DNA of 64,000 nucleotides. Source: Bacillota bacterium. Its GTDB lineage: Bacteria; Bacillota; Sulfobacillia; JAJZYS01; JAJYTV01. Each line of letters begins with the position of its first letter. Positions within the stretch are counted from its first letter, which is position 1. The notes under the pieces are model-generated. The model made no database searches. It had not been told where the DNA came from and was given only the letters and a program-made list of their open reading frames with translations. Made by a program: the position numbers and the translations under genes. Below, piece after piece: positions 1-64,000 of the stretch. The DNA is taken from assembly GCA_021793645.1 (NCBI GenBank), contig JAJYSJ010000009.1:1-64000 (forward strand), in the 5' to 3' direction.

Positions 1-143
1 ATCTTCACCAGCCGCGTCCAGAGTTCTCCCGCCGCCTTTCGGGCCAAGGACGCCTTGGCCCACTCCTTGCGGGACATAGAGAAGCGATAGCTGAAAACCG
101 TCGTCTCCTGCACGACACCACCACCCCTCTCGACGGTTTCCAT
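1..143 (-). CDS. tnpB: IS605-type TnpB (OrfB), N-terminal fragment running off the left edge
   Basis: Reading leftward from an ATG at 143-141, the frame stays open to the window edge (47 codons). The segment FSYRFSMSRKEW followed by AGELWTRLV resembles the N-terminus of TnpB/OrfB proteins of IS200/IS605 elements, where a Y-R-x-R-like strand is followed by an AGxLxNxLV-like helix. TnpB is the RNA-guided nuclease accessory of these elements. The gene points away from a TnpA remnant that begins about 35 bases to the right, the divergent order of IS605-type elements. The ribosome binding site is weak (AGAG). Only a short N-terminal piece is visible, so whether the gene is intact cannot be told here. 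Confidence 0.45.
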   Translation of the reverse strand, partial: METVERGGGVVQETTVFSYRFSMSRKEWAKASLARKAAGELWTRLVK

Positions 144-176
144 TCTCTAGGATACTCTTGGGGTCTGGCTGATTTA

Positions 177-450
177 AGAGACTTCCGGACAGGACGCCAC
201 TGCGTCTTCAACCTGCACGTGCATTTGGTCTTCGTCGCGAAATTCCGGCGCCTCGTGTTCACCAAGGAGATCTTGGAGGACCTGCAAAGGTGTTTCTTCC
301 CGGCTGATCCGCAAGAAGAACTACCCATCCATCCAGAAGGCACTGTGGGGAGGCAGCCTGTGGCCCAAGAGCTACTTCGCTGCATCGGCCGGGGGCGCAC
401 CGCTTTCCATCATCCGGCAGTACATCGAACACCAGGAGACCCCGCACTGA
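177..450 (+). pseudogene. tnpA: Decayed IS200/IS605 TnpA transposase
   Basis: The frame through 201-288 encodes CVFNLHVHLVFVAKFRRLVF, the hallmark N-terminal strand of Y1 HUH transposases TnpA, including its HxH-like start. From about 287 the recognisable C-terminal part continues in another frame: KGVSSRLIRKK, then LWGGSLWPKSYFAASAGGAPL, ending in a TGA at 448-450. The middle of the protein, about half of the usual 130-150 residues, is missing and the two parts are out of frame. No convincing start codon with a ribosome binding site is seen. This is a dead copy with both a deletion and a frameshift. Confidence 0.7.
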
Positions 451-526
451 ACGCGTCCCGGCCGCGCCTTATATCCTCGCCCTCAACGACGAGGTTTTAC
501 GGCGCCGCTGATAAAGGGGACAAGGC

Positions 527-2336
527 ATGTTTGGGAGGCGACCCAAGGCACTGGAGGATTCCACGTTGGAGCTCCGGTCGGAAGAATCCCGTGCGGGCAA
601 GGGTCAGGATCACGCGAACATCGCAGCATCCATAGCCCGCTCGATGGTGGCGCTGAATGACGCCGCACGCCAGATGCGTGAAAGACTGCACGACGCGATG
701 CATTCCTCGACAGACATCTCTTCGCGCTCGAACGATCGGCCCCGGCTGATCGCCCGCGTCGAGGAGAGCATGGGGGTGCTCGCAGGCCTTCTCCCAAGTA
801 TCGAGCGGCGCGGCAGAGCAGTCGCACTCGACGGCGTCGGCGCTCGCCATGCTGCGCGAGCTCGCAGACGGTGCGCGTGGCGCGCAGACGAAATCGCAGG
901 CTCTGGTCCGCTGGATCTCCGACGGAACAAGCAGTGTCGAATCGGGTCACGGCGCGGTGCGCGAGGTGCTGCAGGCGGTCCAGGGGTTCGCGGCATCGAT
1001 GGTGCAGGTGGAGGCGCAGCTCGATAGTCTGCGGCAGGCGGCGTCGGGCATCAACGACATTTCAGAGAACATCCTGGATATCGCAGAGCAGACGAACCTA
1101 CTCTCCCTGAACGCCTCGATCGAGGCGGCACGCGCCGGCGAGCAGGGCCGCGGCTTCGCGGTCGTCGCGGAAGCTGTGCGCAAGCTCGCGGAGCAGTCGA
1201 AGCAGCAGGTGTCCGAAACAGGGGAACGCCTGCGGCTGATCAACGGCGCGATCTCCGAGGTGGCCCGCGTCGTGGGCGACCTCGCCGCCGCATCCCAGAA
1301 GGTTGCGGGTTCGGTAGAGGGAGCCCAGACCACGCTGTCGTCGATGGTGGATCTCCTGCAGGGCTCGCGCGACCAGGTCTCCGAGATGGGTGCGACGTTC
1401 TCGTCGCTGGTCGGACGCCTGGGCGACGCGTCGAGGGAGCTTGGCAACGTCGTGGCCGTCTCCGAAGAGAACGCAGCGATCGCAAAGGAGGTCAGCGCCA
1501 ACGTCCAGACGGTGCAAGAGCAGATGCACGGCCTGCAAGACATCGCACACTCGGACGCCCGCGCGGTCGAAGACACGACGCAGCACATCGAGGCGCTGCA
1601 GGGCACAGCGCAGCGCTTTACGACATCCTCCGCCATCCGTCGCCTGATGGCGGAGGATGTTTTTGCGGAGCTGATCGGCGACTCGAAACGGTCTCCGATC
1701 GCAGCGCTCGTCGAAGATGCGCGGCGCCATGCCAGAAAGCTTGGCAAGATCATGGAGCGGGTGCCGCTTGAGGACTACCGGCGAACGAAGTACCACGAGC
1801 TGCGCACGCGCGAGGAGATCGCATCGCTCTCGCGGATCTTCGACGTCTCGCGGGTCGCTGTGTTCTCGCCGCCCAAGTTCTCTTCCGGATGGGATCGCTA
1901 CATCGACGAGGACCTTGGCCGGTTGAGCGACTCCATCTATCAAGCGTTGCCTGCGACGAATACGATTGCGATCGCGGACCTGAACGGCTTTGTCATGACG
2001 GAAGACTTCATGCACCGCAAAGACTGGACGGGCGATCCGGTCAAGGACGGCCCGGGGAACCGCGTGAAGCGGCTGTTTGACGATGCGTTCGGCCGTGAGA
2101 CGGCGCGCGTCGGCCTCTCGGCGGCCGCCTTCGCACAGCCGCAGCAGGCCTCTTACGAGCAGCTCTGGCAGTATGCGCGTCCACTGGCGGAGCGGCCGGT
2201 CGCGGTCAACGTGTACCAGCGCGATACGGGCGAGATCCTCATGGAGGTCGACGTCCCCATCTACGCGCACGAGCGGCCGGTGGCGGCACTGCGCTGGATT
2301 GTCAACGTCGACGAGAACGGCCAGTTCTCCCGGTAG
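527..2336 (+). CDS. Cytoplasmic methyl-accepting chemotaxis-type receptor, interrupted by an apparent frameshift
   Basis: This is a soluble chemoreceptor-like signalling protein. The N-terminal part begins at ATG 527 after an AAGGGG site and reads as helical coiled coil to about 780. The following frame (849 frame, open from upstream) continues smoothly with [15 protein letters not shown] and the MCP signalling hairpin tip ([36 protein letters not shown], around 1100-1200). Joining the two needs one extra base removed, most simply in the GGGGG run at 772-776. No transmembrane segments are present. After the coiled coil, about 220 C-terminal residues form a globular region (from about 1660) that looks like a PAS/Cache-type sensor. 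Without the correction only the part starting near 849 would be translated. Confidence 0.75.
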
Positions 2337-2488
2337 CCTTCACGCTGTCACGCGCTGGAGACTCGTCCGCCGCCAAGCAGCGGCGTCGCGAACTTCCGCT
2401 GCTGCCAAGCGTTTGCGTTCTCTGTGTCCGATGATCGCAGCAGTTGACGGGAACGCTGAGATCATCGCGATGGAAAGGGCGGATCAAG

Positions 2489-2767
2489 ATGCGGCGATCG
2501 GCGGCCGGGTGGGTCAGTTTCGGGCTCGTCGCGGTTGGTGCGGCGAATTGGGGACTCAAGGGGTTCTTTGGATATGACCTCGTCGCGGAATCGCTCGGCG
2601 GACCGCGTTCGTTTCTGACGAAGACGGTCTACGCAGCCGTGGGCGTTGCGGGGATCTACCAGATCGCGGAGGCGGTCGCGTCGCTCATGTCGCCCGATCC
2701 GCTCGAAGAGCTGATCAACCGCGCGAAGCCTGAGGTCCGCGACATGGTATCGGCATCCGCGGACTGA
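2489..2767 (+). CDS. DUF378 (YuzA-like) small membrane protein
   Basis: A 92-residue protein with two hydrophobic segments (about residues 5-25 and 45-68). The pattern VGAANWGLKGFFGYDLVA followed by YAAVGVAGIYQI matches the DUF378 family (VGALNWGLVG...LVGLAGLY). The function of the family is unknown. I place the start at ATG 2489, with GAAAGGG about 10 bases upstream, rather than at 2444, because the upstream residues are polar, basic and not family-like. A strong terminator follows at 2800, so it probably ends its own transcript. Confidence 0.75.
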   Translation: MRRSAAGWVSFGLVAVGAANWGLKGFFGYDLVAESLGGPRSFLTKTVYAAVGVAGIYQIAEAVASLMSPDPLEELINRAKPEVRDMVSASAD

Positions 2768-2799
2768 ACCTCACCTCACAACCTTCAGGAGAGTTCTCT

Positions 2800-2831
2800 G
2801 AGGACTCGCCCTCCCGGCGGGTTCTCTTTTT
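2800..2831 (+). terminator. Rho-independent terminator
   Basis: An 11-bp stem (2800-2810 with 2816-2826, including G-U pairs) closes a CTCCC loop and is followed directly by TTTTT at 2827-2831. It ends transcription of the DUF378 gene. Confidence 0.85.
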
Positions 2832-3092
2832 CATTGAGGCGCGGGCGTGGCGCAGCGGAATGATCGTCAGGCGCAAGATGACGTTTAAAGCGGAACAGCG
2901 TCCGGCAATTACCGGAGGGTGCTTCTGGTCACATAGAAAATCCATGTAGTCCCAGTATCCAATAGGCGAAGAGCACCGGACAAAGTAAAGAGAATTTCCA
3001 GCTATTCCCCCTACTGAAAGTCGCCTGGAAGCAGGCATTGAACTTGTAAGAGGGGTAATATGGTACTGATTCTTATCTCTAGGGGGTTAGCA
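2832..3092 (+). other. Intergenic leader upstream of the membrane chemoreceptor, with mutually exclusive helices
   Basis: No gene is evident here. GTCCGG at 2900-2905 can pair with CCGGAC at 2976-2981, while GGTGCT at 2918-2923 can pair with the overlapping AGCACC at 2972-2977. CCGG at 2902-2905 can also pair locally with 2912-2915. These pairings compete, as in a switch. I could not match the sequence to a known riboswitch consensus, including both c-di-GMP classes. Confidence 0.3.
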
Positions 3093-4964
3093 ATGCGTTC
3101 TATCCGGTATACCGTCGGAGTACGGCTCGGGTTGGGATACGCGCTCGTCTTGGTGCTCGCGATTGTATCCGCCGTCATCGCCGTGCAATCGTTGAACGCA
3201 ACGACCCAGGCGTATACGTCCCTGATCACGGACCGCTACTTTCTGATAGATCATGTGACCCAGATCGACGTATCCATGCAGGGCATGTTCGCGGCGCAGC
3301 ACGCGGTGGCAGCTGGTGACACGACCTCGGAGTCCACCGTCTCCTCCAGCGAACAGGCCATCCAAACAGCGATTGGGCAGATGCGTCCAGCGATCACATT
3401 GCCCGTCAATGTGCAGTGGATGAACCAGGTGGCGGCGGCCCTGCGCCAGGCGCAGTCCGTCTTCGCCCAGGAGGACGCGGCCGTCGCCGCGGGCCATACG
3501 AAGCAGGTCGAGGCGCTCGTCGCTGGGCCCGACCACTCCCTGTACACCAGCATGCGAAAGCTCATTTCCACGTTCCTCTCCCGCCAGTACGGCTTCCGCA
3601 ACGCGGAGGAGCAGGCCACCCTGGCCACCGCGAACCGAGGCATCCAGCTCACGGAAATCTTCGCCGTGATCGCGGTGCTGCTGGGAATCGTCGCCGCGGC
3701 GCTTACCACGCGATCGATCTCGCGCCGCCTGCGCGACGTGGTACAGCGCACGAAGGAGATCGCAGACGGCAACCTCCAGGGTCAGACCATGCACATCGCG
3801 GGGACCGATGAGGTCGCGGATCTGATGCAGAGCAGCAACGACATGAGCACTCAGCTGCGCTCCCTCGTATCCAACATTGTCGGGACGAGCCGGCAGGTCG
3901 AGGGATCCAGCGGGCAGCTGGGGGCGGCGGCGACGCAGTCGGCCCAGGTCGTGCGGCAGGTTGCGGAAGCGATCGGACAGGTGGCAGCCAGCGCAACCGC
4001 ACAGACGCACCACGCCGAGGACGCCGCGCGCGCGATGGGTGAGCTCCAGCAGTCCATCCAGCAGATCTCGAAGGGTGCAGGCGAGCAGGCGAGGCAGGCA
4101 GGCGAGGCATCGGAGAGCGCGACCGAAGTCTCTCGCGAGATCGAAGCCGCCACCGAAGTCGTGCAGCGCGTCTCCACAACCGCCTCGCAAGCCGTTGACT
4201 CCGCGCGCCAGGGTGCATCCGCGACGTCCCAGGCGCTGGGCGCGGTGGAGCGCATCCGCTCGGCGGTGCACGTCGCCACCGGGAAGGTGGAACAGCTCGG
4301 GGGACACTCCGAGCGCATCGGGCAGATCACCATGACCATCGGGGACATCGCCAACCAGACGAGCCTGCTTGCCCTGAACGCGGCCATCGAGGCCGCCCGC
4401 GCCGGAGAGCAGGGCAAGGGGTTCGCCGTGGTGGCGGAGGAGGTGCGCTCGCTCTCCGACAAGGCTGGCAGGGCGGCCAAGGAAATCGAGGAACTCGTCA
4501 AAAGCATCCAGTCCGGCATTTCCGACGCGCTCAGCGCCGCGCAATCCGGCACGCGCGAGGTGGAGCAGGGAACGGCGCTCAGCGGACAGGCCGGCCTCGC
4601 GCTCGAGGAGATCGTGACGGCGCTGGACCAGTCGAGCGCCGGCATCCAGAATATCGTGCAGGCGATGGCCAGGATCGCCGACGGCGGGCGGGAAATAACA
4701 CACCGCATCTCGGCCGTATCCGCCGTCACGGAGGAGAACACGGCGGCAACCGAGCTGATGGCTGCGGCCGGCGACCGCGTGAACGGCGTGATCGAACAGG
4801 TTGCGGCAGTCTCTGAGGAGACGGCTGCGGCGGCGGAGGAGGTCTCGGCTGCCGCCGAGGAGATGAACGCGACGATCGACGAGGTGAACAGATCCGCCCA
4901 ATCGATGATGCGCATGTCGAAGGAGCTGCGCGACTCCCTCGGCCGCTTCCGCATCGAGGGATAG
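3093..4964 (+). CDS. Membrane methyl-accepting chemotaxis protein
   Basis: A classical transmembrane chemoreceptor of 623 residues. TM1 lies near residues 9-32 and TM2 near 187-211, with a periplasmic/extracellular four-helix-type ligand domain between them. A HAMP domain follows (about 212-265), then the long signalling coiled coil. The tip sequence [37 protein letters not shown] is the conserved CheA/CheW-binding hairpin. The start at ATG 3093 has AGGGGG 6-7 bases upstream; an in-frame ATG at 3060 also has an AGAGGGG site and would add 11 residues. No che genes are nearby. The ligand is unknown. Confidence 0.92.
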
Positions 4965-5063
4965 TGTGCTGAACGGGGTGGATCGGTGCGGCGCAGGGGA
5001 CTGCGTTTCGTAGGACTTCCGGCGCGTTGGGCGAAGAAGGTCCCAAGACCGGAGGCGAACCAC

Positions 5064-6065
5064 GTGAAGCTTCTCCTTCTGGGCGGGACCATCTTCCTCG
5101 GAAAACATCTCGCGGAGGCGGCGCTCGCCGCAGGCCACGAGGTGACCTTGTTTCACCGCGGTGTCCATGGCCGCGATCTCTTCCCCGCAGCAGAGCACGT
5201 ATACGGTGACCGCGACGGCGGACTCGGCCCCTTGCGTGGCCGCAGCTTCGACGCGGTCATCGACATGTCCGGATACCTGCCGCGGCTCGTGCGGGAGTCC
5301 GCGGCGCTCCTTGCAAAGTCCGCGGGCCACTACACCTTCATCTCCAGCATCTCGGCGTACGCTTCCTTCACGACCCTCGGGATGACGGAGGACGCCCTCC
5401 TCGCACAGCTTCCGAGCGAAGGGGAGGAGAACGTCGGAGAGTGGTACGGGGCGCTCAAGGCGCGCTGCGAGCAGGAGGTGTCGCGGCACTTCCCGGGGCG
5501 CGACCTTCTGATCCGCCCCGGACTGATCGTCGGCCCGGACGACCCGAGCGACCGCTTCACCTACTGGGTCGCGCGGCTCGCGCAGGCCGGGGAGGCGCTA
5601 GCCCCAGGTCGTCCATCGCATCCCGTACAGGTGATCGACGTACGGGACCTCGCCGCCTGGACGCTCTCGATGGTGGAGCGCGGCGCTGGGGGCGCCTACA
5701 ACGCGGTGGGGCCGAAAGAGCCCACAACGATGGGCGAGCTGCTCACGCTGTGCCGGGAGGCGGGCGGGGGCAGCGGGGCGATCACCTGGGTCACGGAGGA
5801 ATTTCTGGCCGCGCAGAGCGTCACGCCCTGGTCCGAAATGCCGCTTTTCGTCCCGGAGAGCGATCCCGATTCCATCGGCATGGACTCCGTATCGATCGAA
5901 AAGGCGCTTGGGGCCGGACTCGCGCTGCGCCCGCTGCGGGAGACCGTGGCCGACACCTTACACTGGGACGTTGGGCGACCGAGGGACCTCGCGCGCCGCG
6001 CCGGCATTTCGCCCGAACGGGAGGCGCAGCTGCTCAGGGCATGGCACGGCGCGAACGCGCGATAG
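5064..6065 (+). CDS. NAD-dependent epimerase/dehydratase family (extended SDR) protein
   Basis: A 333-residue Rossmann-fold protein beginning MKLLLLGGTIFLGKHLAEAAL, a GGTxFLG dinucleotide-binding loop typical of the isoflavone-reductase/NAD-epimerase class often annotated as reductase or epimerase. The start is GTG 5064 with GGAGG at 5051-5055; upstream codons are not family-like. FISSISAYAS supplies the SDR Ser region. A canonical YxxxK is not obvious (WYGALKARCE at about residue 130 has Y and K in that spacing). The substrate is unknown. The next gene begins 11 bases after the stop with its own AGGAGGT, so they probably form one transcript. Confidence 0.8.
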   Translation: MKLLLLGGTIFLGKHLAEAALAAGHEVTLFHRGVHGRDLFPAAEHVYGDRDGGLGPLRGRSFDAVIDMSGYLPRLVRESAALLAKSAGHYTFISSISAYASFTTLGMTEDALLAQLPSEGEENVGEWYGALKARCEQEVSRHFPGRDLLIRPGLIVGPDDPSDRFTYWVARLAQAGEALAPGRPSHPVQVIDVRDLAAWTLSMVERGAGGAYNAVGPKEPTTMGELLTLCREAGGGSGAITWVTEEFLAAQSVTPWSEMPLFVPESDPDSIGMDSVSIEKALGAGLALRPLRETVADTLHWDVGRPRDLARRAGISPEREAQLLRAWHGANAR

Positions 6066-6076
6066 GAGGTGGGTGG

Positions 6077-6859
6077 ATGGACGACCCGGCGCGCCTTGGC
6101 GCCAACTACTCCCCGCAGCTGATGGAGCTTCTGCAGGAGGAGCCGCGGCGCGTGGACTTCCTCAAGCTATCGCGTGAGGAAACGGTGGAGGAGGACGTCG
6201 GCGCGGCAGGGGAGCGCACCTTCCTTCTGCATTGGAATCTCACGCTGGGTCAGCGCCCCGACTGGGAGCGCTGGCTTCCCTGGCTGCGGCGGTTCGAGGT
6301 TCCCTGGGTGAACATCCACTTCATCGGGCGCGACGCCCGTCCGCAGAGGGACATCGTCGCGGAACTGAGCGCGCTCGTGCAGGCGACAGGCGAGCATCTC
6401 GGGATGGAGACGGCGGTCCTCGTGGAAAACGCCCCCTACTACGGGGAGCTCCTGCCGGGGCGCTGCAACCGGGAGTTCGCGCGTCTTGACTTCCTGCGCG
6501 ACTGCGCGGAGGCGGCGGGTGCCCGGATCCTGCTCGATCTCGCGCACGCCCGGGTGAGCGCGGCGACGCTCGGCGTCGACGTGCGCGAGCACATCCGCCC
6601 GCTGCAAGGCGCCCAGGTTGTGGAGATCCACACGACCGGTCCGGCTCCGGACCCGGATAGGGGCTTCCTGCGCGACCGCCACCTGGAGATGGGCGAGGCT
6701 GACTACGACCTCCTGCGCTTTGCGCTGCCTGTGCATCGGCCACGGGCCGTCACGCTGGAGTATGGCGGGACGGGTCCGAAATTCGTATGGCGCAGCGACA
6801 AGCTGGCGCTGAAACGGCAGCTTCGGTGCTTGCGCGGCCTGCTCTGCTCCGTAGGCTGA
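6077..6859 (+). CDS. DUF692 / MNIO-like TIM-barrel protein
   Basis: This 260-residue protein carries the DUF692 signature series in order: an early GANYS and VDFLKL, LLHWNLTLG, VNIHF, VLVENAPYYGE, LLDLAHARVSA, VVEIHTTGPAP and DRHLEMGEADYDLL. These His, Glu, Asp and Asn positions are the metal ligands of the multinuclear non-heme iron oxidase (MNIO) family, several members of which modify peptides, typically with a partner protein. Neither a precursor peptide nor a partner (DUF2063-type) gene is seen beside it. Start ATG 6077 follows AGGAGGT at 6064-6070. A sugar-isomerase-like TIM barrel is the alternative; the motif order favours DUF692. Confidence 0.7.
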   Translation: MDDPARLGANYSPQLMELLQEEPRRVDFLKLSREETVEEDVGAAGERTFLLHWNLTLGQRPDWERWLPWLRRFEVPWVNIHFIGRDARPQRDIVAELSALVQATGEHLGMETAVLVENAPYYGELLPGRCNREFARLDFLRDCAEAAGARILLDLAHARVSAATLGVDVREHIRPLQGAQVVEIHTTGPAPDPDRGFLRDRHLEMGEADYDLLRFALPVHRPRAVTLEYGGTGPKFVWRSDKLALKRQLRCLRGLLCSVG

Positions 6860-6907
6860 CAGGCCCTGCGCAGGTCTTCAAGACATGACCACAGGGAGGC
6901 GGCCGAC

Positions 6908-7750
6908 GTGCAAGAGCGCTGGACAGAAGTCGGCGGGAGGCGCATCCGCCTGCTCGCGGCAGGCGAAGGAGACCGGACGGTGGTCCTCTGGCCGGGCCTT
7001 GGCGGAACCGCGGAAGCCTTCTTGCGCCAGCTGCGGGAGGGTTCCGAGCGGGGCTACCGCCTGGCTGCGATTGACCCGCCGGGCCACGGGCGCTCCGACC
7101 GGATTCCCATCGAAAACCGCGGCGACGTCGCCGCCGTCTGGATCGCAGCGCTGGATGCCCTGGGCGCCGAAGAGGCGGTGCTCGGCGGGCACTCCTACGG
7201 CGCCGTGTCGGCGCTCGCGGCGCTCGCCGAGTCTGCGGAGCTTTCGCGGCGAACGAGGGGGCTGCTCTTGTACGATGGCGGCTACCTGTCGCACAAGGAG
7301 GGCGAGGACGGACCCCACGCGCAGTGCCAGCGCCAGCTTGCAGAGTTCACGTTCGCGACCTGGGAGGAGTTCTTGGACGGCGCCCGCAAGGAGTCTTTGC
7401 ACTGGGACGACGACATGGAGATGGCAGCGCGCGCGATGATGGCGGAGCGCGACGGGCGCATTCGCCTGCGCATTGACCTCGCATCTTGCGAGGAGGCCAT
7501 GGAGATGATCGACGCGAACGGGCCCCTTCAGCTCCCAAGGATCCGGGTGGGAGCGGCAGTACTGCTGCGCGCAGGGCGCCCGGTGGAGATGGAAGACGAG
7601 CGGTGTGCGGGCGCTGCGGCGCTTGCAGAGAAGGTGCCCGGACTCCAAGTGCAGATCATGCCTGGGGTGACGCATGAACTGCTCGATGAAGATCCAACAG
7701 GCGTTGCGGAAATGACGTGGGCGTTCCTCGCGGGAGTCGATTGGACGTAG
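6908..7750 (+). CDS. Alpha/beta hydrolase
   Basis: A 280-residue alpha/beta-hydrolase fold protein with the nucleophile elbow GHSYG (Ser96), an oxyanion region LWPGLGG near residue 30, the DPPGHGRSD strand/turn and the catalytic His in VTHELLDED near the C-terminus. It starts at GTG 6908 behind GGGAGG. It lies 48 bases downstream of the DUF692 gene and may share its transcript. The substrate cannot be inferred; no signal peptide is present, so it is cytoplasmic. Confidence 0.85.
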   Translation: MQERWTEVGGRRIRLLAAGEGDRTVVLWPGLGGTAEAFLRQLREGSERGYRLAAIDPPGHGRSDRIPIENRGDVAAVWIAALDALGAEEAVLGGHSYGAVSALAALAESAELSRRTRGLLLYDGGYLSHKEGEDGPHAQCQRQLAEFTFATWEEFLDGARKESLHWDDDMEMAARAMMAERDGRIRLRIDLASCEEAMEMIDANGPLQLPRIRVGAAVLLRAGRPVEMEDERCAGAAALAEKVPGLQVQIMPGVTHELLDEDPTGVAEMTWAFLAGVDWT

Positions 7751-7923
7751 CGGAAGGGGCAGGCTGCGCTTCGTAGAGCGAACGTGTATCACCGGGCCCT
7801 TCGCCCGTTGGCTTCAAAGCGGCAGTGTCGGCTCGCGCGCTTGGGAATCGTTCACGATATTGGCTTGCGACGGATGCATACGCAATCTCCCTGGGAGCAG
7901 TCCTAAACGGGGAGGTGTGCGCA

Positions 7924-10926
<3,003 letters not shown>

Positions 10927-11462
10927 GGAGTCGGCGACTCTCCTCGACGCCAGGATTGCCGCGCAGGCGGAGGAGGAGGCCATGCACAAGGGGCGCCGCC
11001 TCCTTGCGGCGCTCGACGACGCCCGGATCCTCGATCTCCTCCTGGGGCTCGTGGAGCAGCGCGCGGAGGCCGGCGGCGTCGTCGTCGACCTCCTGAACAG
11101 CGAGGAAAACCGCAGCGGGATCCGCAACCTCGAAGGACAGATGATGCTGCTCGCGAGCATCTCCCCGGATCTCGTCGCGCCGCTGGTGCACGGCATGGCG
11201 GCCGGCGCCGAGCGGGCCAGCGAGGCGATGCACGCGAAGGATGCGGATAGGCCCCTCGGACTTGGGGGGCTCTGGCACGCGCTGCACGAGCCGGACGTGA
11301 ACACGGGCATGCGCGCGATGATCGGGTTCTTCGGCGGCTTCGGCGCCGCGTGGCGCGAAGCGGCGGAGCAGGACACCTCCTTCACCCGGCCCACCGCAGG
11401 GCAGCGCATCCCGGCGCGCGACCGCACGCCGGGTCCGGGCGGCGCGTAGGGCGATCATGTGC

Positions 11463-11540
11463 GCAGGCGCTGCGCGATCGCTTGCGCAACGCCTGCCTAT
11501 GGGCGGGTTGCAGCCCGAGCTAGGGCTCGAAGGTAGCCCA
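11463..11540. terminator. Two adjacent strong hairpins between convergent genes
   Basis: The first hairpin pairs GCAGGCG (11463-11469) with CGCCTGC (11490-11496) and TGCGC with GCGCA inside. The second pairs TGGGC (11500-11504) with GCCCA (11536-11540) around AGCCC/GGGCT. There is no T tract on either side. Placed after yjgD and before the end of a minus-strand gene, they probably act as a bidirectional terminator. Confidence 0.5.
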
Positions 11541-11625
11541 TGCCCCGCGGACAAGAGGTAGAGATCATTCCTTCAGCGGATGGGGATGGCCTGTCCGCGG
11601 TATGCCCGGTTCATGCCGCGCACCG

Positions 11626-12693
11626 TCAGAGGAAGAGGAAACTTGACCAGAGCGTCGTGTAGGTGTGCAGCAGGATCCCAGGCACCAGACTCCGGCTCCG
11701 CCAGTAGGCGTAGCCCACGACCAGCGCGAACGGTTGCGCCGGGAGGAGGAGATCCAGGACGACCGGCCGCCAGGGCATGCCCTGCCCGATGATCATCGAT
11801 GGCAGGTGCATGGCGTCGAACAGCACGATCATCACGAGCATGGCGAGCCAAGGCCGCCGCAGCAGGGCCGCCAGCTGCGGCAGCACATAGCCCCGGAACA
11901 AGGTCTCCTCCTGCAGGCCGTTCACCAGCATCTGCAGGAGGAAGAGCGGCAAGGCCCAGAGCGATACGGGCAGGAGGACGTAGGGCTGCACCGGCGGCGA
12001 GAAGAGCTTCGCCCTGAGCGCCGTGCCGGCGATCCAGGCGATGATCAGGCCGAAGCCGAGCGAGAAGTCCAGCCAACCGAAGCGAAACCCGATCGCGCCG
12101 TGCCGCCGCACCCTCCAGAGCGAGAGTCCGGTGGCCACCAAGGTGAGAAGGAGGCCGCCGCCGACGACGTTGTCCAGGCGGTCCACGACGTCGCTCGGCA
12201 GGCCGAGCCGCGCACCGATCAGGTGGTCTGGCGCGAGGAGGCGGAAGAGGGGCCCCCAGTGTGTGGTGACTGCGATCCAGAAAAGCGTGGTCAGGCCTGC
12301 CACGACCAGGAGAATGCCGACGAGCCACCAGACGGCGGGAAGATCCCGCGGCAGCGCGGGCAGCGGGCGCTTCACCCGCAGCGTGGCCAAATGGATCAGG
12401 CCCAGCAACGCCGCGGCAACCCCGTAGTTCCAAAGTTCGGCGATCCAAAAGGGCTCCAATCCGACGTAGTATGGAGCGTTCGCAAGGTAGATCAAGGCGA
12501 GGTAGGCCGCGACGCCGGCGACCGCGAACGCGGCCTTGCGCACCGTCACGCGCCGCTCCTCGGGCACGAGCGCTGTGGCCAAGGTAAGCCCCCCCCCTTT
12601 GAGCGCGATAACGCAGAAAAGGATGCCAAAAATGATTACAAGTGGCAACGGCCATGAGATCCAGGTTTTCTGGAGGCGTGCGGCCCTACCCAC
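11626..12693 (-). CDS. CPBP-family intramembrane protease (Abi/CAAX-like)
   Basis: A polytopic membrane protein of up to 355 residues with eight or so hydrophobic segments. The three CPBP (ABI) motifs are present: QEETLFRGYVL (EExxxR), DAMHLPS (FxxxH-like) and HTYTTLW near the C-terminus (HxxxN/B-like). Such proteases cleave prenylated or membrane substrates and are often linked to bacteriocin immunity or membrane protein quality control. The GTG at 12693 abuts the stop of the upstream pseudogene (TGAGTG), but no clear ribosome binding site is seen. An eight-C run (12589-12596 on the plus strand) lies early in the gene, so the true N-terminus is uncertain. Confidence 0.8.
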   Translation of the reverse strand: MGRAARLQKTWISWPLPLVIIFGILFCVIALKGGGLTLATALVPEERRVTVRKAAFAVAGVAAYLALIYLANAPYYVGLEPFWIAELWNYGVAAALLGLIHLATLRVKRPLPALPRDLPAVWWLVGILLVVAGLTTLFWIAVTTHWGPLFRLLAPDHLIGARLGLPSDVVDRLDNVVGGGLLLTLVATGLSLWRVRRHGAIGFRFGWLDFSLGFGLIIAWIAGTALRAKLFSPPVQPYVLLPVSLWALPLFLLQMLVNGLQEETLFRGYVLPQLAALLRRPWLAMLVMIVLFDAMHLPSMIIGQGMPWRPVVLDLLLPAQPFALVVGYAYWRSRSLVPGILLHTYTTLWSSFLFL

Positions 12694-13345
12694 TCAGGAT
12701 CGCCGGGCGGCGAGGATCTCGACCAGCACCGCGGAATAGTCCTGTTCGCCGAATCCCGCCGCCTTTGCGAGCGGCAGCTCCGCTCCCTTGGCACGGACCG
12801 CTGCGCGACGGGGTCGGCGCCCTTGCGGGCGAGCGCTACGGCGAAGCGCAAAGGGAATCCGCCGCGCTCGACAGCTGGACGCCGCCGGCGCCCTGCCCCT
12901 AGACGTGGAGCCCGGTGGCGAGGAGAGGAGCCCTCGCCGGTGCGCGAAGAGGTGCTCCTCTTCGCCGCCGAAGATCTGCAGCCGCCGGATTCCCCCCGCG
13001 CGGCTCGAGCCGAGCACGGGCGCATCGAGAAGGCCTGGAGCTGGGGTGTGACAGCCTGGCCGACCGTCGGAATCTCGAGGAACGCCTGACCAGTTTCAAG
13101 GCCTGCGGCGAGGCCTTCCTCGCCCGCTGTGAGCTGCGCGAGCGCGCCGGGGTCCGCGAGCATCCTGATCACGGCATCGCTGCGGTGCGCGTCGGCGGGG
13201 AGGAGGCGGCCTGCGCCCCGAGCGCCAAGAGGGCCTTCCTCCGCGCGCGGGTCCGGTTCCGTACGAAGGCCTCATACCCGGCCGAGAGGACCTGCGCGAC
13301 GCGGCTTCCCATCGCGCCCGTACCGATCACCGCGATCTTGTCCAT
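12694..13345 (-). pseudogene. Decayed 3-hydroxyisobutyrate-type beta-hydroxyacid dehydrogenase
   Basis: Reading leftward from ATG 13345, the start MDKIAVIGTGAMGSRVAQVL is a textbook GxGxMG NAD(P)-binding loop. After about 58 codons a TGA interrupts; the neighbouring frame continues with IRMLADPGALAQL and FLEIPTVG (normally DMSTVSP), then a third frame gives LGSSRAGGIRRLQIFGG, and the end AKAAGFGEQDYSAVLVEIL matches the family C-terminus (GxxDxSA). Several frameshifts plus loss of most of the helical C-terminal domain make it non-functional. Its stop touches the start of the CPBP gene. Confidence 0.75.
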
Positions 13346-13459
13346 GGAACCACCATGGCGCCTACGGCCTTCGCAGGGAGCGGCAGGAGCCCGTACAAGA
13401 TCGCGGATCTGCTATATTGGTCGGTGCATGGTACGGACCCGATGCGAGGAGGCAGGTTG

Positions 13460-14233
13460 ATGGCACTTCTGCGTGAGCGGCGGGGCGCGGTGGAGATCGT
13501 CACGTTCAACCGGCCGGAGGCGCTCAACGCGCTGAACCGGCAGACCTTCGAGGAACTCGAGGCTGCGCTCGACGAGATCGAGCGCGACGACGCCGTTGGG
13601 GCAATGGTCTTCACGGGCGCGGGAGAGAAGTCGTTTGTGGCCGGCGCGGACATCCGCCAGTTCGTCGATCTCGACGTCTGGACGTCGGGCGAGTTCGCGG
13701 AGCGCACCCTGCGCCTCTTCCGGCGCATCGAGGAATCCCCCAAGCCCTCGATCGCGGCGGTGAACGGCTTCTGCCTGGGCGGAGGGGTGGAGTTCTCCCT
13801 CAGCTGCGATGTGCGCATCGGCGCGGAGAACGCGCGCTTCGGCCAGCCGGAGGTGAACCTCGGCATCATCCCCGGCTGGGGAGGGACGCAGCGCCTGCAG
13901 CGTCTCGTGGGACCGGGCTGGGCGCGCCAGCTGATCCTCACGGGCGACATGATCGACGCACAGACGGCGCTGCGCATCGGACTCATCAATGAACTCTTGC
14001 CCCAGCCGCAGCTGCTCGAGAGGGCGGTCCAGATCGCGCAGCGCATGGGCGGCCGGGCGCGGCGCGCCGTCGCGCTCGCGAAGCAGGCGATCCAGCGCGG
14101 CGCCGAGATGCCGCTCGCGGAGGGACTCAAGTACGAGACGGCTATGTGGCAGATCGCCTTCGAGAGCGAGGACCGCAGGGAGGGCGTCGGGGCCTTCCTC
14201 GAGAAGCGGGAGCCGAAGTTCAAAGGACGATAG
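13460..14233 (+). CDS. Enoyl-CoA hydratase/isomerase (crotonase) family protein
   Basis: A 257-residue crotonase. The oxyanion-hole segment FVAGADIRQF, the NGFCLGGGVEFSLSCD motif with its Glu, and FGQPEVNLGIIPGWGGTQRL with the second catalytic Glu are all present, which supports hydratase activity on enoyl-CoA in fatty-acid or amino-acid breakdown. Start ATG 13460 follows GAGGAGGC. It is divergent from the dehydrogenase pseudogene. A GC-rich hairpin follows the stop. The two acyl-CoA dehydrogenase-like genes at 25.7-28.1 kb could be pathway partners, but they are not adjacent. Confidence 0.92.
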   Translation: MALLRERRGAVEIVTFNRPEALNALNRQTFEELEAALDEIERDDAVGAMVFTGAGEKSFVAGADIRQFVDLDVWTSGEFAERTLRLFRRIEESPKPSIAAVNGFCLGGGVEFSLSCDVRIGAENARFGQPEVNLGIIPGWGGTQRLQRLVGPGWARQLILTGDMIDAQTALRIGLINELLPQPQLLERAVQIAQRMGGRARRAVALAKQAIQRGAEMPLAEGLKYETAMWQIAFESEDRREGVGAFLEKREPKFKGR

Positions 14234-14250
14234 ACTTCAGGAGCCGCGAG

Positions 14251-14275
14251 GCGGTCGGACGTGCAGTCCGGCCGC
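14251..14275 (+). terminator. GC-rich hairpin after the crotonase gene
   Basis: A 10-bp stem (14251-14260 with 14266-14275) closes a GTGCA loop. Only TTCAG follows, so it is a U-poor terminator candidate. Confidence 0.5.
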
Positions 14276-14423
14276 TTCAGCATATTCACCCAGCCGTGTA
14301 ACCGACACCGAATGCCCTGGCAGCTTTCGCATACTCCGCGGTCTAGACAGTTCGGACTGCCCTCGGGCCTCCTCTGCTGCTCATACAGGGCAACCCGGGT
14401 GTCGCAGCACGGGCCATGAGGGT

Positions 14424-15143
14424 CTAACGCCCCTTTAAGGCCGCGCCTTGCACCTCGTAGATCAGACGTGCGCGCGAGAAGCGATCCATGGCCCTTAGGC
14501 CGCTCAGCATGCCGGCGAAGAAGACTGGGGTGGCGCGTGCCCCGATGCGCAAAAGGCCTCTGCCGTCATGTTCACCGGGCGAGAGCCGGTTTGCGGTGCG
14601 CCACAGGGCAGAAAGGAGGACGGAGCCGAGGGCGCTCACCACCACGATGCCGGTTGGCCGAAGGGAGGCGAGCAGATGCTCGAAGACCATGAACTGCTCT
14701 TTTGCGAACGCGGTCCACACCTTGCCTTCGCGCAGGTGGAGTGCGGCCTGAACCGTGGCCTGGTCGCGTTCACGGACGGCGAAGATGTCGATGTGCTCCC
14801 AGGGGAGCATGAACTCCCGAAACGGGGTGAAGTAGGGGTAGAGCGCGTCCCCTGTGCGCCAGCGGGATTCCGCGTCCAGCCTTCCCTGGACCTTGGACGC
14901 ATCGTTCAGGTCCGATGCGTCCTGCAGCGATGCGTCGTCCGAGGCCGCCAGGGCGCGCTGGCTAAAGGATGGATTGAAGCCAATGAAGAGCAGCCTGCCC
15001 GGCTGGAGCGGCGGGTACTGCATCGGCCAGCGCCGCGCAAGCTCCCTTGGCCAGCCGCCTTGGGAGATGGCGTCGAGCCAGATGCGGCGCAAGGCCGCGT
15101 TCGCAGCTGCGGCGGGATCGTGATCCGTTCCGTCAGGGGACAT
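14424..15143 (-). CDS. Uncharacterised protein with uracil-DNA-glycosylase-like motifs
   Basis: A 239-residue soluble protein. RLLFIGFNPSFS near residue 52, YPYFTPFREF and HIDIFAVRERDQ recall the GxNPS-type motif I and surroundings of the uracil-DNA glycosylase superfamily, followed by a central IVVVSALGSVLL strand. A diagnostic second motif (HPSP-like) is not clear, so the assignment is only to a possible superfamily. Start ATG 15143 has AGGAGGG upstream. It is divergent from the SDR gene. Confidence 0.55.
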   Translation of the reverse strand: MSPDGTDHDPAAAANAALRRIWLDAISQGGWPRELARRWPMQYPPLQPGRLLFIGFNPSFSQRALAASDDASLQDASDLNDASKVQGRLDAESRWRTGDALYPYFTPFREFMLPWEHIDIFAVRERDQATVQAALHLREGKVWTAFAKEQFMVFEHLLASLRPTGIVVVSALGSVLLSALWRTANRLSPGEHDGRGLLRIGARATPVFFAGMLSGLRAMDRFSRARLIYEVQGAALKGR

Positions 15144-15283
15144 GCTGCGTCCCTCCTAGGGTTTGCTACAGGAAAAGGTAGCAGAGTTTTGCCGTTGGCT
15201 GGTACCCCTGCAGTTGCAGGGCGCGAGGCTGGAAGGAACGGCAAAGCGCGAAAGCGAAGCCGTGGCCAGCGGAGGTGCACAGC

Positions 15284-16012
15284 ATGGCGAAGGCGCCGGA
15301 TCTTGGCACGGTACTGGTCGTAGGGGTGGGGATGGGCCTTGGGGCGGCGCTCTCGCGGCGCTTTGCGGCGGTCGGCGCGCCTGTTGCAATCGGGGCGCGC
15401 AGTGAGGAAGCCATTTCCCAGATCGCCGCAGAGATTCGCACTGACGGAGGGCGCGCGCTTGCGCTGCCCTACGACGCGGCGGACGAGCAGGCGGTGGGGC
15501 AGGCGATCGGCCGCGCGGAACAGGAACTCGGCCCGATCGGATGCCTGATTTACAATGCTGGCAACGCGATGCGCGGCGGGGTGGAGGCAGTAACCCCCCA
15601 TGGGTTCGAGGCGGCCTGGCGCGTCGGCCCCTATGGTGCATACCTGCACGCGCACATCCTCGTGCCCAAGATGATCGCGCGCGGCTTCGGCGCCGCGCTT
15701 TTTTCGGGCGCTACTTCGTCCGTGCGCTCACCAGCGCACAGCATCGCCTTCGGCAGCGCGAAGTTCGGGCTGCGCGGCTTTGCAATGTCACTGTCGCGTG
15801 CGGTCGCCAAGGACGGGGTGCACGTTGCGCACGTCCTCCTCGATGGCGCGATCCGGACACCGCACGCGGCGTCCTACCTTTCTCCGGACGAGCCTGCGCT
15901 CGTGCCGGAGGATATTGCGGAAACCTACTACCAGTTGGCGGTGCAGCCGCCTTCCGCGTGGACCTTCGAGATCGACATGCGTCCCTCGGGCGACGACCTG
16001 ATGGACAACTGA
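15284..16012 (+). CDS. Short-chain dehydrogenase/reductase-like protein lacking the catalytic Tyr
   Basis: A 242-residue Rossmann protein with a GVGMGLG nucleotide loop and the NAG motif (YNAGNAMRGG). In the active-site segment, where SDRs have YxxxK, this protein has FGSAK (Phe156, Lys160). The catalytic Tyr is thus replaced by Phe, so classical reductase chemistry is doubtful. Start ATG 15284 sits 8 bases after GGAGGTG. The ring-cleaving dioxygenase starts 27 bases after its stop and is probably cotranscribed. Confidence 0.8.
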   Translation: MAKAPDLGTVLVVGVGMGLGAALSRRFAAVGAPVAIGARSEEAISQIAAEIRTDGGRALALPYDAADEQAVGQAIGRAEQELGPIGCLIYNAGNAMRGGVEAVTPHGFEAAWRVGPYGAYLHAHILVPKMIARGFGAALFSGATSSVRSPAHSIAFGSAKFGLRGFAMSLSRAVAKDGVHVAHVLLDGAIRTPHAASYLSPDEPALVPEDIAETYYQLAVQPPSAWTFEIDMRPSGDDLMDN

Positions 16013-16039
16013 TCAAGCACTTCCGGGGAGGGGAATCGG

Positions 16040-17014
16040 ATGCAGCTCACGGGCATTCACCACGTCTCGGCCCTCACGGCCGAGGCATCGCGCAACGTTG
16101 CGTTCTATACGGGAACGATCGGGATGCGGCTTGCGAAGAAGACGGTGAACCAGGACGACACGTCCTCGTACCACCTCTTCTATACCGACGCGACCGGATC
16201 TCCGGGCACCGATCTCACCTTCTTCGACATCCCGGGGATGGCGAAGGAGCAGGAGGGCGTCGGCAGCATCTCGGCGGTCTGCCTGCGCGTGCCGGACCGT
16301 GCAGCACTTGCGCGCTGGCAAGGTCGGCTGACGGAACTGGGCATCGAGCACGACGGCGTCGAGGAGCGCGCCGGCCGTGCGACGATTGCCTTTCGCGACT
16401 TCGAGGGTCAGCACATGGTGCTCGTGGCGGATGACGGAGAAGAGGGCGTGCCTGGCGGGCAGCCCTGGGAGCGCAGTCCGGTGCCGGCCGACTGGGCGGT
16501 GCGCGGCCTCGGCCCCGTGACGCTTACGGTACGCGATGCCGGCCGCACGGCGCGCGTGCTTCGGGACATCCTCGGCTTCAGGGAGAACGGCAGCTACCGC
16601 CTGCCGGAGGACCCGGCGCGCGAGGCGCTCGTCTTCGCTACGGGTGCGGGCGGCGCAGGCGCAGAAGTGCACGTCGTCGAGCGGGGCGACCTGCCCTTCG
16701 TGCGCCTGGGGCGCGGCAGCGTGCATCACGTCGCCTTCCGCGTACCGGACGACCTGCAGCACGCCGCGTGGCTGGAGCGCTTGGAGGCGGCAGGCTTCCG
16801 CACCTCGGGCCTCGTGGACCGCTTCTACTTCCACTCGATCTACTTCCGCGAGCCGAACGGCGTGCTCTTCGAACTTGCGACGGACGGACCGGGCTTCGCC
16901 GTCGACGAGGACCCGGAGCACCTTGGGGAGCGCCTCGCCCTTCCGCCCTTCCTCGAGCCGATGCGCCAGCAGATCGAGGCGCGGCTGCACCCTCTCGAGA
17001 TCCCGCGTCCATGA
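16040..17014 (+). CDS. mhqO: MhqO-like ring-cleaving extradiol dioxygenase (glyoxalase fold)
   Basis: This 324-residue protein consists of two tandem glyoxalase/bleomycin-resistance (VOC) domains. Metal ligands fit the family: His in GIHHVSALTA, His in SVHHVAFRVPDD and Glu in NGVLFELATDGPGF. The length and domain layout match MhqO/MhqE of Bacillus, dioxygenases for hydroquinone-thiol or catechol-type compounds. The next gene is an MhqD-type esterase, the same pairing as in mhqNOP/mhqED, which supports the call. GGGGAGGGG precedes ATG 16040. No MhqR-type regulator lies beside it. Confidence 0.85.
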   Translation: MQLTGIHHVSALTAEASRNVAFYTGTIGMRLAKKTVNQDDTSSYHLFYTDATGSPGTDLTFFDIPGMAKEQEGVGSISAVCLRVPDRAALARWQGRLTELGIEHDGVEERAGRATIAFRDFEGQHMVLVADDGEEGVPGGQPWERSPVPADWAVRGLGPVTLTVRDAGRTARVLRDILGFRENGSYRLPEDPAREALVFATGAGGAGAEVHVVERGDLPFVRLGRGSVHHVAFRVPDDLQHAAWLERLEAAGFRTSGLVDRFYFHSIYFREPNGVLFELATDGPGFAVDEDPEHLGERLALPPFLEPMRQQIEARLHPLEIPRP

Positions 17015-17637
17015 GCGACCACCTCCTCGGTTTCCACTACCGCTTCGTGGCGGGCGAGGGCAAGGATACCCTGCTTCTACTGCACGGCACTGGCGGCGAC
17101 GAATCGGACCTGTTGCAGCTCGGGCGTGCGCTTTGGCCTGCGGCGAACCTGCTCGGCGTGCGCGGACGGGTGCTCGAGCACGGCATGCCGCGCTTCTTCC
17201 GCCGCCTGGGACCAGGCGTGTTTGACGAAGCCGACCTCACGCAGCGCACGCATGAGCTCGCGGACTTCATCCGCGCGGCGGCAGACCTCCATCGACTCGA
17301 CTCCGAGCGCATCGATGCGGTCGGGTACTCGAACGGGGCGAACATCGCGGCGAGCCTGCTGCTCTTGGAGCCTGGCGTCCTGCGCCGCGCGGTCCTCTTT
17401 CGGGCAATGCTGCCCTTGCAGCCCAAGACAGTGCCGGACCTGCACGGCACAGCGGCGTTCGTCGCGGCCGGGCGAGGCGATCCGCAGATTCCGGCGGAGG
17501 GTACGCAGGCGCTGGTGGAGCTCCTCTCCGCGAGCGGGGCGGAAGTCACGGTGCATTGGGTGGATGGGGGACACGGCCTCTCTCAGGAGGAACTTCCGCC
17601 GGTGCGCGCGTGGCTGGCCGGAAGCGGCATGAAGTGA
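17011..17637 (+). CDS. mhqD: MhqD-like carboxylesterase
   Basis: A 208-residue alpha/beta-hydrolase of the phospholipase/carboxylesterase family: LLLLHGTGGDESDLL (oxyanion loop), the nucleophile Ser in VGYSNGANIAASLL, an Asp region in GRGDPQIP and the catalytic His in WVDGGHGLSQEEL. It overlaps the dioxygenase stop by ATGA, so translation is coupled. MhqD homologues accompany MhqO in quinone detoxification operons. A hairpin with a downstream T run ends the transcript. Confidence 0.88.
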   Translation: MSDHLLGFHYRFVAGEGKDTLLLLHGTGGDESDLLQLGRALWPAANLLGVRGRVLEHGMPRFFRRLGPGVFDEADLTQRTHELADFIRAAADLHRLDSERIDAVGYSNGANIAASLLLLEPGVLRRAVLFRAMLPLQPKTVPDLHGTAAFVAAGRGDPQIPAEGTQALVELLSASGAEVTVHWVDGGHGLSQEELPPVRAWLAGSGMK

Positions 17638-17647
17638 GTCGCGCCCA

Positions 17648-17690
17648 CACCAGCGAGACGTTTCTCGCAGACGACCGCTGGTGCATTTTC
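17648..17690 (+). terminator. Terminator of the SDR-mhqO-mhqD cluster
   Basis: CACCAGCG (17648-17655) pairs with CGCTGGTG (17676-17683), with further GCGAGA/TTCTCGC pairing possible inside; CATTTTCCC follows. Confidence 0.6.
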
Positions 17691-17753
17691 CCGTAGCAGC
17701 CCTGCAGGCGATCGGCTAAACTGTTGGTCCGACTGACCCCTTTAGGAGGAATC

Positions 17754-18947
17754 GTGAACAATCGCGTTCCCAGCATCGTCTGGGTACTGATCGCGGGAGA
17801 CGGCTTCAGCGCCGCTTTCCGCTTCATGGTGATGCCGTTTCTTGCGCTCTACATGCATACGGTGACCGGCGCGAGTCCCGCCATGGTGGGACTCGTGATC
17901 GGTCTGGCGGCACTTTCGAGCCTTGTCGCGAGCTTTGTGCTGGGCCCGCTCTCCGACCGGCTGGGGCGCAAGCCGTCCCTCGTTGCCGGGTCCTTGGCGC
18001 AGCTGGTCGGTCTCGTGGGCTTCGGCTTCGCGCACACCCTTCCGGCCTTCGCGGCGCTGCAGGTCTTCTCCGGTATGGCGTGGGCCCTGCAGGGCCCGGC
18101 CTACCAGGCGCTGCTGACGGACCTCACGCCGGAGCCCCGCCGCGTGCGGATCTTTGGGCTCAACTACTGGGCCGTGAACATTGGCGCAGCCACCGGGCCG
18201 CTGCTGGGCGCCGTAATCGGGTCGGGGCGCTCGCCGCTCCCATTCCTGATCGCCGCCGCGGCCCAGGCCCTGATGATCGGTGCGATCGTGGCGCTCCTGC
18301 CGCGCCATTCCGGCGAGGTGCCATCGGGAGCGTCGGCCCTCGACAGCCTGCGGCACATGGGCCAAGGTCTGGCCAATCCGGTGCTCTTGTGGTCCTTCGT
18401 CGGGCTTTTTCTGACTGGTCTCACCTACAGCCAGATCGAGTCGACGCTGCCGCAGTTCCTGGGCCTCCACTACGCGAACGGCGCGCACCTGTTCGCCTAT
18501 GTACTGACGGCGAACGCCGTTTCTGTCGTCGTGTTCCAGCCCTTCCTCAGCCGCTGGCAGGAAGATCGTCCCTTGATCCTCGGATTCGTCGGCGGCGCAC
18601 TCATTTACGCGATCTCCAATGCCGCGTTCATCTTCGCCGTCGCCCCGGCGGCCTGGATCGGCACGAACGTCGTCTTCACGATCGGCGAGGTGCTGCTGGC
18701 ACCGGTGCAGCAGGCGATCGTAGCGCAGTATGCACCGAAGGACCGCCGCGCTACCTTCTTCACCCTGCAGAACATCGTCATGGGCCTTGCATTCGCGATC
18801 GGCCCGTTCGCGGGCGGCGTCGCGCTGGGCAGCGGCGGCAAGGCGGGTCTGTTTGGCGCCATGGCCTTCATCGACCTCATGGCGGCAGCGGTCTTCGCGA
18901 TGTCGCTCAACCAGCGGGCGCAGGCCCGTGCTGCCAGCGGAATCTGA
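17754..18947 (+). CDS. MFS transporter (drug/metabolite efflux type)
   Basis: A 397-residue, 12-helix major facilitator protein. The motif-A loop between TM2 and TM3 reads GPLSDRLGRKPSL, typical of efflux MFS proteins. The start is GTG 17754 just after TTAGGAGGA; a longer frame from 17724 would place non-hydrophobic residues before the ribosome binding site. It follows the quinone-detoxification cluster but has its own site and an intervening terminator, so a functional link is only suggested. Confidence 0.88.
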   Translation: MNNRVPSIVWVLIAGDGFSAAFRFMVMPFLALYMHTVTGASPAMVGLVIGLAALSSLVASFVLGPLSDRLGRKPSLVAGSLAQLVGLVGFGFAHTLPAFAALQVFSGMAWALQGPAYQALLTDLTPEPRRVRIFGLNYWAVNIGAATGPLLGAVIGSGRSPLPFLIAAAAQALMIGAIVALLPRHSGEVPSGASALDSLRHMGQGLANPVLLWSFVGLFLTGLTYSQIESTLPQFLGLHYANGAHLFAYVLTANAVSVVVFQPFLSRWQEDRPLILGFVGGALIYAISNAAFIFAVAPAAWIGTNVVFTIGEVLLAPVQQAIVAQYAPKDRRATFFTLQNIVMGLAFAIGPFAGGVALGSGGKAGLFGAMAFIDLMAAAVFAMSLNQRAQARAASGI

Positions 18948-19088
18948 CGAACCTGGGCGGGCGTCTTGCAGTGCAGTTCTCGTCGGCGCAACCGCACATG
19001 CCGATCGGCGACACGGTTTGCGGCAGGAACCTGTAAGAGATGGGCGAAATGCCCTCCTGCGCATCATGAGCGAGTGGGAGGGACCGTA

Positions 19089-20975
19089 TTGCCAAGGATG
19101 CATTTGGCGTCTGTAGTCGGCGCGCTTGGGGTTCTGGCGCTGCTCGGCGTCTCGGCTGTCGGCGCGGCGAAGCCGGCCGGCAACCAGCCGCTGCGCGGCA
19201 ACACCGCAAGCGCACTGCTCCAGCAGTCGCAGGGGCAGGGTGCGGCAAATGCAGCGGCGCAGGTGCAGCTGCTCGTCGGACTCAATTTTGTGTCGCAGAA
19301 CGGCATGCCCAGCCTGCCGCAGTACATCCTCGACACAGCAACGCCGCAGAGCCGCTACTATCGCAAGTACCTGACCCCGCAAGCGTTCAACGCGGACTAT
19401 CTGCCCTCGAGCAGCGCAATCTTTGCCCTCGAGCAGTACCTTACGGGCTTTGGGCTTACAGCCAGTCAGACGCAGCAGGTGAACGGGACGACCTACACCT
19501 CGAACGACTACGTCTACGTGTCGGGCCCGGTGTCGGCAGTGGAGCAGGCCTTCTCCGTGCCGATCAACGCCTATACGTACAAGGGCCGCTCGTTTCTCGC
19601 GAACCCAGAGGACCCGCAGCTACCGACGGACTACCAGGGGTATGACCTGCAGTCCATGGTCTCCGGCATCTCCGGGATGCTCACCTTCAACGCCCTGCAC
19701 ACGATGCAGGTCAATGCGTCCCAGAGTGGGGCAGGGGTCGCCCAGGGCGTCTGTGCGAACGCGGGCTACGCGGACTGCTCCGCGCCGACCGGCCTCTCGC
19801 CGCAGGACACGCAGGGCATCTACGACGCCAACTTGCCCAACATCACCGGCGCCGGCGAGACGATCGCCATCGCAACACTGGCTCCCTTTCTCACGCAAGA
19901 CCCTTTGCAGTTCTGGAGCTATTACGGCATCCACCGTACAGGAACGCTCCAGGAGATCGGAGTAGACCAGTCGATCCCGGCGCAGGGCGCCTCGGGTGCT
20001 GGCCAGGGCGGCTCGGAGACCTCCCTCGACGTCGAGCAGTCCGGCGCGATGGCGCCCGGAGCGAACATCGAAGTATACGTGGCGCCCAACACCAATAACG
20101 GCTTCGTCGACGTCTTCAACGCCCTCGTCAACGGCGTGGGCGGCGCTCTGCCGACCGTCAGTTCGGTCTCCTGGGGCGAGGCGGAGGAGTTCACGACCGC
20201 CGGCTACGCGACCCTCCTCGACCAGCAGTTCGAGCAGGGCGCTTCGGAGGGCATCTCGATGTTCGACGCCTCGGGCGACTACGGCGCCTATGACGCCTAC
20301 GGCTACTACGGGCAGAACGGCCTCGCCGTCGACGTCCCGGGCGACGGCGCCTACGTCACGGCGGTCGGCGGAACGACGCTCGGTGCGAGCGAGACGCAGG
20401 GCGTGAGCGGCATCTACCAGCCGAGTCAGCTCTCCTGCATGCCGCAGCAGGAACAGGCCTGGGGCTGGGACTATCTCGTACCGTGCTACCAGGCGTTTGG
20501 ACTGCAGAACGCGCAGCGCGCGCAGGCCAGCTTTTACCCCATCGGCTCGGGCGGCGGCTTCAGCCTCTACACCCCGGAGCCATCCTGGCAGCAGGCCTAC
20601 GGCGGGGCGCTTCAGTCGCAGACCGGCAAGGGCGTCCCCGATGTCTCCCTCAATGCCGACCCCTTTACCGGCTACTCGATCTACGACAGCTCGTCGGTCG
20701 AGACGACGGCCAGCGCACCCTGGACGGACGGCTGGGGCGGGACCTCGTTCGCCTCGCCGAACTGGGCGGGCATCGCGGCGCTTCTAGACCAGGCGAACGG
20801 CACGCCGCTCGGCTTCCTGCCGCCGCAGCTCTACGCGCTTGGCGCGAACTCCGGCATGCGCGACATCACGGCAGGCGACAACTGGCACTACAGCGCCGCC
20901 AGCGGCTGGGACGCCGCGACAGGCCTCGGGGTGCCGGATGTCGCGCAGCTCTCCGCTACGCTCTCCGGCAGATAG
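19089..20975 (+). CDS. Secreted S53 family serine-carboxyl peptidase (sedolisin/kumamolisin-like)
   Basis: A 628-residue preproprotein. A signal peptide (about residues 1-25, ending VSAVGA) is followed by a pro-kumamolisin activation domain (about 40-200) and the peptidase domain. The catalytic residues are Glu310 and Asp314 (SETSLD), oxyanion Asp397 (DASGD) and nucleophile Ser553 (GGTSFASP). The C-terminal RDITAGDN...GWDAATGLGVPD is the family calcium site. Such enzymes work at low pH and often high temperature, which hints at the habitat. TTG 19089 with GGGAGGG six bases upstream is preferred over ATG 19098. Confidence 0.95.
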   Translation: MPRMHLASVVGALGVLALLGVSAVGAAKPAGNQPLRGNTASALLQQSQGQGAANAAAQVQLLVGLNFVSQNGMPSLPQYILDTATPQSRYYRKYLTPQAFNADYLPSSSAIFALEQYLTGFGLTASQTQQVNGTTYTSNDYVYVSGPVSAVEQAFSVPINAYTYKGRSFLANPEDPQLPTDYQGYDLQSMVSGISGMLTFNALHTMQVNASQSGAGVAQGVCANAGYADCSAPTGLSPQDTQGIYDANLPNITGAGETIAIATLAPFLTQDPLQFWSYYGIHRTGTLQEIGVDQSIPAQGASGAGQGGSETSLDVEQSGAMAPGANIEVYVAPNTNNGFVDVFNALVNGVGGALPTVSSVSWGEAEEFTTAGYATLLDQQFEQGASEGISMFDASGDYGAYDAYGYYGQNGLAVDVPGDGAYVTAVGGTTLGASETQGVSGIYQPSQLSCMPQQEQAWGWDYLVPCYQAFGLQNAQRAQASFYPIGSGGGFSLYTPEPSWQQAYGGALQSQTGKGVPDVSLNADPFTGYSIYDSSSVETTASAPWTDGWGGTSFASPNWAGIAALLDQANGTPLGFLPPQLYALGANSGMRDITAGDNWHYSAASGWDAATGLGVPDVAQLSATLSGR

Positions 20976-20982
20976 AAAAGAA

Positions 20983-21018
20983 GAGAAGGCGGCCCTCGCT
21001 TGCGAGGGCCGCCTTCTC
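20983..21018. terminator. Sixteen-base-pair perfect hairpin between convergent genes
   Basis: A perfect 16-bp stem (20983-20998 with 21003-21018) closes a CTTG loop. On the minus strand it is followed by TTCTTTTC, so it works best as terminator for cydAB; it may also stop the peptidase transcript. Confidence 0.8.
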
Positions 21019-21023
21019 GCACC

Positions 21024-22085
21024 TTAGCGCGCTGTGCGCGGTCGCGGTCTCTGGCGCGGCGGCCGGCCCTCGGCGGGGTTGCGGCCCTTGAAGACCTTGA
21101 AGAGCAGGTAGAGGGACGGTGCGAGCAGCAAAACCCCCACCGGCAGCGTGTAGAGGATCTGCAGGAGGGCTGGCTTTGGCGCCGCGCTCGCGAGGATCGA
21201 GAAGTCGGGATAGACGACGTAGGGCCACTGCGCGAAGCCCCAGCCCCAGAGGAGCGCGATGCCCGAAAGGGCGGAGAGCACGCGTCCGAGACCGAAGCGG
21301 CGGCGGTAGACAAGGGCGAGGGAAAAGAGGGCCAGGAGGAAGCCGCCGATCAGGAGCGGCGCCGCCGTCGGGCTCCACAGGCGCGAGAAGAGGCGCGGGG
21401 CGTCCCAGGCCATCAGGGGAAGGTCGAGGGCTGCGAGGAGCAGGAGTGCGATGCCAGCGCCCAGAGCCCTCCTGCGGAAGTCCTCGCGCAGGCGGCCCTG
21501 CGTCTCGAGCGTCAGGTAGACGGCGGCGAGGTAGGAGGAGAGTGCGAGCGTCAGAAGACCGGTCGCGATCGCGAAGGGCGTAAACCAGGAATGGAGGGGC
21601 GGAGCGGTCACCATACCGCCGGGCCGGGCTCGGATGCCGCCGCTCGAGACCGCCGCGAGCGCTGCCCCAAGGAGCACCGGGGTCAACGTGCTCGCTGCGC
21701 CGAACGCGGCGCCGAAGGTGCGCTGCAGGGGGGCGCGCGGTCCGCTGTGGGCGCCGTGGGCACGGAAGACGAAGGACGCACCGCGCAGGATGACGCCGAG
21801 GAGGACGAGGTGGAGCGGCAGGAAGAGCGCGATCACCACCGCGACGAAGGCTGCGGGGAACGCCGTGAACAGCAGGACGAGCAGAAAGATCAGCCAGACG
21901 TGGTTCGCTTCCCAAACGGGTCCCATGGCGCGGGAGATCGCGGCGCGCTGGCCTTCGCCGCGCGGCCCCGACGCGAGGAGATCCCAAGCGCCGCCGCCGA
22001 AGTCGGCACCGCCGAGGAGGGCGTAGGCAGTCAGTGCGAGGAGGGCGAGAATGGCTGCCGCATCGACGGGCGTAGCGCTGATCAT
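21024..22085 (-). CDS. cydB: Cytochrome bd quinol oxidase subunit II
   Basis: A 353-residue integral membrane protein with eight to nine helices. The N-terminus ALTAYALLGGADFGGGAWDLLASG carries the GGADFGGG signature of CydB, and MGPVWEANHVWLIF is the conserved second motif. It partners CydA in the membrane to reduce O2 to water with quinol electrons and supports low-oxygen respiration. It starts by ATGA overlap with the cydA stop. No cydX or cydCD genes are nearby. Confidence 0.95.
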   Translation of the reverse strand: MISATPVDAAAILALLALTAYALLGGADFGGGAWDLLASGPRGEGQRAAISRAMGPVWEANHVWLIFLLVLLFTAFPAAFVAVVIALFLPLHLVLLGVILRGASFVFRAHGAHSGPRAPLQRTFGAAFGAASTLTPVLLGAALAAVSSGGIRARPGGMVTAPPLHSWFTPFAIATGLLTLALSSYLAAVYLTLETQGRLREDFRRRALGAGIALLLLAALDLPLMAWDAPRLFSRLWSPTAAPLLIGGFLLALFSLALVYRRRFGLGRVLSALSGIALLWGWGFAQWPYVVYPDFSILASAAPKPALLQILYTLPVGVLLLAPSLYLLFKVFKGRNPAEGRPPRQRPRPRTAR

Positions 22086-23386
22086 GCGGCGTTCGCCGCC
22101 CGCGGCAGGCTGTGTTCGACGCGACGCAGGAGCCACACCACCGTCGTTCCCAGCAGGATGTAGAGCACGACGAAGGCGGAGAAGTATGCCCAGAGCCCCT
22201 GGATCGGGGTGACGGCATCTGCGGTGCGCTGCACACCGTAGACGATCCAGGGCTGGCGCCCGACCTCGGTCACCACCCAGCCTGCCTCGAGCGCCAAAAA
22301 CGCGAGCGGGCCGCTCGCGGCAATCGCCCAGAGGAGCGGGCGCGGGAATGTCTTGCGGCGCACCCCGAGCCAGTACCAGAGGGCGATCACGACGAGGGCT
22401 GTGCCTGCCGCGACCATCAGCTGGAAGGAGACGTGGGTGATCTGCACGTTCGGCCAGAGCGTCTGGGGCACTGCGTTCAGCCCGCGCACGGTCGCAGCGG
22501 CAGAGCCGTAGGCAAGCCAACTGAGGCCGCCCGGGATCTCGATCGCCGCTAGGACGGTGCGGCTCTTTGGGTTCGGCCAGCCCCCGATGCGCAGTGGCGC
22601 AGCCTTTTGGGTGGTGAACTGCGATTCCATCGCCGCCAGCTTCACCGGCTGGTAGCGGGCCACGGCTTTGCCGCTGAGGTCCCCCGTGAGCGGCATCGCG
22701 ATCGCGGCGGCCGTGCCGAGCATCATGGCGAGGTGGAGGGCGGAGCGGCGCAGGGCGTCGCGGCGTCCCTTGAGCATGCCCCAGGCGTAGACAGCCGCGA
22801 GGGTGAACGCGGTCGCGGCGTAGCAGGAAACGGTGGCGTGCAGGGCCATGAGCGGCCAGTGCGGGTTGCCGAAGAGCATTGGGCCCGTCGCGGCCGCCGC
22901 GGGATTCTTGAGCAGGGTCTGGACGCCCTGGGGGTGCTGCATCCAGGCGTCGACCCCGACGACCAGGACCGCGGACGCCGGCCCGGCGATCGCGATCGGG
23001 ATCCCGGTGAGCCAGTGGGCGAGCGGGGAAAGGCGGTTCCAGCCGTAGAGGTAGAGGCCGATGAAGATCGCTTCGACGAAGAACGCGAAGCCCTCGGCGA
23101 CGAAACCCGTCCCGATGGTCGAGCCGGCAAAACGCATGAAGCCGGGCCAGAGCAAGCCAAGTTCAAAGGAGAGCGCCGTCCCGCTGACGGCACCGATGCC
23201 GAAGAGTACGGCGTTCGCCTTGCCCCACGCCTTCGCAAGCGCGAGGTAGCGCTCCGTGCGGGTGCGCAAGTAGATGCCTTCTGCGACAACCATCAGCAGG
23301 GAGAAGCCAACGCCGAAGGCCGCAAAGATCATGTGGAAGCCGAGCGTAAACGCCATCTGGTCGCGCGCTGCCAAAAGATTCGTCAT
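22082..23386 (-). CDS. cydA: Cytochrome bd quinol oxidase subunit I (short form)
   Basis: A 434-residue CydA. The b595 ligand His is in LGFHMIFAAFG, a second haem His in ALHATVSCYAATAF, and the quinol-side GRQPW motif in VTEVGRQPWIVYGVQRT. The chain is shorter than enterobacterial CydA (about 520), fitting the short Q-loop form seen in Gram-positive and cyanide-insensitive oxidases. Start ATG 23386 has GAGGTG upstream. It is divergent from the L,D-transpeptidase gene; I saw no Rex-like palindrome in the 94-base gap. Confidence 0.95.
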   Translation of the reverse strand: MTNLLAARDQMAFTLGFHMIFAAFGVGFSLLMVVAEGIYLRTRTERYLALAKAWGKANAVLFGIGAVSGTALSFELGLLWPGFMRFAGSTIGTGFVAEGFAFFVEAIFIGLYLYGWNRLSPLAHWLTGIPIAIAGPASAVLVVGVDAWMQHPQGVQTLLKNPAAAATGPMLFGNPHWPLMALHATVSCYAATAFTLAAVYAWGMLKGRRDALRRSALHLAMMLGTAAAIAMPLTGDLSGKAVARYQPVKLAAMESQFTTQKAAPLRIGGWPNPKSRTVLAAIEIPGGLSWLAYGSAAATVRGLNAVPQTLWPNVQITHVSFQLMVAAGTALVVIALWYWLGVRRKTFPRPLLWAIAASGPLAFLALEAGWVVTEVGRQPWIVYGVQRTADAVTPIQGLWAYFSAFVVLYILLGTTVVWLLRRVEHSLPRAANAA

Positions 23387-23480
23387 GCAAGCACCTCGAG
23401 AAGAGTTTTCCCAAGCGGGCATCAGGAGATGACGGATCCCGCTGCGGTCGCATCGGGGCCAGAGCGCATAGATCGGCAGT

Positions 23481-24365
23481 ATGGGAAATGCGTTTTTGGG
23501 CCGCGCGACGCTCGCGGCCGTCTCGCTCTGCGTCTGCGGGCTGCTCTCTCTGGGACCGGCCAGCCTACCTACGGCGAAGTCGAGTCCTTTGCCCCGAAGG
23601 GCAGCCGCGCGGGCTGCGGCGCAGCCTGGGAAGGCGCACGCGCCCGCCGCCGCCATTCCGCCGGTGCTTTTGCTGCAAGAAGAGCTGGCGCAGCTCGGCT
23701 ACCTGCCGATCGCCTGGGACGGTCACGCATTCTACTACCCGGAGGCCGAGGTGCCGGAGCCGCTCCTCGCGCTCTTCCAGCCCGGCGTGAGGACTTCGCT
23801 GCTGACGGGCGCCTTGATGACCTACGAGGCGGACCACGGCCTTCCCGCGCAGCAGTCCCCAGGCCCTAGCGTCTGGAAGGCGCTTCGGGCGGACATCGCC
23901 GCAGGGCGCAGCGCGCCCCACGCGTACACCTACGCCTACATCGACACCCGGCTTCCCGAGCGCATCTACATCTGGTCAACGGCGGGCGTACTGACACAGA
24001 GCCTCGCGAACACCGGCACCGCGGGGGCCGCGACGCCGGATGGCACCCACCCCGTCTACCTGCGGCTGACCTTTCAGGTGATGCGCGGCATAAACCTCAA
24101 CGGCACGCCCTACGCCGACCCCGTGTACTGGATCAGCTACTTTTACGGCGGGGACGCCGTGCACGGTTTCGTGCGCGCCGCCTACGGCTACCCGCAGAGC
24201 CTGGGCTGCGTCGAGGTACCCCCGTCGATTGCGCAGCGAATCTATGAGGAACTGCAGATCGGCAGCCTCGTGACGGTTTCCTCTGGTCCGTTCCAACTCT
24301 CCGCAGCGCCGGCCGCTGAGCGCAGCCGTCCCCGCACGCCGGCCCCGGGAGGGTGGATGCCATAG
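23481..24365 (+). CDS. Exported L,D-transpeptidase (YkuD domain) with variant active-site motif
   Basis: This 294-residue protein begins with a signal sequence (about residues 1-28), then a low-complexity Ala/Pro linker, a peptidoglycan-binding-like helical segment (LQEELAQLGYLPI onward) and a YkuD domain. The catalytic pattern is HGF...YPQSLGCVEVP with Cys243. Family members normally read SxGCxR; here the Arg is Glu, though His, Ser, Gly and Cys remain. It would cross-link peptidoglycan outside the membrane. The ribosome binding site before ATG 23481 is weak. Confidence 0.82.
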   Translation: MGNAFLGRATLAAVSLCVCGLLSLGPASLPTAKSSPLPRRAAARAAAQPGKAHAPAAAIPPVLLLQEELAQLGYLPIAWDGHAFYYPEAEVPEPLLALFQPGVRTSLLTGALMTYEADHGLPAQQSPGPSVWKALRADIAAGRSAPHAYTYAYIDTRLPERIYIWSTAGVLTQSLANTGTAGAATPDGTHPVYLRLTFQVMRGINLNGTPYADPVYWISYFYGGDAVHGFVRAAYGYPQSLGCVEVPPSIAQRIYEELQIGSLVTVSSGPFQLSAAPAAERSRPRTPAPGGWMP

Positions 24366-24393
24366 GGTCCGACTGGAGGCGGCCGCTCGAAGA

Positions 24394-24418
24394 GGCCCAA
24401 ATGGCCACCCCTTGGGCC
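24394..24418 (+). terminator. Hairpin after the L,D-transpeptidase gene
   Basis: GGCCCAA (24394-24400) pairs with TTGGGCC (24412-24418). No T run follows. The rest of the roughly 250-base gap to uvsE shows no gene. Confidence 0.4.
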
Positions 24419-24615
24419 GTCGAAGCTGCAGCTGAGATACCTGCATCGGTCTTGCCGAGCGGTGGTCATGCGTCGGTCACGGACCCTAGCGTCACGGCGA
24501 TTTCAGGCAGTTGTCGCCTGCCGCCGGAGCGGGCAAAGCCTGGCCGCCCCTGACGGCACCGAAAAGGATGGCAGCGGCCCTTTGGCGCCCGCGCTGACAC
24601 TGCATCCGCGTGGCG

Positions 24616-25578
24616 CTACGGGCGGTAGCGGATCGTCCCGCCCCCGACGCGCTGCACTCCCGGCACCTTGCACAGGTCGTCGACGAGGCGCAGCACGGCG
24701 TGGTCCTTCGCTTTCGCCTCGACCATCACGTCGATGTCGCGGCCGTGCTCCCTGGCCGCCTCCAGGAGCGTAAGGGCGTCTTCGGGCGTCACGAGGTCCG
24801 CATGCGCCCGCGGAGCGCGGGCGTCGCGCGCAGAGGAGAGGTGCAGCTTCGGCGGCTGCGCCTGGTTGGACCAGGTGGAGAACACCTGCGCAAGCAGGTC
24901 GGAAAGGCTCCCCTCGCAGGGATTGCAGCGATGGTGCAGGAGGTCCAGCACGGCAGGGATGCCGCTCGCTTGCGCGGCGTCCAGGACGTCGCGCACCGTG
25001 AAGGTGCGGTCGTCGTTCTCCAGGGCGATGCGGTCGCGGACCGCGGGCGGGAGCGCCGCCACAGCCTCGCGAAAGCGCTGGGCGGCGGCTGGCTTGTCAC
25101 CGTAGCCGCCGCCCATGTGCACGACCAAGTTCGCCTCGGGAAGGCCCATCAGGTCGCAGATGCGCGCGTGATCCAGCAGGCTGCGCTGCGCCGCCGCCTG
25201 TACCGTCGTGCGGTCGGCGCTCAGCACGACCGCCGCGTGCTCCGGGTGGAAGGAGACGCGCATGCCCGCGTCCCGCACGACGCCTCCAACAAGCCCGAGA
25301 TCTGTCGCGAGATAGCGGAAGAAGTCCCAGTCGTCGGATTCCGGGTGGCCAAGAAACGGGATGAGGCGCGACGAGAAGCGATAGAGCGGGATGCCCTGCG
25401 TTATCGCGTGGCGCACGATGCGCAGTGTGCTTTCGAGGTTCTGCGCCGCAAGCTGCGTCAGGCGCCGCATCGCAAGCTTGTGCGGCCCTTGGCGCAGGCG
25501 AGCGAGCGTTGTCGTCCGCGACGGCGACTCCTGCGGCAGGTCGAGCGACATGGCGACGAAGCCGAAGCGCACGCGCAT
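24616..25578 (-). CDS. uvsE: UV damage endonuclease UvsE (UVDE)
   Basis: A 320-residue TIM-barrel endonuclease that nicks 5' of UV photoproducts and other lesions. Family landmarks include RFGFVAMS at the start, YRFSSRLIPFLGHP, MRVSFHPEHAAVVLS, NLVVHMGGGYGDK, ALENDDRTF, VLDLLHHRCNP and the C-terminal DVMVEAKAKDHAVLRL; their His, Glu and Asp residues bind the metal cluster. Start ATG 25578 follows GGAGGGATCG. The upstream in-frame extension to 25644 lacks family residues. It is divergent from the acyl-CoA dehydrogenase genes. Confidence 0.93.
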   Translation of the reverse strand: MRVRFGFVAMSLDLPQESPSRTTTLARLRQGPHKLAMRRLTQLAAQNLESTLRIVRHAITQGIPLYRFSSRLIPFLGHPESDDWDFFRYLATDLGLVGGVVRDAGMRVSFHPEHAAVVLSADRTTVQAAAQRSLLDHARICDLMGLPEANLVVHMGGGYGDKPAAAQRFREAVAALPPAVRDRIALENDDRTFTVRDVLDAAQASGIPAVLDLLHHRCNPCEGSLSDLLAQVFSTWSNQAQPPKLHLSSARDARAPRAHADLVTPEDALTLLEAAREHGRDIDVMVEAKAKDHAVLRLVDDLCKVPGVQRVGGGTIRYRP

Positions 25579-25708
25579 CGCGATCCCTCCTGCGCTCAGC
25601 ATTCCCCGTACGGACCAAGGCCGTGCTGCACGCGTCACACGCAATTGGGGCGGCTGTCACCACCATGGCGGGCAAGCAGGCGCACGATTGGGCGCGGAGG
25701 TGGTGGGC

Positions 25709-26881
25709 ATGACAGGACGGGAGGACATCGCGACGGAGGAGCGCGCCCTTTGCGACATTGCGCACGAATTCGCAAAATCGCGCCTGCGCGCTGCGGGAGC
25801 GGCAGCCGACGCGGGAGGCGCCTATCCTTGGGATGTGGTGCGCGATGCGATCGCGCTCGGTCTCGGCGCACCGAATGTGCCCGAGTCTTTTGGAGGCGCC
25901 GGCACCGGCGCAAGGGCACAGGCGGCCATGATGGAGGAGCTCGGATGGGGGAACTTCGGGCTGGCGGCATCCATCGGTGCGTCGGGTGTCGTGGCCGCAG
26001 CCATCCTCCATGCGGGATCAACCGCGCAGAAGGAATGTTACCTGCCAAGGCTCGCTGGCGCTGACGGCACTGGCGTCGGGGCCCTCGCGCTCACCGAGCC
26101 TGAGGGCGGATCGGAGATGGAGATTCTGCTCTCGCAGGACCAGACCGTGCGCACGCGGGCGACGAAGACGGCTGGCGGCGTGCGGCTTTCCGGCGCGAAG
26201 CGCTTCATCACGAACGGCGGTCAGGCGGACGTCACGCTCGTCTTGGCCTCGGAGGGCGAGGGCGGCCCAAAGACTTGGAGCCTCTTCATCGTAGAGTCAG
26301 GCGACCCCGGGGCAATCTCGGGGCGGCGCATCCCAACGCTCGGGCTGCGCGGGTCGTACACGGGGGAGATCCAGTTCGAGGATTGCATCCTCACGGAAGA
26401 CCGCCGTCTCGGCGCGCCTGGCACGGGGATGGCGACGGTCCTTTACGCGCTCTCCGTCGCGCGGCCGATGGCCTCGTCTGCCGCGCTCGGACTCGCGCGA
26501 GCGGCCTACGAGGAAGCCGCGCAGTACGCTCGCGAGCGTCGCCAGTTCGGCGTGCCGATCATCACCCTGCAGCAGGTCGGCGCGTCGCTCGCCGAGATGC
26601 GGACCAGGCTCGACGCCGCAAGGCTCCTGGTGCGGGCTGCGGCGGGCGAACTCGAGGCGGGCCGCGATGCCTCGCTGCCTGCGGCCGAGGCCAAACTCTT
26701 CGCGGGCGAGACGGCCGTGCAGGTGACGCAGGCGGGGCTGCAGGTGCTGGGAGGGTACGGCTTCACACAAGAGTTCCCGCTGGAGATGTGGGTGCGGGAT
26801 GCCTTCGTTGCGCGCATCTTCTTCGGCACCGCCGAGATCCAGCGCCTTGAGATCGCAAGGGGCATCCAGGAGGGCCTTTAG
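25709..26881 (+). CDS. Acyl-CoA dehydrogenase-like protein 1, no catalytic Glu visible
   Basis: A 390-residue ACAD-fold protein: N-terminal helical domain, middle beta domain (ALTEPEGGSEM, FITNGGQADVTLVLA) and C-terminal helices with the FAD-contact motif YARERRQFG and LGGYGFTQEFPLEMWVRDA. Where medium-chain enzymes have the catalytic base (IYEGTSQIQR) this reads IFFGTAEIQR, so Glu is Phe. The alternative base position of isovaleryl- and long-chain enzymes (LERLV-type) is Ala in SVARPM. FAD binding looks intact but dehydrogenation chemistry is doubtful. Start ATG 25709 follows a GGAGGTG-type site. A paralogue follows directly. Confidence 0.88.
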   Translation: MTGREDIATEERALCDIAHEFAKSRLRAAGAAADAGGAYPWDVVRDAIALGLGAPNVPESFGGAGTGARAQAAMMEELGWGNFGLAASIGASGVVAAAILHAGSTAQKECYLPRLAGADGTGVGALALTEPEGGSEMEILLSQDQTVRTRATKTAGGVRLSGAKRFITNGGQADVTLVLASEGEGGPKTWSLFIVESGDPGAISGRRIPTLGLRGSYTGEIQFEDCILTEDRRLGAPGTGMATVLYALSVARPMASSAALGLARAAYEEAAQYARERRQFGVPIITLQQVGASLAEMRTRLDAARLLVRAAAGELEAGRDASLPAAEAKLFAGETAVQVTQAGLQVLGGYGFTQEFPLEMWVRDAFVARIFFGTAEIQRLEIARGIQEGL

Positions 26882-26969
26882 GACACTCCCTGCGCCGAAG
26901 GGTGCTTTCTGCGCTGTCCTATTCCGCGGACGGGCGCGTCGTGGCATCCTCTGTGGGGAGGCGGTCTCG

Positions 26970-28130
26970 ATGGCACTCGACTTCTCGGAGGGGCTTCCCC
27001 TCGACGTGGTGGCGCTGCGTGACGTCGCGCACGACTTTGCGGTCCAAAAGCTGCGGCAGGCGGGCATCGCCGCGGACCGTACCGGCGACGTGCCCTTTGC
27101 GGTTCTGCGGGAGGCGGGAGAACTCGGCCTCTGGGCTCCGAACGTACCCGAGGCCCTGGGCGGGCCCGGTGTCTCGGCACTCGCACAGACAGCGATGATG
27201 GAAGAGCTCGGCTGGGGTAGCCTCGGCATCGCGCTCGGCATCGGCACCCAGGCGCTCTGCGCCGAGGCCGTGCTGCGCGCAGGCGACGACGAGCAGAAAA
27301 AGCGCCTGCTGCCGGGCCTTTGCGGTGCGCAGGGGCTCGCACTCGGCGCCCTGGCGCTGACGGAGCCGCAGGTGGGTGGGGGGCAAGAATCCTTCTCGGA
27401 GGAGGTGCCTAACCGCACGATAGCCGTCAAGGCAGATGGCGGCTATCGCCTGGATGGGCGCAAGGTGTTCGTGGCGAACGGCGGCGAGGCAAAGATCACC
27501 GTCCTGCTCGCATCGGCTCCCGATGGCGACAGTCTTTTCGCGCTTGGGCGGGAGGCGGAAGGCTTCACGCTGGTGCGGCGGATCGAGACGGCCGGACTGC
27601 GTGCCCTGCAGCTCGCCGAGATCTCCCTGAGCGGCTGCAGCGTGCCCGCACAGGCGCGCCTCGGTGCTGCCCCCGGTGATGCTGCGGTGGCCAAGGTGCT
27701 GGCGCTTGGGCGCACGCTCGCGGCAGCGGGCCTGGTGGGCACGGCGCGGGCCGCGTTCGAGGAGGCCCATGCCTACGCGCGCACGAGACATACCTTCCGA
27801 AAGCCGATCATCGAGCACGAACAGGTCGGCGGGGCGCTGGCACAGATGCGTGCGCGCATCCAGGCTGCGCGTCTGATGGTCTACCGGGCGGCAGGAGACC
27901 TCGATGCGGGGCGCGACGCTGGAGTCTCCTCGGCAGAAGCCGCCTTCCTGGCCGGAGAGATAGCCGTCGGAGCGACGCGTGGAGCCGTGCAGGCCTTCGG
28001 GGGCTACGGATTCACGCAGGAGTTCCCGGCTGAGATGTGGCTGCGCGATGCGGTCGGCGGTCGTCTGGCCTACGGCACGGGCGACCTGCAGTTGATGGAG
28101 GCGGCGCAGGCGATCGCAGCCGGCGCCTAA
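26970..28130 (+). CDS. Acyl-CoA dehydrogenase-like protein 2, paralogue, no catalytic Glu visible
   Basis: A 386-residue paralogue of the preceding gene, with closely matching blocks such as the MMEELGWG region and GGYGFTQEFPxEMWxRDA. The equivalent of IYEGT is LAYGT, so the base is Tyr, and the alternative position is Gly (LALGRTL). The FAD motif is YARTRHTFRKPI, lacking the usual Gly after Phe. The substrate-loop segment ALTEPQVGGGQE also departs from TEPxxGSD. Start ATG 26970 has GGGAGG upstream. It probably forms an operon with its neighbour and the lipoate ligase; the two ACADs may form a hetero-oligomer. Confidence 0.87.
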   Translation: MALDFSEGLPLDVVALRDVAHDFAVQKLRQAGIAADRTGDVPFAVLREAGELGLWAPNVPEALGGPGVSALAQTAMMEELGWGSLGIALGIGTQALCAEAVLRAGDDEQKKRLLPGLCGAQGLALGALALTEPQVGGGQESFSEEVPNRTIAVKADGGYRLDGRKVFVANGGEAKITVLLASAPDGDSLFALGREAEGFTLVRRIETAGLRALQLAEISLSGCSVPAQARLGAAPGDAAVAKVLALGRTLAAAGLVGTARAAFEEAHAYARTRHTFRKPIIEHEQVGGALAQMRARIQAARLMVYRAAGDLDAGRDAGVSSAEAAFLAGEIAVGATRGAVQAFGGYGFTQEFPAEMWLRDAVGGRLAYGTGDLQLMEAAQAIAAGA

Positions 28131-28142
28131 GGGGGGAAACGC

Positions 28143-29162
28143 TTGCTCATTCCGGTCGAGAACCGTTCGCAGTTTCCGCCGCACAACTTGGCGCTCGAGG
28201 AGCATGTGCTGCGCCGTTTCGATCCTCAGAACGACTACGCGGTCCTCTGGCAGAATGCGCCGGCGGTGATCGTGGGGCGATTCCAGAACACGGCCGAAGA
28301 GGTGAACCAGCCTTACGTCGAGCAGGAGGGCGTGGCGGTGGTGCGCCGCCTCTCCGGGGGCGGCGCGGTCTACCACGACCTCGGCAACCTCTGCTTTACC
28401 TTCGTCGTACGCCAGGCGAACGGCCGGGCCGGCAACTTCGATTACTTCACCGTGCCGGTCGTTGAGACGCTGCGCCGCTTCGGGGTGAAGGCGGAACGCA
28501 GTTCTCGAAACGACCTCACGATCGAGGGACAGAAGTTTTCCGGCAACGCGCAGTATGTCAGCGGTGGGCGGCTCTTGCACCACGGCACCATCCTCTTCGA
28601 CTCGGATCTCGACGCCGTCGCGCGCGTGCTACATGTGGCGAAGGACAAGATCGAGAGTCATGGAGTGAAGTCGGTGCGCTCGCGCGTCACGAACGTGCGG
28701 CCCTACCTGAAGTCGGACGTGGCGCTCGAGGAGTTCGCCAAGGTGCTGATGGAAGAGATCGGCCGCCAGGCGGGTGGGATCGGTCCCATGCACCACCTCT
28801 CGGACGTGGACGAGTCCCAGGTGGACGAACTGATTACGCGGCGATACGGCAACTGGACCTGGAACTGGGGCGACTCACCGCCCTTCACCCTGCGCGCGAA
28901 GCGGCGCTTTGCGACGGGCGCCGTCGATGTGCGCCTGGATGCGCAAGGGGGAATTATCCGCAGCGCACGCATCTTTGGGGACTTCCTTGGCCTGCGTGAC
29001 GTGGGGGAACTGGAGGCGGCGCTCTCCTCGGTACCCTTCGACGTCGCGGCGGTGCGCAGTGCCCTCTCGCCCCTGCCTGTCGCGGAGTACCTCGGTGGGA
29101 TCGGCCTGGAAGACGTTCTGGGACTCCTCTTCGACGAGGTATCCGACCCCGCGACGGCGTGA
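28143..29162 (+). CDS. lplA: Lipoate--protein ligase A
   Basis: A 339-residue LplA/LplJ-type enzyme that activates lipoate with ATP and attaches it to lipoyl domains. Motifs are NLALEEHVLR, the RRLSGGGAVYHDLGN lipoate-binding loop, KFSGNAQY with the conserved Lys, HHGTILFDSDL, and a C-terminal accessory domain starting near residue 245 (WNWGDSPPFTLRAKRRF). The start is TTG 28143 after an AAGGGGGGAAA site, 12 bases after the second ACAD gene. Its clients include the E2 subunit encoded at 53.6-54.9 kb. Confidence 0.93.
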   Translation: MLIPVENRSQFPPHNLALEEHVLRRFDPQNDYAVLWQNAPAVIVGRFQNTAEEVNQPYVEQEGVAVVRRLSGGGAVYHDLGNLCFTFVVRQANGRAGNFDYFTVPVVETLRRFGVKAERSSRNDLTIEGQKFSGNAQYVSGGRLLHHGTILFDSDLDAVARVLHVAKDKIESHGVKSVRSRVTNVRPYLKSDVALEEFAKVLMEEIGRQAGGIGPMHHLSDVDESQVDELITRRYGNWTWNWGDSPPFTLRAKRRFATGAVDVRLDAQGGIIRSARIFGDFLGLRDVGELEAALSSVPFDVAAVRSALSPLPVAEYLGGIGLEDVLGLLFDEVSDPATA

Positions 29163-29336
29163 TTGCCAGATGCTCGGTCTGCGCCTCCTGCTCCTCCGAA
29201 CGAATCCAAACCGCTCCAGGCGCGGATGCCTGCAGCGAAGATCGCGCCCTTTGGGATCGGCGGCATCACGATCGCTGGCGCGGCGAGGTCGCGCGACACT
29301 TTGAGGCGACGCCGGCAATGAAATCTGGTCTCCAGC

Positions 29337-29377
29337 AGAGGAAGGCAGACCCGGCGCAGGCCGGGCTGCCTTCCTCT
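29337..29377. terminator. Long hairpin between convergent genes
   Basis: A 12-bp outer stem (29337-29348 with 29366-29377) continues across a single unpaired A into CCCGGC/GCCGGG. There is no T run on either side. It separates lplA from the convergent thioesterase gene, so it is probably a bidirectional terminator. Confidence 0.6.
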
Positions 29378-29396
29378 GCTACAAGCCTTGCGCCTT

Positions 29397-29825
29397 CTAG
29401 GCATCTACAGACCGCGGCAGATCCTTGACGAAGAGCATCAGGGCCTCCGCAGTCGCAACCTTGCGGCCCGTGGGGAGTTCGATGCTCGCGCCGGTGCGCG
29501 CGCCGCGCCTGTCGCTGCTCTGGACCCAGGCGCGGACGATCAGGCGCTGAAATGGCGCGACCGGCAGGAGGTAGCGCACGCTCAGTCGCGCGGTGAGCCC
29601 CGTCTTTCCGATGGCGGCGACGGCCCAGCCGACCGCCTCGTCCATCAACGTCGCGAGGAGGCCGCCATGCACGAGACCCTGCCAGCCAACCCAGCTGCTG
29701 TCGGTCTGGGTCTCGGCCATCACGCCCTCGCCGTCCGCTCGGAACTGCAGGTGCATGCCGCGGGAGGAGTCGGTGCCACAGGCGAAGCAGCCCGCAAGGT
29801 CGTGGTTCTCGCTCGGTGTTGGCAT
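29397..29825 (-). CDS. PaaI-type hotdog-fold acyl-CoA thioesterase
   Basis: A 142-residue hotdog protein. HDLAGCFACGTDSSRGMHL opens it, and GLVHGGLLATLMDEAVGWAV is the PaaI/YbgC signature with the catalytic HGG...DE arrangement; LTARLSVRYLLPV follows. It should hydrolyse acyl-CoA thioesters in the cytoplasm. AAGGAG sits six bases before ATG 29825, which I prefer to the ATG at 29831 that directly abuts the site. The long open frame upstream (to 30041) has no family residues. Confidence 0.87.
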   Translation of the reverse strand: MPTPSENHDLAGCFACGTDSSRGMHLQFRADGEGVMAETQTDSSWVGWQGLVHGGLLATLMDEAVGWAVAAIGKTGLTARLSVRYLLPVAPFQRLIVRAWVQSSDRRGARTGASIELPTGRKVATAEALMLFVKDLPRSVDA

Positions 29826-30035
29826 AGCCATCTCCTTCCCAGGACCTGGCATCAGCATAGCGCAACTCGCGTCCGGCGGCTGTGCGCGGAAGAGGTCCGT
29901 ATGGACGTATCTGAAACCCCACCGAGATTTTAGGATGCTAAGAGACGAACTGGAACGCACGACCTTGCCCCCTGCGAGAGCGCAGTCCGCCGGCGAAGGC
30001 CGGGCGGATACCAGCGTCTTGGGGGGGATTTTGCC

Positions 30036-31379
30036 ATGCAAGCCGTCCGTTCACGCTTTGGCGAACTTCGGCCCGCCTTGCGCAATCTTGGCGAAGCCGC
30101 GGTGGAAGCCGAACGCTGCCTCTCGTGCGGCGATGCCTACGCTCCGGCGCCCTGCGCGGTGGCGTGCCCGGCCGGAATCGACGTGCCGGGCTTCATCCGG
30201 GCCCTCTCGGAGGGCGATCCCGGCCGCGCGGCCGACGTGATCTTCAGGGACAACCCGGTGGGCGGGAGCTGTGCGCGCGTCTGCCCGACGCCTGTGCTCT
30301 GCGAGGGCGCCTGCGTGCTGGAGCACGAGGGCGAGCGCGCCGTCTCGATCGCGCGCCTGCAGCGCTTCGCGACGGACTACCGCCTGCTCGGCCCCGGCGC
30401 GAGCCGAGAGGAGCAGCCCGAAGGGCCGCGCCTCGGACGCGTGGCCGTGATCGGCGCGGGGCCGGGCGGCTTGGCGTGTGCAGGCGAACTGAACGCGCTC
30501 GGCTTCGATGTGACCGTCTTCGAAGCGCGACCCGCCCCCGGCGGGCTGGTGCGCTACGCGATCGCGCCCTACCGCCAGTGGCAGGAGCCGCTTGACGAAG
30601 AGGCGGATAGACTGCGCCGCCGTGGCGTAACGCTGCGCTTCGAGACGCCGGTTGACGGGCCGCAGGCGCTGCGGCGCCTGGAGGCGGAATACGACTTCCT
30701 CTACCTCGGCGTCGGCCTCGGCGAGGATGAGGCGCTCGACCTTCCGGGTCGAGACCTGTCCGGCGTCGACCTGGCACTGCCGTGGATCGAGCAGCTGAAG
30801 GCCGGCCGCGCCGCAGCGGTGGGAGAGCGCGTCGCGGTGATCGGCGGCGGCAACACGGCGATCGACGTGGCGCGCGAGGCTCTGCGTCTCGGAGCCCGTG
30901 ACGTGACCGTCATCTACCGGCGCACGATGTCCGAGATGCCGGCCTACGCCTTCGAGGTTGAGGAGGCGCAGGCGGAAGGCGTGCGGTTCCTCTGGCTCAC
31001 GCTCCCCACCGGGTTCATCGGGGCGCACCGCCTGCAGGGCGTCGCCTGTCAGTACGTCCGGCTGTCCGAGCCGGACGCTGCGGGGCACCGGCGTCCTGAA
31101 GCGCTGCCCGGCACGGACTTCGTCTTTCCCTGCGATACGGCGATCAGCGCGATCGGGCAGGCTCCGCGGCGGATTCTGGCCGAGTGGATCCCGGGTCTGG
31201 AGTTCCAGGGAGGGCGCCTCGTAGTCGACAAGGAGACGGGACGCACGGGAAACCCGCGCTACTACGCCGGCGGTGATGCCGTGAACGGCGGCGCGACGGC
31301 GGTGCAGGCAGTCTCGGACGGCACGCGCGCCGCGCGGGCGATCGGACGCAGAGCACAGGCGAAGGGGGTGGCGAAGTGA
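30036..31379 (+). CDS. GltD-like FAD/NAD(P) oxidoreductase with N-terminal Fe-S domain, partner of a 2-oxoacid:ferredoxin oxidoreductase
   Basis: A 447-residue protein of the glutamate synthase small-subunit type. The N-terminal helical Fe-S domain has CLSCGDA, CAVACPAGIDVPGFI and GGSCARVCPTPVLCEGACV, enough Cys for two [4Fe-4S] clusters. Then come an FAD-binding GAGPGGLACAGEL (about residue 145), an NAD(P)-binding GGGNTAIDVAREALRLG (about 270) and a closing GGDAVNGGATAVQAVSDG FAD motif. No large glutamate synthase subunit is present; instead a GTGA overlap couples it to por-type genes. I infer that it passes electrons between ferredoxin-type clusters and NAD(P). The start is ATG 30036 behind a G-rich site. 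Confidence 0.88.
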   Translation: MQAVRSRFGELRPALRNLGEAAVEAERCLSCGDAYAPAPCAVACPAGIDVPGFIRALSEGDPGRAADVIFRDNPVGGSCARVCPTPVLCEGACVLEHEGERAVSIARLQRFATDYRLLGPGASREEQPEGPRLGRVAVIGAGPGGLACAGELNALGFDVTVFEARPAPGGLVRYAIAPYRQWQEPLDEEADRLRRRGVTLRFETPVDGPQALRRLEAEYDFLYLGVGLGEDEALDLPGRDLSGVDLALPWIEQLKAGRAAAVGERVAVIGGGNTAIDVAREALRLGARDVTVIYRRTMSEMPAYAFEVEEAQAEGVRFLWLTLPTGFIGAHRLQGVACQYVRLSEPDAAGHRRPEALPGTDFVFPCDTAISAIGQAPRRILAEWIPGLEFQGGRLVVDKETGRTGNPRYYAGGDAVNGGATAVQAVSDGTRAARAIGRRAQAKGVAK

Positions 31380-31945
31380 TCGAGGTGCGCTGGCACGGCC
31401 GCGGCGGCCAGGGTGCGAAGACTGCCTCCCACGTGCTCGCCGTCGCCTACCTGAAGGAAGGGAAGGCAGTACAGGCTTTCCCGGAGTACGGACCGGAGCG
31501 CAGCGGCGCGCCGATGCTCGCCTACACGCGCGTCGACGAGCGGAAGATCCGGAGGCGCTGCGCTGTTACGGAGCCCGATGTCGTCGTGGTGCTGGACCCC
31601 AGCCTGACGCACGAGGTGGCGATCACTGGCGGGCTGCGCCTGGACGGCCACCTCCTGCTGAATGCAGAGGAAGCGCGGGATACGGGGGCGGCCGTCAGGG
31701 ACTATGCGGGAGAAGTGCTGGCCGTGCCGGCCGATCGCCTGGCGCGGGAGTCCGGGACCCGGTTCCCCAACGTGGTGCTCCTGGGGGCCCTGGCGGGCTG
31801 GCTGGGATCCCCGAGCCTCGCGCACCTCGGAGAGGCGCTCGACGAAGTGATGTCCGGGCTGCCCGCCGCGGCGCGGGCCGCTTCGCAGCAGGCGATGCAG
31901 GCCGGCTACGCGGCCGGAGAGCGAGGGATGCACCATGGCGAGTGA
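31376..31945 (+). CDS. porC: 2-oxoacid:ferredoxin oxidoreductase, gamma subunit
   Basis: A 189-residue gamma subunit. The start IEVRWHGRGGQGAKTASHVLA is the family signature, followed by FPEYGPERSGAPMLAYTRVD. It contributes to the interface and CoA-binding face of PFOR-type enzymes. It starts at GTG 31376 within the stop of the flavoprotein gene and overlaps the start of the delta gene by 11 bases. Confidence 0.92.
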   Translation: MIEVRWHGRGGQGAKTASHVLAVAYLKEGKAVQAFPEYGPERSGAPMLAYTRVDERKIRRRCAVTEPDVVVVLDPSLTHEVAITGGLRLDGHLLLNAEEARDTGAAVRDYAGEVLAVPADRLARESGTRFPNVVLLGALAGWLGSPSLAHLGEALDEVMSGLPAAARAASQQAMQAGYAAGERGMHHGE

Positions 31946-32273
31946 ACTGCGCGCGCCGATGCGCGCGGGAGGAGTCGTGCTGCCAGGGGATGTGCTGCGG
32001 CCGCGCACGGGCGGGTGGCGGACGGGCCAGAAGCCGGCTGTCGACCTCAGCCGCTGCGTCGACTGCCTCGTCTGCTGGATCCACTGTCCCGATACGGCGG
32101 TGCGCCAGTGGGGCGCCGTCTTCCAAGGCTTTGACTACGACCTGTGCAAGGGCTGCGCCATCTGTGTTGAGGTCTGTCCCGCCGGCGCCATCGCGATGGT
32201 GTCTGAGGAGACGGCGCTCGATCCGGGCGGAGTCGTGCAGGGAACGGGGGTGCTTGCACATGGCCAAGGTTGA
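31935..32273 (+). CDS. porD: 2-oxoacid:ferredoxin oxidoreductase, delta (2x[4Fe-4S] ferredoxin) subunit
   Basis: A 112-residue ferredoxin-type subunit with two clusters: CVDCLVCWIHCPDTAV (about residues 37-52) and CKGCAICVEVCPAGAI (about 72-87). It carries electrons from the TPP site toward external ferredoxin or the GltD-like partner. The gene overlaps both neighbours, which indicates tight translational coupling. Confidence 0.92.
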   Translation: MASELRAPMRAGGVVLPGDVLRPRTGGWRTGQKPAVDLSRCVDCLVCWIHCPDTAVRQWGAVFQGFDYDLCKGCAICVEVCPAGAIAMVSEETALDPGGVVQGTGVLAHGQG

Positions 32274-33450
32274 GCTCGCGCTGCAGGTTCTGACGGGCGC
32301 CGAGGCGACGGCGCACGCCATGCGGCAGATCCGGCCGGACGTCGTACCCGTCTACCCGATCACGCCGCAGACCCCGATCATCCAGACCTTCAGCCGCTTC
32401 GTCGCCGACGGGAAGACGGACACCGTGCTGGTGCAGGTGGAGTCCGAGCACTCCGCGATGAGTGCAGCCGTCGGATCCGCCCTGGCGGGGGCGCGCACGA
32501 TGACCGCAACCGCCTCGCAGGGACTCGCGCTGATGGTCGAGGTGGTGTACATCGCGGCCGGACTGCGGGCTCCGGTCGTGATCGCGGTCGGCAATCGCGC
32601 ACTTTCCGGACCGATCAACATCCATGGGGACCACTCGGACGGCATGCTGGCGCGCGACAGCGGCGCCGTGCAGATCTACGCCCTGGACGCGCAGGAGGCC
32701 TACGATCTCACTGTGATGGCCCCGCGCGTCGCGGAGCACGCTAGGGTGCTGCTGCCGGTGATGGTGGGCCAGGACGGGTTCAACGTCACGCACTCGGCCG
32801 AGCCCGTGGCCCTCCTGCCCGACGAGGAGGTCCAGGCGTTCGTCGGACCGTACGAGATCCCCTACGCCCTCCTGGACGGGAACGCCCCATCGAGTCATGG
32901 CGTCTTCGCGATGCCCGACTCCTACTTCGAACTGCGCCACCAGATGATCTCCGCGGTGGAGGCGGCGGAGCGGGTCTACGGGGAGGTTGCCGAGGACTAT
33001 CGGCGCCTCTTCGGCCGCTGGCTTCCCGCGCTCGACGCCTACCGCATGGAGGATGCCGAGCGAGCCCTCATCCTGATCGGGTCGGCGGCCGGCACCGCGA
33101 AAGAAGTGGTTGATGACCTGCGCGCGGCGGGCGAGAAGGTCGGCCTCGTGGCGGTTCGCCTGTATCGGCCCTTCCCGCACCAGGCGCTGCGCGAGGTGCT
33201 CGCGGGCGTAAAGCGCGTCGCCGTGCTGGATCGCGCGGCCTCGCCCGGCACCTATCCACCGCTGTTCAGCGACGCGCTGGGCGCTGTGCAGGGTACGCAG
33301 GTGGAACTGCGCAGCTACGTCTACGGGCTCGGCGGACGGGACCTCCCGCTGCGGGCTGTGCATCGGGCCTTTCGGGAACTGCTCGCGCCCGCGCATGCGC
33401 GGATCGGCTATCTCGGACTCGTGGGGGAGGATGACGATGGCGAGTCTTAA
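32260..33450 (+). CDS. porA: 2-oxoacid:ferredoxin oxidoreductase, alpha subunit
   Basis: A 396-residue alpha subunit. VYPITPQTPIIQTF (substrate/TPP region), VQVESEHSAMSAAVGSALAGAR and TASQGLALMVEVVYIAAG are the classic PorA segments, and domain II begins near residue 265 (ERALILIGSAAGTAKEV). Start ATG 32260 lies inside the end of the delta gene. The long frame upstream of it belongs to the overlap with porD and is not translated. Pyruvate, 2-oxoisovalerate or 2-oxoglutarate specificity cannot be fixed from sequence alone. Confidence 0.92.
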   Translation: MAKVELALQVLTGAEATAHAMRQIRPDVVPVYPITPQTPIIQTFSRFVADGKTDTVLVQVESEHSAMSAAVGSALAGARTMTATASQGLALMVEVVYIAAGLRAPVVIAVGNRALSGPINIHGDHSDGMLARDSGAVQIYALDAQEAYDLTVMAPRVAEHARVLLPVMVGQDGFNVTHSAEPVALLPDEEVQAFVGPYEIPYALLDGNAPSSHGVFAMPDSYFELRHQMISAVEAAERVYGEVAEDYRRLFGRWLPALDAYRMEDAERALILIGSAAGTAKEVVDDLRAAGEKVGLVAVRLYRPFPHQALREVLAGVKRVAVLDRAASPGTYPPLFSDALGAVQGTQVELRSYVYGLGGRDLPLRAVHRAFRELLAPAHARIGYLGLVGEDDDGES

Positions 33451-34408
33451 GACGCTGGCACTGCTCGAGGAGGAGCGGCCGGGGTTCTCCGGCGGACATT
33501 CCCTGTGCGCCGGCTGCGGCATCCCGCCGATCGTGCGCACGGTGCTCGGATCGATCCGCGGACCCAAGGTGGCGATCAGCGCGACGGGCTGCCTCGAGGT
33601 GGCGACGACGCGCTACCCCTTCACCGCATGGGGCGTGCCCTGGATCCATGTCGCCTTCGAGAACGCCGCAGCCGTCGCAGGCGGCGTCGAGGCGGCCTAC
33701 CGCGCGCTCTCGCGCCGCGGCAAAATCCAAGGCGAGCCCGTGACCTTCGTCGTCTTCGCCGGCGACGGCGGCACCTACGACATTGGCTTGCAGGCGCTAT
33801 CCGGGGCGCTCGAGCGCGGACATCGGCTGCTCTACGTCTGCTACAACAACGAGGCCTACATGAACACGGGCATCCAGCGCTCCGGTGCGACGCCCTACGC
33901 CGCGAACACGACGACCAGTCCCGTTGGCAGCCTGGGCAAGGGGAAGGCCGAGCGGCGCAAGGACATGACTGCGATCGTCGTCGCCCACCACATCCCGTAC
34001 GCGGCCCAGGCGGCCGCCTCGCACTGGCAGGATCTCAGCCGGAAGGTGGAGCGCGCAGTGCAGGTCGACGGCCCTTCCTTCCTCAACGTGCTCGCGACCT
34101 GCCCGCCGGGATGGGGGCACGAGGCGAAGGACAGCGTCAAACTCGCGAGGATCGCGGTCGAGACGCATTACTGGCCGCTCTTCGAGGTGGTGGAGGGGCA
34201 CTACCGCATCACCCATCGGCCGGCGCACCAGCGCCCGCTGGAGGAGTGGCTGAATCTGCAGCGTCGCTTCTCCCACCTGCACGGCGAGCGGGGAGCGGAT
34301 CTCGTCTGCCGGCTGCAGGAGGAATTAGACGAAGGCTGGGTGCAGCTCCTGCAGCGCGATGCCGCCGACGCAGAATGGTTCCGGGCGCTGGAGGAGGCGG
34401 GCGCCTGA
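33437..34408 (+). CDS. porB: 2-oxoacid:ferredoxin oxidoreductase, beta (TPP-binding) subunit
   Basis: A 323-residue TPP-binding subunit. HSLCAGCGIPPIVRTVL holds the CxxC of a proximal cluster, ISATGCLE follows, and FAGDGGTYDIGLQALSGALERGHRLLYVCYNNEAYMNTGIQRS is the GDG-x-NN TPP/Mg motif. Start ATG 33437 is six bases from GGGGGAGG and overlaps porA by 14 bases. It ends the five-gene operon (flavoprotein, gamma, delta, alpha, beta). Confidence 0.93.
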   Translation: MASLKTLALLEEERPGFSGGHSLCAGCGIPPIVRTVLGSIRGPKVAISATGCLEVATTRYPFTAWGVPWIHVAFENAAAVAGGVEAAYRALSRRGKIQGEPVTFVVFAGDGGTYDIGLQALSGALERGHRLLYVCYNNEAYMNTGIQRSGATPYAANTTTSPVGSLGKGKAERRKDMTAIVVAHHIPYAAQAAASHWQDLSRKVERAVQVDGPSFLNVLATCPPGWGHEAKDSVKLARIAVETHYWPLFEVVEGHYRITHRPAHQRPLEEWLNLQRRFSHLHGERGADLVCRLQEELDEGWVQLLQRDAADAEWFRALEEAGA

Positions 34409-34468
34409 CGCGGCGACGAGTGAAGTTACATAAGATGCTGCGCAGTCTTTCTTCAGGAGGAATGCGCA

Positions 34469-35041
34469 TTGCGTCGGGAGAGCGACTTCACCCGGCCCAG
34501 CCCGTTCTGCCCGAGCCCCGAGCGCTGGACCGCCATTGACGGAGAATCGACGGAACGGGAAGTCACAGAGCTCGTCGGCAGCCTGGTGCGGGCGGTGCAG
34601 CCCGACTACGTCGTGGAGACGGGCACGGCCTTCGGCTACACGGCGCAGGCGATCGGCGAGGCGCTGCGGCGAAACGGGCACGGCCGGCTCGTCACCATCG
34701 AACTGAACGAAGCGCGCGTCATGGAGGCGGAGGAGCGCTGCGCGCAGCTGCCCGTCAAGGTGATCCGCCTGCACTCGCTGGAATTCGTGCCCGAAGAGCC
34801 CATCCAGTTCGCGTGGCTCGACTCCGGCAGCCTGGACCGCGACCAGGAACTTCGCCGCTTCCTGCCATGGATGGCGGCTGGTACGATCCTGGCGGTGCAC
34901 GACACGGGGCCGCAGCACCCCGTGCAATCACGCCTGCAGCCGCTGGTCGACGCGGGCTTCGTGCGCTCGGTGCGCCTGCGGACGCCGCGCGGGGTATCGA
35001 TCCTCGAGGTGTTGGCCGACGGGGTCAAGAGTGTCCGCTGA
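34469..35041 (+). CDS. Class I SAM-dependent methyltransferase
   Basis: A 190-residue Rossmann methyltransferase with motif I VVETGTAFGYTAQAIGEAL, a motif-II acidic end VTIELNE and FAWLDSGSLD at the next strand. It resembles the O-methyltransferase-like Methyltransf_24 group; the acceptor is unknown. The start is TTG 34469 behind AGGAGG; an ATG at 34461 is out of frame. It lies 60 bases after porB and is closed by a strong terminator, so it may be the last gene of that transcript. Confidence 0.78.
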   Translation: MRRESDFTRPSPFCPSPERWTAIDGESTEREVTELVGSLVRAVQPDYVVETGTAFGYTAQAIGEALRRNGHGRLVTIELNEARVMEAEERCAQLPVKVIRLHSLEFVPEEPIQFAWLDSGSLDRDQELRRFLPWMAAGTILAVHDTGPQHPVQSRLQPLVDAGFVRSVRLRTPRGVSILEVLADGVKSVR

Positions 35042-35045
35042 AAGG

Positions 35046-35074
35046 ATGCGGCCGGGAGCACCGGCCGCATTTTC
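35046..35074 (+). terminator. Rho-independent terminator
   Basis: A 10-bp GC-rich stem (35046-35055 with 35061-35070), a GAGCA loop, then TTTTCC. Confidence 0.88.
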
Positions 35075-35145
35075 CGTTCTACGGAGCAGGACATTGCGCC
35101 GCACTCCAAAGAACTTCTGATTAGGTACGTCTGGAGGGGATTGCG

Positions 35146-36018
35146 ATGCGGCTTGGCACGTGGCGTGCCGAAGATGGACTGCGCGTTGTGGCGCAGGTGG
35201 GTGATGGGTGGCTCGACGTCTTCTCGCAGATCTCCTTCGACCCGCGCGGCCGGGACCTTGCGGCGCTCATCCGGGACTGGGACGAGCTTGGACCGGGGCT
35301 GCAGGAGGCGGCGGCACGCGCCGCATCGGGCGGGATTGCGCTTACGGCGGCAAATGAGGCAGCGCTCGCGGCGCCGGTGCCAAGTCCAAGGCGGGTGCTC
35401 TGCATCGGACACAACTACCGGGCCCATGTCGCGGAGCAGAACGCCGAAATGCCCAAGGCGCCGGAGGTGTTCATCCGCCTTGCCTCCACCCTGCGCGGCC
35501 CGCGCGACGCGATCCTTCTGCCGCGGGAGACGCCGGAAGTGGACTACGAAGCTGAACTCTGCGTCGTGATCGGCAAGGGCGGGCGGCGCATCGCAAAGGA
35601 GGACGCGCTCTCCGCGGTGTTCGGCTGGACCGTCCTGAACGACGTCTCGGTGCGGTCCTACCAGTACCGCGGTCAGCAGTGGACGCCCGGCAAGAACTTC
35701 GAGGGCACCGCTCCTTGCGGCCCCTATGTCGTAACGCGCGACGAGGTGCCGGACCCGCAGGCGCTCGAGGTGTCGTGCGTCGTTTCCGGCGAGGAACTGC
35801 AGCGGGGCCGCACGGCCGACATGATCTTCGATGTCGCTTCGATCGTCGCGGACCTTTCCGTCTTCACCGCGCTGCAGCCGGGCGACCTGATCTGCACCGG
35901 CACGCCGCCGGGGGTCGGAATGGCGCGCAGGCCGCAGCGCTGGCTTCGCCCGGGCGACACGGTCGTAAGCGCCGTCTCTGGAGTTGGAGAGATCGAGAAT
36001 GTCTGCGTCGTCGACTGA
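35146..36018 (+). CDS. Fumarylacetoacetate hydrolase (FAH) family protein
   Basis: A 290-residue FAH-fold enzyme. CIGHNYRAHVAEQN, the metal-binding DYEAELCVVIG (ExE), GWTVLNDVSVR (Asp) and KNFEGTAPCGPYVV are present in family order, ending LICTGTPPGVGM. FAH-family enzymes cleave or decarboxylate 2,4-dioxo or 2-oxo-enoic acids and some sugar acids. Downstream glycolate-oxidase genes, overlapped by 20 bases, suggest a 2-hydroxyacid route. Start ATG 35146 has GGAGGGG upstream. Confidence 0.88.
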   Translation: MRLGTWRAEDGLRVVAQVGDGWLDVFSQISFDPRGRDLAALIRDWDELGPGLQEAAARAASGGIALTAANEAALAAPVPSPRRVLCIGHNYRAHVAEQNAEMPKAPEVFIRLASTLRGPRDAILLPRETPEVDYEAELCVVIGKGGRRIAKEDALSAVFGWTVLNDVSVRSYQYRGQQWTPGKNFEGTAPCGPYVVTRDEVPDPQALEVSCVVSGEELQRGRTADMIFDVASIVADLSVFTALQPGDLICTGTPPGVGMARRPQRWLRPGDTVVSAVSGVGEIENVCVVD

Positions 36019-38392
36019 GAGGGACGCTTCCCAGGCGCTGAAGTCGGAATTGCAGCGCTGCTTCGGCGCGCGCTGCCGTGTGGATGCGGCGGGTCTTCGC
36101 CTCTACGGCTACGACGCGATGGGAACTGAGTTCGCGGTGCCGTCGGCGGTTGTGCAGGTGGAGTCGACCGAGGAGGCCGCGGCGCTGATCGAGATCGTCC
36201 GCTCGCACGGCGGCAAGCTCGTCGCACGGGGGTCCGGCACGGGCCTCTCGGGTGGCTCCGTGCCGAAGGGCGGGGCCGTCGTCGTCTCCTTCGAACGCAT
36301 GCGCGCAACCTGGGATCTGCAAGCAGACGAGCGCACGCTGCGGGTGCAGCCGGGGGTCGTGAACGGCAGCCTCGAGAGGCTGACCGCCCCCTACGGGCTC
36401 TTCTACCCGCCGGACCCGGCGAGCTATCGGGTCTCCTCGATCGGCGGCAACGTCGCGGAGAACGCCGGCGGACCGCACGCCGTGAAGTACGGCGTCACAG
36501 GACAGCACGTTCGTGCGCTGGAAGTAGTGGCTGCGGACGGGTGCAGCGGCTGGCTGCATGCCGGCGCGGTGCAGCCCGGCTCTGACCTCGTCGCGCTTCT
36601 CACGGGCTCCGAGGGGACGCTCGGCCTGGTCACGGCGGTGCAGCTCCAGCTCGAGCGGCGCCCCCAGGAGATCGCGACGCTGCTCCTTAGCTTTCTCGGC
36701 ATGGAAGGCGCGACGGACTACGTCTCCGCAGCTGTCGCCGCAGGACTCTTGCCGGCGACCTTGGAGTTCATGGACCGTCCGACGATCGAGGCCGTGGAGG
36801 CCTGGGGTGCGGCCCGCTACCCGGAGGGCGCCGGCGCCATTTTGCTGATGGAGCTCGACGGCACGGCGGAGGAGGTGGCGGAGGGCCTGCGCCTCGCAAA
36901 GGAGCTTGGCGAGCGGGGAGGGGCACTTGCGGTGGAGACGGCGCAGGATCCCGCAGCTCGCGAGGCGCTCTGGTACGGTCGGCGCGGCTCGTACGCGGCG
37001 GTCGCCCGCCACGGCCGGCGCCTGCTGACGCAGGACGTCACCGTCCCGCGCGCACTCCTAACGGAGATGCTGCAGGAGGTTTCACGGATCGCGGCGCGCT
37101 ACGGCCTGCAGGTGGCGACGGTCGGACACGCCGGCGACGGCAATCTCCACCCGGACTTCCCCTACGATCCCGATGATCCTGAGGAGAGCGGGCGGGTGCA
37201 CGCGGCGAACGCCGAGGTGATCGCGGCCTGCGTGCGCCTCGGCGGCTCGATCACGGGCGAGCACGGCATCGGCATGGAGAAGATCCACCAGATGCACGTC
37301 ATGTACAGTCCGGCGGAACTCGGCCTGATGGCGGCGGTGCGCAGGGCGCTTGATCCCGAGGGCCTCTTGAATCCGGGAAAGGCGGTGCCGCTCGTGCCGA
37401 GGCACGAGGCGGCGCAGCGCGGGCAGGAGTACGCAGCGCCGAAAAGTCCCAAGGAACTGCAGGAGGCCGTGCTTTGGGCACGGGCGAGCGGGCGCCCGCT
37501 GCGCGTGTCTCTTTCTGGGCTGCGTGGCATCGCGGTGGACAGTGCGAACCTCACGGCCGAGGTGGGAGCGGGGGAATCGCTCGAGGCGCTTTCGGAGGCG
37601 CTCGCACAGAGCCCGCTCGCCTTCGTGCCGTGCCCCTTGCGCGCAGCCACGCTCGGAGAGGCGCTGCTCCAAAACGATTACGGGCCGGAGCACCTGGGAG
37701 CGGGTACTCTGCGCGCGCACCTGCTTGCGATTACCTACGTGACGGGGGCAGGGGAACTCGTGCGGATCGGCCGCAGCGTCATGAAGAACGTCGCAGGCTA
37801 CGACCTCTTCCGCCTGCTGATCGGCAGCAGGGGCCGTCTAGGGATTCCCGCACAGGTCACCCTGCGGCTCCTGCCGCGCCGCGCAGTTCCGTGGTGGACC
37901 GCGAAGGGAGAGATGGAGGCGCTGTGCGCTCAGGCCGCAGGCGCTCGATCGCTCTTCGCCCTGCCGTCGCACGAGGGCGTTTCGGCTTTCGCGCAGGCTT
38001 CGGCGGCACCAGGTCCAGGCTGGGCGCCGGCGCCGCAGGCGATAAAGACGCTCACCGCGCTGAAAGAGGAGCTGCGCAGAGGAGAGCACCTTCTGGACCT
38101 CGCCCTGCCGCAGGTGGCGCTGGCCGGAGCGCTCTCCGCGCTCCCGACGGATCCGCTGATCGTCTTGCCGGGTGCAGCGCGTCTCCTAGCACGCTTGCCG
38201 CAGGCCGAGGCGAGAGAGATTGTGGAGGCGATCGCGCGCGAGCACCCTTTGCGCGCGGACTACGGGTTGCAGCGCGAACCGCTCGCGGCCGTGCAGGGGG
38301 TCGCGGCGGACTGGGAGGAGCGGCTTCGCAACGTCTTTGATCCGGACGGCATCCTTGCGAGGTACACGACCTGGGAGGAGGCGGCGCGATGA
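35999..38392 (+). CDS. GlcD-GlcE fusion: FAD-linked glycolate/2-hydroxyacid oxidase
   Basis: A single 797-residue protein that joins two normally separate subunits. Residues about 1-460 are GlcD-like: VARGSGTGLSGGS and GGNVAENAGGPHAVKYGV FAD motifs, a central oxidase domain (TVGHAGDGNLHPDF) and GGSITGEHGIGMEK near the end. Residues about 470-797 are GlcE-like, a second PCMH-type FAD domain with the motif GRSVMKNVAGYDLFRLLIGSRGRLGI. Glycolate oxidase GlcDEF oxidises glycolate or D-lactate-like acids. Start ATG 35999 lies within the FAH gene. GlcF follows by ATGA overlap, so the enzyme would be a two-chain DE-F complex. Confidence 0.9.
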   Translation: MSASSTERDASQALKSELQRCFGARCRVDAAGLRLYGYDAMGTEFAVPSAVVQVESTEEAAALIEIVRSHGGKLVARGSGTGLSGGSVPKGGAVVVSFERMRATWDLQADERTLRVQPGVVNGSLERLTAPYGLFYPPDPASYRVSSIGGNVAENAGGPHAVKYGVTGQHVRALEVVAADGCSGWLHAGAVQPGSDLVALLTGSEGTLGLVTAVQLQLERRPQEIATLLLSFLGMEGATDYVSAAVAAGLLPATLEFMDRPTIEAVEAWGAARYPEGAGAILLMELDGTAEEVAEGLRLAKELGERGGALAVETAQDPAAREALWYGRRGSYAAVARHGRRLLTQDVTVPRALLTEMLQEVSRIAARYGLQVATVGHAGDGNLHPDFPYDPDDPEESGRVHAANAEVIAACVRLGGSITGEHGIGMEKIHQMHVMYSPAELGLMAAVRRALDPEGLLNPGKAVPLVPRHEAAQRGQEYAAPKSPKELQEAVLWARASGRPLRVSLSGLRGIAVDSANLTAEVGAGESLEALSEALAQSPLAFVPCPLRAATLGEALLQNDYGPEHLGAGTLRAHLLAITYVTGAGELVRIGRSVMKNVAGYDLFRLLIGSRGRLGIPAQVTLRLLPRRAVPWWTAKGEMEALCAQAAGARSLFALPSHEGVSAFAQASAAPGPGWAPAPQAIKTLTALKEELRRGEHLLDLALPQVALAGALSALPTDPLIVLPGAARLLARLPQAEAREIVEAIAREHPLRADYGLQREPLAAVQGVAADWEERLRNVFDPDGILARYTTWEEAAR

Positions 38393-39585
38393 GCATCGAG
38401 TCGGCAATCGATCGCTGCATCCAGTGCGGCTTCTGCCTGCAGGCCTGCCCGACATACCGGCTGTTTGAAACGGAGGAGTCCTCGCCGCGCGGACGGATTG
38501 CCCGCGTGAAGGATGTCCTCGCGGGAGAGATCGCGCCGAGTTCCGAGAGCCTTGCGACATTTTCCGAATGCCTCGGGTGTCGGGCCTGTGAGACGGCCTG
38601 CCCTTCGGGCGTGCACTACGAAGAGATCCTGATGTACGGGCGCGAGCAATTGAAGCAGGTGGAGGGTCCCGTACCGCGCCCTTTAGGGATGCTCCTTCGC
38701 GTCATCGCGCACCCGTCGCGCATCCGTAGGGCGAAGGCGCTGTGGCGCCGGCTGGGTCCGCGCGCGATCCGACTCGCGCGCGGCCTCCCACTGCGCAGGC
38801 CGGAGGTGCGGCTCCTTGCCGCGCTGCCGGATCCCGCACCGCAGGCGCTTTCGCGGCAAGAGCAGCCGGAGGTTGCGATCCACCGCGGCTGCCTCATGGA
38901 CGTCTTCTGGGAAGGGACCAACGCCAGGGCGGCGATCCTGCTGCGCCAAGCGGGGCTGCGCGCAGACCTCATGTCCGAGTCTGCCGGCTGCTGCGGTGCG
39001 CTTCACGCCCACCAAGGAGACCTTGAGGAGGCAAGGGTGCAGGCGCGCCGTGTGATTGAGGCGTTCGAAGCGTCGGGTGCACGGGTGATCGCCAGCCTCG
39101 CCGGGGGCTGCGGCGCCCACCTCAAGGAGTACCCCGTCCTCTTCCGCGGGGATTCGGCGTGGGAGGGTCGCGCGCAGCGGCTCGCGGATGCGGTGCAGGA
39201 TGTCGCCACACTGCTCGCTGAGCGGGGCCGCGAGCCCTCGGCAAGCACGCATCGCATGACCTACCAGGATTCTTGCCACCTGCGCAACGGGCTGAAGGTC
39301 ACGAAGGAGCCGCGTCAGCTGCTTCGAGGCCAGAACTACTGCGAGATGGCCAGCGCAGGGGAGTGCTGCGGCTCCGCAGGAGTCTACAATCTCCTGCGCC
39401 CGGACGTGGCGGGAGAACTCCTGCGGCGCAAGGTGGCCGAGGTGCGGGAGATGGCTGTCGATGAGGTCGTCACGGCGAACCCCGGCTGCGAGCTGCAGTG
39501 GCGGATGGGCGCGCGCGAGGCGGGACTCCCGCTGCGGGTGCGCCACCTCGTCGATCACCTCTACGATGAGCGCGGGCAGGCTTAG
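38389..39585 (+). CDS. glcF: Glycolate oxidase iron-sulfur subunit
   Basis: A 398-residue GlcF. The N-terminus has two [4Fe-4S] sites, CIQCGFCLQACPTYRLF and CLGCRACETACPSGV, followed by two CCG (cysteine-rich) domains with AGCCGALHAHQGD and GECCGSAGVYNLL. It passes electrons from the flavin subunits toward the quinone pool. The start overlaps the GlcDE stop (ATGA), with GGGAGGAG upstream. Confidence 0.94.
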   Translation: MSIESAIDRCIQCGFCLQACPTYRLFETEESSPRGRIARVKDVLAGEIAPSSESLATFSECLGCRACETACPSGVHYEEILMYGREQLKQVEGPVPRPLGMLLRVIAHPSRIRRAKALWRRLGPRAIRLARGLPLRRPEVRLLAALPDPAPQALSRQEQPEVAIHRGCLMDVFWEGTNARAAILLRQAGLRADLMSESAGCCGALHAHQGDLEEARVQARRVIEAFEASGARVIASLAGGCGAHLKEYPVLFRGDSAWEGRAQRLADAVQDVATLLAERGREPSASTHRMTYQDSCHLRNGLKVTKEPRQLLRGQNYCEMASAGECCGSAGVYNLLRPDVAGELLRRKVAEVREMAVDEVVTANPGCELQWRMGAREAGLPLRVRHLVDHLYDERGQA

Positions 39586-39679
39586 CCGAGCGCTGTGGGA
39601 CCTCACTGCCCGGGAGCGACCTGAGCCGTGATGGCTAGCGTCGACGCTGCCCAAGACGCGAAGGAAGGTTGGACGAACG

Positions 39680-40381
39680 ATGCGCATCTCGGAAATGAAC
39701 TGGATTCAGGTCGAGGCGTATCTCCAGCACGATGACCGGGCTGTTCTGCCGCTTGGCAGCACGGAGCAGCACGCCTACCTCAGTCTCGGGACGGACGCGA
39801 TCCTCGCGCAGCGCGTTGCGGAAGAGGCCGCAGAGCCCTTGGGCGTGCCCGTCTTCCCGGTCGTCAGCTACGGGTTGACGCCGTCCTTCATGGCATACCC
39901 GGGCACCGTCTCGATCTCGCTGCGCACCTACGCAGCCATGATCGGGGAGATCCTCGAGAGTCTTCACACAAGCGGCTTTCGCCGCATCCTGCTCGTCAAT
40001 GGGCACGGCGGCAACACGCCGGCCGGTACGGTGGCGACAGAATGGATGGCCAGCCATCCAGACGCCCAGGTCCGCATCCACCACTGGTGGAACGCGCCGC
40101 GCGTCTGGGCAGCCGTGCAGCGAACGGATCCTTTGGCAAGCCACGCCTCATGGATGGAGAACTTCCCTTGGAACCGGGTGCACGGAGTGACGCCGCCGCA
40201 GGAGCAAAAGCCGCCGGTGGACGTTGACCGCCTGCGCATCATGAACCCCGCAGGAGTGCGGGCCCTGCTGGGGGACGGCAACTACGCCGGGCTCTATGAG
40301 CGCGGTGATCGGGAGATGCTGCAGATCTGGCAGGAAGGGGTGGAGGAGACCCGCGCCCTGATCGAGGGCGGCTGGCGTTAG
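39680..40381 (+). CDS. Creatininase family protein
   Basis: A 233-residue amidohydrolase of the creatininase/MftE group. LPLGSTEQHAYLSLGTDA carries the Glu, His and Asp metal ligands, and ILLVNGHGGNT the second His motif. Members hydrolyse cyclic or linear amides, or cleave peptides in mycofactocin maturation; no mycofactocin genes are seen here. Start ATG 39680 follows AAGGAAGG. It is 94 bases after glcF, so possibly in that operon, and its stop overlaps the convergent amidase stop at TTAG. Confidence 0.88.
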   Translation: MRISEMNWIQVEAYLQHDDRAVLPLGSTEQHAYLSLGTDAILAQRVAEEAAEPLGVPVFPVVSYGLTPSFMAYPGTVSISLRTYAAMIGEILESLHTSGFRRILLVNGHGGNTPAGTVATEWMASHPDAQVRIHHWWNAPRVWAAVQRTDPLASHASWMENFPWNRVHGVTPPQEQKPPVDVDRLRIMNPAGVRALLGDGNYAGLYERGDREMLQIWQEGVEETRALIEGGWR

Positions 40382-41769
40382 CGCGGGGGCTCCGGGTAGG
40401 GGATGCGGGGTAGGATCGCCTCGAGCTGCAAAGCCCGCGCGAGCAGCCGTTCGTCCTCATAGCGCCGCCCCACGAGCTGCAGGCCGAGCGGTAGGCCATC
40501 CCCGTCGAGTCCCATCGGCAGGCTGATCGCGGGCCAGCCCGTGACGTTGAAGGGCGCGGTGTAGAGGATCAGTGCCTCGCGGACTGTCCGCTCCCGCCCG
40601 TCCCTCAGGACCATGGTGTCCTGCGAAGCGCCGGGCGCCGGGCCAGGCGTGGTGGGAAGGCAAAGTCCGTCGAGCCCGCCCTCTTCCATTGCCCGTTCCA
40701 GGCGGCGCGTCAGAGCATGGCGCGCCGCCTGCGCGTCGACGTAGTCCCGTGCGGACCCTGCGGCACCCCGGCGAATGCGCTCCACGAGGCCGGGTCCGAA
40801 GCGCCCTGGGCGGTCCTGGAGCGCCGCCTCGTGGACGTGCAGCGTCTCCGGCCCGCGGATGCGCATCTGCAGGCCGATGAACTCCTCCGGCTCTGGCCAG
40901 TCGACGTCCACGGCCGCGTAGCCGAGACGACCCAGGAGCGCGAGCGCATCTTGAAAGCGCTCGCGCACGTCAGGCGCAGCCGTCTCCTCGATCCAGGCCC
41001 GCGGCACACCGAGCCGTCGCGTCTGCGGTGCCGGAGCGGGAAGGGCGGGCAGCGAGAGGGGATCTTCGGGGTCGTAGGCGGCGAGGATCTGGAAGAGGGC
41101 CTCTACTGATGCGACGTCGCGCGCCATCGGACCGGCGTGGTCCAGGGTATAACTGAGCGGCATCGCGCCTTGGCGTGACACGCGTCCGGCGGTCGGCTTC
41201 AGGCCGACGACGCCGCAGAGCGCGGCGGGGATGCGGATCGAACCCGCGGTGTCGCTGCCGATCGCGAGGCTGACCATGCCTGCGGCGAGGGCTGCGGCAT
41301 TGCCGCCGGAAGAACCCCCAGGGATGCGGGCAAGGTCGAAGGGGTTGCGGGTCGGTGCGGAGATCACGCCGAAGGCGAGTTCCTCCGTATTCAGCTTGCC
41401 GGTGGGAATGGCGCCGGCCGCGCGCGCCAGCGCGACGGCCTGGGCATCCCTGTGCGCGGGTGCATCGCCATAGGCCTGACTGCCGCCCGTTGTGCGCAGC
41501 CCAGCGACGTCGAACAGGTCCTTCACCCCGACGCTCACGCCGCAAAGCGGCGGTGCAGCGCCCGTGCGCCACGCGTCGCGCGCCAGCGCGGCTGCGGCGG
41601 CCGCGCGTGTGTCATCCCGCTGCAGGTAGGCGCGCAGGCTCGGCTCCCAGCGGTCTGCGCGGTCAAGCTGGGCCGCGAGAAGGTCCTCGGGCGTCCAATC
41701 CTTCGCCGAGAAGCGGACCAAGAGTTCTGGAACACTCGCCAGGGCGCATTCCCTCGTATCGAGTGCCAA
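40378..41769 (-). CDS. Amidase signature family hydrolase
   Basis: A 463-residue amidase. The Ser-cisSer-Lys triad is visible: Lys in SVGVKDLFDVAG, cis-Ser in GGSSGGNAAALAAG and nucleophile Ser in SDTAGSIRIPAALCG. It resembles GatA-like and aryl/aliphatic amidases, but no gatB or gatC is adjacent, so a catabolic amide hydrolase is more likely. I choose TTG 41769, six bases from GAGGAGGT; the frame stays open about 125 codons further upstream without family similarity. It is convergent with the creatininase gene. Confidence 0.87.
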   Translation of the reverse strand: MALDTRECALASVPELLVRFSAKDWTPEDLLAAQLDRADRWEPSLRAYLQRDDTRAAAAAALARDAWRTGAAPPLCGVSVGVKDLFDVAGLRTTGGSQAYGDAPAHRDAQAVALARAAGAIPTGKLNTEELAFGVISAPTRNPFDLARIPGGSSGGNAAALAAGMVSLAIGSDTAGSIRIPAALCGVVGLKPTAGRVSRQGAMPLSYTLDHAGPMARDVASVEALFQILAAYDPEDPLSLPALPAPAPQTRRLGVPRAWIEETAAPDVRERFQDALALLGRLGYAAVDVDWPEPEEFIGLQMRIRGPETLHVHEAALQDRPGRFGPGLVERIRRGAAGSARDYVDAQAARHALTRRLERAMEEGGLDGLCLPTTPGPAPGASQDTMVLRDGRERTVREALILYTAPFNVTGWPAISLPMGLDGDGLPLGLQLVGRRYEDERLLARALQLEAILPRIPYPEPPR

Positions 41770-42148
41770 CGCAATACCTCCTCGCGGCTCTCGTCGAGGT
41801 CGTCTACGCGCACCGGAGGGCCGACTCCTGCTTGCGGGTGCCTCCTTTGCCGATCTGCCGCAGCACCCAAACCCAGGAGGACTGTCGATCGGGTCATGGC
41901 GGGGCGCTGTACCGTGCGCCAGAACGTCCAGATAGCGGCGCTTGACGTATGCCGCGCAGCGGAGAGCGTCGCGGAGATCTGTGCATTCACCAGGCTTGGG
42001 CACTGCGATGCGCGAGGGGTTGGCGGAAGGGTCAATGCGACTGAGCCTGCCGCGGGGCAGGCTCTCTTCATGCGGAGGAGTTTCTGGACCCAGGCGGGAA
42101 GAGAGATTCCGCAAGGAAGCCAAACAACCGAAGCGGGTGGTCAAGGTA
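41770..42148. other. Divergent intergenic region with a perfect hairpin
   Basis: No supported gene is present between the amidase and the ABC transporter. A 9-bp perfect stem GAGCCTGCC/GGCAGGCTC (42043-42051 with 42056-42064, GCGG loop) lies upstream of the ABC gene, followed by TCTTC, and GCGGGA/TTCCGC can form another small stem closer to the start. These could attenuate the ABC operon. No T-box or other known leader could be recognised. Confidence 0.35.
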
Positions 42149-43105
42149 GTGAATCAGGAGTCCGCCGCACAGCTGACGGACAATCCGGTCATCGTCGCCA
42201 AGGGACTGCGCAAGCGATATGGCGATCTTGAGGCCGTGCGGGGCATTGACTTCGAGATCCGCAAAGGGGAGTGCTTCGGCTTCCTGGGACCGAACGGGGC
42301 CGGGAAGTCCAGCACCATCCGCATGCTCTCCTGCCTTTCACCGGTGAGCGACGGCCAGCTCGAGGTGCTCGGCATGCCGGCGGGCGTCGCAGAGCGCCGC
42401 ATCAAGGAGCGGCTCGGCATCGTCTCGCAGGAGGACAACGTCGACCCGGATCTCACGCTGATGGAGAACCTGCTCGTCTACGCGCGATACTTTCGGATGG
42501 CGTCCGGGGAGGCGCGCCAGCGCGCAGGGGAACTGCTCCGATTCATGCAGCTCGAGCATCGGCAGGACGCCGCCGTGCGCGAACTCTCCGGGGGCATGCG
42601 CCGTCGCCTCGTGATCGCGCGCTCCTTGATGCATGCTCCGGAAATCCTGGTGCTGGACGAGCCGACGACCGGACTCGATCCGCAAGCGCGCCTGCTCGTG
42701 TGGGGCGCGCTGCAGGCGCTCAAGCGGCAGGGAACGACGATCGTGCTGACGAGCCACTACATGGAGGAGGCGGAGCGCCTCGCCGATCGCCTGGTGGTGG
42801 TGGACCACGGCACGGTCCTGGAACGCGGCTCGCCGCGCGAGCTCGTGCTCCGGATCGTCGGGCGCGAGGCCGTCGAGATCTGGCCGGAAGATGCTGCCGA
42901 CAGCGAGCGCATCGCCGAGGCGGCCCGTCCGGCCGTCAGGCTTTCAGACCGCCATGGTGACGCCCTCGTGCTGTTCAGCGACGAACCGGGACGGATCGGC
43001 GAGGAGCTGGTGCGCAAGCAGGCGGTGCCAGCCAGGATGATGGTGCGGCCGGCAAACCTGGAGGACGTCTTTCTGACCCTAACCGGGAGGGATCTGCGCG
43101 AATGA
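42149..43105 (+). CDS. ABC transporter ATP-binding protein (DrrA/ABC-2 exporter type)
   Basis: A 318-residue ATPase with Walker A GPNGAGKSST, the signature ELSGGMRRRLVIARSLM, Walker B ILVLDEPTTGLD, and a C-terminal extension typical of DrrA/NodI-type exporters (AVPARMMVRPANLEDVFLTLTGRDL). It pairs with the ABC-2 permease that follows by ATGA overlap. The start is uncertain: GTG 42149 and GTG 42137 are in frame just before the conserved sequence, and neither has a strong ribosome binding site; an upstream ATG at 41942 gives non-homologous sequence. Confidence 0.9.
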   Translation: MNQESAAQLTDNPVIVAKGLRKRYGDLEAVRGIDFEIRKGECFGFLGPNGAGKSSTIRMLSCLSPVSDGQLEVLGMPAGVAERRIKERLGIVSQEDNVDPDLTLMENLLVYARYFRMASGEARQRAGELLRFMQLEHRQDAAVRELSGGMRRRLVIARSLMHAPEILVLDEPTTGLDPQARLLVWGALQALKRQGTTIVLTSHYMEEAERLADRLVVVDHGTVLERGSPRELVLRIVGREAVEIWPEDAADSERIAEAARPAVRLSDRHGDALVLFSDEPGRIGEELVRKQAVPARMMVRPANLEDVFLTLTGRDLRE

Positions 43106-43875
43106 AGCAAGGCAGCCGGTTCTGGCGCAGCGCCGCCGCAGTATGGTGGCGAAACTTCCTGGCTTGGCGAAAGTTCTGGCGTTCTTCGATCCTGCTCAAT
43201 TTCGGCGAGCCGCTGACAAACCTCCTGGCACTTGGACTCGGACTGGGAGCGTATGTCACAGTGATGCAGGGAGTTTCCTTTCTGCAATTCATCGCGCCTG
43301 GGCTCCTCGCGGTGACGTCCATGAACGCCGTGACCTTCGACTCCGGGTTCGAGGGGTACGATCGGCTGAATTCGAATGGCGTCTACCAGTCGATGATGAC
43401 CTCCCCCCTGACCGTGCCGGAGATCGTTGCCGGAGAGTACCTTTGGGAGGCGACGCGCAGCCTCCTGTACGGTGCCGTATTCTTCGTCGTGGTGCTGGCC
43501 TTCGGTCTCGTCCACTCCGCCTGGATCGCGCTGCTGCCGATCCCGCTCCTCCTGTTCGGCGTCGTCTTCGCCGCTCCCGCGCTGTACGTGGCGGCGAGGG
43601 CGAAGACGCATGAGCAGCTCTTCTACTACTTCAGCCTCGTGATCACGCCGATGTTCATGTTCAGCGGCGTCTTCTTCCCGGTGCAGCACTTGCCGTGGTT
43701 CGTCGCGGACATCATCTATGTGCTGCCGCTCTACCATGGCGTCGAACTGACGCGCGAACTGGCGCTCGGGCAGATCTCGCTCGCGTCCCTGTGGAATTTC
43801 CTCTGGATCGTCGGGTATGCTGCAGCACTGATGTACCTGCCGGTACGGGCGCTCGAGCGACGCCTGACGGCGTAG
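43102..43875 (+). CDS. ABC-2 type transporter permease (NodJ/DrrB-like)
   Basis: A 257-residue membrane protein with six predicted helices. The segment YQSMMTSPLTVPEIVAGEYLWEATRSLL, then FSLVITPMFMFSGVFFPVQHLP and YVLPLYHGVELTRELALG, match the ABC-2 membrane family. With the upstream ATPase it forms an exporter whose substrate is unknown. The epimerase gene follows after 11 bases with its own TAGGAGGG. Confidence 0.92.
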   Translation: MKQGSRFWRSAAAVWWRNFLAWRKFWRSSILLNFGEPLTNLLALGLGLGAYVTVMQGVSFLQFIAPGLLAVTSMNAVTFDSGFEGYDRLNSNGVYQSMMTSPLTVPEIVAGEYLWEATRSLLYGAVFFVVVLAFGLVHSAWIALLPIPLLLFGVVFAAPALYVAARAKTHEQLFYYFSLVITPMFMFSGVFFPVQHLPWFVADIIYVLPLYHGVELTRELALGQISLASLWNFLWIVGYAAALMYLPVRALERRLTA

Positions 43876-43886
43876 GAGGGACAAGG

Positions 43887-44795
43887 ATGCGGGTAGCGGT
43901 CACCGGTGCCAGCGGGATGATCGGCCGGGCCGTCTGCCGTGCGCTCAGTGCGCAAGGGCACGACGTACTGGCCGTGACGCGGGGCGCTGCTCCTGGGGGC
44001 ACGCAGAGGATCCTCTGGCAAGGCGCTGCGAGTGCAGGGACCGAATGGGCGGCAGGACTGCGCGGTGCGGACGCCATCGTGCACCTTGCCGGCAGTTCGA
44101 TCGCGGCTGGGCGCTGGAACGCCGCACGCAAGCGCGAGATCATCGAAAGCCGCGACCGCGCCACCCGAGTGCTGATTGCGGCGCTTGCGGCAGAGGGTGC
44201 TCGCCCGCAAGCCTTTCTCTCGATGTCGGCCGTCGGCTACTACGGCATGGATCTTGAACGCAGCTTCACGGAAGACGACCCGCCCGGCGACGACTACCTG
44301 GCGCGCGTCTGCATCGCCTGGGAGGCGGCCGCGGGCGAGGCGACTCAGCTCGGCAGTCGCGTCGCGCTCTTGCGCGCGGGCGTCGTGCTCTCCGCGGAGG
44401 GCGGCATGCTCGTCCGGCTGCGGACGCCATTTCGCCTGGGCCTCGGCGGTCCGGTCGGCAACGGGCGGCAGTGGGTCTCCTGGATCGCTCAGGACGATGT
44501 CGTCGGATTGATCCTCCACGCACTCTCTGACGAGCGCGCTCGCGGCCCGATCAACCTCACTGCGCCGAACCCCGTACGCAACGGCACCTTCGGACGCGCA
44601 ATGGGAGCAGCGCTCTACCGACCAGCCGTCGTGCCGCTGCCGGCCGTCGCGGTACGACTCGCCTTCGGCGAGATGGGTGAGACGGTGCTCCTCTCAGGAC
44701 AGCGCGTACTGCCCCAGCGCGCGCTCGCGCTGGGCTACGAGTTTCGGGAGCCGGAGATCGACGGGGCGCTGCGGCGGATCCTGCAGCGGGACTAG
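43887..44795 (+). CDS. TIGR01777-type NAD(P)-dependent epimerase (YfcH/SulA-like)
   Basis: A 302-residue extended SDR. VAVTGASGMIGRAVCRAL is the TGAxGxxG loop; AIVHLAGSSIAAGRW, SRDRATRVLIAAL, SMSAVGYYG and ISWIAQDDVVGLILHAL are the characteristic blocks of TIGR01777 proteins. YfcH-like members are of uncertain function. It is probably cotranscribed with the ABC exporter genes. Start ATG 43887 is well supported by TAGGAGGG. Confidence 0.9.
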   Translation: MRVAVTGASGMIGRAVCRALSAQGHDVLAVTRGAAPGGTQRILWQGAASAGTEWAAGLRGADAIVHLAGSSIAAGRWNAARKREIIESRDRATRVLIAALAAEGARPQAFLSMSAVGYYGMDLERSFTEDDPPGDDYLARVCIAWEAAAGEATQLGSRVALLRAGVVLSAEGGMLVRLRTPFRLGLGGPVGNGRQWVSWIAQDDVVGLILHALSDERARGPINLTAPNPVRNGTFGRAMGAALYRPAVVPLPAVAVRLAFGEMGETVLLSGQRVLPQRALALGYEFREPEIDGALRRILQRD

Positions 44796-44930
44796 GGATT
44801 GCGTCGGAGCGGGCGCCCGGAGCAGAGGAGAGGCTAGCTGCGCGGGGTTGCCTTTTGCGCTCGCACTGTGGCCCAGATCACGGCATCCGCTTTGCGCCTG
44901 TGCGATGGTGCGCCCTGGAGGGATGGTGCC

Positions 44931-45449
44931 TTGCGACAATTCGTTCTCTTCGTTCACCTCTTCGCAGCCGTCTTCTGGCTGGGAGAGATGCTGATGGTCG
45001 GGCTGGTACTTGGGCCGGTGAGCCGCAAGATGGCGGCAGGCGAGCGCGCCGCACTCTTCCGCGCGATCGGACGCAGTTCCCTGCCGCTCGCCTGGGGCGC
45101 GATCGGCGTGCTGCTCGTCACGGGCGTCTTGAACCTCGTGCTAATGGGAGTGCCGCTCGGGAACCTGTTTTCCGGAGCATTCTACGCAACGCCGTTCGGC
45201 ATTTGGCTGGGCGTGAAGCTGCTCGCGGTGCTGGCCATGCTGCTCGTCAGCGCCTACCACGATTTCGTCGTTGGCCGGAGGGCGAACGCCGTGCGCCAAG
45301 AGATCACGCGGCTTAAGGACGCGGCGCCGGAGAGCACACGCCAAGCGGCGGAACACTACCGCAAGCTGGCCATGCGGCTCGGAATGCTGAACATGGTGCT
45401 CGCGATCGTCGTGCTGTTCGCGGCCGCGGGGCTCGTCGCGGCCGGCTAG
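44931..45449 (+). CDS. CopD-like four-helix membrane protein
   Basis: A 172-residue protein with four hydrophobic segments (about residues 5-27, 48-70, 85-108 and 145-168). FVLFVHLFAAVFWLGEMLMVGLVL resembles the start of CopD/DUF-type membrane proteins with a conserved His and Trp in TM1, and a His appears after TM3 (SAYHDFVVG). Haem or copper binding is possible but not shown. I choose TTG 44931 behind GGAGGG; an upstream in-frame start at 44868 adds polar residues. Its TAG overlaps the convergent MFS stop in a CTAG. Confidence 0.68.
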   Translation: MRQFVLFVHLFAAVFWLGEMLMVGLVLGPVSRKMAAGERAALFRAIGRSSLPLAWGAIGVLLVTGVLNLVLMGVPLGNLFSGAFYATPFGIWLGVKLLAVLAMLLVSAYHDFVVGRRANAVRQEITRLKDAAPESTRQAAEHYRKLAMRLGMLNMVLAIVVLFAAAGLVAAG

Positions 45450-46624
45450 GCCTGCAAGAGACTCAGAATCAGGGCTGGCACAAGCGCAATGGCCGCGCCC
45501 AGCACGACACCCGGCCAGCGCAGCGACTCCCAAAGAAGGCCGATCAGGCTGCCGCCGAAGCTGGAGCCGACGTAATAGGCGACAAGATAGGCGGAAGAAG
45601 CGCCGGCGCGCTGTGCGCCGGCGCGCGCGCTGACCAGGGTGCTTGCAGCGGCGTGACCGCCGAAGAAGCCGAAGGTGAAGAGCCCAAGGCCGACAAGTTT
45701 GACCGCGAGCGGTGCGCCGAGGGTGAGGAGCGCACCCGCGAGCGCCATCAGGACGGATCCGCGCAGGACGGGCGTACGGCCAACGCGGTCCGCGAGGCGC
45801 CCGAGCAGCATCGAACTGACCGAGCCAAGCAGGTAGAAGAGGTAGACGAGACTCGCGAGGCCTGCGGGCAGGAAGTACGGTGGGCCTGCAAGCAGGAAGC
45901 CGAGGTAGTTGTATACGGCGACGAACGCGGCCATCAGCAGCCCGCCGATAGCAAAAAGACCAGTGAGTTCCTTGCGCCTGAAGAGCGCGAGATCCCCACG
46001 CAACGCATCGCGAACGCGCCGCGCTCCTGCATGGAAGTGACGCGACGGCGGCAGGGCGCGGGCGACAAAGAGGCCGAGCGCCAGCGAGAGCAGGCCGAGC
46101 AGCGCAAGTGCGACCTGCCAGCCGAAGAGCGCGGAGGTAAAACCCACTGCGATCCGGCCGCTCATGCCGCCCAGCGAGTTCCCTGCGATATAGAGGCCCA
46201 TCGCGCCGCCCAGCGCGGAGGGAGCGACCTCTTCACCGAGGTAGGTCATCGCTGTCGCCGGGACGCCAGCGAGGGTGAAGCCCTGGACAAGGCGCAGCGC
46301 CGCGAGCGCCGCGAACCCTGGAGCGATGGCGAGAAGCAGGGTGAGCAGCGCAGATGCAATGAGTGCTGCAACGATCGCCTGCGCACGGCCGTGCCGATCG
46401 GCGTAGACGGTCCAGAGAGGGAGTCCTGCGGCAAGGCCGATGGTGCTGAAGGACACCGCAAGGCTTGCCTGCGTCGGCGTTAGATGGAAGTCCCTCGCGA
46501 TGAGCGGCAGCAGCGGCTGCGTCGCGTATAGCAGGGCGAACGTGACGATGCCAACGGCGAAGAGCGCGACGCTTACGGCGCGATACCCTGGATCGCCGGG
46601 ACGCAGGCGGGAGTCGTTGACCAT
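45446..46624 (-). CDS. MFS transporter (YnfM-like efflux type)
   Basis: A 392-residue, 12-helix major facilitator protein. The motif-A-like loop reads YADRHGRAQAIV, TM5 contains the GNSLGGMSGRI efflux-type motif, and the second-half loop is GRLADRVGRTPVL. The overall pattern (YATQPLLPLIARDFHLTPTQASL) matches YnfM/inner-membrane efflux proteins for amino acids or sugars. The substrate is unknown. Start ATG 46624 leads into the long non-coding gap before the peptide transporter. Confidence 0.9.
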   Translation of the reverse strand: MVNDSRLRPGDPGYRAVSVALFAVGIVTFALLYATQPLLPLIARDFHLTPTQASLAVSFSTIGLAAGLPLWTVYADRHGRAQAIVAALIASALLTLLLAIAPGFAALAALRLVQGFTLAGVPATAMTYLGEEVAPSALGGAMGLYIAGNSLGGMSGRIAVGFTSALFGWQVALALLGLLSLALGLFVARALPPSRHFHAGARRVRDALRGDLALFRRKELTGLFAIGGLLMAAFVAVYNYLGFLLAGPPYFLPAGLASLVYLFYLLGSVSSMLLGRLADRVGRTPVLRGSVLMALAGALLTLGAPLAVKLVGLGLFTFGFFGGHAAASTLVSARAGAQRAGASSAYLVAYYVGSSFGGSLIGLLWESLRWPGVVLGAAIALVPALILSLLQA

Positions 46625-46767
46625 GGCTACAGCATAGCGCAGGTGCGTTGAAATCCCCGGGCTGACGTGTCAATCGCGAAGAACGCACAGCCGCATGCCT
46701 GATGTTGCCAAGGCGATCAAAATTCTCATCGGTTTTTCAATAAAGGAAATAGAGTCGCAAAACGACC

Positions 46768-46797
46768 ATGCCAATGGACGAGCCTGCATGCTAGACT
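46768..46797 (+). promoter_or_regulatory. Candidate extended -10 promoter for the peptide transporter leader
   Basis: TGCTAGACT (46789-46797) is an extended -10 with TAGACT as hexamer; ATGCCA at 46768-46773 sits 18 bases upstream as a weak -35. A start near 46803 would give a leader of about 450 nucleotides covering both structured blocks. By eye only. Confidence 0.3.
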
Positions 46798-46851
46798 GGC
46801 TCCGAAAGCAGCAATCCACGTCAGAGGGGAGAGATGGGGGGAGCACCAAAA

Positions 46852-46938
46852 CCGCCCAGGGACGCAGGAACCTGCGTCGCGGCACCTTTGTGGCGTCGGA
46901 TCTCCTCGCTGGGCGGATTTCGCGCAGTTAACTGCGCG
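46852..46938 (+). ncRNA. Candidate structured RNA block 1 in the peptide-transporter leader
   Basis: CCGCCCAG (46852-46859) pairs perfectly with CTGGGCGG (46909-46916). Inside, GACGCAGG/CCTGCGTC (46861-46878) forms a tight perfect hairpin, with a weaker helix around 46880-46895. Immediately 3' lies a perfect 18-base palindrome, CGCGCAGTTAACTGCGCG (46921-46938). The arrangement looks like a multi-helix regulatory element plus a following stem. No known riboswitch family was recognised. Confidence 0.4.
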
Positions 46939-47134
46939 CGAGAATGGTTTGCCCATACACTTCTTGTCTTAACAAGGCATTAACGTACAAGCGCAACACA
47001 GAGGAGTTCAGGAAAGACGCGTAGAATACCAAGTTCGCCTCAAAAGCTGTGTCCCTCAGCGCGGCCACCGGCCCGAATCGCCAAGGGCGGACTCGGATCG
47101 CCGTTGGCGGCAGTGCCGGGAGCAACATGAGGAG

Positions 47135-47226
47135 AGAGGAATACCTGCGAGGAAGTTCCCATCGCTGACTTGTGGTCTGGGGGACCAAGGACAGTCGTAC
47201 GGGCTTCGGAACGGACGTATTCCTCT
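47135..47226 (+). ncRNA. Candidate structured RNA block 2 (closed by a 10-bp helix) just upstream of the binding-protein gene
   Basis: AGAGGAATAC (47135-47144) and GTATTCCTCT (47217-47226) form a perfect 10-bp closing helix. The enclosed 72 bases can fold into several short hairpins: GCGA...TCGC around 47147-47165, GGTC/GACC around TGGGG, and a CGTxCG stem near 47196-47217. The block ends about 16 bases before AAGGAGG of the substrate-binding protein gene, a typical place for a cis-regulator of translation or transcription. No known family matched. Confidence 0.45.
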
Positions 47227-47256
47227 GGGAGATCTGATTTGTAAGGAGGTTTTTCG

Positions 47257-49011
47257 ATGAAGACTGGCCGATGGGCCGCCTTAGGTGGCCTTATCGGAAC
47301 GGCGGCGCTCACTCTGGCCGCTTGTGGTGGCGGTACTGCCCCCGCAAGCAGCCAGGCGCCGCTGCAGAAGGCGAGTGAAATGGTGGCGGCCCTGCCAACG
47401 CAGGTCGGCATCACCGACTTCGCACCGATCGCGAACATCAGCGCCTATTCGATCTACAACAGCCAGGTCGAGTACATGATGTGGGCTCCGGTCGTCATGG
47501 TTTCTGGCCAGGACACGATCGACTGGGCAGACTCGCTGGCCTCCAAGATCACCCCCAGCAACAATGACCAGACCTTCACCGTTACGCTGAAGCCGTGGAA
47601 GTGGTCGAACGGCACGCCGATCACGGCGCAGGATGTCGCCTTCACGGCGAACCTGCTGCTGCAGGCTTGCATCGCTTCGAGCCCCCCGTACTCCTACGGC
47701 GGATGTGGTTTCGGCGGCATCCCGCCGATTACCGGCCACCCGGAGCTCAAGAGCGTCACGGCGCAGGGCAACAACACGGTCGTCTTCACGACGAGCGCGC
47801 CTTCGAACCCGACCTGGTTTGAGCTGAACGCGCTCGGCCAGATCCAGCCGATGCCGCAGTCCATCTGGGACAAGGGCAGCGTCACCGCTGACCTCAACCT
47901 GCTCAAGCAGGTCTACAACGACCCGACCAACGCGGTATACAACGTGGTTTCGGGCCCGTACAAGTTCTCTTCGTTCTCGAACAACCAGTACTGGAAGTTC
48001 GTCCCGAACAAGCAGTACGGCGGCCCGAAGGCTACTGTCAGCGTATCGCTCCAGTACGAGGCGTCCGACTCGGCGGAGTTCGCTGCGCTGAAGACCGAGA
48101 AGATCAACGCGGGCTACTTGACCGCGTCGATGTTCGGCTCGGCCGGCCAGCTGGCGAAGCAGTACAGCCAGTCGAAGACCCTCGGCTTCTGCTGGTACGG
48201 CGTGACCCTGAACTCGGCGAGCGACGCACTTGACGTCGGTCCCGCGTTCCAGGACACCGCGGTCCGGCAGGCGCTGCAGTACGGCGTCGACGAAGCCGCC
48301 ATCGGCAAGGTGCTGGACGGCGTGCTGAACGGCAAGAGCCTCTCCGTGCCGAACTACTCCGCCATCCCGAGCGGCTTCCCGAGCCTCACGCAGGCTGTGT
48401 TCGGCGTCTCGTCGATCCCGGCCCAGTTCCCGTACGACCCGGCGAAGGGCAAGGCACTCCTCTTGTCTGACGGGTACAAGATGGTCAACGGAGTCATGAC
48501 CAAGGGCAACATCAAGTTGCAGTTTCCGGTCAACATCGACTCTGGCTCGACCGAGGATGCCAACGCGGCACTGATCCTCCAGCAGGACTGGGCACAGATG
48601 GGCGTCAAGATCTCCATCAACCCCGAGGCGTTCGACTCGCTGATCGCGATTACGAACACGACCGCGGGCGAGTCGTCGAAGTGGGCCGTCAACTGGACGG
48701 GCGGCTGGTGCTACGAGCCGAACTTCTACCCCACCGGCGGCGGCATGTGGAGCTACTACGACTCCGTCGACAGCTACAACAACAAGGACTTCAACAACGC
48801 GGTGAACCAGTCGTACGCCCCGGGTACGGCAGCACAGGCGCAGCAGAACATGTACGCCTACGCGCTCGCAACCGCGAAGGACCTCCCGATGTTGTGGATG
48901 CCGTCGGGCTACGCGCTGAACGAGACCGCACCGTACCTCCACGGCACGAGCCAGTGGTTCAACCCGGTGCAGGCGTTCACGCAGTGGAACCACCTGACCA
49001 TCTCCCACTGA
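47257..49011 (+). CDS. Peptide/nickel-type ABC transporter substrate-binding lipoprotein (family 5)
   Basis: A 584-residue SBP_bac_5 protein. A lipoprotein signal ends in LTLAACGGG, so Cys23 would be lipidated and the protein held on the outer face of the membrane. YMMWAPVVMVSGQDTIDWADSLASKI, then TFTVTLKPWKWSNGTPITAQDVAFT, is the DppA/OppA hallmark. Codon choice is strongly biased to C-ending codons, which suggests high expression. AAGGAGG precedes ATG 47257. A hairpin between this gene and the permeases may lower downstream transcription, as is common for binding-protein operons. Confidence 0.93.
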   Translation: MKTGRWAALGGLIGTAALTLAACGGGTAPASSQAPLQKASEMVAALPTQVGITDFAPIANISAYSIYNSQVEYMMWAPVVMVSGQDTIDWADSLASKITPSNNDQTFTVTLKPWKWSNGTPITAQDVAFTANLLLQACIASSPPYSYGGCGFGGIPPITGHPELKSVTAQGNNTVVFTTSAPSNPTWFELNALGQIQPMPQSIWDKGSVTADLNLLKQVYNDPTNAVYNVVSGPYKFSSFSNNQYWKFVPNKQYGGPKATVSVSLQYEASDSAEFAALKTEKINAGYLTASMFGSAGQLAKQYSQSKTLGFCWYGVTLNSASDALDVGPAFQDTAVRQALQYGVDEAAIGKVLDGVLNGKSLSVPNYSAIPSGFPSLTQAVFGVSSIPAQFPYDPAKGKALLLSDGYKMVNGVMTKGNIKLQFPVNIDSGSTEDANAALILQQDWAQMGVKISINPEAFDSLIAITNTTAGESSKWAVNWTGGWCYEPNFYPTGGGMWSYYDSVDSYNNKDFNNAVNQSYAPGTAAQAQQNMYAYALATAKDLPMLWMPSGYALNETAPYLHGTSQWFNPVQAFTQWNHLTISH

Positions 49012-49049
49012 TCGACCGGACTTTTACGAGTCGGTCATAGGGGTCGCGC

Positions 49050-49077
49050 GGCAGGGCCGGGGCAACCCGACCCTGCC
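49050..49077 (+). terminator. Hairpin between binding protein and permease genes (partial attenuator)
   Basis: GGCAGGG (49050-49056) pairs with CCCTGCC (49071-49077), extended inside by CGGG/CCCG around GCAA. Only a short TTTT follows some bases later. It probably protects or partly ends the binding-protein message. Confidence 0.5.
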
Positions 49078-49254
49078 AGCACCCTGTTTTGGGAGGATGA
49101 AGCCACCAGCTTCCTCTCCTCGCACGACCTTACCCCATGTGACAGCCGTGGCATCTAGTGTGCCGCGGTGCAGGTTTGGGGCAGGTGCAGCCCGAACGAG
49201 CAAGCACGTGCCGCGAAGCTTCGGATTCCGTGACGCGCGTCAGGAGGGTGTCAC

Positions 49255-50157
49255 ATGTCCGCGCAACTCAAACTAGAAGATTCGGCTGGGGCGGGTCTCG
49301 CCAATGCCGAAAAGGGTCTTTCGCGGGAGTGGCGGGCGTTTTGGCGCAATCCGCTGGCGGTTGCCGGCGTCGTCATCCTCGCGTTCTTGGTTCTGTTCTC
49401 ATGGGCCGGTCCACTCTTCTACCATGTCAACCCGAAGGCGCTCGACCTTGCGCACATCGTCAGCCCGCCGTTCGCCGGGCACATCCTCGGTACGGACGGC
49501 GTCGGGCGCGACCAGCTCGCGCAGCTGATGTGGGGCGGCCAGCTTTCCTTGCTCGTCGGATTCGCGGCGGCGGTGGCTGGCATGGCGATCGGCGTCATCT
49601 ATGGGCTAGTATCTGCGGAGCTGGGCGGCTGGGTCGATACGGTGCTGATGCGCTTTGTCGACGTTACCCTCGCAGTCCCCGGCATTTACCTCTTGCTTCT
49701 GCTGGACTCGATGTTGAGTCCGAATTCCTTTACGATGATCTTCATTATCGCTGTGACGTCCTGGCAGGGGATCGCGCGCATCGTGCGGGGCGAAGTGCTG
49801 AGTCTGCGGACCCGCGACTTCGTCGAGGCGGCACGCGCCGAGGGCGCGAGCTGGGGCAGGGTGATGTTCCGTCACTACCTGCCGAATACACTCGGGCCGA
49901 TCATCGTCTACACGACGTTTTCGGTTGGCGGCGCCATTCTGACCGTTGCCGGTCTTTCGTTCCTTGGACTCGGGTTGCCGCCGAACGACCCGAACTGGGG
50001 TACATCGATCGCGAACGCGATGTCCTACACGTTCCAGAACGCCTGGTGGCTCATCTATCCGCCGGGCATCTTGATCGTGCTGGCTGAACTTGCCGTGAAC
50101 TTCCTGGGCGACGCGTTCAATGCAGCGTTTGACCCGAGACTGCGGGGTAGCCGCTGA
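49255..50157 (+). CDS. Peptide ABC transporter permease (DppC-like)
   Basis: A 300-residue inner-membrane permease with about six helices. The N-terminal FWRNPLAVAGVVILAFLVL, LGTDGVGRDQLAQLMWGGQLSLLVG and the EAA loop (DFVEAARAEGASWGRVMFRHYLPN) are typical of the DppC/OppC subunit. Start ATG 49255 follows GAGGGTG. The next permease gene overlaps the stop by one base (TGATG). Confidence 0.93.
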   Translation: MSAQLKLEDSAGAGLANAEKGLSREWRAFWRNPLAVAGVVILAFLVLFSWAGPLFYHVNPKALDLAHIVSPPFAGHILGTDGVGRDQLAQLMWGGQLSLLVGFAAAVAGMAIGVIYGLVSAELGGWVDTVLMRFVDVTLAVPGIYLLLLLDSMLSPNSFTMIFIIAVTSWQGIARIVRGEVLSLRTRDFVEAARAEGASWGRVMFRHYLPNTLGPIIVYTTFSVGGAILTVAGLSFLGLGLPPNDPNWGTSIANAMSYTFQNAWWLIYPPGILIVLAELAVNFLGDAFNAAFDPRLRGSR

Positions 50158-51107
50158 TGCTGAGGTACGCGCTGCGACGTCTCCTCGAGTCCATCCCGAC
50201 GATGCTGGGAATCACGATCCTCACCTTCCTGCTTGCGCATCTCGTGCCGGGGAACCCGGCGTTGGCAATGCTCGGTCCGCACGCCACGCATCGGGCGATT
50301 GCGGTGATCGACCACCAATTCGGCCTGGATAAGCCGCTGCCGGTGCAGTACGTCATCTGGCTCTGGCAGGTGCTGCATGGCAACCTCGGCATTTCCTATA
50401 CGCAGAACCTTCCGGTGACGACGCTGATCTGGCAGGCCCTGCCGCGCACCCTTGCGATCGTCGGCATCGGGACGGTGATCGCGGACGTCCTATCCGTCAT
50501 CCAGGGGCTCTACCAGGCGCACCACCAGGGGCGCCCCTCCGACAATATCGTGACGCTGCTCGCCTACTTCTTCTACTCGATGCCGACCTTCTGGCTCGGG
50601 GTGCTGCTGATCATCTGGTTCTCGATCGACCTTCCGATCTTCCCGCCGGGCGGGATCTCGGACCCTGGCCAGACGATGAACTTCGTCGTTTGGTTCTCCC
50701 ATATCAGCCTGCCGGTGATCACGCTGGTGATCGTGACAGTGGCGTTCTGGGGACGCTTCATGCGGGCATCCGTGATCGAGTCGCTGGTGCAGGACTACAT
50801 CCGCACCGCGCGCGCGAAGGGCCTGCACGAGCGCACCGTGCTGTACCGGCACGCTTTCCGCAACTCGCTGTTGCCGCTGATCACGCTCTTCGGGTTCTCG
50901 CTGCCGACTCTGTTCGCCGGAGCGCTGTTCATCGAGGAAGTGTTCAACTATCCTGGACTCGGCCTGCTGTTCTGGCATGCCGCATTGACCAGGGACTACC
51001 CGACGGTGTTCGGCATCACGCTGATCATCGGCATCCTGACGATCCTTGGAAACCTGACGGCGGACCTCCTGTACGCCGTCGCGGATCCGCGCATCCGCTA
51101 TAACTAG
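50157..51107 (+). CDS. Peptide ABC transporter permease (DppB-like)
   Basis: A 316-residue permease. YALRRLLESIPTMLGITILTFLLAHLVPGNPA is the DppB/OppB N-terminus, and DYIRTARAKGLHERTVLYRHAFRNSLLPLITLFG contains the EAA loop. The stop TAG at 51105-51107 lies inside the 4-base target duplication of the IS that follows, so the insertion did not alter the protein. No ATPase genes (DppD/DppF-like) follow; they must be elsewhere or shared. Confidence 0.93.
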   Translation: MLRYALRRLLESIPTMLGITILTFLLAHLVPGNPALAMLGPHATHRAIAVIDHQFGLDKPLPVQYVIWLWQVLHGNLGISYTQNLPVTTLIWQALPRTLAIVGIGTVIADVLSVIQGLYQAHHQGRPSDNIVTLLAYFFYSMPTFWLGVLLIIWFSIDLPIFPPGGISDPGQTMNFVVWFSHISLPVITLVIVTVAFWGRFMRASVIESLVQDYIRTARAKGLHERTVLYRHAFRNSLLPLITLFGFSLPTLFAGALFIEEVFNYPGLGLLFWHAALTRDYPTVFGITLIIGILTILGNLTADLLYAVADPRIRYN

Positions 51108-51131
51108 TACAGCGTCTCAGAAGTTCGTTCC
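51108..51131 (+). repeat. Left terminal inverted repeat of the IS630-type element
   Basis: Starts TACAGCGTCTCAGAAG and matches the right end at 51994-52017 in reverse complement, with 23 of 24 bases identical. Confidence 0.9.
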
Positions 51132-51222
51132 GGCCGATAACGTACCATAACATGCCAGCAAGGAGTTTTTGGGGGTAGTGTTGAAGCCCTCGTAAAGCGG
51201 TCCTTGCGGGGGTGGGACAGGG

Positions 51223-51684
51223 ATGGGAGCGCTGCGCGCACCGTGCGTGACTTTGGCGCTCCCTCGCTGTCCCTTGGCGCTGAGCACAGAGGATGTCGAA
51301 CAGCTGCGGCCATTGGTGTTCGGACAGAAAGTCGAGCGGAGGATATGGCTGCGCGCGTCGATCGTCTGGCATCTGGCGCGGGGCATGCCCCCGCAAGGGG
51401 TGGGGGAGCTTCTGGGGGTTCACTTGCGCACTGTGCGCAAGTGGCAGGGGCGATTCGCCGAGCGCGGAGTGGCGGGGCTACATGATCTGCACGCCTCCTG
51501 GGTCAACCAGGTCGAGAACTTTTTTTCGATCCTCCATCGTCGCTGCCTTCGCCACGGCGACTTCCGCTCCGAGGAAGATCTCAGAGATCGCCTTCTCGCC
51601 TTCATCGCCCGCTGGAACAAAACCGACGGTCACCCGTTCCGCTGGACGTTTCGGGGCTATCCCGTCCAGGAGGTGGCTGTCTGA
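51223..51684 (+). CDS. IS630 transposase with the DDE catalytic core deleted in frame
   Basis: The first half (to about 51485) is the helix-turn-helix DNA-binding region: ALSTEDVEQLRPLV, ERRIWLRASIVWHLARG and ELLGVHLRTVRKWQGRFAERGVAGLHD. It then jumps directly to the extreme C-terminus, HASWVNQVENFFSILHRRCLR...LLAFIARWNKTDGHPFRWTF. A complete IS630 transposase has roughly 350 residues; this frame has 153, and the first two Asp motifs of the catalytic triad are gone while the final N-Q-V-E Glu motif remains. The join keeps the frame open, so a short DNA-binding protein may still be made. Confidence 0.85.
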   Translation: MGALRAPCVTLALPRCPLALSTEDVEQLRPLVFGQKVERRIWLRASIVWHLARGMPPQGVGELLGVHLRTVRKWQGRFAERGVAGLHDLHASWVNQVENFFSILHRRCLRHGDFRSEEDLRDRLLAFIARWNKTDGHPFRWTFRGYPVQEVAV

Positions 51685-51992
51685 TGCCGCAGCCCCAATA
51701 CTCCGAGTTCCTGGTGGTCGCCGCCCAGGACACAGTCGCAAAACTCCTGCGCGAGCGCGGTCTGCACCACCTGAAGGTCACCAGCCGTGGCCGTCACGTG
51801 GTTGTCTACTCCGAAGAGGCCGACGGCGAGAAGGTCTCCCGCATCCGTTTCTGCACCCTCGGCCACGACCAGTTCCGACTCGACGTAACTACCCATCCCG
51901 GCCGTTGGGAGCAAACACCGTACGAAGGCCCACTGCCCCAACTGTGCGACACTGCCCTAACGGACTTTTCTTGGCTCCTAGCCGAATTCTGA
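51684..51992 (+). CDS. Small accessory protein inside the IS630-type element, unknown function
   Basis: A 102-residue soluble protein (MPQPQYSEFLVVAAQDTV...) whose ATG overlaps the transposase stop (TGATG). It has alternating strands and helices, with HLKVTSRGRHVVVYSEE in the middle, and no motif that I recognise. It lies wholly between the transposase and the right terminal repeat, so it belongs to the element. It stays open and start-coupled while the transposase has lost its core. It could be an accessory or regulatory factor of this IS lineage. Confidence 0.65.
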   Translation: MPQPQYSEFLVVAAQDTVAKLLRERGLHHLKVTSRGRHVVVYSEEADGEKVSRIRFCTLGHDQFRLDVTTHPGRWEQTPYEGPLPQLCDTALTDFSWLLAEF

Positions 51993-51993
51993 G

Positions 51994-52017
51994 GGAACGA
52001 ACTTTTGAGACGCTGTA
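51994..52017 (-). repeat. Right terminal inverted repeat of the IS630-type element
   Basis: In reverse complement it starts TACAGCGTCTCAAAAG, the partner of 51108-51131. Confidence 0.9.
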
Positions 52018-52021
52018 CTAG

Positions 52022-52077
52022 AAGGAACACGAGAAAGGAGAGGCCCCCGAGGGGGCCTCTCCTTTCTCGTGTTCCTT
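52022..52077. terminator. Twenty-six-base-pair perfect hairpin
   Basis: Bases 52022-52047 pair perfectly with 52052-52077 around a CGAG loop. It begins one base after the target duplication of the IS. It lies downstream of the minus-strand pdh operon and, before the IS arrived, directly followed dppB, so it probably served as a bidirectional terminator. There is no long T run on either side. Confidence 0.75.
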
Positions 52078-52153
52078 AGCTGGATGTCGTTGTCGGCCCG
52101 AAGGGGTCGGCCGCAGGTAGGGTGGGGCGTCAGTGATCTCCTCTGGCTGCCTG

Positions 52154-53560
52154 TCAGCGGCCGAAGTAGTGCGTAGACCGCCCAAGGATCCCCTCGGCTG
52201 CCTCCATGACCGTCTCCGACAGGGTGGGGTGGGGGTGGATGGTGCGTGCGATATCCTCCGCGACTGCGCCCATCTCGATCGCCAGGACGCCTTCTGCGAT
52301 GAGTTCACCGGCTCCGGGGCCTGCGATGCCGATGCCGAGCACCCGGCCGCTCTCGGATTCTGTGATCATTTTCGTGACGCCGTCGGCGCGGCCGAGCGAG
52401 GTGGCGCGCCCGGAGGCTGCCCAAGGGAACCGCGCGACCTTCACGGCGATGCCCTCACGCTGGGCGTCGCGCTCCGTCAGTCCCGCCCAGGCGATTTCCG
52501 GGTCGGTGAAGACCACGGCAGGGATCGCGGCGGGATCGTAGGCGCTCTTCTGCCCGGCGATCGCTTCCGCTGCCACGCGGCCTTCGTAGGAAGCCTTGTG
52601 GGCGAGCATGGGCTGCCCTGCGACGTCCCCGATCGCGTAGATGTGGGAGACGGCGGTGCGGCGCTGGGCGTCCACTGGAATGAACCCGTGCTCGTCCGGG
52701 ACGATGCCCAGCCCATCGAGGCCGATGCCGGTGGTCTGCGGCGCACGCCCGACCGAGACGAGCACCGCATCGCAGGCAAGTTTCTCATGTGTGCCATCTT
52801 GGAGCAGGAGATCCGCCGTGAGGTTATCCTTGGTTTCTTTCAGCGACTCGACCCGCGTCGAGAGAAGCACCCGCATCTCCCTACCCATGCGCTGCGCGAG
52901 GGGCTTCACGAGGTCCTCGTCGACGCCGGGCAAAAGGCCGCCTGTCACTTCGACAACCGTAACGTCGGACCCGAGCGCCGCGTATACCGTGGCCAGCTCG
53001 GCGCCGATATAGCCGCCGCCGATGACAAGCAGGCGCTTTGGCACCTCTCGCAACTCGAGCGCCGCCGTCGAGTCCCAGACGCGCGGACTCTGCAGACCGA
53101 GAGCCGGCAGCGTACGGGGGAGTGAGCCCGTCGCGATGATCGCGCTGCGGAAGCTGATCTCGGATGCGCCTCCGGCGGCGAGATCGACTGTGAGGCGGTG
53201 CGGATCCGCGAATCGCCCGTGGCCTTGAAGGTACTTGATCTTGCGCTGGCGCGCGAGCTGACCGAGGCCGCCTGTCAGCTTTCCGACGACAGAGTCCTTC
53301 TGTGCGCGCAGTGCGCCCAGGTCGATTTGGGGGTCTTGGAAGGTGACGCCGAAGGCTGCCACCTCGCGCGACTCGCGAAGTACCGCGGCGACGTGCAGGA
53401 GCGTCTTCGACGGGATGCAGCCCCTGTAGAGGCACACGCCGCCGGGATTCTCAGCCGCGTCCACGAGGGCAACCGAAAGACCGAGGTCTGCTGCGGCGAA
53501 GGCCGCAGCGTAGCCGCCCGGTCCGCCGCCAAGCACGAGGAGATCTGTTTCGTTCGCCAT
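52154..53560 (-). CDS. lpdA: Dihydrolipoyl dehydrogenase (E3)
   Basis: A 468-residue E3. LLVLGGGPGGYAAAFAAADLG binds FAD, GGVCLYRGCIPSK holds the redox-active Cys pair, LLVIGGGYIGAELATVYAALGSDVTVVE binds NAD, YAIGDVAGQPMLAHKASYEG is the second FAD motif, and HPHPTLSE near the C-terminus supplies the catalytic His-Glu. It reoxidises the lipoyl arms of the E2 encoded upstream. The start is ATG 53560 with GGAGGG inside the end of the E2 gene. Confidence 0.96.
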   Translation of the reverse strand: MANETDLLVLGGGPGGYAAAFAAADLGLSVALVDAAENPGGVCLYRGCIPSKTLLHVAAVLRESREVAAFGVTFQDPQIDLGALRAQKDSVVGKLTGGLGQLARQRKIKYLQGHGRFADPHRLTVDLAAGGASEISFRSAIIATGSLPRTLPALGLQSPRVWDSTAALELREVPKRLLVIGGGYIGAELATVYAALGSDVTVVEVTGGLLPGVDEDLVKPLAQRMGREMRVLLSTRVESLKETKDNLTADLLLQDGTHEKLACDAVLVSVGRAPQTTGIGLDGLGIVPDEHGFIPVDAQRRTAVSHIYAIGDVAGQPMLAHKASYEGRVAAEAIAGQKSAYDPAAIPAVVFTDPEIAWAGLTERDAQREGIAVKVARFPWAASGRATSLGRADGVTKMITESESGRVLGIGIAGPGAGELIAEGVLAIEMGAVAEDIARTIHPHPTLSETVMEAAEGILGRSTHYFGR

Positions 53561-53563
53561 GGG

Positions 53564-54868
53564 TCAGCCCTCCAGCGCGAGCAGGAATGGCGATTCGACG
53601 ACTTCGCAGACGTAGCGCAAAAAGCGCGCGGCATCCGCTCCGTCGATCAGTCGGTGGTCATAGGAGAGGGAGAGCGGGAGGATGTCGCGCGGCAAAAACG
53701 CGCTGCCGTCCCAGCGGGGCTCGACAGCGGTGCGCGAGACGCCGAGGATCACAACCTCGGGGCTGTTGACGATCGGCGTGAAGCCGGTGCCGCCGATGCC
53801 GCCGAGGTTCGAGATGCTGAAGCAGCCGCCTTGCAGGTCGTCCAGGGAGAGCTTCGCCGTCCGCGACTTCTCGGCGATCGCATTGAGCTCGACCGAGAGG
53901 TCGGCGATGCTCTTGCGGTCGACGTCGCGCACCACGGGAACCAAGAGGCCGCGCGGCGTGTCGACCGCGATGCCGATGTTCATGTACTCCTTGTAGACGA
54001 CTTCGCCCTTGGCGAGGTCAAGGCTTGCGTTGAACTTGGGATACTTTCGCAGCGCGAGCGCTACGACCTTCAGCAGTACAGCGGTCACTGTCAGCTTGCC
54101 GCCGCGCTCTGCGACGAGCGGCCCGTGCAGGCGGCGCAGGCGCTCGAGTTCCGTGACGTCGGCCGCGTCGAACTGCGTGACCTGAGGCACGTTCGGCCAG
54201 GACTGTCCGAGGTGCTGCGCCGTCGCGCGGCGCACTGCGCTGACGGGCTCGCGTCGGACCGGGCCGAAGCGGCTGAAGTCGGGCAGTGCAGGGAGCGCGC
54301 TTGGGGCCCCCACGGATGCGGTCTCCCGGGTGCGCACGTAGGCTTTCACGTCCTGCAGCGAGATGCGCCCAGCAGGGCCGCTGCCATCGACCGCTGCGAG
54401 GTCCACGCCAAGTTCCCGGGCGAAGCGGCGAACGCTGGGCGCTGCGGGAATGCGGCTTCTGCCGGGCGCCGGCGCTGCCGGAGGCACGGGCGGCGAGGCT
54501 ACGGGCGCTTGGGCCGCCGCGGGTGGCTGCGCCGCTTGATGCGGCGCAGCTGGCGGAGCCGGAGGCGCCTGTGGTGCAGCGGTCGGCGCGGGCTCTGGGG
54601 AGGCGGGAGGGTCTGCCGCAGGGGATGCAGCGGCCTCCGCCACCGTCAGGATGAGCGTTCCTTCGGAGACGTCTTCGCCCGCCTTGACATGTACTGCTGT
54701 GACGGTGCCTGCGATCGTCGCGGGCACCTCCACGACGGCCTTGTCCGTCTCCACCTCAAGTATGGACTGGTCGAGGACGAGCGCGTCCCCGGGCTGTACA
54801 AGAACTTTCGCTACCGAGCCCGTGGCGTCGCCTTCGGCGAGCTTCGGCAGGCGGAATTCGGTTGACAT
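53564..54868 (-). CDS. aceF: Dihydrolipoyl acetyltransferase (pyruvate dehydrogenase E2)
   Basis: A 434-residue E2. One lipoyl domain (VETDKAVVEVPA with the lipoylated Lys) is followed by an Ala/Pro linker, a peripheral subunit-binding domain (AAPSVRRFARELGVDLAAVDGSGPAGRISLQDV) and the catalytic domain with SYDHRLIDGADAARFLRYV (His and Asp). It is the core of the PDH complex, transferring acetyl to CoA. GGAGGAGG precedes ATG 54868. A single lipoyl domain paired with a homodimeric E1 is notable. Confidence 0.95.
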   Translation of the reverse strand: MSTEFRLPKLAEGDATGSVAKVLVQPGDALVLDQSILEVETDKAVVEVPATIAGTVTAVHVKAGEDVSEGTLILTVAEAAASPAADPPASPEPAPTAAPQAPPAPPAAPHQAAQPPAAAQAPVASPPVPPAAPAPGRSRIPAAPSVRRFARELGVDLAAVDGSGPAGRISLQDVKAYVRTRETASVGAPSALPALPDFSRFGPVRREPVSAVRRATAQHLGQSWPNVPQVTQFDAADVTELERLRRLHGPLVAERGGKLTVTAVLLKVVALALRKYPKFNASLDLAKGEVVYKEYMNIGIAVDTPRGLLVPVVRDVDRKSIADLSVELNAIAEKSRTAKLSLDDLQGGCFSISNLGGIGGTGFTPIVNSPEVVILGVSRTAVEPRWDGSAFLPRDILPLSLSYDHRLIDGADAARFLRYVCEVVESPFLLALEG

Positions 54869-54887
54869 GAACTGCGTCCTCCTCCGA

Positions 54888-57569
54888 TCAGACGTCGAGC
54901 GGGCTCGGCTTTTCCGGATCGATCTTCAGTTCGCGCGCGGCCTTTTGTACTGTGCGCGCGTCGATCTGGCCGTCGCGCAAGAGGCCCGCGAGCGTGGCGA
55001 AGGCGATCTGCCGCGCATCGACCTCAAAGAACGAGCGCAGGGCCGAGCGGGTCTCACTGCGGCCAAATCCGTCTGTTCCGAGAGAGATGAGGCGGCGGGG
55101 CATCCAGCGCGCCAGCGAGTCCGGCAGCGCCTTGACGTAGTCGGAAGCGGCGACAATCGGGCCTTCGCCGTCTTGGAGGAGGCGCGTCACGTAGGGACGC
55201 TCCTCCTTTTGGGTCGGGTTGCGCCAGTTCCTGCGCTCGACCTCGAGCGCGTCGCGGTAGAGTTCCTTGTAGCTCGTGGCGCTGTAGACGTCCGCCCCGA
55301 CTCCGTAATGCTCTGCGAGGATCTCCTGTGCGCCCAGGACTTCGTTCAGGACGGCGCCAGAGCCCAGGAGCTGCGCGTGCAGCTTCGGCTTCGCCAGTTG
55401 GGACCTGCGCAACAGATAGAGGCCGCGGACGATGCCTGCCTCAACCCCGTCGTCCTCCGGCATGGGCAACTGTGCGTAGTTCTCGTTGCCGACGGTGAGG
55501 TAGTAGTACACGGCCTCCTGCTCCTCGAACATGCGGCGCAGGCCGTCCTTGACGATCGCGGCGATCTCGAAGGCGAACGCCGGGTCGTAGGCGTGCAGGT
55601 TGGGGATCGGGTAGGCGTGCAGATGCGAATTTCCGTCCTGGTGCTGCAGGCCTTCGCCCTGCAGCTGGGTGCGCCCGGAGAGGCCGCCGACCAAAAAGCC
55701 GCGCGAGCGCAGTTCCGCTGCAGCCCAGGCGAGGTCTCCGATGCGCTGCAGGCCGAAGTTCGAGTAGAACCAGTAGAACGGGATGAGTTCTGTCCCGTGC
55801 GTGTAACCTGCCGTCGCGGCCGCGATGAAGGAGGCCATGGCGCCAGCCTCGGTGATGCCCTCTTCGAGTACCTGCCCGTCCTCCGACTCCTTATATGGAA
55901 GGAGCGTCGAGCGGTCGACGGGCTCATACAGCTGGCCGACCGGGGAGTAGATGCCGATCTGGCGGAAGAAGCCTTCCATGCCGAAGGTGCGCGCCTCGTC
56001 CGGGATGATCGGGACGATGCGCTTGCCGATGCCGGGATCGCGCAGGAGGTTGCCCAGCAGGCGCACGAACACCATCGTCGTGCTGGCAGGGCGGTCTGAG
56101 CCGCTGCGGAACTCGCTGAAAGCGTTCTCCTTCGGTGCAGGCAGAGGCTGCGCAGGACCCTTGCGCTGCGGCAGGTAGCCGCCAAGCGCGGCGCGCCGCT
56201 CCTGCAGGTAGCGCATTTCCGGCGCATCCCCGGGCGGGCGGTAGAGGGGGGGATCGGAGAGGGCTTCATCCGGCACGGGTACGCCCGTCACGGTGCGCAG
56301 CGCCGTGAGCTGCTGCTCTGTGAGATTCTTCTGCTCATGGGTTACGTTGCGCGCAGCGACATCAGGGCCGAGGTTGTAGCCCTTGATCGTCTGTGCCAGC
56401 ACGACGGTGGGCTGTCCCTTGTGCGCTGTCGCCGCAGCGAGACCCGCGTAGACCTTCTCCGGGTCATGGCCGCCCGGGCGAAGCGCCGCGAGTTCCTGAT
56501 CGGAAAAGTGCGAGGCGAGTTCCTGCAGGTACGGATCGTTGAAGAGGTGCTGACGGATGTAGGCGCCGCCCTCGACGGTGTACTTCTGGAATTCGCCGTC
56601 CACGATCTCGCCCAGGCGCTCCGCGAGGCGGCCAGCGTCATCGCGTGCGAACAGAGCGTCCCATTCCGAGCCCCACAGCACCTTGATGACGTGCCAGCCG
56701 GCGCCGCGGAAGTAGGCCTCGAGTTCCTGGACCACCTTGCCGTTGCCGCGCACGGGCCCGTCGAGGCGCTGCAGGTTGCAGTTGACGATGAAGGTCAGGT
56801 TGTCGAGGTTCTCGCGCGCCGCGAGGCGAATCGCACCGAGCGCCTCCACCTCGTCGATCTCGCCGTCTCCGAGGAAGCCCCATACGCGGCTTCCGGCCGT
56901 GTCGGCGAGGTCGCGCGCCGCGATGTAGCGGTTCATGCGCGCCTGGTAGATCGCCATCAGCGGACCGAGTCCCATCGATACGGTTGGGAACTGCCAGAAG
57001 TTCGGCATCAGCCAGGGGTGCGGGTAGGAAGAGAGTCCGCCGCCGGGCTCCAATTCACGTCGGAAGTTCTCAAGCTGGGCTTCGCTCAGCCGGCCCTCGA
57101 GGAATGCCCGCGCGTACATGCCTGGTGCGGAGTGGCCTTGGAAGTAGACCTGGTCGCCACCGTAGCCCTCGCCGGGGCCATGGAAGAAGTGATTCTGCGC
57201 CACCTCGTAGAGCGTGGCAGCCGAGGCGAACGAGGAAAGGTGCCCGCCGATGCCCTCGGCGCGGCGATTCGCGCGCACGACCATCACCGCGGCGTTCCAG
57301 CGCACGAGGGCGTCGAGCCGCGCCTCGAGCTGCAGATCGCCTGGATAGGGTGGCTGCATGTCGCGCGGGATGGTGTTGATGTAGGGAGTCGTCGGCAAAG
57401 CGGGTTCGACGATGCCCTCGCGCAGCGCGCGGATGCGCAACCGGCGCAAGAGGCGCTGGACCCGTGCCGGGTCGCCCTCCTGGATCACGTAGTCGAGCGA
57501 TTCGAGCCATTCCTGAAGTTCCACGTCGAACTGGGCGTCGACGTCTGTCCGACGCAAGTCGGTCGCCAT
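54888..57569 (-). CDS. aceE: Pyruvate dehydrogenase E1, homodimeric type
   Basis: An 893-residue AceE, close to the E. coli length. NTIPRDMQPPYPGD, RANRRAEGIGGHLSSFASAATLYEV, GLGPLMAIYQARMNRYI and FLGDGEIDEVEALGAIRLAARENLDNLTFIVNCNLQRLDGPVRGNGKVVQELE (TPP motif GDG-x-NCN) are all present, as is a C-terminal transketolase domain (GFGRSETRSALR). It decarboxylates pyruvate and acetylates E2. Most Bacilli use two-chain PdhA/PdhB instead. GGGGGAGG lies upstream of ATG 57569. Confidence 0.96.
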   Translation of the reverse strand: MATDLRRTDVDAQFDVELQEWLESLDYVIQEGDPARVQRLLRRLRIRALREGIVEPALPTTPYINTIPRDMQPPYPGDLQLEARLDALVRWNAAVMVVRANRRAEGIGGHLSSFASAATLYEVAQNHFFHGPGEGYGGDQVYFQGHSAPGMYARAFLEGRLSEAQLENFRRELEPGGGLSSYPHPWLMPNFWQFPTVSMGLGPLMAIYQARMNRYIAARDLADTAGSRVWGFLGDGEIDEVEALGAIRLAARENLDNLTFIVNCNLQRLDGPVRGNGKVVQELEAYFRGAGWHVIKVLWGSEWDALFARDDAGRLAERLGEIVDGEFQKYTVEGGAYIRQHLFNDPYLQELASHFSDQELAALRPGGHDPEKVYAGLAAATAHKGQPTVVLAQTIKGYNLGPDVAARNVTHEQKNLTEQQLTALRTVTGVPVPDEALSDPPLYRPPGDAPEMRYLQERRAALGGYLPQRKGPAQPLPAPKENAFSEFRSGSDRPASTTMVFVRLLGNLLRDPGIGKRIVPIIPDEARTFGMEGFFRQIGIYSPVGQLYEPVDRSTLLPYKESEDGQVLEEGITEAGAMASFIAAATAGYTHGTELIPFYWFYSNFGLQRIGDLAWAAAELRSRGFLVGGLSGRTQLQGEGLQHQDGNSHLHAYPIPNLHAYDPAFAFEIAAIVKDGLRRMFEEQEAVYYYLTVGNENYAQLPMPEDDGVEAGIVRGLYLLRRSQLAKPKLHAQLLGSGAVLNEVLGAQEILAEHYGVGADVYSATSYKELYRDALEVERRNWRNPTQKEERPYVTRLLQDGEGPIVAASDYVKALPDSLARWMPRRLISLGTDGFGRSETRSALRSFFEVDARQIAFATLAGLLRDGQIDARTVQKAARELKIDPEKPSPLDV

Positions 57570-57783
57570 GGTTTGGGCCTCCCCCTGAGTACGAAGGTTG
57601 CCGCATTAGCCCGCCGGAGACACGAAGAAGATGCACGGCGCGCGGTTGAGCCGGTGCCGCGTCCCGGACGGACGTAGCGTTCCACCGGCAAGCATAGCGC
57701 AACCGGAGCCTGGAAGACAGTTCGTTGTAAACCAGCGAATCCTCGCTATGGACAGAAGAATTGCCCTGCGGTACGTATTGGAC

Positions 57784-58860
57784 ATGCAAAACAACGCACC
57801 AATTGCAGCGCAGCACGTGTACGATGTCGCGGTGATCGGCATGGGGCCGGCCGGGGCGCAAGCCGCCATCTCGGCGTGGCACCAGGGACGCGACGTCCTG
57901 GTGCTGGACGCGGGAGAGGTGTCTCAGCGCAAGGGCCGAGCATACTGGACGAAGTCAGTCGCGATCGAGGACATCCCGTTCGTCGCGCCCGTCACGGGCC
58001 CGAAGCTTCGCGCGCAGGTCCAGGAGCGCCTGCGCTCTCTTGCGCCCAAGGAGACGGGGGAGCGCGGAGTGACACTGCGCGGCGCCTATGTCCTCGAGGT
58101 GGCGCGCAGCGGCAAAGGATTCGCGATCGAGGCATCGACGAAGCCTCTGAAGGACGGGAAGATCGCGGCCCAAGAGACCTTTCTGGCCCGCACGCTGGTT
58201 GTGGCAACGGGCTTCGAGGACGGTTGGCCGGAGATCGAGGTGGACAAGGCCGGCCGCCGCATGCTCGAGCGCTACCGCGCCGTCTTCCGCTATGCCGGCA
58301 ACGGCAACGGCTGGCACCTTTGCATCCGTTGCGACGGGCATCTCCACTACGGGCAGCACTTCGTTCTCCTCGGCGTCGGCGAGGAGATCTACGAAGCGGC
58401 ACTCGGAGCGCAGGATTTTACGAGTCGCCTGACGATCCTCACCAATGGACGCCCGCATGGCCTGCCGCCGGAGGTGGCGCGACAGGCCGAGCAGCGGGAC
58501 ATCCGGATCGATACGCGGCGCATCGCGCGCCACATCGGGCGCGGCGCGCTCTTGCAAGGCGTCGTGTTCGACGACGGCGAGGAGCTGCTGGCGGATGGAT
58601 TCTTGGCGGATGAAGGGCTCGAACCGAACACGGCGTTTTTGGAAGGCTTCAGCCTGCAAAGAAATGCAGATGGGCTGCTACGGATCGGAGAGAGCGGCGA
58701 GGCGCTCAGGCCTGACGGTACGCCAGAGCCCGGACTCTACGTCGCCGGCGACCTTGTGGCCGGCGCGCGCAAGCTGATCGGCGCAGCCGCCGCGGCCGGA
58801 CAGGATGCGGGACTCGCCGCTTCAGACTCCCTGCGGCGCTGGCACTGGCCTGAGAACTGA
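57784..58860 (+). CDS. Thioredoxin-reductase-like FAD/NAD(P) oxidoreductase with a CIRC motif
   Basis: A 358-residue two-domain flavoprotein: YDVAVIGMGPAGAQAAISAWHQG binds FAD, Cys180-Cys183 in LCIRCDGHLHYGQHFVLLG is the position of the redox CxxC of thioredoxin reductases, and the end GLYVAGDLVAGARKLIGAAAAAGQDA is the second FAD motif. NAD(P)-binding GLGxGxxA is altered (LGVGEEIYEAAL). It may reduce an unknown partner, possibly linked to the formate dehydrogenase 125 bases downstream. The start is uncertain: ATG 57784 or ATG 57748, neither with a clear ribosome binding site. Confidence 0.78.
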   Translation: MQNNAPIAAQHVYDVAVIGMGPAGAQAAISAWHQGRDVLVLDAGEVSQRKGRAYWTKSVAIEDIPFVAPVTGPKLRAQVQERLRSLAPKETGERGVTLRGAYVLEVARSGKGFAIEASTKPLKDGKIAAQETFLARTLVVATGFEDGWPEIEVDKAGRRMLERYRAVFRYAGNGNGWHLCIRCDGHLHYGQHFVLLGVGEEIYEAALGAQDFTSRLTILTNGRPHGLPPEVARQAEQRDIRIDTRRIARHIGRGALLQGVVFDDGEELLADGFLADEGLEPNTAFLEGFSLQRNADGLLRIGESGEALRPDGTPEPGLYVAGDLVAGARKLIGAAAAAGQDAGLAASDSLRRWHWPEN

Positions 58861-58985
58861 TCGGACGTGGCGCACGGCGGCAGGAGTGTTTTGCCACGAC
58901 ACGAATATACAATCGATGACCACACATACCGTGGCCATTCCGGGACGCAAAGCGTTTCAACCCGAGCGCAGGGGAGGGAATCGAT

Positions 58986-60926
58986 ATGGCGCTTTCAATG
59001 GCTGACCAAAGCTCCGGAAGGCTCCTGTACCCGATGGTACGGGAAGGCGGCAAGCTGCGCCGCGCGTCGTGGGACGAGGCCTTGTCGGCTGCGGCGGAAG
59101 CGATGACGCGGATACGCGACCAGCATGGACCCGATGCATTCGGCGCCTTCAGCTGCTCGAAGGCGAGCAACGAACTGAACTACCTCGTGCAGAAGTTCAT
59201 GCGGACCGCGATCGGGACGAACAACATCGACAGCTGCAACCGTACCTGACACGCCCCCAGCGTCGCAGGTCTTGCGACGGCATTCGGCTCCGGCGGGGCA
59301 ACAACGTCTTATCGCGACATGGAAGAGACCGACATGATCATCCTCTGGGGCTCCAATGCCCGGGAGGCACATCCGATCATGTTCCAGCACATGATGCGCG
59401 CCGTTCGGAGGCGTGGTGCGAAGCTCGTGATCGTCGACCCGCGGCGCATCTCGGGCAGCGAGTTCGCCAGCTTGTACCTGCCGGTGCGCGTCGGCGGCGA
59501 CATCGCGCTCGCCAACGCGGTAGGGCACGTGATTGTGGAAGAAGGTCTGGCGAACAGCGAGTTCATCTCCCGCGCCACGGAAGGCTTCGAGGCGTACCGC
59601 GAGACGGTGCGCAGGTACAGGCCGGAGGACGTTGAGGAGTGGACCGGAGTCCCGGCCGAGGACGTGCGCAGGCTCGCGCGGATGTACGCGAAGGCAGACC
59701 GCGCGGTGCTCTGCTGGACGCTCGGCATCACCGAGCACCACAACGCGGTGAAGAACGTCCACGCACTGATCAACCTCGGCCTTCTGACGGGCCACATCGG
59801 CAAGCTCGGCTCCGGTCTCGCGCCCTTGCGCGGACAGAACAACGTGCAGGGCGGCGGCGACATGGGCGCCCTGCCGAACCGCCTGCCCGGTTTCCAGGAC
59901 CTCACGAAGCCCGAAGTGCGCGAGCGCGCTGCGAAGGTCTGGGGTGCCCCGGTGCCCGAGAAGCTCGGCCAGCACCAGTCGGCGATGTTCGAGTCGATGG
60001 CGAAGGGCGACCTCAGGGCGCTCTACATCATCGGCGAAAACCCGCTGCAGTCGGAGGCGAACCAACGGCACGTACGCGGATTGCTGGAAAACCTCGACTT
60101 CATGCTCGTCCAGGACATCTTCCTCAACCGCACTGGAGAAATGGCGGACGTCGTTCTGCCTGCAACCGCCAGTTGGGCGGAGGCCGACGGCACCGTGACA
60201 AACTCGGAGCGTCGCGTACAGCGCCTGCGCAAGGCGGTGGAGCCGCCGGGCGAAGCGCGCGACGACCTCTGGATCGTCGAGGAGCTCGCGCTGCGCATGC
60301 AGGCTCCGGGCAACTGGGCGCACCGCAGCGCCGAAGAGAACTGGGATGAACTGCGCAAGGTCTCCCCGATGCACGGCGGCATGTCCTACAAGCGCCTTGA
60401 GGAACTCGGCGGATTGCAGTGGCCCTGCCCGACGGAAGACCACCCCGGCACGCTGTTTTTGCACGCGCGCCTTTGGGAAAATCCCGTCGTCGGACCGCGC
60501 GCTCCGTTCGTCTCGGCGGATCACGAGCCGACGGCTGAGCAGACGGATGCGCAGTTCCCGTTCATGCTCACGACGGGACGCCGCCTCGAGGACTACAACA
60601 CGGGCGTGCAGTCGCGCTACTACCCGGCGCCACGCGGCCACTACGAGCGTCTCGACATGTGCGCCGAGGACATGCAGCGCCTCGGATTCTCCGAGGGAGA
60701 CATGGTCGAGGTGTCGTCGCGGCGCGGCCAGGTGACGGTGCCGGTCGAGGAGAGCAGCAAGATGCATCCCGGCCTCGTGTTCCTCAGCCTCAACCACCCC
60801 GATGAAGTCGCAACCAACCTCCTAACCCTCGACGCCATTGACCCACAGTCGGGCACGGCCGAGTTCAAGGCGACCGCGGTGCGGATCGAACGCGCGAGGA
60901 TCGCCGTGGAAGAAGGGAGTCGATAA
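58986..60926 (+). CDS. fdhA: Selenocysteine formate dehydrogenase catalytic subunit, lacking its N-terminal [4Fe-4S] domain
   Basis: Read through the UGA at 59247-59249, this is one 646-residue protein. Residue 88 is Sec in DSCNRT-U-HAPSVAGL, matching the R-x-U-H-x-PSVAGL active site of FdhF-type enzymes. Downstream it has the usual bis-PGD fold: ILWGSNAREAHPIMFQHM, VDPRRISGSE, GLLTGHIGKLGSGLAPLRGQNNVQGGGDMGALPN, and a C-terminal molybdopterin domain (TGRRLEDYNTGVQSR, SSRRGQVTVPV). The N-terminus starts where the second domain normally begins (GRLLYPMVREGGKLRRASWDEAL); the CxxCxxxC cluster domain is absent. GGGGAGGG precedes ATG 58986. It overlaps the NuoE-like gene by one to three bases. Confidence 0.93.
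59247..59279 (+). promoter_or_regulatory. Selenocysteine UGA codon and bacterial SECIS hairpin
   Basis: UGA at 59247-59249 is followed by a perfect 7-bp stem CGTCGCA/TGCGACG (59261-59267 with 59273-59279) closing a GGTCT loop. E. coli fdhF has a GGTCT apical loop at a similar distance after its UGA. SelB would bind this element to insert Sec; selA, selB, selC and selD are not in the window. Confidence 0.88.
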
Positions 60927-61393
60927 TGGAATTAGAGGCCTCGATCCGGGCCAGGGTGCGCGAGATCATCGCATCGCGGCCCGGCAAGGATCGCGCGCAG
61001 CTCCTTGAAGTGCTGCACGAAGTGCAAGGCGCGTTCCAGAGCGTGCCGCGCGTGGCGGCGGAAGAGATCGAGCGAGAGATGGGCGTTCCCGTGACCGACA
61101 CCTACGGCGTCGTCACGTTCTACGACCTCTTGACCGACAAGCCGACCGGCCGCACAGTTCTGCGCATCTGCGAGGACGTCACCTGCCACCTGCATGGCTC
61201 ATCGGAACTCGTCGCCGCCGCGGAGCGTTCGCTCGGCCCGGAAGGGGAGCCCAGCGCCGACGGCTCGATCAGTTGGACGCGCTGCGCCTGCCTCGGACTG
61301 TGCGACCAGGCGCCGGCCGCACACCTCGGCGGGGAGCCGCTCGCGCCGTGCACCCCCGCCTTTGTCGAGAAAGCAGGTGCGAGGCATGTCTGA
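60926..61393 (+). CDS. NuoE-like [2Fe-2S] subunit of NAD-linked formate dehydrogenase
   Basis: A 155-residue thioredoxin-fold ferredoxin of the NuoE/HoxE type. The four Cys ligands are in ICEDVTCHLHG and RCACLGLCDQAPAA, and LHEVQGAFQSVP and VTDTYGVVTFYDLL are conserved helical features. It passes electrons between the NuoF-like subunit and the rest of the complex. The start ATG 60926 forms TAATG with the fdhA stop; it overlaps the NuoF-like gene by eight bases. Confidence 0.92.
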   Translation: MELEASIRARVREIIASRPGKDRAQLLEVLHEVQGAFQSVPRVAAEEIEREMGVPVTDTYGVVTFYDLLTDKPTGRTVLRICEDVTCHLHGSSELVAAAERSLGPEGEPSADGSISWTRCACLGLCDQAPAAHLGGEPLAPCTPAFVEKAGARHV

Positions 61394-62609
61394 GCAGGTG
61401 CTGCTGCGTCGGCGCGGCAAGGTCGCACCGCACCTCAAGGACTACATCGAAAGCGGCGGGCTCGAGGGACTGCGCCGCGCCAGGGAAATGGGGCCGGAGG
61501 CGGTCTGCCGCCTGGTCACGGAAAGCGGTCTGAACGGGCGCGGCGGCGCCGCGTTCCCGACCGGCCGCAAGTGGGACGCTGTGCGCAGCCAGCCGGAGCC
61601 AACGCACTACGTGGTGCTCAACTCCGACGAGAGTGAGCCTGGCACCTTCAAGGACCGGGCACTCATCGACAGCGACCCGTTCCTCGTGATGGAGGGTCTG
61701 CTGATCGCCGCGTACGCGACGCAGTCCGAGCGGATCTTCCTCTACGTGCGCGGCGAGTACGCGCCGCAGACGCGGCTGCTCTGGGACTGCGCAGAGGAGC
61801 TGGCCGCTGGGGGGCACCTCAAGGGCCTCGGCCCGAACGGATCGGATGTCGCGGTGGAGCTGCGCCGCGGCGGCGGCGCCTACATTTGCGGCGAGGAGAC
61901 GGCGCTCTTCCGCTCGATCGAGGGGTATCGCGGCGAGCCGATGTCGAAGCCCCCGTTCCCGACGGTCCAGGGTCTGTTCCGCAAGCCGACGGTGGTCAAC
62001 AACGTAGAGACGGTCGCGAACGTGCCGGATATCCTCACGCGCGGCGCCGACTGGTACAAGAGCCGCGGCACTGCGCGTTCGAGCGGCACGAAGCTCTACT
62101 CCATCTCCGGTCATGTGGCTAGACCCGACGTCTACGAGCTGCCGTTCGGCGCGAAGCTCTCAGACCTCCTCGAGCTGGCGGGCGCCGGCAACGGCAAACC
62201 GCTTGAGGCGGTCCTGCTGGGAGGCGCTGCAGGAACATTCGTCTTCCCGCGCGACTTCGACGTTGAACTCAGCTACGAGGGCGCTGCGGCACGCGGCGCC
62301 ACGCTCGGCTCCGGTGCAGTGATCGCATTCGCCGAGGGGACGAACCTGTGGCAGGTGGCTGAGCGTCTCGGACGCTTTTTCGCGCACGAGTCCTGTGGAC
62401 AGTGCGTGCCCTGCCGGGTTGGCACCCAGCGGCAGTATGAGATCCTGCATGAGCTCGCGGGGGGAGCAGGCGGTGCGCGTGAACGCGCCCTCTTGCGGAG
62501 CCTCTCGCAGGTGATGACCGACGCGTCGATCTGCGGCCTGGGGCAGACGGCGTCTACCGCTGTGCGCAGCCTCCTGGACGCGGAAGCCCAGGGCGCACTG
62601 GCGGGTTAG
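61386..62609 (+). CDS. NuoF-like NADH-binding (FMN, [4Fe-4S]) subunit of formate dehydrogenase
   Basis: A 407-residue diaphorase subunit. GLNGRGGAAFPTGRKWDAV is the NADH site, YVVLNSDESEPGTFKDR the FMN region, YICGEETALFRSIEGYRGEP a conserved loop, and ESCGQCVPCRVGT with a later Cys (SICGLGQTA) binds a [4Fe-4S] cluster. With the NuoE-like protein it transfers formate electrons to NAD+, or bifurcates if a ferredoxin site exists. Start ATG 61386 lies inside the end of the previous gene. Confidence 0.94.
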   Translation: MSEQVLLRRRGKVAPHLKDYIESGGLEGLRRAREMGPEAVCRLVTESGLNGRGGAAFPTGRKWDAVRSQPEPTHYVVLNSDESEPGTFKDRALIDSDPFLVMEGLLIAAYATQSERIFLYVRGEYAPQTRLLWDCAEELAAGGHLKGLGPNGSDVAVELRRGGGAYICGEETALFRSIEGYRGEPMSKPPFPTVQGLFRKPTVVNNVETVANVPDILTRGADWYKSRGTARSSGTKLYSISGHVARPDVYELPFGAKLSDLLELAGAGNGKPLEAVLLGGAAGTFVFPRDFDVELSYEGAAARGATLGSGAVIAFAEGTNLWQVAERLGRFFAHESCGQCVPCRVGTQRQYEILHELAGGAGGARERALLRSLSQVMTDASICGLGQTASTAVRSLLDAEAQGALAG

Positions 62610-62621
62610 GGGGGGAGCATA

Positions 62622-63461
62622 GTGGCAGGGGACTTCAAGATCAGCGTTGACGGCCGCGAGGTCACGGCGCACGAGGGCGAGACCATCCTCCAGGTGCTCC
62701 GTCGCGAGGAGGTCGAGACGCCGACTCTCTGCTACCACGACAATCTGACGCCTGCAAAGGCTTGCCGGGCTTGCGTGGTGGAACTGAAAGGGAGCCGTGC
62801 ACTCGTCGCTTCATGCGAGCGCAAGGCCGAAGCCGGCATGGAGATCCAGACGGAGTCGGAGCGCGTCGTGAACGCGCGCCGCGGCGTCTTCGAACTCCTG
62901 CTGAGCCAGAACGACACCGAGACGGCACCGAACCTGGTCGCCCAGGCGCAGCGGATCGGTGCGGATCCAGAGCATTACAGCGGCCTGCGCTACGAGCGCC
63001 CGCTCTACGACGACAACCCGCTGTTTGTCCGCGACTACGAGAAGTGCATCCTTTGCTACCGCTGCGTCGAGGCTTGCGGCGTCGACGCGCAGAACACGTT
63101 CGCGCTGACGGTGTCTGGCAGGGGTTTTGAGGCCGGCATTGCGGCCGGCTGGGGCGAGACGATGCCCGACTCCGCCTGCGTCTTTTGCGGCAACTGCGTC
63201 GCAGTCTGCCCGACTGGCGCCATCATGGACCGGCGCGAGCACCAGATGCGCGTGCAAGGCCGCTACGATGAGTCCCAGATGCAGGTCACCCAAACCACCT
63301 GTTCGTACTGCGGCGTCGGGTGCCAGCTCGAACTGCATGTCGACCAGCGCACGAATGAGATCGTCAAGGTGACGAGCCCGGAGACCCACCCGGTGACGTT
63401 CGGCTTCCTGTGCGTCAAGGGGCGCTACGGGTACAGCTTCACCGAGGCTGGCCGCGAGTAG
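62622..63461 (+). CDS. NuoG/FdhF N-terminal Fe-S subunit carrying the detached [4Fe-4S] domain of the formate dehydrogenase
   Basis: A 279-residue protein equal to the N-terminal third of a long FdhF-type chain. It has a [2Fe-2S] domain (LCYHDNLTPAKACRACVVE...ASCERKAEAG), two ferredoxin-like [4Fe-4S] sites (CILCYRCVEACG and CVFCGNCVAVCPTG), and then the opening of a bis-PGD enzyme: Cys227, 230, 234 and 264 (CSYCGVGC...LCVKGRYGYSF). It stops ten residues after that cluster, just where FdhA at 58986 begins. Unlike YjgC at 7924 it lacks the His-Cys3 motif. It starts at GTG 62622 after a G-rich site. A 21-bp hairpin follows the stop. Confidence 0.92.
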   Translation: MAGDFKISVDGREVTAHEGETILQVLRREEVETPTLCYHDNLTPAKACRACVVELKGSRALVASCERKAEAGMEIQTESERVVNARRGVFELLLSQNDTETAPNLVAQAQRIGADPEHYSGLRYERPLYDDNPLFVRDYEKCILCYRCVEACGVDAQNTFALTVSGRGFEAGIAAGWGETMPDSACVFCGNCVAVCPTGAIMDRREHQMRVQGRYDESQMQVTQTTCSYCGVGCQLELHVDQRTNEIVKVTSPETHPVTFGFLCVKGRYGYSFTEAGRE

Positions 63462-63466
63462 GGATC

Positions 63467-63512
63467 AACGCAGAAGGAGGGCGCCGGGCAACCGGCGCCC
63501 TCCTTCTGCGTT
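63467..63512 (+). terminator. Twenty-one-base-pair perfect hairpin after the formate dehydrogenase operon
   Basis: Bases 63467-63487 pair perfectly with 63492-63512 around a GCAA loop. There is no T run beyond the final TT. Confidence 0.8.
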
Positions 63513-63704
63513 GCTGAACGGTGCGCAGTGGACGGATCTGGGCGGCGGCACGCGAAGCACCAGCCGCGTGATGGCCCGCGATGCTAGGATGCGTCGAATG
63601 CCAATTCGAAAGGCTCCCAGGGTGCCTCCGCTGCTTTTTCACGCTGCTCTGACGGCGAAGGGAGACTACCTGCTTGGGGACGACGCCTCGGTCTAGCGCG
63701 CATC

Positions 63705-64000
63705 CTAATCCCGGACGACGGGAAGCAGAAGCTGCGAGGGGCGCCGGTGATCGTGGAATATCGCCTGGTCCGCTGCGGCCATGCTGCCTGACGTTGCGAG
63801 GTCCTCGCCGGTATTGAGGTTGCGTGGGAACTTCGGGAAGGCGCTCGAGGACACTTCGAGCCGGATGGCATGCCCCTTTCCAACGACGAGCGAGGTATTC
63901 CACAGGTCGATCGTGAGCTCCAGAAGTTCACCGGGCTCGGCAAGCTTCGGCGACCGGAAGCCGTCGCGGTAGCGCAGGCGCACCATGCCATCGCAGACGC
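63705..64000 (-). CDS. CocE/NonD (X-Pro dipeptidyl-peptidase-like) hydrolase, C-terminal part, cut by the window edge
   Basis: The open frame runs from the right edge to a TAG at 63707-63705. CDGMVRLRYRDGF, PGELLELTIDLWNTSLVVGKGHAIRLEVSSSAFPKFPRNLNTG and IFHDHRRPSQLLLPVV form the C-terminal jelly-roll domain of CocE/NonD hydrolases (X-Pro DPP C-terminal domain). The catalytic domain would lie beyond the window. The 190 bases between it and the formate dehydrogenase terminator show no gene. Confidence 0.85.
   Translation of the reverse strand, partial: VCDGMVRLRYRDGFRSPKLAEPGELLELTIDLWNTSLVVGKGHAIRLEVSSSAFPKFPRNLNTGEDLATSGSMAAADQAIFHDHRRPSQLLLPVVRD

Follow-up and report, generated by a model that had tools for sequence, protein, structure and literature searches.

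On the strength of their fold alone, acyl-CoA dehydrogenases (ACADs) are usually given a beta-oxidation annotation. The same fold is used for a non-dehydrogenase reaction by 3-sulfinopropionyl-CoA desulfinase (AcdDPN7, PDB entry 5ahs). In the alpha2beta2 ACADs of the ChsE type, the alpha subunit is described as binding the isoalloxazine and carrying the catalytic Glu, and the beta subunit as contacting the ADP-ribose (PMC11153573; see also PMC8399759). ACDH-11 and the AidB-type proteins are ACAD homologues to which stress roles rather than beta-oxidation are attributed, and Bd2924, which is discussed beside them, retains the Glu (PMC6851490). In the accessible portions of the open-licence PMC literature on base-less ACADs, heterotetramers, OsmC, related organisms and ACDH-11, no ACAD clade without both known bases was recognised. 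The two ACAD genes described here belong to such a clade. They lie in the window, i.e. the whole stretch of 64,000 nucleotides of a Bacillota bacterium that was analysed.

Two ACAD genes and their products

The features of the locus that are needed below are the following:

25709-26881, + strand: ACAD1, ORF from ATG, 390 amino acids, ACAD fold with FAD motifs retained
26114-26137, + strand: insertion region of ACAD1 directly after TEPxxGS, residues 137-144, including the invariant Glu139
26810-26842, + strand: C-terminal motif of ACAD1, ARIFFGTAEIQ, with the second Phe (26822-26824) in place of the catalytic Glu
26970-28130, + strand: ACAD2, ORF from ATG, 386 amino acids, ACAD fold with the flavin-side Ser and Thr gone
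28059-28091, + strand: C-terminal motif of ACAD2, GRLAYGTGDLQ, with Tyr at 28071-28073
28143-29162, + strand: lplA, lipoate-protein ligase (TIGR00545, 384.8 bits, cut-off 280)

The residue numbers given for the ACAD1 insertion (137, 139 and 144) are counted from one codon before the ATG. The two ACAD genes are separated by 88 bases and each has a Shine-Dalgarno-like GGAGG upstream. The lplA gene begins 12 bases past the end of ACAD2 and is probably on the same transcript, in the source genome only. The N-terminal, middle and C-terminal ACAD domains (PF02771, PF02770 and PF00441) all score above their cut-offs in both proteins, which share 49% identity with each other and at most about 37% with the remaining ACADs of the genome. 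A search of the window against Rfam gave no match at the gathering score.

Single-chain AlphaFold models, each made with 7 alignment rows, reached a mean pLDDT of 80.9 for ACAD1 and 78.8 for ACAD2, and both show the ACAD fold. The top Foldseek match of the ACAD1 model was 1ws9 (TM 0.87) and its best VIA Z score was 46.8, with 7y0a; the ACAD2 model matched 1ws9 with a TM of 0.83. The pLDDT was below 50 at residues 133-146 of ACAD1 and at residues 134-146, 311-317 and 370-386 of ACAD2. Since the insertion loop falls below this value in both models, no acidic residue can be placed near the substrate from them.

Loss of the catalytic base

The C-termini of ACAD1 and ACAD2 read ARIFFGTAEIQR and GRLAYGTGDLQL, as the first-pass annotation of this DNA had given them. 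By alignment, the position of MCAD Glu376 is occupied by Phe in ACAD1 and by Tyr in ACAD2, and the alternative base position in helix G (before the conserved Arg, LCAD/IVD type) by Ala and Gly, respectively. Neither protein thus has the Glu or Asp of the J-K loop that defines the MCAD type or the helix-G Glu that defines the LCAD/IVD type. The replacements are the same in every full-length orthologue: Phe in 8/8 ACAD1 and Tyr in 8/8 ACAD2 proteins at the Glu376 position, and Ala in 8/8 and Gly in 8/8 at the helix-G site. All 16 are therefore without a base at both known positions, which confirms and extends the earlier claim that neither copy has one there.

The genome from which the window comes encodes 13 PF00441 proteins. 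With the same alignment method, Glu occupies position 376 in 10 of them; the remaining three are ACAD1, ACAD2 and C74:289529, which adjoins a Glu-bearing ACAD. The scoring was repeated in two more genomes. G045 has nine ACADs, six with Glu376, two with the helix-G Glu and one with neither, and G001 has 13, comprising eight with Glu, one with Asp, ACAD1, ACAD2, one with neither and a contig-end fragment that was left unscored. The helix-G Glu enzymes L123 (QER) and L125 (FER) and the Asp-type L124 were recognised as positive controls. Over the three genomes, 7 of the 34 scored proteins lack both bases: ACAD1 and ACAD2, twice each, and three others. These three each directly adjoin a base-bearing ACAD, like the known alpha/beta pairs, and ACAD1 and ACAD2 are the sole base-less ACADs of the 34 that have no base-bearing neighbour. 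An ordinary-looking alpha/beta ACAD pair (FEGT plus a base-less LSALTG) is seen at positions 288292-289873 of contig C74 in the source genome, and G001 has a similar one.

FAD motifs and a clade-specific insertion

All eight ACAD1 proteins keep TEPxxGS, KRFIT, the GT of FFGT and the QFG of RxxQFG, so that by sequence both FAD-binding motifs are present throughout the group (8/8), and the helix-G Arg is retained as well. In the same eight proteins GSD has become GSE. The Asp of this motif is reported as invariant among the ACADs examined in one study (PMC11153573). Its replacement by Glu argues for a site that was altered and not simply frozen, and counts against the reading that we favour below.

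Among the ACAD2 proteins, only L042 retains the Ser of TEPxxGS, the Thr of KxFIT is Val or Ala in 8/8 and the Thr of GT is replaced by Gly in the six rows from genus g2, while RxR and QxxGGYG are still present. The window ACAD2 and its counterpart L041 have lost the TEPxxGS motif. In the locus L022 (8001-9137, the same gene as L041), TDAQVADG stands in its place and the dN/dS is comparable to that of the neighbouring genes. Judged from these motifs, the pattern of losses in ACAD2 resembles that of a beta subunit, and ACAD1 resembles an alpha subunit minus its base. The analogy with heteromeric ACADs drawn in the first-pass annotation is thus reasonable for ACAD2, but the two copies are not equivalent, as the FAD motifs are kept in ACAD1 and not in ACAD2.

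In both groups, TEPxxGS is followed by about 8 inserted residues, new acidic ones among them. The insertion was gauged by a spacing that runs from the Thr of TEP up to the position just before the KxFIT Lys. The spacing amounts to 28 residues in every one of the 22 outside-family rows and in eight own-genome ACADs among the 11 besides ACAD1 and ACAD2 (29, 43 and 45 in the other three). The 7/7 ACAD1 orthologues and the 6/6 genus-g2 ACAD2 rows have 36, whereas the window ACAD1 has 35, the window ACAD2 has 34 and L041 has 29. The full 8-residue insertion is thus found in 13 of the 16 clade members and a 7-residue one in the window ACAD1; it is shortened and largely degraded in the window ACAD2 and cut in L041. 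Within it, Glu139 is invariant in ACAD1 (8/8), and a Glu is aligned there in 7/8 ACAD2 proteins. Further clade-specific acids occur in the C-terminal helices at ACAD1 positions 315, 328 and 382, where other ACADs have hydrophobic residues; we suspect that these mark subunit interfaces.

Orthologues, phylogeny and selection

Searches of 61 genomes (the source genome and 60 relatives) gave close matches (E <= 1e-80) in nine, all from the window's own family. ACAD1 is present at full length in G000 (the source genome), G001, G002, G004, G006, G007, G008 and G009, with a contig-end fragment in G003, and ACAD2 in G000, G001, G004, G005, G006, G007, G008 and G009. Seven genomes carry both genes; G002 has ACAD1 alone and G005 has ACAD2 alone, both genomes being incomplete. 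Those relatives of ACAD2 that carry a name are MAGs of Bacillota or Clostridia. A search of 154 genomes from the class gave another 37 matches outside the family (E <= 1e-70), and the 21 of these that were read all have YEGT or WEGT, i.e. they keep the Glu. The 398 genomes drawn from the phylum added one outside match (L093, E <= 1e-60), which repeats one of the 21. No relative of ACAD1 was found in the viral contigs scanned.

In an IQ-TREE phylogeny of 44 proteins, from which three distant own-genome ACADs and two repeats were omitted, ACAD1 and ACAD2 join as a single clade with a support of 100/100 and a stem of 0.9 changes per column. The ACAD2 group is supported at 100/99 and the ACAD1 group at only 72/28, because the window ACAD1 sits on a long branch. 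The simplest history that may be read from this tree is a single loss of the Glu in the stem of the clade.

The dN/dS of ACAD1 ranges from 0.17 to 0.26 among the seven orthologues besides that of the window, and from 0.25 to 0.37 in pairs with the latter. For ACAD2 it is 0.05-0.16 within genus g2 (the near-identical L039/L047 pair being omitted) and reaches 0.50 across genera. The value of 0.23 between the window ACAD2 and its L022 counterpart lies inside the range of eight neighbouring genes (0.14-0.29), so even this pair without TEPxxGS is under ordinary constraint. Judged from these ratios, both genes are under purifying selection and preserved across one bacterial family.

Gene neighbourhoods in related genomes

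The first-pass annotation had described the genes as a tandem. They are indeed adjacent in the source genome, but elsewhere they lie on separate contigs or only one of them was found, and their neighbourhoods in the relatives are unrelated to each other. As the tandem is local to one genome, their adjacency by itself says little for a heteromer.

In G004, G006, G007 and G009, ACAD1 is followed by genes for a hemerythrin-domain protein, an AhpD-like (CMD) protein and an OsmC-like protein, identified by Pfam in the G007 set and by BLAST to that set in the other genomes. In G006 to G009, genes of the narGHJI type lie upstream of the ACAD1 locus (assigned by Pfam for alpha, beta and gamma in L061 and by BLAST for the remainder), and in G008 the contig breaks off past the hemerythrin match. 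G001 and G003 have OsmC first and ACAD1 after it. An OsmC gene is therefore near ACAD1 in six of the eight other ACAD1-holding genomes, fragment included (G001, G003, G004, G006, G007 and G009); the link is absent in G002 and in the source genome, and the G008 contig is too short to tell. No AhpD or OsmC match was found in G005, which has no ACAD1. In the source genome, AhpD and OsmC are side by side on contig C73, apart from ACAD1, which thus seems to have moved beside ACAD2. None of the 22 outside-family ACAD loci has OsmC, AhpD or hemerythrin genes within flanks of about 1.5 kb. This argument from context covers 10 genomes of one family.

Around ACAD2, the locus L022 has the same gene order as the window, without ACAD1 or lplA, and no lplA match lies beside ACAD2 in L022 to L027. 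AhpD and OsmC/Ohr are described as taking electrons from lipoylated proteins (PMC8945050), and the position of lplA behind ACAD2 is suggestive, and only that, of a tie to such lipoyl-dependent proteins. The window also carries, between a conserved YkuD gene and ACAD1 (24616-25644, - strand), a gene that by eye appears to encode a UV-damage endonuclease (UvsE). It has no match in L022, so it may have arrived together with ACAD1.

Downstream, at 30036-34405 (+ strand), a gene for a GltD-like flavoprotein is followed by those for the gamma, alpha and beta subunits of a 2-oxoacid:ferredoxin oxidoreductase, an arrangement conserved in L022. The genus-g2 ACAD2 orthologues have a different neighbourhood, in which ClpX (by eye) precedes ACAD2, and for this reason the oxidoreductase cluster was given no weight as a guide to the function of ACAD2.

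Several observations in these genomes concern possible selenoproteins. At 58986-60926 (+ strand) of the window, a molybdopterin oxidoreductase gene, formate-dehydrogenase-like by eye, is interrupted by a single TGA, in frame at codon 88 (context NRTUHAPSVAGL), a site at which such enzymes have selenocysteine; its product is probably a selenoprotein. AhpD/CMD-like paralogues with an in-frame TGA occur in four genomes (L107, at about 85973-86374 of contig C28 in the source genome, and matches in G001, G002 and G003). In L107 the stop follows the Cys motif (SCRY*LNSH), and the protein is a possible CxxU selenoprotein. Downstream of ACAD1 in G001 (L056, 2837-3391, contig C41) there is a gene whose product weakly matches glycine/sarcosine/betaine reductase selenoprotein B (PF07355, 22.4 bits against a cut-off of 22).

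Possible functions of ACAD1 and ACAD2

We tentatively favour, at somewhat less than an even chance, a reading in which ACAD1 is a non-dehydrogenase, acyl-CoA-binding flavoprotein, ACAD2 its degenerate partner and stress the setting of their role. The two would form a family-restricted ACAD-fold clade in which the catalytic base was lost once, in the common ancestor, and the proteins were retained for another purpose. ACAD1 would still bind FAD and an acyl-CoA (or acyl-thioester) and would not carry out ordinary alpha,beta-dehydrogenation. ACAD2, the more degenerate copy, would be at most a beta-type partner giving the outer half of the FAD site, or an acyl-CoA binder. Because the neighbours of ACAD1 in relatives are hemerythrin, AhpD-like and OsmC genes, the role may lie in peroxide or nitrogen-oxide stress, for instance in holding or sensing acyl-CoAs or in handling damaged ones. 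The missing OsmC link in the source genome and G002, and the occurrence of each gene without the other, speak against this reading.

A flavin reaction without need of a base, for instance the reduction of an unusual acyl-CoA or the cleavage of a C-X bond in it, would agree with the FAD motifs of ACAD1 and with the redox and peroxide genes near it in relatives. The nearest NCBIfam models are also of this kind (acryloyl-CoA reductase, with 3-sulfinopropanoyl-CoA desulfinase third), but the scores are far below the cut-offs (260 of 640 and 201 of 600) and the window offers no clue to a substrate; we regard such a reaction as rather unlikely. Slightly less probable, in our view, is a relocated base, in which a carboxylate of the insertion (Glu137 or Glu139) would replace Glu376 and ACAD1 would still be an acyl-CoA dehydrogenase or reductase. 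The clade has both lost the old base and gained the loop, the 8 residues being absent from every outside-family row, and the near-invariance of the Glu at position 139 together with the uniform change of GSD to GSE would fit such a move. However, the loop is reduced in the window ACAD2 and in L041, with both genes still under selection, and its pLDDT is below 50 in both models. The MCAD geometry puts the loop near the flavin and the CoA and not clearly on the face of the substrate where the base acts.

It is also quite improbable that ACAD1 or ACAD2 serves as beta subunit in an alpha2beta2 ACAD whose alpha subunit, the one with the Glu, has its gene elsewhere. The losses in the FAD motifs of ACAD2 are beta-like, and the base-less L019_1967, L134 and L131 each adjoin a base-bearing ACAD in these genomes. 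These three are nevertheless all adjacent to their partners, no base-bearing ACAD was found near ACAD1 or ACAD2 in the loci read, and the flavin-side motifs of ACAD1 are intact. An ordinary alpha/beta pair made of ACAD1 and ACAD2 themselves was rejected, as alpha2beta2 ACADs have one Glu-bearing subunit and neither protein has the base. A still more doubtful proposal is a new class of ACAD-fold enzyme that, having lost the base from both sites and gained an acidic loop next to the FAD/CoA motif, would apply flavin chemistry with a relocated base or none to damaged (peroxidised or nitrated) acyl-CoAs and work with lipoyl-dependent OsmC/AhpD peroxidases, ACAD2 being a non-catalytic subunit; lplA directly behind the pair would fit it. 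Decaying pseudogenes or sequence errors might account for the loss of TEPxxGS from ACAD2 in the window and L041. The frames are open and free of internal stops in all genomes, and the invariant replacements in 16 orthologues, with a dN/dS like that of the neighbours, led us to discard this explanation as extremely improbable.

Under the favoured reading of a non-dehydrogenase flavoprotein, annotation for beta-oxidation is probably wrong throughout a conserved clade, which means at most two genes in each genome. An active ACAD1 would show the ACAD fold working with a moved base or with none; an inactive one would be a bacterial case of an ACAD retained for binding. Specific residues can be chosen for tests from the orthologue set and the insertion.

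Comparison with known systems

ACAD1 and ACAD2 have the whole fold and the domain order of MCAD, SCAD, MmgC and the Thermus thermophilus protein 1ws9, and ACAD1 retains the helix-G Arg. ACAD1 is about 31-40% identical to the medium- and short-chain ACAD structures listed, with a Z score of 46.8 for 7y0a. Unlike these enzymes, ACAD1 and ACAD2 have neither Glu376 nor the helix-G Glu, carry the insertion of about 8 residues and have a changed GSD.

The fold of ACAD1 is also that of the desulfinase AcdDPN7 (Z 42.0 with 5ahs), a comparison made at the level of the fold. With the desulfinase model NF042439 (cut-off 600), ACAD1 scored 201.4 and ACAD2 127.5 bits, and with the acryloyl-CoA reductase AcrC model NF042972 (cut-off 640) they scored 260.2 and 172.6 bits, so neither protein falls in these families. 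The scores with NF008594 (cut-off 545), which we take to be the AidB-type model, were 44.5 and 21.5 bits. The likeness to ACDH-11 and the AidB-type proteins would be that of ACAD homologues in stress; the differences are that ACAD1 is far below the NF008594 cut-off and that Bd2924 has the Glu.

The steroid alpha2beta2 ACADs (ChsE1-ChsE2, ChsE4-ChsE5 and IpdE1-IpdE2) are similar in the adjacency of ACAD paralogues, as seen in the window, and in the flavin-side loss of ACAD2. They differ in that neither copy here has a base, the genes are apart in relatives and both come from one family-specific clade.
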